From contig CAIIXF020000001.1 of assembly GCA_903813345.2 (NCBI GenBank), forward strand, positions 28,387,915 through 28,451,914: DNA of 64,000 nucleotides, in the 5' to 3' direction. Shown here one piece after another: positions 1-64,000 of this stretch (position 1 is its first letter; the number at the start of each line of letters is the position of its first letter). Position numbers and translations under genes: made by a program. The notes under the pieces are model-generated. The model ran no database searches. It was not told the DNA's origin and worked only from the letters and a program-made list of their open reading frames with translations. This DNA comes from Owenia fusiformis. Lineage: Eukaryota > Annelida > Polychaeta > Sabellida > Oweniidae.

Positions 1-459
1 AATGAGTTTCAATATAAATGTAAAGTCGTATTTATTAGCAAAATGCAGATCTCAAACAAAAAATGGATAGTGCGAACAACTACTGCAATGGACCTCGACC
101 ACTTGTCCTTAACCTTGTTCATACTTGGCCTTGTTCTACTTATAAAGAGTTACAGAGCATATTGATGTTTATGTAAATGAAGTGGAGGACTTCGTATTCA
201 AAATATTTTTGTTGGAGCATTATTGGATTAATTGTTATATTCAATTAATTGTAAATTTCTATTTCTTTGTTAAAGGTTTAAAAACAGAACCTCAGTAGAC
301 ACAATAAATGCAGATCCTATATTATTCAAACAAATTGTTTGAGATACGAATTTTCGATATACATGTACATGTATTTATATATCTTCATCAGGTCAACCTC
401 ATTTTACATCAATGACATCTATTTGGCTGTTTCAATCTTGGCTGGTGTTTATCACTTAC
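1..459. other. POLR1A intron, cut by the window edge
   Basis: AT-rich sequence downstream of the donor at 459 of the last visible POLR1A exon. It includes a short alternating TACATGTA run near 360-375. No coding signal seen. Confidence 0.6.
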
Positions 460-15890
<15,431 letters not shown>

Positions 15891-17394
15891 CTGAAAATCA
15901 TATGTTATATTGTAAAACTTTCAACATGAATGATTTTTGAGTTATATTGACATTGACTGTGCATATGGTAAGATATTACAGTGAACATTTGTACTGAAGA
16001 GTCGAAGACCAGAATGAATACCACAATGAGTTATAGAAGTGAAAGATATTGATACACATTAGCATATACCAGCCATATCATTACAGTATATCAAACAATG
16101 AATTGATCGTGTGTTGACTTAACCCTAACTGATTTTTTGCAGTTGGAATCATAATATTGGCTGTAACCAAAATGCCGTTCCGACATTTTGAAACCTGTCC
16201 GAGTAAATAAGGTTAAAGGTGCATTATGCCAAAGGTTTCTCCCCCAGACAATCAATGATGTCCTATTGTTATTGCTCATATAATATCTCACATACTATCG
16301 ATATATCTTGAGAATAACTTTTGGGTATATTATTGCCGAAATATCGGAAATAATCAACAGAACAACCAAACTCCAGAATTAAACACAATCGATTCCTCGG
16401 GTAGGGGAATACCCATTGAGTCACACAAGCGCCCACAAGCGCCTTGAACCAGGCAGCCAATCAGGTTTGTGATAAACAAATTCAACAACCAATCAGATAA
16501 CAGGAGCTAGGACTTTCCCGGTATATTCAAACTTCAGATTGAATTAATTTCTTCGAAAATAAAATCTGCCAGCACAATCGCAAAATTAACACTGAAAGAG
16601 GGGGATTTGGGACCTCTTCTTTGGTATGTAGATAGGTATATATGTGGTGAAACTCAATAAGCAAAAAAGTCCAGAGGGGTCTGGATTGTGCTATCCTATG
16701 GCATAGAACCTATTTAACTGATGTTGCATTCTGGGAGTCAATCCTCCTTGGATCACAAACATGGCGATTCATGAAAACATTTGTTCGATTTGATAGGAAT
16801 AGACTAGATGCGAGTAGAAATAATCTTGATTTACATCACTAAATATTCAAAATTCAGTCAAAGTGATGTCATATTTGAAATCTACATGTAAAAGTACATA
16901 TAGAAATATGGTTTCGAAAATTGTTTATCAACTTTGAAAATTTAATTTTTTGGGAAAACGTGACTTCTAGTTCGGGTTGATTCCCCATAGACCCCATGTT
17001 ACAAAATCACAAAAAGTGAAATATCTTTTCTTGTATTGGACAGATAACATTTTCTTTTAATGGACATATTTCAATTTACATTACAATTAGATACATAAGG
17101 GTTATATGAAAATTGAACGACTAAAACAGATGTAATTTAAGTTAAAGGGAACTTTCTACTATACCCGGCATGCTATCTGACCCGAACAAGCCACCTGGTG
17201 GTGAAACTGGTAACTACTTACCCGCATCTGCGTTATTCATCCATCATTTACAGGTATGAAGCTTTGGATTCATTTATTGTGCTACTTAAAGCATGGGCTT
17301 TCAATTAGATTATTTTGAGAAACGGAACTTAGAATTTAGCTCATTGTGACAACTTTTGATGGTTGAGGTTTATAATATCTCCGACTTTAGGTCA

Positions 17395-17690
17395 GTAGGG
17401 GTGACTCTCCATGTTTCAAGGAAAATGCGTGACATATACGTCATCCGCATGAAAAGTATGAACAAAATACTTTCGTTTTTTCTGCGTTCGGTATTTTGCT
17501 GTATCGGCGATCACTTTTTTGAAGTTTTTCTTCAGGAATATTTTTGCTTGACAATAATCGGGTAAAATGCGTGTTTGCATGACATATTCTGCATTCTGTC
17601 ACGCAAAATAAACTGGAGTGCCTTCAAATTTTCCAGCAAATGCGTGACAAATACGCAAATTGCGGGACAGTTGGACGGCCTGAGAACAGT
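17395..17690. repeat. Dispersed repeat with GTGACATATAC motifs
   Basis: Shares CGTGACATATAC, CGCATGAAAAGT, a TTTTGCTGTATC.GC block and a TTCCAGCAAATGCGTGACAA end with the element at 18400-18655. Same orientation, with moderate divergence. Confidence 0.5.
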
Positions 17691-18251
17691 CTATATAATA
17701 TAGCTTCCTAAGCTAGACTTTAGTATGCAGTGCAGTAGACCTAAATTTTTTCAGATTTTTTCAACACCGAAAATGGGCGATTATCATGTTAGAGCCTGTA
17801 GACAGATCTAGCAGCTTACTTGTAGTAAACAGCAAATGCAATCATCAAACTTTCAAGATTATATTTTAAAAACGTACCCTTTTAACCACCTGAACTACGA
17901 TAATTTCCAATAATAGATGAAAAATTGCAATGTTTTCATTTTTCACGTGTTCATCTTAAACCGGAAGTGACCTTTCGTTGGCATAAGCGACATTGACCTA
18001 CATAGTTGAAACAGGTAAAAATTTTGTTACATACAATTGTCCAGCATACATGTATTAGCCACACTTGCAATACAAATTATACATAGGCAGCCTCACAAGG
18101 AAGCATTAGGTAATACGCCTTTTGATAAAATGTCACTCAATTTCCAATTCTGAAAGCTCAATCTACTTTGCACAGTTTCAAAATGATTTTGCACTGCAGT
18201 GACTGAGTGAGTCTTTCAAACTGTCAATCAAAAAGAACTGGAGGTACTGAT

Positions 18252-18657
18252 GCAGGCCTGTCAACTTGGGAATACTTAACATGAGTGACTTACAAATGTG
18301 GAACATCTTCCTTCAAATTGTGGATACCTTGGTTTGAAACTCAATTTTTTCCCGCTCACTAATGCTCACTCCCTCAACGGGGGAGGGGGTAGGTACAAAA
18401 TATTTCGAAGCAAATGTGTGACATATACACATATTTCGAAGCAAAGGCATGACATATACGGAATTCGCGTGAAAAGTCCTTTTTTCGACATTTGTTGTTT
18501 TACTGTATCAGCATTTTATAAAAAGCAAATTTTTTTTAAATATCAACATAATACGTGATTTGCGTGACATTTTATCATACATGCAAAATTGATGTGTGAT
18601 TTCATTTTTCCAGCAAATGTGTGACAATCACGCCTAATGCGTGAGGGTTGACAGGGC
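18252..18657. repeat. Inverted-repeat-ended copy of the GTGACATATAC repeat
   Basis: Begins GGCCTGTCAACTT near 18252 and ends GGGTTGACAGGGC near 18657. These are roughly complementary ends, suggesting a non-autonomous DNA element. The interior matches 17395-17690. Confidence 0.45.
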
Positions 18658-18789
18658 AGCTGATGTACATGTAGTTACATATAGTTTAGGGCAGTAGGTA
18701 ACTGAGTTAAGATTATTGCATCTTATAGCTCATTATTGGTAGAACATAGACAGTACTAGAGTCACAAGCTTAGGCAAGACAGTTAACAG

Positions 18790-20870
18790 GCCCGTAAGAC
18801 ACCTTTCTCCAAGGGGGTGCAGTTTTTACTAAAGAGAATATAAAATTGTCAATTTTTTGCCGCGTAAGTCAAATCGTGTAAGGCAGATAGGGGGGTTGGT
18901 TACTCCCTATAGTGGGACCACTCAGCCAATTTTGGAGCATTTTATTGATTTTAAACTAAATATTGTATGAACAAATTGGAGAAACATTGGAATAGGGGGA
19001 GGGTGTGCTAGAAGTGCATAAATGTTTACCCGAGAACTTTTACCAGTTCAAGATCACAATCAGTGATTTCTGAACACTTTCAAGTGTTTTAATCAATAGA
19101 ATCAATTTAAAGAAATTCAGAATTTTTTCAATCATTTTCTTCTAAGGGAAGCGAGGGGCAGCCTAAGAAAATTTTACTAATTCAAGATGCTGTCTGGTTA
19201 TTTCTGAGCACTTTGAATGTCTTTGAGTAAACGAATGCTTTAGTTTTTGATTAGGGATGAGACGATTTCCCGATATTGTCTCGTCCCTCAGGACTTTGGT
19301 CACGGGACGGGACAACCCTTGTGCACCGAAGATATCGGTCCATGTTCAGGATATATTATGATCTAAACTAGTTTTTTCTTTTGTTTTTCCAATTATCTGC
19401 CGGATTACGTTCATGCATAAATGCCATTTAGTGGCAATTACTATAAGTGATAATAATAAACGAAAATTCAGTTTTATCGATAACAGTGTTTCCCTATGAA
19501 ATATACTTTAATTTGAACAATAACAAAGAACTTCATCGGCGAGAAAGGTAACAGTTTAAAATTAATCTCAGATTACAAGATTTGCGCAAGATGCACACCC
19601 ATCTTATGATAAGTTATGACGTTCAAAAGATCCGCACTGCATAAGCATAACCGGAAGTTAAATGTAAGTTGTTGAACTGCATCATGAAATAGATAATTCC
19701 CGTCCCGCCCCGAAATATTTTTGTTCCGTGACATCCCTATTTTTGAGGTGGGGTGCCAGAAACTTTTATGATTTCATGATGTCACTTGGTGATTTCTAGG
19801 CACTTTTAAAGTATTTAGATTAACAAATGCAACTTCCAAACTTTTCAATTGTTTTGTGGGGGTTGTGAGGAGTGGCCCACTCCCCTTAAAAATTACTCTT
19901 TTGAGATGCTATTTGGTGCTTTCTAGGCACTTTCAATGTGTATGAGTCAATAAAATTTCTAATTTTTTGGGGGGGTGACAAAGAGGATGAGAGGGTGAGG
20001 TGGGTGGGATACCAGAGGGGGAGTAAGGGGTTGTACCCAAGAAACATTGACCATATCAAGGTGCTACTTGGTGATGTCTGGGCACTTTAAAAGTGTCTGA
20101 GACCATGCATGAAATTCAGAATTTTTTCAATTGTTTTTAGGGGATGTGAGCGATGGCCTACTCTCCTAGAAAATTTTACAATTTTAAGATGATATTTGGT
20201 ACTTTCTCCAGAGGATGCCAGAGGGGGAGATGGGGTTGACGTGCCAAGGGGGAGCAAGTGTTTTGGCGGGGGGGGGGGGGTGTCAAAGGAGAGGGGGCAG
20301 CTAGCAGAAGGATAGGTGGGGTGAGGATTCCAGAGGGGAGCAACTTTTTGTCCCCCAGCAAACATTGACCATATCAAGGTGCTATTTGGTGAAGTCTGGG
20401 CACTTCATTTGGGGGGATGTGAGGGGTGGCCTACTTCCCTAGAAATTTTTACAATTTGAAGATGCAATCTGGTGGTTTCTGGGCACTTTCAAAATGCATG
20501 AGTAAATAAAAAAAATGAAAAAATCACAATTCTTTTTTTGGGTGGAGATGTCAAAGGGGAAGTGGGGTGAGGATGCCAGAAGGTGGGGGGGGGGGCAAGT
20601 ATTAGTGCCCCAGAAACATTGACTATACCAAGGAGCTATTTGATAATATCTTTCCACTTTAAAAGTGTCAGAGACAATACATAAGTTGTATGTACATTTC
20701 AGTTGTTTTGTGGCGATGTGAGGGGTGGACCACTCCCCCTATAAAATTTTACAATTTTAAGATGCTATTTGGTGCTCTCTGGGCACTTTCAAAGTGTATG
20801 AGTCAATGAAAAAAATAGAAAAAATTGTATTTTTCAAAAGAAAAGTTTCAAATTTTTTCTTTCAAATTTC
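18790..20870. repeat. Strongly decayed tandem array
   Basis: Blocks of the form TTTTAAGATGCTATTTGGTG, CTGGGCACTTTCAAAGTGT, GAGTCAATAAA and GGGATGTGAGGGGTGGCC recur about 8 to 10 times (for example near 19175, 19780, 19910, 20060, 20175, 20390, 20450, 20630 and 20755). Units are 130-300 bp and unequal. Long G-runs are interspersed. No coding potential. Confidence 0.55.
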
Positions 20871-22740
20871 CCCTCCCCCATCTGATGGCCCTGGTTCACT
20901 AGACCAGTGATTGGTGGTGAGTGACTGATACCCCTGTGGGTCTGATTTGCGTTTTTCTTATTTTGATATTGTATGACTCAAAAATGGCTGTGGATGCATG
21001 AAAGTACAAAATAGAAGGCTATATATGGTATTATGTTGATGATAAACACATACACCCTGGACGAAGTGATAAGGTCAAAACAAGTGGCTCTGATTTAGGA
21101 AAAAACGATCTTCCTAAAAATTAATAATTTTTGTACCCCAATTTTTGTAAGGTTAAATTCTTGTGGACAAAGAGGAGAATCATATACAATTTTGTATTAT
21201 GTTCAAGTGGTACATCTTAAACTACTCAGTCCGTGTGTTTTAAATTGAATGGAACGCGCATTAGTGGCTGGAGTGTAAATTAAAGTTGAGAATTATATCT
21301 CCCGCTAAAAATTACGATTTTATATTGTCAAAATATCTTTCATTGATGATCAATGATGCATATAAACGTTCATGCACACCGAGATTGTATGTTTCTTTTC
21401 GTATGTGCATTTACAGCATCGACAGTTATTTTAATTTGATGTGATGCCTATTGTTTTACTCCCGACGACGAACATTTGAGGAAAATAAGCGGTTATTGAT
21501 TTGCGATGGTGATTTGTGATAAAACGCGGCTTTCTATACCTGATTTAGTTTCATTAATTTAACGTTTTCCAGTCATGTCCTATGACAATCGCCGTTATGA
21601 AGCGTCGAAAATCTCTTTATATTACATCAAGTCATGTGGAAGTGGCCTTTGGATGAAATAAGAGTCTAAGATACATGCAGCTTGTTAGACGTACGATGCC
21701 CGTTGTCAACGCAAAGTCCAAAGATCTGGATGTCAAAACAACCCCTTTATTTACACTGCCATTGCACATGAATGGGAATTATGTTTATGTCCACTATTTT
21801 AGTAAATCGTCTTGGACATTTACTATAGAACAAATCATTTGCCTTACTGTATCTTTTGTTTAGCCTGAGAAGCAGTCACAGTGATTGTTTAGATTTTTGA
21901 TTCAATCTCATTAATTTTGATGAAGCCCTCTTTTAAGCAGTTTAGTCGAATGAATGCAAAGGAATAATATAATGTATTTGTTAAAGTTCCACTTTTTAAA
22001 AAAATAACAATAGTGTTAATAAAGTTTTCAAAAATAAACTTTATTCTATCATCTATATCTGTGTAAAGAACTATACAATTAAGAAAACAAATAACTACAG
22101 TACAGTGTTGATATTTGCACTTTTGTGTTGATAATTACCTATAATATTAATGTAATTACCTTTAATAATCATATAATTACCTATAATAATTATTCCAAAA
22201 TATGATTAAAATTGTTACTCAAATAGTTATGACTAACAGTTATTATAAAAATAAGGTCAGGTATGCATTAGGTATGCATTACAAAATTGTATGACCAGAA
22301 TCATGACAAAGTATATATATAAGAATACCCTTTTCTTCAATTGCAATTTATGAATTATCAAAAATATATTTCACTTCATCAATCATCACTTGTATAAATC
22401 TAGATTTTCTTCATCCTAGTATAAATTAATAAAAACAGAGGTAACAAAATAATTTGCTATCTATGACATGTCAAACATGTAGAGCTATCTAGTATATATT
22501 TCATATACAGTGCCCCAAACAAACATAATATAAGTATTTCACATTTTAAAACTCATCTTTAAAATCATTTTAACATGTAGCCTAGTGGCTCAACAATGTT
22601 TTGGTCACAAGGCTTGCAATTAGTAAATTAAATAACTCTGAAGCATGCTTACTAAAGACATTAAATTACCCCATTAAACAGTATGTAGTATTATGCTTAT
22701 AAAAATGTACTTGCATTTTTTAATTATTTATAATACACAA

Positions 22741-22931
22741 TGATTTAGTTTTGCAATATTTCAATTTATTCTATAAATATTTTTCAAGCAACTGAATATT
22801 GTTTTTATAATTAAGACTTTGACTAACTAATATGTGTGGTTTTAGTCAATGACGTCATAATTATGAGAAAAATATTCAGTTGCTTGAAAAATATTGATAG
22901 AATAAATTTTGAATATTGCAAAACTAAATCA
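22741..22931. repeat. Palindromic MITE-like element inside the 4-kb transposon
   Basis: Arms 22741-22800 and 22871-22931 are near-perfect reverse complements (about 58 bp, few mismatches; starts TGATTTAGTTTTGCAATATT). They are separated by about 70 bp that includes TGACGTCA. Confidence 0.75.
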
Positions 22932-23291
22932 TGTTGTTATTAAAACAACTTCTTTATAGGAAATACAAATAATAATGAAAACTTAATAGCTATGCCTTTT
23001 ATAAATATCACTCAGAATTGTACTACTGTAGTGTTGCATATCATTTGCATTCAATCTGTTCCTAATAGCAATCTAGTACATATGCACACTGCACAGAGTG
23101 ATACAATCATTTTTGCCCTCTAATTTTGAAAATATTTGAATTTTTCAATCATAATTAAATGTTCTTAAATTATCTTATTAATTTCTAATACAACAAGAAT
23201 ACAGTTAAACTATTTTTTTTCAAAATCTGGCTTTGTCAATATTAACCTAATAAGCAAGTCAACTCAAAAATGTAATGACACATTAATAATA

Positions 23292-25054
23292 CTAACATTG
23301 ATAATTTTCAGGAAAGCAGTTTGTATGCACAAAACATGAATATCTGATAAAAATATCTTCAATATTTTCATCTAGCATCTGTATCGTTGCATTGCCATCT
23401 GTGGAACTGTGTGCTTCATTGCTGTGACAAGATTTCAAATTTATTATATCATTCATTTCATTGGTGGTTTCATTTTCAATTTTATTTTCAATTTCATTTT
23501 CTTTTTCAATGTTATTATCCATTGTTGTACGACATTTCATTTCATTGTTACTGTCAATATCTAATTTTGAGCATTTAGATACATGGGGAACATCACTGTC
23601 CAAGGGTGTATTCCCATTTCGCCCCTTCCCATTTCGCCCCTCATTTATTCCCATTTCGCTCCTTTCCCATTTTGCCCCTTTGCCATTTCACCCCTTTCCC
23701 GTGTTGCCCCTTTCCCATATCGCCCCTTTCCCTTATCGCCCCTTCCCATTTCGCCCCTTCCCATGTAGCCCCTTCTCCATTTCACCCCTTCCCATTTCGC
23801 CCCTTCCCATCTCGCCCCTTCCCATTTCGCCCCTCATTTATTCCCATTTTGCCCCTTCCCAATTGGCCCCTTCCCATTTCGCCCCTTCACTTTTCGCCCC
23901 TTCCCAATTGGCCCCTTTCCCATTTTGCCCCTTTGCCTGATTTAAGGTCATTGGGACTCTTGTGAACCTCTGTGACCTATGATTAAGTGAACTAAGGTCA
24001 AGGTCATTGCAAGGTCAAGGGTCAGTATCTAGGTATTTTATTTTTTAATACCAAGGGGCGAAATGGGAATGAACGAGGGGCGAAATGGGAAAGGGGCCAA
24101 TTGGGAAAGGGCGAAATGGGAATAAATGAGGGGCGAAATGGTAAGGGGCAAAATGGGAAGGGGCCAATTGGGAAAGGGTGAATTGGGAAGGGGCGAAGGG
24201 GGAATGAGGGGCGAAATGGGAAGGGGGCATAATGGGACGGGGGCGAAATGGGAAAGGGGCAATTTGGGAAAGGGGCAAAATGGGAAGGGGTGAAATGGGA
24301 AGGGGCCAAATGGGAATAAATGAGGGGCAAAATGGGAAGGGGCAAAGTGGGAAGGGGCGAAATGGGAAGACAACCTGTCCAAGTACTGGGCTATTGATAT
24401 TGTCATGGAGTCCTGATCCCGAATCACTATTTTTTTGCCACTGGCTTCGATCTCACTGGGAATCACATCTGAGAAATTTTTTGTTATCAATTTAATCGTT
24501 CCATTCACATTAATAATTTTTCTGATTTTCATTTCATTTTCAGGATGTTTTAAAATCAAGTGTTGTATTATTGCATTAAATTGTTTTGTTTTCCCGTCAC
24601 AATGGTAGCATTGGAAGCCTACACACCTGAAAGTAAACAAGTGATTAATTAGACATCCATTCCACGTATTTTCCATATATTCTGTGGGAATCAGAGCCGC
24701 GTTTTTTCCAGAAAATAAATCTAATCTCGTCTCAGGGACGTAAATTACTTCTTGTATTAGAAAAATAATGGTGATATGACATTCCCTGGTTCATAAACTA
24801 TCATATCGCCAAATATCAATGCATTTGAAACAGAGTATCTACCATTTTTTCGAAAATAATCAAAAAAAAATATTGCGGTTATTTACAAAAATATATTATT
24901 TCAATTCGTATTCATTTCGTTTCTTAGTATTAATCGTTACAATATTATATATAGAGAGGTGGATATGTCTTGGATCAATGTACCGAGTTTGAACATGTCA
25001 GGTGGCCAAGAAAGGGTATAATTTAAAGAAATAAACTCACCCCTGCTCTGCCAT
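23292..25054 (-). pseudogene. Transposon-borne C2H2-like gene, split by a foldback insertion
   Basis: Exon 1 is 25054-25041 (ATG GCA GAG CAG GG|GTGAGT). Exon 2 begins at 24626 after TTACTTTCAG and reads GCVGFQCYHCDGKTKQFNAI, a C-x2-C finger half, followed by IIQHLILKHPENEM with two histidines at x4 spacing. The frame runs to QYLD at 24375, where a 771-bp element is inserted. The same frame resumes as DSDVPHVSKC at 23603 and runs to a stop at 23292. The insertion plus duplication (779 bp) shifts the frame, so the gene is broken here. Without it the product would be about 190 aa, with a charged N/E-rich tail. I do not recognise the family firmly. The ATG just inside the TIR says the gene belongs to the transposon. 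Confidence 0.7.
23604..24374. mobile_element. Foldback-type element built from inverted arrays of a 15-16-bp repeat
   Basis: The left arm (about 23610-23935) is a tandem array of CCCATTTCGCCCCTT. The right arm (about 24052-24368) is the same repeat inverted, AAGGGGCGAAATGGG. The arms are separated by about 110 bp of unique sequence. The whole is flanked by an 8-bp direct duplication CTGTCCAA (23596-23603 and 24375-24382). Removing it and one duplication restores a continuous reading frame in the host gene, which proves it is an insertion. Ends are GGGTGTATTCCC and, inverted, GTTGTCTTCCC. Confidence 0.85.
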
Positions 25055-25132
25055 GTTTATTTTTAGGAAGATCGTTTTTTCCTAAATCAGAGCCACTTGT
25101 TTTGACCTTATCACTTCGTCCAGGGTGACATA

Positions 25133-25606
25133 TGAAAGTGACAATACAGTAGTTGTTGTTTACAATTTTACATAAGCATTAAACCCCCACTTTTACTTTT
25201 GGCCGAAATGGTGTAACCCTTTTCTGAAATTTACATGTAAGTCCTTCCATGATACAAATTGCAAGCACAATCTCCATTGAGTCAAGCACAGCACATAAAA
25301 GGAATGAAATGCAACTACCTTGCTTAGGCCTGGTATTTAGGCTTTTGCCAAGGGGCTTACTTTCAAAACAAAAAAATTCTAGGGGGTTCACATTTGACAA
25401 CTTTCCTAAAATCCTTGATGGAAATTTCTCAGAAATGGTGAAAAACTGCATGATTTTGAAGAATTTTTCTGAGATCATTACTATGGAGAAAATCCAGATA
25501 CTTCTGGACAGTACAAATTCATGGCCTTTGGTGATGAAAATGCTTGTACCTACATGCATTTGTTCTTATGAGATCATAATTTAAATCAATCTTTTATTTG
25601 TTTCAG
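25133..25606. other. Short gap between the 4-kb transposon and the first visible PIR exon
   Basis: No coding exon seen. 25320-25480 resembles, in degraded form, the GTGAACCCCCC-type repeat at 54470 (AAAAATTCTAGGGGGTTCAC near 25371). The PIR promoter or an upstream exon may lie here or beyond the transposon. Confidence 0.4.
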
Positions 25607-25650
25607 CTTCTCTGTTGATTGCAAATGCAGACAAAGACATAATCATTGTG

Positions 25651-28600
25651 ATGGCAGAGAAAAAAGTTGTGACACAAATCTCCACCCCAAAGCTACAGAG
25701 AGAGGGAGGGGGATTTCTAGTCCGCAAGGTGATTGGTGGAATTATCCCATCATGTGACCCTTTCCTTATGTTGGACCACATTGGTAAGATTTACTCTACT
25801 GATCATATGATGGGGAGGGGGTTGTGGTATTAACCCTATGATTATGAGTTTTTTTTTAAAAAACACCTTAAATGGGTGTTTTTCTTTGTTTGAATATATA
25901 GTCTAAATATTTATAGACATGCAGGTGTACACCTGGGACTGAGAAAAAGTGTTCAAACTGAGAGGTGTTTGGATGAGAGGTATTCGGATATAAGTTTAAC
26001 TAATACATGTATCACTAGCGTATGATTGGTAAACTCAGTGGATTAAGATTTCTATCATATTCATCAAGGTGATGTTGGTGCAACTGAGACCTGATGAATC
26101 AAGATATCAAGGACTTTAATGTTGTCAGCACTTGCATGCAACTCTTCACACCTTTTAATATGGATGTTTTAGCCATGTTTTATTGTTCCACCATTGTTGG
26201 TCAATATTCAGCTTTCTGAAAATGGTCTCATCAATATATGTAGCCTTACATGCCTTATAATCCATTGACAGTTCAGCCCTTTCATTTAACATGGCGCATG
26301 TGGTGAATTGGACCACACAGGAACAAAATCTACAGTGTACCTGTTGTTTTCAGAAATACACTGGTTTTATACATGTCACTGACTCAAAATAATATATTTC
26401 CTGTCTTCTTATGTAATCTTTCCTGTCTAGGTCTAATTTAATATAATACATTAGCGAAAGGGCTGATTATTGCCGATAAACATTGCATAGCAAGATAATT
26501 GACTTTAGGTTCCTCTAATTGGATTTTGATAGATGATACTAGACATGTGTTTCCTCTCAAATTTTCTCACATGAAGTACAATGATCTTTCCAGTAATGAA
26601 GTAAGGGATATGGATCAACTTGAGATTTTGCAAATTATCTTCCATCCATGAGAAAAATCATGAAAAATAGCAAAGGACTGGTATCGATATGGAGAACTGA
26701 ATTTAACAATGTTTTTCTCTTAAACCAATCATTGAAAACATTCTGTAAAAAAACACAATATTTTATGTAATGTTGACTGATTGACAACAATTTAATGTGA
26801 AAATTATTTAGAAATATTTTATATAACTGTTTTTGTTCACATTTCTTTTTGTTTTTTTAGTGCAATTGTTTTTGCTCCTTTGTACAAATTCTTGAGAATG
26901 AAATAAAATGTCTTTCCAAACCGTCTGAACAAAATAGCATATACAACATGTTTGTAGACCTCTCAATATTATAGTAATACAAAGGAATTTTGGGTTGATT
27001 TTAAAAAAGTATTCAAAAAATTAAAACAAAATCCCCCCAAAATAGATAAAATTTAATTCATTAACAAGATACTTTTTAAAATCAACCAAAATTTCCTTTG
27101 TACAATTACAATATTGAGAGACCTAAACATGTTGTATTTATGTCGTTTTGTTCCAATGAGGTTCGGAAAGATCTTTCATTTCACGTTGGAAACGTGATAC
27201 CAAAAACAAAACAAGGGTTTGATATGTTTTCGTTTTCCAAAACAATATAGATGAAAGTATATATATTTTTCAAATGATATTGTTACCATTCAGAAGATGA
27301 CCATTAAATTGCAGTGTGTTAAATTTTTAGATTTTTTTATGACTGGTTTAAGAGAAATGTGTGTTCAAAAAGTTCTCCATATCGATACCACTCCTTTATG
27401 AAAATAAGAATTTTGCGATCACTAGATGAAATCATCTTGAGAACAAAGGATTTTTGATTTCTCCTGCATCTCCTCCATTAGAAAACAAACTGATTACAAT
27501 ATAGCCCCATGGGTGCTATAAAAGAGACTTGGATTTGTATTCCACTCTTGGGTGCAATATTTTGATCAAATGGGCACAGGGATGGGTTGGTGTATGTGCC
27601 GCTGGATTTTGAATTAAAAATTTTGCCTATTTCCTGTCCTAAAATCCTGTCTGTTAAGTCTTATCTATGCATTTTTTATGGTATAAAATATCACACTATT
27701 TAGATTTTGCACATTCTGAGTAAATGTCAAAGTGACTTTTTGATTTTCCATCCTTAAATCTGTCTTCAGGTTCCAGATGAACCATTTCACACATTGATTT
27801 CATATTTTCAAGGAGGTTTCTTTGTATAAAAATCTCGAACTGATAAGATTTTGGGCATTCTGGATAAATGTTAAGGTGGTCATTTTTGATTTTCCTTCCT
27901 TAAATCTTGTCTGTAGAGTCTTGTCTATATATTTCTGGGTGAACTGTTTGATTGATTGATTTCAAATTTTCATGAATGTTCCTTTTTTATGAAAATATCG
28001 AACTGAATAGTTTTCTGGGTAAATGTTATGGTGGCCATTTTGGATATTTCATCCTAAAATCATGTATTCACATTGTCAAGATGAACCATTCGATGGATTG
28101 ATCTGAAAATTCTTCTTGGTATGAAATTTTAGAATTGCTTAGCTTTTGGCAATTCTAGGTAAATGTTAAGGTGGCCATTTTGGACTTTCCAGCCCAAAAA
28201 TTGTATTTTCCTTTCAAGGGTGTTATACTGCTCAACCTGTGTCTAATTCCGTATATTAGGGCAATTTTTCAGGGATAGATAATATTGTTCAAAAACAAAT
28301 GGTTTGGGAAAGGAGAAAGCCATATATTTACTTATTTGTAGCAACATCAATAATGTCTACATCAATAATCTGCAAAAGGCTAATAAGCCCATTTAAAGTA
28401 GCTACCCTTTATTATGACATCAAAACACATTTTGTTTGTTCAATCTGAAAGTAAGGATTGGAACTGTTTACCACTAGGGGGACTTCATGTCTGCTTATTC
28501 ATTTTCCCCATCTTCCAAATCAGTCTTTATTAGTCTCCTGAACCTACCCCCACCCCCTTTCTCAATCTAACAAAAGAAAATAGATAGGTGGAAGAGGTGC

Positions 28601-31600
28601 CCAGAGTCTTTTTGCAAGGTTACCTGTTGACTTATGCAGCACTCCAAAATCAAAGTGTATTCCTTGCCTGCTATTTGCTTTTTTCTGTTTGCATGTCTGC
28701 AACAAATCTTTTTTTTCTCCAGGTCCAGTAGACAACAAACCTGGAGAGTCAGTAGGGGCACCAGACCATCCACATCGAGGTTTTGAAACTGTCACTTATG
28801 TTATAGATGGGGGTATTAAGCATAAGGATTCTGAAGGCAACAAAGGTAAAGGTTGTTTTTGTAGATTTATGAAGCTGGAAATGTTTCACTCACTACAGTA
28901 GATGGCATTTCATATTTGATGAAATTTCATTTCTTAACTGTTATGTCACCACCAGAACTTCTTTGTGGACGGTGTTCAGCGGTCTGTGGTTGGCAGTCAG
29001 CATCTGTAACAAATGGCAGGTGGTGACATTTTGCATGTTTATACCTACTAATGATATTTTTAGAGCCATCATTTTTTGTGACTGGCACTTTGGTGACAAT
29101 TTATTGTTGCTAACATTTTTTATTCATTTTTTTGTATTTTTTGAACTGAATTGATATTTTACATTTTATATTCCCTAAAAGTTGTGTTAAATTCAGAATG
29201 AGAGTTTTTTGTATCCAATATAAGCTTTACAAACATAGTGTGAAAACTCATTTGCAGCACCTCACTGCCTCAGTCTATTGACAAGCATAGATTGTGAACA
29301 CAGCCTAGACTTGCCTAAATACACAATTCTTCATGTAAAAGGAATGAAATCAAAACAAAAAATGATTTATCATACTGAACAATCAAAATAACGCGTAACC
29401 ATTATTAATGGATCACCCTGTATATTTTGTCCAGGTAATCTGAAGGAGGGTTGGGTGCAGTGGATGACTGCAGGGCGGGGAATTGTACATGCAGAGATGC
29501 CAACTGATGAAATCATGGAGAATGGGGGACGCATGGAAGGCTTCCAGTTGTGGACTAATTTACCAGCAAAGGTTAGTAGATGGACTAGTTTATTTAGTTG
29601 ATATTTCAGAAGCACATTCGAGAAATGGTCATATGACAGTGGATTACTCATGTCATGAGACAAGTGAAAATCCCTGCAGTGTACATGTATGTATTGGCAC
29701 ATGTGTATGCATCTGTTATGAAGGTTTAAATGCATTGAGATCAATTATAAAGGATCAAATTGGCTAAGAAAATGGGAGAATACATTGTATCAAAGAAATG
29801 CATCTAAAAAAGCGGCAATACCAGAAAGTAAGTGCAGTAAAACTTGTCTAAGTAGAACATCTTGGTACAATGTGATGGGAGGTGTTACATTGATAGAGGT
29901 TCATTAAACATTAAGTCAATTGGTCTTGGGACTCTAAAGTCTTCCACTAACAGAGGTGTTCCACTTCTAGATCTAGAGGTGTTCCCACTTTACAGGTTTC
30001 ACTGTAAGCTAATTTCTGACTTGAAACTAATGATTAGGGACCTACCCCCCCAGGGATGCCTTGGGGTCTATTTAATGATTGGACTAGACATGAGTCATAT
30101 CAAATCATGTTATTTCATTGTGTACACTTATTACACACATTTTTTAAGTGCTGTAACTTGTTCCGTGAGTGTAAAAATGAAACTAGACTGAGGCTGTGAT
30201 TTTCAGTTATCAGATTTGGTTCAGATTTTACATGCTTATATGTTTAGGACTCTGCTAAAAAGGGGTTTTCAGCATGGCTACTTTTTCACACATTGGGTAT
30301 AGGCTTTACCAACATGAGACAGTACTACTGCATGCATGCCTGGTTATTTTTTCAAAATGATGAGTAATTTGATAAAATACATGTATGTTTAGTTTGGTGG
30401 GATTTGCTACTCCTGGAAGTTGCTGTTTGTCAAGTTTTGAGAATTATATGTTGGCAACTTTTTTAATAGCTTTAGCCATGATCATTTTTAGGCTTAAAAT
30501 GGAACTGAAATGATATACCCATTGCTTGAACTAAGTTATCTTCTTTGGTATAGTGGTAGTGACACATCTGAGATGTCACTAAAACCTTGTTGAAAGTTGC
30601 CATCTATATGTCATCTTACTCATTTTGATTTGCAAAGATTCCTGCTCTCATTATCTTTTTTAGGAACATATGATCAGGAGAATAAAATATGAAGTCTTTA
30701 TTTCATATCTTACATATCAAACATCTTCTGTTCTTTCTATATTTACATGTTTGTCATATAATGTCTTCAGTCCTCATGTGAGATGAAGCTTGCAAATCAA
30801 CATCATATCCTAACTTACAGTCTCTATATCGTTACCATCTTTCTTTATTGAAATGAAGTTTTAAACTTGTAGAATTTTATTGTCAGATAAATGATGCACT
30901 TGTTACAAAATTGTTTATCTATTTTGAATAGTGAGGTTCAGAAAACAAAATAAATTATCCAAATATTTTCAGATCATTTTAGAATGAACTACATACTGTA
31001 TATTGACAACTGAACAATAAAAAAATAATGAGTTTCAAACCTTCATCAGTAAGGAGTGAGGATAAATAGTGGAAAGCTATGAACCTTTAGTACATGAGTA
31101 CAAAATGAACATGTAGTGTAAAATGGGTCCAAAACATTGTTTCATAATTGTCTTATATGTACTGTTACAGTATTCATGAATTGTTAGATCTCTAACATAG
31201 ACTTAAGTCTATCTATGTGTTCCAAATCAGGATGTGACTGTCCTTTCTGCAGTGTATTCAACATCTCAGTAGCTTTTGTTAAATTATGAATGACTGTCTC
31301 TGCATTTTCTTTCAATTCAAGTTGTGCTTCGGCCAAAAGAATGAATGATTCTACAATATCACCATGGTTGGCTTCATTGCCATATATTTGCCTTGCTGCG
31401 TCTAAAGCTAACTGATGGTATGCAATTGCTTCATTACTATTGTTTAGTATGCGTGACACTGTCCCAATTTTATTGTAGATTTTCCCCATGTCCAGGTAGG
31501 CTGATCTTTGTTCATCTGAAATATTCTCCAATTGCTTGAGTGATCGGTTGAGTTGAATTGAAGCCTCGGACAGGTCCCCTTTTAAAGCTAGTGCAGTTGC

Positions 31601-34600
31601 AAGAGCAGAGACAGACATAACAAGGTCGAGTGCTTCAAATGTATTAATATCAGCATATTCATTTCTGAGTTCTGTAGATTGGTGAAAGTAGTCCACAGCT
31701 TTAGAATAGTGGCCCTGTTTTAGATGAACAGTGCCAATATTGTAAAATATCCTAGCCTTTAGCAGATGAAAGGCAGAAAGTGGGGAATCAGTCATGCATT
31801 CTAGTGCTTTGTCATAGTTAATAAGAGCTGCATTGTAATCTCCATTGTTGTTGTAACTGTATCCCAGATTGTTGTATGAAGGGGACAGCAGTTTGAAGTG
31901 GTCTTTAATCTGCATTGGAGAGGCAAGTGTTATTTCTATTGCTTCTTTGAAGTACTCTATGGCTTGTTCATTTTCATATGCTTTGAGGTATGCAAACCCA
32001 ATGAGATTCAAATAGTCTGCTTCTGCAGCCATATCATCCTTGATGTTGTTAATTCTTTTGAGATGCTTGTGCATATCATAGCTCTCAATTGCCATTTGTT
32101 TACCCCTTTGAATGTTCCCCATTTGCAGGTACACATGTGCCAGTAGATAAAGGTTTTCTTTGATGACAACATTTGGAACATTACCAAACATTCTGTATCT
32201 CATCATCAAAGCTTTTTGTAGGTATTTTAAACCAGTTTTTGAGTCTTTCTTTTCACCAGCAATACTATTTCCTAAATTGTTATAGGCTACGGCCAATGTA
32301 GTGCTGTCTTTTCCTTCCATAACACCTATTGCTTTCTGATTGAGTTCTATAGATTTATCAAGATTTCCCATTCCTTTGTAAGAGTAGGCAAGTGATAGAA
32401 GAAGGACACCAAGGTCCATTGGATATAAGTCAATGTTATCAAGTATTTCCTGAAAAAGTCTATGGGCTTTTTCATAATCACCATGTCTCCAAAGATTAGC
32501 ACGTCCAAGTTGAAACTTCAATTGAAGGATAAATGATATGTCCACATTGTTTTTCTCAGCTAATTCAATTGCACTTTCACAAATTGAACATGCTTTTTCA
32601 TTTTCATACCTTGAGCAATACACAGCAGAGAGATAAGACAGTGCAAGCACATCATTTGGTGTTTCTTCCAGCACTTTTTCAAAGCATGCTATAGCATCTG
32701 TATATCTAAGCAGCCGCATATTAACAGTACCTTCATTCATTGCATTGTCCTCAAAACAGTTTCCCTTCACTTTGTTTGTCAGTGTAAATGTTCTCATGAT
32801 TGTTTCCAATGGTATAGCTGATTTATAGTACCTTGTTATAATATCTGTATTGTCCATGTAAAATGTAGCAGCGTCATCAGTCATGGAAGCTCCTGCTTCA
32901 GCAGTTGATTTGAACCTTTCTCTAACTGCGATGTTGTCACGCTGTGCTTTAATTGTACAATATGTTTGTAGTCTTAGTTGGTTGCCTATTGCCCATAGGA
33001 CCATTAGGTTGTGTGCAATATCTCTTGATAATACCCCCATGGACTCCAGTTCAGATATGATCTCCCATGGAGGCTTGCTCACTACCCCAAAGTACATCCC
33101 AAGGTTCATAATCATTAAGCTTGGGAATCTGAAAATTTCCCTCTTCACATGGAATATACTCCCCTCACTTCTTACTCCCAGAAAAGGTGTTCCATATTTC
33201 ACATTGTCCTCTTTTATTGTCTTAATTGCCCTCTTTTGTCCAGTGTTGCCAATCTTTAATGATTTCTTCAATTGGATGATGTAATCATCGTACAAGGTCT
33301 TATCTCCCATTATGAATGTTGCTGAGGTGAGCACTTCTGCCAAACCATCGGGGCCAAATGAGTTAAGGTTCTGTATGTTCGCCATCTTTGATGGGGTCTG
33401 GATAAGTTCATTTCCCCCCAGACCTCTCGGAAACTTACATGCTTTTGGCATATCAGCATCAAATGAGAATCCTCGTGGTGTAATTGAATCAAAGAACCAG
33501 TTTTCTCCACCTTCGGAATAGTCATTTAGAGACTTAACACCCATTGCTGGAACTATTGTCTCTCCAAGGTTAATGACTTTGAGTTCGAAGAAGTCACATA
33601 AAGCAGCGAGTTTTGCTTTATTTTGTGGTGTATCTGAACCCTCTCCAATGAGAGCAGCGAATTCAATATCAGAGTATGGCGTCATCTCATGACGTGAGAA
33701 TGAACCAAGGCCAATAAAAGCCCATGGGAAGGTCATTGGTTTCATATTTTTCAAACAATCATTCACCATTTTTTGTATCATTGACTTCATTCTTTCAACG
33801 AGTGTAGTTGCGATACATATAACCTTTTTAGTATGTTCAGACTCAGCAGTGATTCTCTCAGTTATTGATATACCAGCTTTAGCATCATAAGGTCCAGTTT
33901 CGCTTATATCATTAAGCATTTTCTCTGTGTTTGTTCTTATTTCATCAAGCGTTGATTTATAGATCTGTGTTTCCTCTTCTGAATAATCATTAGATCCATC
34001 TTTTAAATTTCCCAAGAGTTCCAACATAACACATTCAATGTTTGCGATTTTTGTTGTCAAAACATTCACCTGTAAATCATCTGAGTTCAGCCTTACTTTT
34101 GCGCCATTATACAGAGCACATGCTTTCAACAGGCAGACTCTATCGTTTTGATGTTTTGCATATTCCAAATAGACATCTCCTAGGGCTTCAAGACATATAC
34201 ATGTCTCTTTCTTATCACTGGCAAGTTTTAATGCGAGCGCATATTCTTCTTCAGCCTTCTTGAATCTGTTCTGGTCATATTCTCTTTGACCTCTTGCATA
34301 GCGATCAGCAAATGTCAGTCTGAAATGTCAATGAATTTTTTATTATTTCCAGAAATATTTTCAGAGGAGCAATATTCTTTTTTCCAACAAAAACTATCAT
34401 TATAATAAAACTTTGATTTTTGTTTTATCTTGCAAAGTTTCCCTTTATATGTAACTTATATTGGTAAATTGAACTCATAATTGATATCAGCCCCCTTAAT
34501 GCAGTGATTCAGGCATCAGCCACTCTGGAAAGAATGTTGATGTCTGAAGCAGTGTATTCTTAGGATGGGATATACCATCCTATTGGTTTCATTCCCCAAT

Positions 34601-37600
34601 CTCAAGACGACCAAATAGAGATGCATCAACGTTTCAGTTGGGTTGTGTGTCAGTGAAACTTTTTGATTGAGCAATTAGAATACCACAATATCACATGGAA
34701 AAATACATCATACAAAAGAGTATCTTGGATGGCTTGCAGTTTGGCTAATAAAATGTGTGGCCTCTTGTATTTTGATGCTTTTCTGACATGTAGTTTTCAA
34801 AAGAATTAACCCATACGATAGTGAACTGTTGTCTTTTGTTTGATTTTTTAGGTTTTATTGACACACAGCTCCATTGAAATGGACTATAGTTTATTAATTG
34901 TATTATAAACAATTCACTTTCAGTTTAAGGTACAGCTGGAAAATAACATTTTGGTAAAAAATTGCTATACCTGCACATGTTATTTTCTGGTACACTATAA
35001 AGTATGAAGGCATGTGTTAATTTCCTTGTTTTTTCAGGAAAGTATCATTACATTGTCTTTTTTTAGTATATCTGTAGACTATATATCCTCTAGTCTGAAA
35101 TTTTTTTGAATTTTTGAATGAAATTATTCAGACTATAGCCTACATATGTTAAAATTTGTCATTGAAAATTATTTGTTTACATAGGAAGTGCCATTCAAAA
35201 TGGCCGACTGGGTAAATTAATTTGCATATTTGTTACTTCCCCTAGCTTTATTTCCATTTGACAATATGCTGGGTTACTTTTTATAGCATTTAATTGTACC
35301 TTACTACTTAATTGAATTGTTATAATGCTTATTTTTGGGAAGTGAAGTTCCCTAAAATTGATTATAGTTTGCAGGAAATGTCCTGTTTTTTTTACCACAG
35401 GAGGGACATAATGATTAATAGACTGAATTCTCAGGAAATTCAGTCTATTGGATATAGACTAAGTATATCTGGTAAGAGGTCGATGGGAACTCCAGGAAAT
35501 TCTGATATTTCACATTTTCTAGTTTTCCAAATTTTCTTTCAAAGTTTCCAGACAACACAGGAGCTACCATTGACCTGTTTCCAGGTTTACTAAAAGTAGA
35601 CAATGTAATGATACTTTCCTGAAAAAGGCAAGGGAATATACACAATGCCTCCATACTAAATTTTGTACCAGAAAATAACATGTGCAGGTATTGCAATTTT
35701 TTACCAAAATGTTACTTTCCAGCTGAACCTTAAAATTGACTGGAATATGATTTATAGATATATAAAATACCACATACCCTTGCTGCAAGAATGCTATAAC
35801 CTGTAACTTTACTTTACATGTATGATAAAGTATTGTACATGTTTATACTGTACTTACACATCCATCTTTGTGCCTTCACTAACTGTGTCACTTCTGACTC
35901 TAAGAATATCTTCCTTTATGTCAACTTCTGCTCCTGCAGTCAAATGTATCAGTGTCCGCAATTTATTCCCCATTTCTCTTCGTGAATTTTATGAATCACA
36001 GTCAAAAGTCCCTGGAGAACATTGGATCTATAAAACTTCATGACTAGAAGCTTCTCGATCTTGAATCTGCACAAAACTGATTGTATTGGTTGTGTATAGC
36101 AGTATTGAAGCTGTAGTAGTTGAATCGTATGCCTGCTCTATTTATATATGTGAATAATAAAGTTGAATGTTTGTAAATGGATTATTTTACAGTTCAATAG
36201 AGTCATATTACTGCAAGTGTTTACTGTTTTCTATGTGACCTGTTTAGTACACCAGGATGTCATTCTGCATGTCATCTTGGCTATTTCATGTTTTTCAGGG
36301 CCCAGTTGTTCAGAACCACTATTAACTTAATTGCAATTAACTTAATTTTTGGTCTAATTGCAATTACGTAGTTAATTTCAATATTAAATTCTGTTGTTGA
36401 AAGCATTTTAATTTCGAAATTAACTAATTGTTCACTATTAAGCTAATAGTGGTTCTGAACAACTGGGCTCAGCACAAAAGTACTGTCCTCGCATTTTTAA
36501 AAAAAAATTCTTGGTGATTCAGTGACAGCATTTTGGTCTTTTATGTTTCAGAAATTCTAAATCTTTTAATATTGATCTCTGACTGAGCCTTTGATTTAAA
36601 ATCACTTGTTTTGAAGGAATATGTCTCATTATTGCTATTTCATATGTATGAGTATATGTCTATAGTTCGTCAAGCGGATAACTGCAAGTTTGATCATCAT
36701 GGCCAATAATGTGGTAAGTCCGCCGGAGCAGATCAACTGCAATTGATAATAAAAACGTTTTGCTGGATATAAATCCTATATAAATACAAGCGACTGTAAC
36801 GTATTTTGTTAAGTTCAGACGGCTTGATGACAATAAGGCCTTCTTTATTTGAAGCTTAATACCATATGATTTTTCAATGTTTTTTATTATGTAATTTATT
36901 TGCTAAGCATATCATGACATTAACATGAACATGGAGAGCAAGTAAACTGGAACGATAACAATTTGAATTCTATACAATCTCCAAGATGAGTGGAGTAAAT
37001 TTGAAAAAACAAAATCGTTTTTGCAATGATTGATTTTTCTTTGAAAAAGTGATGGGTAATAAATACTGAACAAATGAAAGAATGAATAAATTTGAACAAA
37101 TATGCTTGTGTTTATAAATGATATACGCTTTTAAATAATTCATTTCACAACGTTTTTAATTATTTAACACAATTAGTTTCGGGGACTTCCCAGCCCCAGG
37201 GACGTCCCAATAAATATTTTAAATTTTTATTGAAATAAAACAAAATAGAGATGTACACATTTGAAAGAACATGTGTTTTATCAATATTACGACGATTCCA
37301 GATATTTATTCGTCAATGTTGTAAAAATCATTCGGACGTCTGCATTGTTTACAATAACTTTCAATAACTTTGTATTGGACCAGAACTGGCTTAAAAAATC
37401 CCACAAAGGACTGATTTAGCCATTGCCTAAGATGGGTTATTTTGTCCGAGAAGAATCAGCTTTTAAGTTTATTGTGCGAAATTATTGTTATTTCTAAATG
37501 TAAAATCTCATGCTCTGGGGTCTTCCGACAATTAAATCTCATCCCGTGCCTAAGGTTGCCAAACGTTTTGAGGGAAGTGTAACTTCATGATGACATGTTT

Positions 37601-40600
37601 TTAACAAAATAAGCCTCTCGTGTTCACCATAACAAATATCAATTCATTTACTGCTCATATATGTAGTTTTCAAATAGCACAGTAATTTAATGTTTCTGGT
37701 TGAGGCATTTTTCCGCAAAATGATATTTTGGAAAATCCTGACCGGGGGTTCGTTCGAACCCACCGAACCCCCGCTGCCTACGGCTATGCTTATGAATATA
37801 CTTAGTTTTCACTCAACTGCTTGAAACTTGAAATAATGAAATTGATGGGGCAATGCATTTAATCTAAAAGTAACCATGCAATATGTTGAAGGATTTAAGC
37901 CCTGGACTCAGTGCGATGCGGAATGACCATTCTCTGAAGGTTGCTTTCCAAAGTATCAGCTTCAATGTGTAGAGTCCAGTCATCACCATGACAACCGTTT
38001 AACTAGTGACCTTGAGTTCGATATTGGTTATATAACAGAATGCAGTTACATGAAATAGCGTGTTCTGATTGGCTGGTTTTGGACACACCTTGCCTAATTA
38101 ACTGTGTGAATGTAATTTTAAGAATGCAGATTATTTGAAATACCATGTTGTGATTGACTGGAATTTGATCATTGAGTTTTATTATCCCATTGAACGAAGT
38201 TCGGAGGGATATAGGGAACGCCTCCGTCCGTCCGTCCGTACGTCCGTCCGTCTGTACGTACGTCCGTCCGTCTGTCCGTCCGTCCGGGCAATAACTCAAA
38301 TACCGTTGGCCCGATTTTGTTCATATTTTGTACACATATACCCTATGGGAGTAGAAGTTCTGCTCGAAAGCTGATTTTCAAAATGGCCGCTCATTTCAAA
38401 ATGGCGGCCATTTTAGTGCTGATTTTACAGTAATTTAGGTGCAATATGTAAAACTGTAATAGCAATATGTTTTAAATGTAAAAAAATTATAAAGGATATA
38501 AATAATGCTACAAATGTAGATATTAAAGAAGCACATGGCAGCCATCTTGAAAAATGGCGGCCTTTAATCGTCATTTTACGATTTTTGCTGTAACTCAAAA
38601 AATAGTGGAGCGATTTTGTTCATATTTGGTATGTGAATACTGTAAGCATTGCACACTGCCTAAAGACACTTTTGGTAGAAGGCGGCCATTTTGAAATTTT
38701 TTTTGAAAAATGGCCGCCATTTTAAAGTATTTTACTATAACTCGAAAAGTAGTGGAGCGATTTTGTTCATATTTGGTATGTGAATACTATAAGCATGGCA
38801 CACTGTCCTATGACACTTTTGGTAGAAGGCGGCCATTTTGAAAAAAAATTTGAAAAATGGCCGCCATTTTAACGTATTTTACTATAACTCGAAAAGTAGT
38901 GGAGCGATTTTGTTCATATTTGGTATGTGAATACTATAAGCATGGCACACTGTCTATTTCTAATGACACTTTTGGTAGAAGGTGGCCATTTTGAAAAATG
39001 GCCGCCATTTTAACATATTTTCTATAACCAGAAAAGTAGTGGAGAGATTTTGTTCATATTTGATATGTGAATACTTTAAGCATGGCACATTGTCTAATAA
39101 AACTTTTGGGAGTTGTCGGCAATTTTGAAAAATGGCCACCATTTTTATGTGTGTTATTTTACAAGTACGTGTGTGATTTTTCAAAAATTTTAGAGGTGGC
39201 TTCTTAAAAGCATATTATTTCTTCTGATGACAACTTGGCAAGTAAGCAACCATTTTGAAAATGGTGGCCTTTCTGGTGTGTTGTTTTATGATATATGCTA
39301 TTCGTTTGTAAAAATGCCAGCCATTTCTGTTCGATGGGATTCGCTACGCTTTGGCGTTGCCGTTGTTCTGGTTTTCGTTAATGCTATGCTAAATATAACT
39401 TATTGTTTTCCAGCATAAAATGATTGCTCCACGCTATCAAGAAATGAAACCAGAAGAAATGGCATCAGTAGAAAATGAAGAAAATAAATATACTGTCAAA
39501 ATTATATCTGGCACAGTAAATGGTTAGTAATGAAATTTTCCAATAAAATAATTGTACTTTTTATTTATTTTTTATTTTTGAGATTTGATGCCTCATATAC
39601 ATTATGGTTAAAAAGTGTCTTGTTATTATCTATAAACTATATGTCACCACAGCATCAGGTGTCTCTGACAAATTGTTCCACTTGTAATTGCAACAAATAA
39701 GTGATACTTTGCCATTTTAATGTCTTATTCCAAATTCAAACAGCATCTTTATATTTACAGGTGTGTCTTCAAAAATCAACACATTAGTACCAATCACATT
39801 CCTAGATATTCATCTCCAGCCTGGTGGCCAGTTCACACACGACATACCTCCTGGTTTTAACAGTATTGCATATGTATGGAGAGGCTCAGGTAAATAGTAA
39901 CATGACATACATCCTAGATTTAACAGTATTGCATATGTATGGAGAGGCTCAGGTAAATAGTAACATGACATACATCCTAGCTTTAACAGTATTGCATATG
40001 TATGGAGAGGTTCAGGTAAATAGTAACATGACATACATCCTAGCTTTAACAGTATTGCATATGTATGGAGAGGCTCAGGTAAATAGTAACATGACATACA
40101 TCCTGGCTTTAACAGTATTGCATATGTATGGAGAGGCTCAGGTAAATAGTAACATGACATACATCCTGGCTTTAACAGAATTGCATATGCATGGAGAGGC
40201 TCAGGTAAATAGTAACATGACATACATCCTGGCTTTAACAGTATTGCATATGCATGGAGAGGCTCAGGTAAATAGTAACATGACATACATCCTGGCTTTA
40301 ACAGTATTGCATATGTATGGAGAGGTTCAGGTAAATAGTAACATGACATACATCCTAGCTTTAACAGTATTGCATATGTATGGAGAGGCTCAGGTAAATA
40401 GTAACATGACATACATCCTGGCTTTAACAGTATTGCATATGCATGGAGAGGCTCAGGTAAATAGTAACATGACATACATCCTGGCTTTAACAGTATTGCA
40501 TATGCATGGAGAGGCTCAGGTAAATAGTAACATGACATACATCCTGGCTTTAACAGTATTGCATATGCATGGAGAGGCTCAGGTAAATAGTAACATGACA

Positions 40601-43600
40601 TACATCCTGGCTTTAACAGTATTGCATATGCATGGAGAGGCTCAGGTAAATAGTAACATGACATACATCCTAGCTTTAACAGTATTGCATATGCATGGAG
40701 AGGCTCAGGTAAATAGTAACATGATATACATCCTGGCTTTAACAGTATTGCATATGCATGGAGAGGCTCAGGTAAATAGTAACATGACATACATCCTAGC
40801 TTTAACAGTATTGCATATGCATGGAGAGGCTCAGGTAAATAGTAACATGATATACATCCTGGCTTTAACAGTATTGCATATGCATGGAGAGGCTCAGGTA
40901 AATAGTAACATGATATACATCCTAGCTTTAACAGTATTGCATATGCATGGAGAGGCTCAGGTAAATAGTAACATGACATACATCCTGGCTTTAACAGTAT
41001 TGCATATGTATGGAGAGGTTCAGGTAAATAGTAACATGACATACATCCTAGCTTTAACAGTATTGCATATGTATGGAGAGGCTCAGGTAAATAGTAACAT
41101 GACATACATCCTGGCTTTAACAGTATTGCATATGCATGGAGAGGCTCAGGTAAATAGTAACATGACATACATCCTGGCTTTAACAGTATTGCATATGCAT
41201 GGAGAGGCTCAGGTAAATAGTAACATGACATACATCCTGGCTTTAACAGTATTGCATATGCATGGAGAGGCTCAGGTAAATAGTAACATGATATACATCC
41301 TGGCTTTAACAGTATTGCATATGCATGGAGAGGCTCAGGTAAATAGTAACATGATATACATCCTGGCTTTAACAGTATTGCATATGTATGGAGAGGTTCA
41401 GGTAAATAGTAACATGACATACATCCTAGCTTTAACAGTATTGCATATGTATGGAGAGGCTCAGGTAAATAGTAACATGACATACATCCTGGCTTTAACA
41501 GTATTGCATATGTATGGAGAGGCTCAGGTAAATAGTAACATGACATACATCCTGGCTTTAACAGTATTGCATATGTATGGAGAGGTTCAGGTAAATAGTA
41601 ACATGAGATACATCCTGGCTTTAACAGTATTGCATATGTATGGAGAGGCTCAGGTAAATAGTAACATGACATACATCCTGGCTTTAACAGTATTGCATAT
41701 GCATGGAGAGGCTCAGGTAAATAGTAACATGATATACATCCTGGCTTTAACAGTATTGCATATGTATGGAGAGGCTCAGGTAAATAGTAACATGACATAC
41801 ATCCTGGCTTTAACAGTATTGCATATGTATGGAGAGGCTCAGGTAAATAGTAACATGACATACATCCTGGCTTTAACAGTATTGCATATGTATGGAGAGG
41901 TTCAGGTAAATAGTAACATGAGATACATCCTGGCTTTAACAGTATTGCATATGTATGGAGAGGCTCATGTAAATAGTAACATGACATACCTCCTGGCTTT
42001 AACAGTATTGCATATGCATGGAGAGGCTCAGGTAAATAGTAACATGACATACAATCTGGCTTTAACAGTATTGCATATGCATGGAGAGGCTCAGGTAAAT
42101 AGTAACATGACATACATCCTGGCTTTAACAGTATTGCATATGCATGGAGAGGCTCAGGTAAATAGTAACATGACATACATCCTAGCTTTAACAGTATTGC
42201 ATATGTATGGAGAGGCTCAGGTAAATAGTAACATGACATACATCCTGGCTTTAACAGTATTGCATATGCATGGAGAGGCTCAGGTAAATAGTAACATGAC
42301 ATACATCCTAGCTTTAACAGTATTGCATATGTATGGAGAGGTTCAGGTAAATAGTAACATGTCATACATTCTGCCTTAATAGTAACTTGACATACCTTCA
42401 GATTATTCGCTATTGAAATTAAAATACAATCAATTTAATCAAACTAGTTCAAGGCAAAATTAATGTTGAATGCTATTTTGCCTGTTGATAATATCAGGCA
42501 ATACCTTTATACTTGCAGGTGTTTTAGGTTCAATGCCTGCTCATATGGGGCAAGTGGGGCTGCTTAGTGAAAAGGGAACTGCATTTACAATGAAGGCAAC
42601 AGATCAAGGTGAGAAAGTTTGGTGTTCTTTCATGAAATTTGTATAAGACCAGCCTTCCAAAATTGGTCAAAGACCTATGTACTGTATTATGAAAGCTCTA
42701 CGATATAGAGCTTCAAGGACAGCTGCAAATTGAATGGCCACTTATGGACTCAAAGACCATTGATAGAATTGAACACTCAATAACTACTGGTAGATTCAAG
42801 GACCATTGAGACTGTCAACAAGAAATACTGCTAGAGTCAAAAGACAATTGATGTACTCGTGAAGTACTGGTACTGTAGATATAAATACTGGTAGATTTAA
42901 AGACCACTAATACACTCAATGACCACTGAGAGACTTATTGAATTGAATGTACATGATTGTATAAGAATACAAATTGTATATTGAAAACTTTATGGTCATC
43001 CCTCATACACCAAAAATATTCACTATTAGGAAATAGAAAAGAATTTTGGACAAAAACACCAGATAATGACTGAAATTGTTGAACACCCAATAAATCCCTC
43101 CTTTAACTGTGTTTTAGATTGCCATATTCTACTGATTGCTGGTGAAATTATTAATGAACCAATTGTGAAGTATGGACCATTTGTGATGAATACACAAGCT
43201 GAAATTGATCAGGTAGATGTCATATGGTTTGTTAAACTAAAATGAAACAGCAGGAGGGGGGGTAATCAATGTACTAGTGTAATGGTTATAGTTTCAGTAA
43301 CTTTTGGAATACTTTCATAACGGGTGCAGTTTTTTTTTTTTTCGTGACATAATATTTCGATCAAATTCTACTTACACACACTCACTCACACTCACACAGA
43401 TGTGTGATGTCATTGATTCAAAGTAGCCATGGGAATAAACCGTATTTAATACATCGGTTATGTCACTACAACATGAAATATGCCTTCGTTCTTGCCCAAA
43501 TATAGAGCCTCCAAAGGTCGGCCTATATTGGCAGAACTCAGGCATATATCACATAGTGTCATAACCTCTAAGAATTAATGGCATTAAAATCTGTTGATAA

Positions 43601-43742
43601 AAAGTACTGACATTGGGTATTATTGTAGGCTGTAGCAGACTATCAAGCAGGACTACTAGGGTCTATTCCTGGCAAGGAGGAAAGACTTCAACAGACAGAG
43701 ATTGCACTGGCACGACAGAGAGAATCTGGTACATGGACCTAG
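25651..43742 (+). CDS. PIR: Pirin, 8 coding exons
   Basis: Fe-binding bicupin-fold nuclear protein; in animals a transcription co-regulator, with quercetinase activity reported for the family. Exons: 25651-25783 (exon opens at 25607), 28723-28845, 29435-29571, 39414-39522, 39761-39889, 42519-42608, 43118-43212, 43629-43742. Total 930 nt, 309 aa (human 290). Metal ligands are visible: [10 protein letters not shown] supplies two His, and [12 protein letters not shown] supplies His and Glu. The C-terminal cupin shows [20 protein letters not shown]. The frame is open from the acceptor at 25607 to ATG 25651, so translation could begin in an unseen upstream exon. Intron 3 (9.8 kb) contains another gene on the minus strand. 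Intron 5 starts with a 63-bp minisatellite made from exon 5's own end. Confidence 0.93.
26665..27405. repeat. About 740-bp imperfect palindrome in PIR intron 1
   Basis: The outer arms share AAAGGACTGGTATCGATATG (left, near 26675) with its near-complement CATATCGATACCACTCCTTT (right, near 27385), then TCTCTTAAACCA against TGGTTTAAGAGA. Inner arms of about 110 bp (26900-27015 and 27070-27185) include CAACATGTTTGTAGACCTCTC against its complement. The centre is near 27040. It looks like a foldback or hairpin DNA element. Confidence 0.6.
27560..28215. repeat. Degraded tandem repeat, about 4-5 units of 130-145 bp
   Basis: Recurrent blocks: GTAAATGTTAAGGTGGCCAT, TTTCCATCCTTAAATC, GATGAACCATTCGATTGATT, ATGAAAATATCGAACTG. 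Identity between units is moderate. No coding signal. Confidence 0.5.
28935..29045. repeat. TGTCACCAC-family repeat, opposite orientation
   Basis: TTATGTCACCACCAGAAC, CTTTGTGGACGGTGTTC, GGTTGGCAG, ATCTGTAACAAATGGCAGGTG and GTGACATTTTGCATG appear in the reverse order of the POLR1A-intron copies. It lies in PIR intron 2. Confidence 0.6.
29572..31183. other. PIR intron 3, part upstream of the nested gene
   Basis: Contains a degraded copy (29838-30010) of the GTAAAACTTGTCTAAGTAGAA / GGTGTTCCACTT repeat also present at 47487-47662. Otherwise AT-rich; no coding exon seen. It probably includes the 3' UTR of the minus-strand gene ending at 31184. Confidence 0.5.
31184..35973 (-). CDS. Nucleotidyltransferase-TPR protein, 1,083 aa, nested in PIR intron 3
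   Basis: Exon 1 is 35973-35858 (ATG GGG AAT AAA..., donor GT|GTAAGT). Exon 2 is 34319-31184, entered after ACATTTCAG and uninterrupted for 3.1 kb. Together 3252 nt, in frame. The reading frame is open through a TTG at 34168, so the protein does not start there. Residues about 242-259 read [18 protein letters not shown], the G-S...D-x-E signature of a GlnD/DUF294-like nucleotidyltransferase. From about residue 570 to the end come roughly a dozen TPRs of the nephrocystin/kinesin-light-chain type (for example [47 protein letters not shown]). Similar NTase-plus-TPR proteins are known as uncharacterised expansions in aquatic invertebrates. Substrate and role are unknown. The TPR array suggests a scaffold or sensor. 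Confidence 0.85.
34921..35740. repeat. Foldback element in the intron of the NTase-TPR gene
   Basis: The left arm, about 34921-35075 (TTAAGGTACAGCTGGAAAAT, CCTGCACATGTTATTTTCTG, AGGAAAGTATCATTACATTG), is complementary to the right arm, about 35590-35740, in matching order. The loop of about 515 bp contains a further small palindrome (near 35420-35460, ATTCAGTCTATT). Confidence 0.65.
36137..36150 (-). promoter_or_regulatory. TATA-box candidate for the NTase-TPR gene
   Basis: On the minus strand the sequence reads CATATATAAATAG, a good TATA element, about 170 bp upstream of ATG 35973. Spacing would give a 5' UTR of roughly 130-140 nt. No other core motif was checked. Confidence 0.4.
36300..36468. 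repeat. 169-bp MITE with 25-bp perfect terminal inverted repeats
   Basis: GCCCAGTTGTTCAGAACCAC... at 36300-36324 is exactly complementary to 36444-36468. The interior is AT-rich with TTAATTGCAATTA blocks. Flanking TCAG on both sides may be a 3-4-bp target duplication. Confidence 0.75.
36469..38200. other. PIR intron 3, no gene seen
   Basis: AT-rich, with no coding exon and no clear repeat structure recognised apart from short inverted segments. It lies upstream of the TATA candidate of the nested gene. Confidence 0.4.
38200..39190. repeat. (TCCG)n-bearing element with a ~145-bp tandem array
   Basis: Begins with GGGATATAGGGAACGCC then a CCGTCCGTCCGTACGT-type microsatellite (38221-38287). Units containing GATTTTGTTCATATTTGG recur near 38302 (divergent), 38609, 38758, 38906 and 39047. 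Each unit holds a GGCGGCCATTTTGAAAAATGG-type hairpin. Confidence 0.75.
39845..42410 (+). repeat. 63-bp minisatellite, 40 copies, seeded by the end of PIR exon 5 and its splice donor
   Basis: The unit runs TTTAACAGTATTGCATATG, TATGGAGAGGCTCAG, GTAAATAGTAACATGACATA, CATCCTGGC. The first copy overlaps the 3' end of PIR exon 5 (donor at 39890). GTAAAT recurs every 63 bp through 42347, which is 39 further copies without a net indel. Common variants are TATG/CATG before GAG, GGCTCAG/GGTTCAG, and GACATA/GATATA/GAGATA. One copy (near 41967) reads TCATGTAAAT, weakening its donor. Because 63 is a multiple of three, long spurious open frames exist on both strands. Confidence 0.97.
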
Positions 43743-45121
43743 TTAAAACTTCTACATATCATTCTCGATAATCTGTGGTCTTATGTGAGAAACTGAGCAA
43801 TTGTGAAATGCTCGACATTCCGTTGTGTAACAATCTGTCGTAAAATCCCAGGTTGAAAAGAAAAATATGCATTGGATTCACGTTAACGCGTTATGTAGTT
43901 ATCAAATTTTATGTGGTGGTGTGTCATCTACAAATTTTGTTATGTCACATATCAAAAAGTGACTTATTGTTATCCCTCTCAGTTTTGTGCCTGGCTCCAG
44001 CAGTTGGTATCTGTAACATATTGTTACACTTTAGTAACTTTTTGTAACTATAGCCTTATCGTTTCTTGTTTTACAATTAATGTCTCATATCAGATGACAA
44101 GTATCATGTACAGTATTTGGATTGCACGATCTGTCTCTACTATACACTTTATTGTATATCATTGAATTTGCCTTTAATATATATGTGGCTTCAGGAATAT
44201 GATCAGAATCAAAAGGTATGTGTTTGTGCCTAAGTATATACTCTTTACATATTTCATATTTATTCCTAATAAGAAGATCTGTGTATTTATTCAAGATTTT
44301 AGCCAATACTCTCTTTACTATAATATATTATGTACAATATCAATACTATATATCAGTACTTAAATTACAGACCACTGGTACATATTATTTAAGAATTGTT
44401 ATATGGGATCAAGTACTAGATGTTTGAAAATCACATCCAGTGGACAAATAACTGAATTATGGATAACCAATGTCCTGATAAAATGTGTTTCATGGGAGAT
44501 GACACCTCAAAATGGAACAATTGATCTCATTTTTGAATTAGTCATTGACTCCTGGATTCTCTTCAAGCAAAGCTCTAATACTGTATTGTACTGTGGTTCA
44601 TCAGTTGCTTATTTTAGCAAAAAACGATGCAGTTGAATGAAAGTAAAGAGGAATGTAGCCTACTGACTAAAGAAGAATGGTATACATGTTCAATAACATG
44701 TACCAGTAATATAACTGACACTTAGTTATATATACCAGTTTTGTTACATGTATATGTTTAGATGTATGTTGAACTTCCAAATATGGAGAATGTAACATTT
44801 ACACCAGAAATACTCATATTATAATAAATGCACCGTATCTTACCATGGGCTTTGAAAGTCAATGATCTTACATAGTTTTATGCATGGCCTTTCAATAGAC
44901 CAATAGAGTTCATCAAAGTGGAATGTCAATGTAAATGTATCTGTTATATAGATGGAAATCTTTGTATTTTGAACATCTCTATGGAAATCTTATCAATTAG
45001 TGCTAAGTGGATATTTTGTTTTTGTTATATAATGTGAAAACAGTGTCAAAATGGAGGTTTTTGTGCTGTTTTTGGAATCTCATAATTTGTAAGATTTGTT
45101 GTGTATATTTGTTTTACTGTC

Positions 45122-45311
45122 CGGCCTATAGCCAGGGGGGGTGGGGGAAGGTTCGAGCCAACTTCCACTTGGCCAAAAATTCATGCAGTCATTTAGCATT
45201 CCATTCTGAGCACTTTTTGGTGATTTTGGGCCAAAGTTGTCAAATGTAACCCCCCCCCTGGAAACTTTTTGACAAGTGAACACCCTCAGCAAAACCTTGC
45301 TAGGGGCCTGA
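45122..45311. repeat. Inverted-repeat element of the AGCCAGGGGGG family
   Basis: Starts CGGCCTATAGCCAGGGGGGG, contains TTGGCCAAAAATTCATGCAG and CAAATGTAACCCCCCCCTGG, and ends CTTGCTAGGGGCCTG. The complementary ends bracket it. Related copies occur at 52540-52675 and 54470-54620. Confidence 0.6.
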
Positions 45312-45340
45312 CTGTATTATCTAGTTCTGTACTCTGAATG

Positions 45341-45486
45341 TAATGCCTTGGTCACATTTGCTCCGTATTTCACTACGGCGCCCGGCCAATTGAGTATTTT
45401 GTTCAAAATTGAATAAAATATTGAACAAAGCACTCAATCGGGCGGGTGCAGGCCGATGGATCAGAGCAAATGTGACCCAGGCATTA
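45341..45486. repeat. 146-bp MITE
   Basis: Ends are TAATGCCTTGGTCACATTTG and, inverted, TAATGCCTGGGTCACATTTG, with one mismatch. An inner palindrome is TTGAGTATTTTGTTCAA...TTGAACAAAGCACTCAA. Confidence 0.7.
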
Positions 45487-46184
45487 ACAATCAGTTAAAG
45501 AAAACTTTAAGACAAGTTTAAATTTACAAAACTTTAATGTTCTCAGTTGTGAATGTTAATTTACAGTATGCAAATACATGTATCTGTTATATATAGCAAT
45601 TCTAATTTAGAGATATTTACAATGCTTTCTCGGAAGCACTAACAGGATGCACCATATACATTATGGGAAATACTATGCTTTCTAGAGGAATACCCTGAAC
45701 AACATAGTTCTAAATTAAATCTATATTGTGTAGCTGGTGTTTTTTCTAACATAGGCCAGGATTTAACTCAACATCCCAGTATTGAACACATAAAGCATGG
45801 TTTAAGGATACATGGACACCTCTGAAAGTGGGACAGTTTTCAAATTACCCATTGGTGTAAACTGAAACTGTTTTAGTGGAAAATCTCCCAAGTGGAATAG
45901 TAGTTTGAATTACCAAAGATGTTGCACTTACGTAGGCTTTATTGTACATCAATATTTCATCTCAATACATGAAGCCAACTGATACTGATTTGTTCATCAT
46001 TATAATTGTAGGGGATATAAGGTATTTTTCTGGATTTGTTGGTGAAAGAAAAGAAAAGCCATCTCCACAATTTGACCATCTGTGTTAAGAAAACTTGTTT
46101 ATGTTCATATTCTGTTTATGCAATTTTCATCATCTAGAAAATTACATTGTACCATATGACAAGATGTTAGTTGCCAGGTTTTTA

Positions 46185-46682
46185 TGTCACCACCAAAAAG
46201 TGGTGACATATTGTTATGGTCTCTGTTTTTTGTGATGGCGGTTGGTGGTTGGCGATCGGCGGGTGGCGGTTGGCGGTTGGCGCCTGTAACAAATTCTTAA
46301 AACTTCCAATAACTTAACAAATACTGTTTAGACTGACTTCAATTTTTTTCTAAATCATCTACAAGTTTTCAGAAGTTCAAATCTGACTTTATATTTAGGA
46401 TTTGACCTTCGGTTTGACTTTTCAAGGTCCAAAAAGGTCTTTTTTCAACTTGCTTGAAATTGATCCAATTTTTTTTCGAAATCATCTACAAGTTCTCAGA
46501 AGTTCAAATCTGACTTTATATTTGAGATTTCACCTTCAATGACCTTCTCAGGGTCAAAAAAGTCTATTTTCAAATTGCTTCAAATTGACCAATTTTGTTT
46601 TCAAAATCATCTACAAGTTCTCAGAAATTCAAATCTGACTTAAGATTGAACTCATAATATTGTGAGCAACTTGGTGGTGACA
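46185..46682 (+). repeat. Most complete copy of the TGTCACCAC repeat family (498 bp)
   Basis: Ends are TGTCACCACCA (46185-46195) and TGGTGGTGACA (46672-46682), an 11-bp perfect TIR. Order: internal TGTCACCAC palindrome, TATTGTTATGGTCTC, a GGC/GGT-rich stretch (GGCGGTTGGTGGTTGGCG), CTGTAACAAATTC, then about three 100-bp tandem units around TCAAATCTGACTTTATATTT. The reverse-oriented material at about 3990-4290 in POLR1A matches its right half. Confidence 0.7.
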
Positions 46683-47321
46683 TTTCATCATGATAATGCC
46701 TACTTATTAGTTCTTGTTGCTTGAATCGTACACTTTTTCGGGAGAGATGAGGTCAAGGAAACCTTCCCCAAAACATATCAGAGGTTACGCCCGGTGATCG
46801 TACAAAACGGATGGAGGGGGATTAGGCAATTTCTGCAAGAAAACTCAACAAATTTGGAAGTTTTTTATTTTTTTCAAGAGGAATTCCTATTCATTTGGCA
46901 ATTCAGTTGTAAATTTTCTCTTGAAAAAATAGGCAAGGTAAAGAAATTGTTGTCTATTGACCCCTCCCTCTTATGTTATACCCACACAATATAAAAAGAG
47001 ATAGGAAGATGGGAAAGAGAAATAATATTCCTCCAAGGTAAAACCCACCAACATCACCATTGGATTATATATTAATATTTACATTACAAAATAATATGTA
47101 TTTTACTTCAAAATTGTATTTAAAATATTTACTTATATACATTTTGTCTAGACATGTTCTAGACCATTTATATTATATTAATATATTATATGCTATTATA
47201 CAGTGCTATCATCGATTCAATAAATTTTACTGAGTGTAATTTATCTCTGGTGTTAATATTGCATTTACCAGATTAACAACAACCTATAACCAGATTTTCT
47301 CAAATGTATTGGTGTAAAGGA

Positions 47322-47480
47322 AAGCCTCACATTTGATCTTCGGTGGCCATAGCTTCACAAATTCGATATAGAAAATCTACAGTGTGCCGTTTATGCCCGT
47401 ATTTTATCTGCATATTTCTCTAAATTTTGGAAACCAACGGCTGTCGTACAGTTGCCATAGATCAAATGTGACTGAGGCAT
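47322..47480. repeat. MITE related to the 45341 element
   Basis: The left end AAGCCTCACATTTGATCTTC and inverted right end ATGCCTCAGTCACATTTGAT are complementary with a small gap. Inner GGCCATAG and GTTGCCATAG pieces also face each other. Confidence 0.5.
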
Positions 47481-47486
47481 TAGATC

Positions 47487-47662
47487 CAGTAAAACCTGTC
47501 ATGTGGAATTGCTCTTTAAGTGGAACACTTTTCACAATCCCATAGCCCATTGACGTCATGTTAACAGAAGAACCTCTCCTATATGGAACACCTTTTAGTG
47601 GAAACAAGAGTGTTACACTAGACAGGATTAACTGAGAGTGTTCCACTAGACAGGATTAACTG
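47487..47662. repeat. CAGTAAAACCTGTC element
   Basis: Starts CAGTAAAACCTGTC and ends GACAGGATTAACTG, imperfect inverted ends. The last module TGTTCCACTAGACAGGATTA is tandemly duplicated. Relatives are at 29838-30010 and, faintly, 45805-45930. Confidence 0.5.
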
Positions 47663-47870
47663 TACTACACCATAGAGCATTTTATTATGATTTTGTAACA
47701 GACTGCTACATTTTAGATCCATTCACTTAAAATATTTCAGTATTCGCTATTCGTGTCTCTCCCACTTGTAGTCTCAGATGATTTGGTGACAGTATAAAAT
47801 GACATTTAACAACATTATGACAAAGCTTATCTGTGTTTAAGACACAGCAAGTATCTAGTCCAAAGCTACA

Positions 47871-50691
47871 TCAATGCGTTGCAGATTTGCTGCCTGTTCC
47901 AAATGGTGAAGGTTGTTGTCTTAGCCAAGGGGTGTTTCTCCTGTATCCGAAATTGCCATTGTATCCAGTAATTGGTTTAATACCTTGCATAAACTGGGCG
48001 TGCCCATCAACCAATTCTCTAGAATGACCTGGAAAATATAGTCCAATTTTGTAAGGTCAAGAGTAAAAGATGCAATGTTACCAATTCAACTTGTCTATGG
48101 TATTGATGAAGTAGACATGCTTTTTCGATTTTTCATTTAAGGGAAATAATACTATTTATATGAAAACTAAAAACATACCTGCACCAAATTGGTTTCTAAG
48201 GGAAAGATATTCGTGGCCAGCACCAGCTTCGTGGAATTTGTCCATGGTTTTACCTTCTATAGAGCAGCCTGTCTCCCCAGCCTGAAAAATAAAGAATTCT
48301 TTTAGAAATCACCTGTATAAATGATGATAAGCAACATGGTTTATGTAAGCTTTTTACATTCGGTTTGACTGTGGTTTATAGGTACATGTATGGACATGAA
48401 CATGGATACCCTTGGATGCACAGTCATCCTCAAACAGCTAAATATTATACTTATTTTTTTACATGTAAGTGATGGCCAACCTATAGTGCTGATATGGTGA
48501 TTTGTGGCCGAAAAAGTATTGACTTTACCTCAATAAAGTTTATACTATAAAAAAAAAAAAATAGGTATTATCTTGCAAGCAAAAGGCTTGTGTTGATATA
48601 TATACATACATCTGTATTGGCTAGCCAACAACAGTAGAAACAAATGATGGGATTTATTAGAGTAAGGTAATAGCCCAAGATGAAAAGAATAGCACAAAGT
48701 GAACCATTGATGACATATAACAATACATGTGTATACTGTGAAATTTTAATTTCATATTTATTTGCAATGCATTTCCGAATTTCATCAGAAAAAATATAAA
48801 TTTATAAAAAATTAACACTCTGTTTCGTTTAAAGATAATTCTTAAGAATTATAGTGTGTAGTTTTATACAGAGATAGACATTATATCAACTTGGTGAATA
48901 TTTGATGATCTTTTAATGCGTCAATATCCACACTCTGTATACTAATGCCTACTTTGCCGTTAGAGACAATCGATTGAATGTATAGCTCTGCTAGCTATGA
49001 TATAAGTAGGATCAATAGATAACAATCTATTGTCTAAAACCCCAGACAATTTCTAATTATCTCTCCAGCAGTAAGAAAAATATTTTGTAACTTATGTTAT
49101 TCTTTCGGGAAATTAGATACACTTAGTTAATGTAGCTGTTTTTTGTAGTATTAAATGAGAACCTCACCAAACAATATGAAACCAAATAAACAAATAGAAA
49201 AATTGATAATTTATGAAAGGGATCGAGTGATTGAGCTCAAATATGTAACTTTCGTTACAAGTTAAATCAAATTTGTTGATTAATTAAGATTTATTATCAG
49301 ATTTATTAAGACTATTAAAGTATCCTCACTAAGCTAATTGTCAATAATAAATAATCACAGTAACATTATTATCATATCTAAATTCACATTTGAATCTCTA
49401 TTAAATACTTGAATAAAATCTATCCACCATTAAGTGAGGCGTACATTCCATAATTATATAATGTGTCTCATTTTGTTATAAATTGTTATGTTAGAGTTAT
49501 CAAATTAAGCGCAGCTAAAGTACAATAGTTAGCATTTGATACTGATTTTTATAGCGGAAGATATTGTGAATTAATGTTTGATGTTTGTCATTAAACTATA
49601 TTATCCTTATGTCATCTCAGCCTGTAGACATCTACTTTTCATCTATTTCCTTTGTTCTCCTTTGTTGTTGTTTCGTTTTTTATTACCCATATTTTTTGAT
49701 TAATCACTTATTCTAGGCAGGTAATAGTTACCAGAACAATATAGTATTTATTATTTATTACAGTTTCTTGGTGAATTAGCAAATTGCTTTGCAAATGATC
49801 CGATTACGTACACGTAAAAAAATTAATCGCATTGATTTAAAGTGGCAATACAGCAAAGAATTTCAAATATCAAATCCTAATTTTATTAAATCAGCTATCT
49901 GATTATAAAACAGAAATTATTGAAGATACCCATTTTATTAGAACTGAAAACCACAAAAATCGAATAATCGTAGCGAAAAAGTTGGAGCTGTTGGGCCTCT
50001 TTGAAAATAGGCGCGATATGGAATGTTGCCAGCTAACATATTATAAAATTGTGACAATTAGTCTGTAGTCTTTGTTACATCTTTAAGTTCAATGAAACCA
50101 ATTTTTAAGCCAATTCAGATTTCCTATAAATAATGACCAACAATCCATGGTGAACAAAAAATATAGTTTTGGTTTGATATTTGGTGATGGTTTATAGGGG
50201 TTTTCATTGTTTTGTATTTTTGTACCTGTTGTTCTTTTATTTAGATATTTACACTTTTGAATTTGATTTTATTGGTTTGTTAACAAGATACAAACATGTA
50301 CCTACTTTAAACATTCAACATTTCATTTACCAGTTAATAACAATGGTAAAGGTATAGTATTTTTTTAAATGGCTCCATTTAATGAATGTTATACTACATA
50401 ATTTTCTCTTACCTGTCCTGTCTTTTTTAATGTCGTATCAACACCTGAATAATTAAAATATGGCTTTGTGTGTTTGTCATTTTGAGAGTTGAAAGGTGGT
50501 ACAACTGGTCCTAGTTTAGGGTTAGCCTTTGAGTAGTCCACAGAAATTGAGCTCACTGCATTTTGATCTAATGTAAACCCCCTTTCTTTTTCTAAAAGGT
50601 TCTCTGGGGGTGGAGTCCTAGGTGTTCTGTATATTTTATTACTGCTCCTTCTTGGGGATTTCCTGGGGCTTTTTTCTCCACTTTCTGACAT
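47871..50691 (-). CDS. Unrecognised 179-aa protein, 3 exons, possibly ciliary
   Basis: Exons 50691-50413, 48281-48179 and 48028-47871 join in frame (540 nt including stop). The N-terminus is basic and Ser/Pro-rich with SPRKSPRR, then VDYSKANPKLGPVVPPFNSQ. The middle has GAGHEYLSLRNQFGAGHSRE. The C-terminus is ITGYNGNFGYRRNTPWLR then PSPFG. There is no signal peptide, membrane segment or known catalytic motif. The Gly/Tyr/Pro-rich short-motif style (TGYNG, YRRNTP) resembles small axonemal microtubule inner proteins, and an imperfect RFX X-box lies upstream. I cannot name the family; ciliary function is an inference. The gene is convergent with PIR. Confidence 0.75.
48282..50412. other. Intron 1 of the 179-aa gene
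   Basis: 2.1-kb AT-rich intron. No coding exon and no clear repeat recognised. Confidence 0.5.
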
Positions 50692-50831
50692 TGTTTAAGT
50701 TCTGGTTTAACCCGTTGTCCTGTGTGACTAGTATGGAAGCCTTCAGTCTGCCTGTTTTGTCAATATAGTCCAATGTGTACTGTGTTGAATTGTTGATAAA
50801 GTTTGCACATGCTCAGTAGTAAAGTTTGGGG

Positions 50832-50845
50832 GTTGCTAAGGAGCT
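50832..50845. promoter_or_regulatory. Imperfect X-box (RFX site) candidate
   Basis: GTTGCTAAGGAGCT, 141-154 bp upstream of the 179-aa gene's ATG. One half-site (GTTGCT, i.e. AGCAAC on the minus strand) is perfect and the other is poor. RFX sites at this distance mark ciliary genes in animals. A single imperfect match is weak evidence. Confidence 0.3.
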
Positions 50846-51597
50846 GATAAGGCTTTACAGTCCTTTATTGTTGTACTATGAGATATTGATTTAACTTATT
50901 CAACTTTAATATGCATTCAATAGGCTCATAGGGAGCTTTTATGTGTATGTACAATGTAGTCAGGCTATTTCTCTGGATCACATTTCATACTATACCACGA
51001 GATCTATTGATCATAAACTATTTATATTTCCTATACATAGTGTGTCCTTATGAATAAATCTGAAAACTTAATGCTCCTATTTCAGAGGTAAACTGTCGTG
51101 AAATTTTCTTCAGTTACTTTTTTTTAAGTTTTTTTTACTCAAACTGTTCAGAAAGAAATCCAGGTATAATTTTAATCTCCTCTTGCAAAAACCAATTTCA
51201 TTATTTATTAATCAGATTAATTTATTGATGATAATACACAATCCTTGAAAGCAAACTGGTTCAGCTAAAACAAATATTTGGGTAATTTAAGAATATTAAT
51301 TCAATTTCAATTGACATTAGTGCTTATAATTCACATGTAATTTATCTTTGGAGCTAGATGAGGTCAATTGTTTTCAGCTAAATCATTTTAGTATACAGAA
51401 ATGCTCAAAATCATGAGAATTCAAAATGAAGTCATCCACTTTAATGAGATAAAATCATAATTCTTGGATCTTTTAGAGACTAGGGAGGGAATGCCTGAGC
51501 AAAACCATTGTAAAGTTTTGACATTTTTTAAGTTATATCTCAGAACGATCAAAAATACAGAGGATGTAAAATGAAGAGGAACTACCAAAAGAAGGGA

Positions 51598-52382
51598 TTA
51601 AGTTTCTCCCTTATGTTAAGGGAAACTATTTACAGCCTTCAATCAGTTTGTCTTGGACCACTATTCTTAGAACATACTGAGTATCTTTATCCAAGAATTT
51701 ATTGTTTTTAAAAAAAAGAATTAGCCCAATCAAATAATGTTGAGACAATTCAATGAAGTTTCTCCCTTATGTTGAGGTAAAATGTTTACAGCCTTCTATC
51801 AGTTTGTCTTGGACCACTATTCTTAGAACATACTGAGTATCTTTATCCAAGAATTTATTGTTTTTAAAAAAAAGAATTAGCCCAATCAAATAATGTTGAG
51901 ACAATTCAATGAAGTTTCTCCCTTATGTTGAGGTAAAATGTTTACAGCCTTCTATCAGTTTGTCTTGGACCACTATTCTTAGAACATACTGAGTATCTTT
52001 ATCCAAGAATTTATTGTTTTTAAAAAAAGAATTAGCCCAATCAAATAATGTTGAGACAATTCAATGAAGTTTCGCCCTTATGTTGAGGTAAAATGTTTAC
52101 AGCCTTCTATCAGTTTGTCTTGGACCACTATTCTTAGAACATACTGAGTATCTTTATCCAAGAATTTATTGTTTTTAGAAAAAGAATTAGCCCAATCAAA
52201 TAATGTTGAGACAATTCAATGAAGTTTCTCCCTTATGTTGAGGTAAAATATTTACAGCCTTCGATCAGTTTGTCTTGGACCACTATTCTTAGAACATACT
52301 GAGTATCTTTATCCAAGAATTTATTGTTTTTAAAAAAAGAATTAGCCCAATCAAATAATGTTGAGACAATTCAATGAAGTAC
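51598..52382. repeat. ~155-bp tandem repeat, 5 copies
   Basis: GAAGTTTCTCCCTTATGTTG recurs at about 51599 (divergent), 51754, 51909, 52065 (TTCGCCC variant) and 52219. Units are more than 95% alike apart from the first and end ...AATAATGTTGAGACAATTCA. The length of an A-run varies between units. Confidence 0.9.
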
Positions 52383-52539
52383 AATACCTTTAAATCATCA
52401 AAAATCTACATTTTTGAAACCTTGGAACCTAAAATGGAATGAACTTTCATTGCCCTATATAACCTCCCATTTTAACAAGGTTGGATCTATCAAAGTAGGT
52501 ATCAGCCTTCCATAATGTGATACCTTAAACATATAAAGT

Positions 52540-52675
52540 GTCTCCCCCCAGCCAAAAATTCTTTCAAAATCATACAGGTTTACCATTCTGATCGCTTATT
52601 TCAAGTGATTTTGGCCTTTTTTAAACCAAAATTGTCAAATGTAAACCCGCCTGGAAATCTGGTTACGGCCCTGTG
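52540..52675. repeat. Degraded AGCCAGGGGGG-family element
   Basis: CCCCCCAGCCAAAAATTCTTTC, AAAATTGTCAAATGTAAACC and CGCCTGGAAA match the order of modules at 45122-45311. Confidence 0.45.
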
Positions 52676-53775
52676 CTAGGCTATCAGCCCTTCTAAAAGT
52701 GAAATATCAGGAAAAGGGTTATACTCATAGACCATAAAATCACAAACAAACATTTATATTTACATATTATACTGTTTACCTTGTATTGCTAACACTTCTG
52801 TGGTTACATACATATTAACATATTAAAGGTTGTATATAATAGAGTATTACTATTTTTACATAGATTTGTCAATCATTATTCCAAATCTTCTCATCAGTTT
52901 ACAACACGGCATGCATATATAGCTATAGCTAGATGGATCTAAAAAAATTTCACTGGTTTGGCAAAATGAGAAACAAACATATTTATAAACTTTATGAAAA
53001 AAATCAAACAAATCGTACAAAACTCAAGTTATCATTTTTTTACGGATGATACAACCTGAAGAAACATTGACCAATCAGAGTTGTGCTTTAATTCACAAAG
53101 TATATATGTACTGTCGAACTGAACTCAGGACATGGTTTTTGAAAAAACTGTTACAAAATACTAAGCAAAAATAATGAACATGGATAAGAAATTACATAGG
53201 TAGAAACATACCATTACCCTTGCTTTCATTCCACAAATATTACTTCAATGAATTATAACATTGAATTGAATGCTGTGTATTTTCTATGTGGATAATGTAC
53301 TTTTTGGATCAAATCTGACACTTATTAATTTTAGTTATAATTTCATATCATAATGTATAATGAATATCAACTATAGTATACTACTTACTGTACTGTACTA
53401 TACTGTACTGTACGTATGGGTATTTAACATTGGATATATCATTCACGTGACAACATACTGTAATATTTTGCTACTGCATAAGTCCACTCACTACCCATCA
53501 TCTCAGATGCACCTCTTATCAATTTCGATTTTGACCAGGATGAAGAGGGTTTCTAGGATTCAAACTTATGAACTTCTGTTGTTCCATTCGTGAACAATTC
53601 AGTATGTTATCATGAACTATGAACAATTCTGAATGCTCAATCAAGCGTTAACAATTCTGTATGTTCACTCGAGCTATCCACATATTGTTCAGCTGTTGAT
53701 GTTGTCTTGTATAGTTCTTCATGGACAGGATCTAGAGAGTTCATTACGAGATGAATCCTTGGTTCCTCATTGGCT

Positions 53776-60395
<6,620 letters not shown>

Positions 60396-60436
60396 TTAAA
60401 TTCTAATCTCATTCAAGAACATGCGTGAACATTGTC

Positions 60437-61590
60437 ACGGTCATATCAGGCTTTAACATTACCATGGTCATGACAGGCTATGCAACATAATATAGCATTG
60501 TCACAGTCATATCAGGCTTTAACATTACCACGGGCATGTCAGGTCTTGCAATATAGTATAGCATTGTCACAGTCATATCAGGGTTGAACATAACCACGGT
60601 CATGTCAGGTCTTGCAATATAATATAGCATTGTCAGGGTCATATCAGGCATTAATATTACCACGGTCATGTCAGGTCTAGCAATATAGTATAGCATTGTC
60701 AGGGTCATATCAGGCTTTAACATTACCACGGTCATGTCAGGTCTTGCAATATAGTATAGCATTGTCATGGTCATATCAGGCTTCAACATTACCACGGTCA
60801 TGACTAGTTCAACAAGTTAAACCCAATACCACGGCTTTCATTTATTAATCTGACTGTTCTTGTTGACGTGGTTGGGTTTAACTTCCGTGCTATGCTTTCA
60901 TTTGTTGCAAATTCTCACTATCAGTTATTAATAAAACGCGCATAGAAATCCATGCGCTGGCAAAGGCCACCATTAATTTTTTTGCATCAAGGGCCGTATA
61001 GGCACGGATGTTAAGGACAGGGTGCATGTTGGGAAATTTTCTGCATTCCTCAATTGAGTCACATGTTATTTTTCAAACATGAATAACTCCTTCCCCACAT
61101 TGTCTACATCTTCCAAGTTTGCACAAAGAGTGCACTTCTGTGCCTAGAAAAGCCTTGTGAGAAGGTTTGTTTTGTAAAATGTATAAAAAATGAGAAAATT
61201 CAGTGAAAAAAATTTCTGAAAATTTTCTGATTTTTTTCACTGAATTTTCTTGTTTTTTATACACTTTATCAAAACATTCTTCTCACAAGTCTTTTCTAGG
61301 CACATAAGTGCACTCTTTGTGCAAAACTGGAAGATATAGACAATGAAGGGAAGGAGGGATTCTTGTTTGAAAAATAACATGTGACTCAATTGAGGAATGC
61401 AGAAAATTTCCCATCATGCACCCTGACCTTAAACCTAGGGCGGGCCACAAACTATGTCAGATAAGAAATAAGGCCCAGACTAGGTTTAACTTGTTGAACT
61501 AGGTCATGACAGGCCATGCAATATATAGCATTGTCCCGTTATACAAGACTATCACAATAACACTACCACGGTCATGGCAGGATCCTTGCG
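60437..61590. repeat. 60-bp tandem array interrupted by a DNA element
   Basis: Unit: GTCATGTCAGGTCTTGCAAT, ATAGTATAGCATTGTCA, GGTCATATCAGGCTTTAACA, TTACCACG. About six copies lie at 60437-60804. After the inserted element the array continues briefly (61502-61590, ACAGGCCATGCAATATATAG). It lies in the 5' UTR intron of AP2M1. Confidence 0.8.
60805..61501. mobile_element. 697-bp non-autonomous DNA element with 19-bp TIRs and 9-bp target duplication
   Basis: TAGTTCAACAAGTTAAACC (60805-60823) is perfectly complementary to 61483-61501. The direct repeat GGTCATGAC lies on both sides (60796-60804 and 61502-61510). A 9-bp duplication suggests a Mutator-like (MULE) or Merlin-like origin. No transposase. 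Its interior holds a second large hairpin, 61017-61428, with ~200-bp arms (GTGCATGTTGGGAAATTTTC against GAAAATTTCCCATCATGCAC). Confidence 0.8.
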
Positions 61591-62047
61591 AAACTTAAAA
61601 ACACTAAATAACACGGTGACGGTTGTGCAAGGCATAAGTCTTGCAACAGATAGGGTCAAGAAGTGATACAGGAAAGGTGATTCAGATTTTCACTGCCCTA
61701 GGGACTGTAGTAAAATGATGGTGATGCCTGTGCTACAGTTTGAGGTTTATGAGAGAACTTTTATTAGAGACCATACTCCAAAGAGAGGTCTAGATGGCTA
61801 GACCTATAGCCTAGACCTAAAAATATAATGGACGGAGGGAGTAGAAAAATCGATCGAATATTTCCTCATTTTCTAAAGAGCTACTGTTTTCTATATCAAT
61901 AAGGCTGGAACATAAACCCAAATGGATCAAAATCAGTGAGTATTATGTAGATCTATCTATCAGCCACAGACTTACTTGAATTTTTTGACAACTGCCTGAT
62001 CTATAACTGTTTTAGTGATAAATTAAAAAAAGTGGGAGTTTACTCAC

Positions 62048-62110
62048 CAATGGCGGACCGACTCGGTAATTTCCGGTGAAGAATTTTACATAAAAATTAG
62101 AATATTTTTT
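62048..62110 (-). promoter_or_regulatory. AP2M1: Probable AP2M1 5' non-coding exon and promoter
   Basis: On the minus strand ...CGGTCCGCCATTG|GTGAGT gives a strong donor at 62047. It would splice to the acceptor before 60365, 18 nt upstream of the ATG. An ETS-type ACCGGAAAT lies at about 62070-62079. The transcription start is not defined. Confidence 0.55.
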
Positions 62111-62257
62111 ATAAACTGATTAATCCGTTATGCTAATATAGACTAAGAAATAATTTCTTGTTAAAATATACATGAAATAATTGCTTATAATAAATTATCG
62201 ATCTCCGGAATCATCCGAACCATATCACGTGATCTTCCTCTTTACCAAAAAGTCGAC

Positions 62258-62266
62258 ATGGCTCCA
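62258..62266 (+). CDS. Possible first coding exon of a divergent gene (Met-Ala-Pro)
   Basis: AAAGTCGACATGGCTCCA|GTGAGT: a start codon in good context, three codons, then a strong donor, about 200 bp upstream of the AP2M1 first exon on the opposite strand. A pyrimidine tract CTTCCTCTTTACC (62234-62246) sits just before it, reminiscent of a 5' TOP leader. No downstream exon was found in the window. This is a motif-level guess. Confidence 0.35.
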
Positions 62267-62628
62267 GTGAGTATTTTTATCTCCGAAGATTTTGCTGTTT
62301 TCTTACTACCTTTCCCACTTTTGCATGAAATAAAATGTAAGATGGTGTAATGACATATCATGCACACGACTGTCATATTTTTTCTTGCTATTCAATCTAT
62401 GTAATAAGAGAAATCAATTGTTTTATCCACGAATTTTTTCCCTCCAGATTTCCGAACTCGATCCAACATGATTTTTTCAATCCCCCATCGAAATCCAGTG
62501 CCATCCGTTCGAACTGACATCTCATTCGTTACAACAATTATTTCATCTTACAGCTTCTTATTTTTATAGTTGTTCATATTTCGTCTTCGTGTTAAAAATG
62601 AGAAACTATTGAATAAATTAGTCAGGAA
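62267..62628. other. Sequence between the putative divergent exon and the LINE
   Basis: AT-rich; would be intron 1 of the divergent gene. Nothing else recognised. Confidence 0.4.
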
Positions 62629-63704
62629 AAAGTGGAAACCGAACTTAGCAACTTAAAAAGCCACAAAGCAGCCGGCCCAGATGGGATACAAGCAAGGGTC
62701 CTCAAGGAAGCTGCCAAGGAGCTAGCTTCTCCACTTGCCATACTGTACACTAAATGTATGGAACAGGGTGAACTACCACGGGACTGGAAGGATGCAGTAG
62801 TGACACCTATCTTTAAGAAAGGAAGGAAGTCATCCCCAGCTAACTACCGCCCAGTCAGTTTAACATGCATTGCATGTAAGATTATGGAAACACTGGTGAG
62901 AGCAGACCTGTTGGACCATTTGGTGTCAAACAACATTTTGTCAGATGATCAACATGGATTTTCCCCCTCCCGTTCATGTTGTACACAATTGTTGACAGTA
63001 CTAGAGGACTGGACAAGTATACTTGATAGAGGAGATCAAGTGGACTGCATATATTTTGACTTTAGCAAGGCGTTTGACTCCGTGCCACATAACAGAATGC
63101 TAGAGAAGCTGGAAAAACTTGGAATTGATGGGAATCTACTGGCCTGGTTAAAGGCGTTTGTACTAGGCAGGAGGCAAAGAGTTCGGATCAATAATAAACT
63201 GTCCGATTGGAAGCCAGTATCCAGTGGTATACCCGAAGGCTCCGTGCTCGGGCCGATGATATTCATACTATATATAAACGACCTCCCAGAGACAGTACAT
63301 AACACTATCAAGATGTTTGCAGACGACACCAAAGTGTATGCCACCGTTAACTGCAACGAAGATGCCAAGAAGTTACAGGAGGATGTTGACAGTCTCATGA
63401 AATGGTCGGCTAGGTGGCTGCTCAAATTCAACGAAAATAAATGCAAAACCATGCATCTGGGAAACAAGAATATTAATAAAGATTACTACATGAATGACAC
63501 TAAAATAGAAAATGTTAACGAGGAGAAAGATCTTGGAGTCATAATAGACAAAGAACTGAACTTCCATAAACAAGTATCCATGTGTGTTAATAAAGCAAAT
63601 CAGATCCTAGGAGCAATGAAGCACACACTCACATACAGAGATAGTGACATATTCATAAAGCTCTACAAGACCTTAGTTAGACCCCACCTAGAATATAACA
63701 ATGA
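62629..63704 (+). mobile_element. Truncated non-LTR retrotransposon reverse transcriptase (CR1/Jockey type)
   Basis: About 358 codons of reverse transcriptase: SHKAAGPDGI, NYRPVSLT, QHGFSPSRSC, YFDFSKAFDSVPH, GIPEGSVLGPMIF, the catalytic MFADDTKVY with the FADD box, then KDLGVIIDKEL and RPHLEYNN. The frame enters without a start codon (GTG at 62632), so endonuclease and 5' parts are missing. It is open throughout the RT domain, suggesting fairly recent insertion. RT similarity stops after RPHLEYNND, where a small inverted-repeat element begins. The apparent extension of the frame to 63819 is that element, not RT. Confidence 0.9.
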
Positions 63705-63706
63705 CC

Positions 63707-63895
63707 CCTGTTACACAGGCCAGTTGAAATGCTTCGTTACGAAGCAATTTGACAAAAAGCTTCGTAACGAAGCAATTTTGGGCCAGTGTAACACCTCCGC
63801 CTTCGTTAGAAAAGCTTAGTTGATAACGAAGCAATTGAGTAGAAAATTCAACGAAGGTTAGGTCCCAACGAAGCTTTTTTGGCCTGTGTAACAGG
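63707..63895. repeat. 189-bp inverted-repeat element truncating the RT
   Basis: CCTGTTACACAGGCC (63707-63721) and its perfect complement (63881-63895). The interior is full of GCTTCGTTACGAAGC-type palindromes, and GCCAGTGTAACACC near 63783 is a degenerate internal end. After it the RT does not resume; GCTTCGTTAG continues at 63898, so the element may be longer or tandem. Confidence 0.7.
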
Positions 63896-64000
63896 TAGCT
63901 TCGTTAGAAATTGCTTAGTTGGCGGTTTGCGCATGCGCGTAACAAAGAGCACATTCATCATTTTGTATTAAATGAGAGGAATTGCGAGGAAAGAACATGT

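What the first reader, a model, noticed from the sequence alone, without database searches (positions are those of the whole stretch)
39845..42410. Forty in-register splice donors: a minisatellite made from a PIR exon end
The 3' end of PIR exon 5 together with its 5' splice site (GGCTCAG|GTAAAT) is the seed of a 63-bp tandem array. The real donor is at 39890, and GTAAAT recurs every 63 bp to 42347, giving 40 donors. Each unit also carries TTTAACAG, an acceptor-like AG, just 26 bp before the donor, so each could act as a micro-exon. Read past the first donor, the PIR frame meets TAG at once, so using any later donor truncates the protein. The spliceosome must therefore choose the first of 40 near-identical donors, or the locus makes a graded mix of truncated transcripts.
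Basis: seen in the sequence. Interest (0 to 1): 0.88.

Follow-up and report, generated by a model that had tools for sequence, protein, structure and literature searches.

The report
Splice-site minisatellite in pirin gene
In what looks like an animal genome, the end of one exon of the pirin gene and the splice signal after it have been copied about forty times in a row, a kind of repeat already described in lancelets ("mirages"), and the same genome holds more arrays of this kind that could show how the splicing machinery picks one site among many near-identical ones.

Summary
A 63-bp unit, the last ~50 nt of a pirin (PIR) exon plus ~13 nt of intron, is repeated in exact register: 40 GTAAAT at 39890-42347, 39 of them CAG|GTAAAT, one CAT|GTAAAT. 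The genome search found it only here. The array is 95% of the intron. Each of the 39 later donors gives the same truncation...RGSGK*. Homology (GSGV) points to donor 1 as the functional one.

It is not a new kind. Repeats spanning exon-intron boundaries are known from amphioxus as "mirages", reported not to disturb splicing (PMC3087553, PMC3902484, passages); human IFI6 has a minisatellite supplying several donors.

What I add: it is not alone here. Donor-motif arrays at 62-65 bp spacing number 21 against 10 for a reversed-motif control (3.0 times per motif), and 11 of 21 have coding evidence just before the first donor against 5 of 39 single motif sites. A second donor motif showed no excess. 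Most likely the first donor is used by default. The micro-exon idea is weak. No RNA was available; the organism is not identified.

The parts
39761..39889 (+). PIR coding exon (129 nt) whose last ~50 nt are copy 1 of the array
   Evidence: open frame in a 7-exon join that reads as pirin; Pfam Pirin_C of the joined reading; PDB pirins
39890..39895 (+). functional 5' splice site, donor 1 (CAG|GTAAAT)
   Evidence: sequence; junction gives GSGV as in the bacterial pirin 2p17; U1 duplex -8.3 kcal/mol, the five other PIR donors -6.8 to -9.6
39837..42384 (+). 63-bp tandem array, 40 copies in register; 95% of the intron
   Evidence: TRF 40.5 copies, 97%; 17 unit types in 40 copies; share of intron
39953..42352 (+). 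39 downstream donor copies at 63-bp steps (38 CAG|GTAAAT; copy 34 at 41969 is CAT|GTAAAT)
40188..42272 (+). 20 TGCATG motifs, from a derived T>C at position -15 in 20 of 40 copies, none in the exon copy
42360..42399 (+). degenerate copy 41 (35-bp deletion, donor lost) and start of a 42nd copy; GACATACCT at 42389 also at 39841 in the exon
   Evidence: alignment, direct repeat
42519..42608 (+). next PIR coding exon; acceptor TTGCAG ends at 42518, outside the array
   Evidence: frame and homology
28723..43743 (+). PIR gene, seven coding exons found (28723-28845, 29435-29571, 39414-39522, 39761-39889, 42519-42608, 43118-43212, 43629-43743); N-terminal exon(s) not found

Best explanation
A mirage-type minisatellite. 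A 63-bp segment straddling the exon end and its 5' splice site was tandemly duplicated, possibly by slippage between two short direct repeats (GACATACCT lies at both edges), and expanded by unequal exchange to 40-odd copies (the anatomy is shown; the process is inferred). Because each unit holds the whole tail of the exon and the donor, an in-register gain or loss of units leaves one exon end plus donor, so the array is tolerated (inferred). The first donor is used by default: it makes a 129-nt exon, whereas donors 2, 3 and 4 would make 192, 255 and 318 nt, and every later donor truncates the protein and would probably be removed by NMD (lengths and truncation shown; choice and NMD inferred).
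For: Exact register and copy number; single locus found; junction homology; identical truncation 39 of 39 and exon lengths; the exon copy differs more from the rest (6.8%) than they do from each other (3.0%), and a five-unit block recurs 11 units apart (4 of 2000 shuffles reach that length), as unequal exchange would leave; GACATACCT at both edges. Precedents: amphioxus Adh3, globin, TnC and PGBD5 boundary repeats reported or suggested not to disturb splicing (PMC3087553 and PMC3902484, passages); [quoted passage not shown] Other arrays here: 14 of 18 that I judged by eye to abut an exon would give a stop or frameshift at donor 2.
Against: No RNA was seen. Array donors pair with U1 as well as the real ones do, so sequence alone does not single out donor 1. 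From general knowledge (recalled), when two equal donors compete the intron-proximal one is often preferred, which would favour later copies. In IFI6 later donors are used. The edge repeat GACATACCT could be a decayed copy rather than the seed; it also occurs once in copy 35 and once at 1763. The codon-usage score missed the PIR array donor itself (2.8, below the 95% null limit of 6.3).
Confidence: 0.74

Rival explanations
1. Dosage switch: a steady share of transcripts uses later donors, is truncated and decays, so that copy number tunes PIR level.
For: 38 of 39 downstream donors intact with U1 energy equal to the real one; all give the same premature stop, 240 nt or more before the last junction (distances printed for 6 of the 39).
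Against: Copies are only 3% diverged, so intact donors need no selection; published mirages are reported to splice normally.
Confidence: 0.12
2. Half of the copies carry UGCAUG, the RBFOX motif, which silences downstream donors or boosts use of donor 1; the array is a splicing-factor platform.
For: TGCATG in 20 of 39 downstream copies, none in the exon copy; TGCATG placed between competing donors suppressed the intron-proximal one in reporters (PMC1877881, passage).
Against: All 20 sit at the same position and differ from the exon by one substitution, so array turnover alone can have spread them; the first motif lies about 300 nt after donor 1; RBFOX was not tested here.
Confidence: 0.07
3. 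Each unit is a 26-nt micro-exon or decoy exon.
For: AG 26 nt before the donor in 40 of 40 copies; TAGTAAC 41 times; pyrimidine content of the 4 unit acceptors checked near that of real acceptors.
Against: 37-nt introns between neighbours; one, two, four or five micro-exons end in stops.
Confidence: 0.04
4. Assembly artefact: true array much shorter.
For: No raw reads could be checked.
Against: 17 unit types in a non-periodic order, decayed end copies, similar arrays at other loci.
Confidence: 0.03

Closest known systems
Mirages of amphioxus (Adh3, globins BflGb6 and BflGb9, TnC, PGBD5); PMC3087553 and PMC3902484, passages; the original Adh3 paper is not held
   Same: minisatellite-like tandem duplication of an exon-intron boundary with splice signals in many copies; Adh3 units 10-72 bp; cluster edges escape homogenisation; both 5' and 3' boundaries
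   Different: 40 copies at 97% in perfect register here; BflGb6 has 3 or 6 units of 150-160 bp; this genome is not shown to be a lancelet
Human IFI6 (6-16, G1P3) minisatellite giving multiple splice donors (Turri, Cuin and Porter 1995; title seen in reference lists only, paper not held; three mRNAs stated in a passage of PMC4526556)
   Same: tandem unit at an exon end supplies repeated donors
   Different: in IFI6 two downstream donors are used and give other isoforms (longer ones, as I recall); here the read-through meets a stop at once
Internal tandem repeats at exon-intron boundaries of human segmental-duplication genes (PMC2812944, abstract and passages); related: 'introns from tandem arrays' in human (Zhuo et al. 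2007, title seen in a reference list only)
   Same: minisatellites at boundaries, linked to altered splicing, found by genome-scale screens
   Different: units of 30 bp repeated 4 times on average, in recent paralogues; novel introns reported
Intron gain by tandem duplication (PMC4974935, abstract)
   Same: tandem duplication across an intron-exon boundary
   Different: here the acceptor that fits the protein lies outside the array, so no array-born intron is seen

Membership tests
mirage minisatellite | tandem repeat whose unit spans an exon-intron boundary | tested here: met
mirage minisatellite | edge copy is the genuine gene boundary | tested here: met
   homology across the junction, full frame
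mirage minisatellite | cluster edges escape homogenisation | tested here: met
   exon copy 6.8% from the rest, rest 3.0% among themselves; decayed distal copies
mirage minisatellite | regular splicing not disturbed | not testable with these tools
   no RNA data
mirage minisatellite | length or somatic instability | not testable with these tools
   one assembly, no reads
mirage minisatellite | described so far in cephalochordates (in the papers I saw) | tested here: inconclusive
   GFP family, 16 genes in B. floridae (PMC2679011, start of abstract in the listing), gave no match, but no control rang; no COX1 found
IFI6-type multiple-donor minisatellite | extended exon stays open and in frame | tested here: not met
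   TAG right after donor 1, same stop for donors 2-40
intron born by tandem duplication | both ends of the intron lie in the duplicated copies | tested here: not met
   acceptor at 42518 is outside the array; but the second pirin gene lacks this intron, so the age of the intron is open

The most novel reading that the evidence does not exclude
Working 5' splice sites are preferred birth places of minisatellites in this genome: tandem duplication nucleates on exon end plus donor more often than on other sequence, perhaps because of transcription- or U1-linked DNA damage or slippage, giving a genome-wide set of genes with tens of in-register donors, of which only the first is read. If the organism is not a lancelet, mirages are then not a cephalochordate peculiarity.
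Probability: 0.25. Interest if true: 0.78.

Novelty: new member of a known kind. Interest (0 to 1): 0.55.

Why it matters
Splice-site choice is usually tested with a few engineered sites. Here nature offers about forty nearly identical donors in one intron, with the protein surviving only if the first is taken, and other genes of the same genome show the same layout. That makes rules such as exon definition and donor competition directly measurable from RNA of one organism, and it tests whether functional splice sites seed minisatellites and new introns.

Tried and rejected
Intron gain: rejected as a description of this locus, because the acceptor is outside the array. Selection on donors: not claimed, because 3% divergence leaves too few changes. 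Frame constraint: not supported; of 18 exon-abutting arrays judged by eye (18 of the 27 shown), 4 have periods divisible by 3 and stay open as far as donor 2, and 14 give a stop or frameshift there (its 'next donors' column is faulty and unused). Acceptor-side arrays: the search filled its list of 100 by contig C5 and had no single-motif count, so no rate was taken; one clear case (L014) was kept as a passing note.

Results against the wider claim. AGGTAAAT triples, the motif of this very array, are not enriched (408 hits against 422; hits are not arrays). Of the six AGGTRAGT arrays first listed on C1, two had a Pfam match below 0.01 at the first-copy exon (Muted, Rieske_4), a tetraspanin match was 0.058, and one of six passed the codon score, in a frame other than the one I read by eye. 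Control arrays also lie near genes: by eye three are repeats in coding sequence between LRR-like and transmembrane stretches (L042, L047, L048), and several have long open stretches beside them (L041, L043, L046); they were not put through the coding test used for the 21. The 3.0-fold figure rests on one reversed motif, and many of the 21 have true periods of 20-37 bp, of which 62-65 is a multiple. The codon score was trained on about 5 kb of this window, the null on 206 AGGT sites of the same window, and it can pick a wrong frame (L073: score in one frame, Pfam match in another).

Taxon: COX1, GFP and hemerythrin searches found nothing (for GFP no control rang); a literature guess gave nothing useful.

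Selections and drops. Of the arrays listed besides PIR I fetched 4 of 10; all six listed. Exon evidence in the 21 arrays is a codon score above the null 95% limit (10: L020, L021, L022, L023, L025, L026, L027, L028, L030, L037) or Pfam E below 0.01 (8: L020, L022, L025, L026, L027, L028, L030, L038), union 11. Four of the eight reach no Pfam curated cut-off (L022, L025 and L030 below it; L025's EzrA and RdgC are probably coil matches); the count of four in this sentence should read three. For the 39 singles: four by score (L051, L073, L079, L087), four by Pfam (L051, L070, L073, L079), union five; I first counted six by assuming that unassigned Pfam matches lay in other loci, and corrected this. 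L051 is a reverse transcriptase. Fisher p: union 0.002, Pfam alone 0.017, Pfam without L025 0.039. One of 40 fetched singles (L049) was cut wrongly and dropped before counting.
Full report
The observation. The window holds 40 GTAAAT at exact 63-bp steps from 39890 to 42347; TRF gives 39837-42384, 40.5 copies, 97% matches, 0% indels. In 39 of 40 the donor is CAG|GTAAAT; copy 34 is CAT|GTAAAT. The unit is the last ~50 nt of an exon plus ~13 nt of intron. A whole-genome DNA search (498 Mb, 525 contigs) finds the unit only here, 40 matches. The array makes up 95% of the intron.

The gene. The reading of the surrounding exons matches Pfam Pirin_C (E 3.1e-24) and human and bacterial pirins. Seven coding exons from 28723 to 43743 join into one open frame of 264 codons plus stop; N-terminal exon(s) upstream were not found, so 'exon 5' is unproven. 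Joined at donor 1, the protein reads ...YVWRGSGVLG..., and the bacterial pirin 2p17 has GSGVFG at the same place, so donor 1 is the one that makes pirin. A second pirin gene on another chromosome-size contig (C2) reads through this position without an intron.

What other donors would do. Donors 2 to 40 all give ...YVWRGSGK* at the same codon; the exon would grow to 192, 255, 318 nt and so on, to 2586 nt. For donor 2 the stop lies 240 nt before the last exon junction, further for the later donors printed, so NMD is expected (inference). Of one to six 26-nt micro-exons tried, only three and six restore the frame, and neighbours would leave 37-nt introns.

Strength of the signals. Pairing with the U1 5' end (letters recalled) gives -8.3 kcal/mol for 39 copies and -1.7 for copy 34; the five other PIR donors range from -6.8 to -9.6. 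So sequence alone does not mark donor 1. The AG of each unit has a pyrimidine share of 0.56-0.69 in the copies checked (4 of 40), against 0.50-0.81 in the seven real acceptors.

History. Forty copies fall into 17 unit types. Downstream copies differ by 3.0% on average, the exon copy by 6.8% from them. The exon codes Pro at a place where human and bacterial pirins also have Pro; 37 of 39 copies code His there, one Pro, one Gln, so the copies come from the exon. A five-unit block recurs 11 units later; 4 of 2000 shuffles reach that length. After the last donor come a 41st copy that lost its donor by a 35-bp deletion and the start of a 42nd; GACATACCT stands at both edges, which would fit slippage between short direct repeats (inference).

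A derived change creates TGCATG in 20 of 40 copies and not in the exon copy. In published reporters TGCATG between competing donors suppressed the intron-proximal one (PMC1877881, passage). This is a lead only.

Not alone in this genome. Three AGGTRAGT at 40-70 bp gaps: 1264 hits against 579 for the motif read backwards; the same with AGGTAAAT: 408 against 422, no excess. At the level of arrays, spacing 62-65 bp: 21 arrays for AGGTRAGT, 10 for the reversed motif (grouped by hand from lists of 67 and 78 hits that were not capped), while single motifs number 33,163 and 47,644: 3.0 times per motif, one-sided binomial p 0.002. In 11 of 21 the stretch just before the first donor has coding evidence (codon score above the null 95% limit, or Pfam E below 0.01) against 5 of 39 single AGGTRAGT sites, Fisher p 0.002. 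By Pfam alone it is 8 of 21 against 4 of 39, p 0.017, or p 0.039 without the doubtful L025. Pfam matches in the 21 include a ligand-gated channel domain, enoyl-CoA hydratase, calpain, AAA helicase, Caprin and kinase and TMEM120. Among the arrays first listed, the BLOC-1 'Muted' family (52 bp x 33) and a Rieske domain (38 bp x 21) are clear, and a zinc-transporter exon abuts a 48-bp array. One case (L014) has the mirror layout at an acceptor.

Comparison with what is known. Only after this did the literature settle the filing: amphioxus 'mirages' are minisatellite-like duplications of exon-intron boundaries, with AG/GT signals in many copies, reported not to disturb splicing, and unstable in length (PMC3087553, passages; PMC3902484, passage). 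The original Adh3 paper is not held. Human IFI6 is the closest single-gene case with several donors in use (PMC4526556, passage; original not held). Genome-scale screens for boundary repeats exist for human segmental-duplication genes (PMC2812944, abstract and passages), and 'introns from tandem arrays' in human is a title I saw in a reference list. I therefore file the PIR array as a new member of the mirage kind. In the listings of my searches (several of them capped) I saw no paper that uses the name outside lancelets or that counts donor-seeded arrays over a whole genome against a control; that is a statement about those listings and this library only.

Verdict. What raises it above a curiosity is the set of similar loci. 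The claim that donors seed arrays preferentially is suggestive, not proven: one control motif, small counts, a coarse codon score, and no enrichment with AGGTAAAT. That the genome is an animal's is my inference from its genes.

Noticed in passing
window 31184-34327 (-): A 1047-aa stop-to-stop frame with TPR repeats and a weak DUF294 match lies antisense inside the 9.8-kb PIR intron.
   Followed up: partly
L007 (G000:C2:35377600-35387500): A second pirin gene without the intron that holds the array.
   Followed up: partly
L014 (G000:C1:27694000-27696700): Mirror case: a 53-bp array of about five copies of an acceptor plus exon start, before an exon with a weak UCH match (E 0.18), on the minus strand.
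   Followed up: partly
L008, L011 and L027: Exon-end arrays with 54-, 33- and 63-bp units whose read-through stays open and in frame for four periods, so that IFI6-like longer proteins are conceivable.
   Followed up: partly
L042, L047, L048: Repeat arrays in apparent coding sequence between LRR-like stretches and a transmembrane tail, judged by eye.
   Followed up: no
window 23611-24368: Two facing 15-bp-period arrays, (TTCCCATTTCGCCCC)n and its near reverse complement, about 140 bp apart.
   Followed up: no
window 51600-52380: 155-bp unit repeated 5 times at 98% with GAGGTAAAAT in the unit; not checked for an exon.
   Followed up: no
window 62617-63819 (+): Reverse-transcriptase frame of 400 aa (RVT_1).
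   Followed up: no
window 9467-9805 (-): Exon of an RNA polymerase large subunit (RNA_pol_Rpb1_2).
   Followed up: no
G000:C4:4219065-4224273 (-): A roughly 5-kb stretch of ~32-bp units with TTTGCAG.
   Followed up: no
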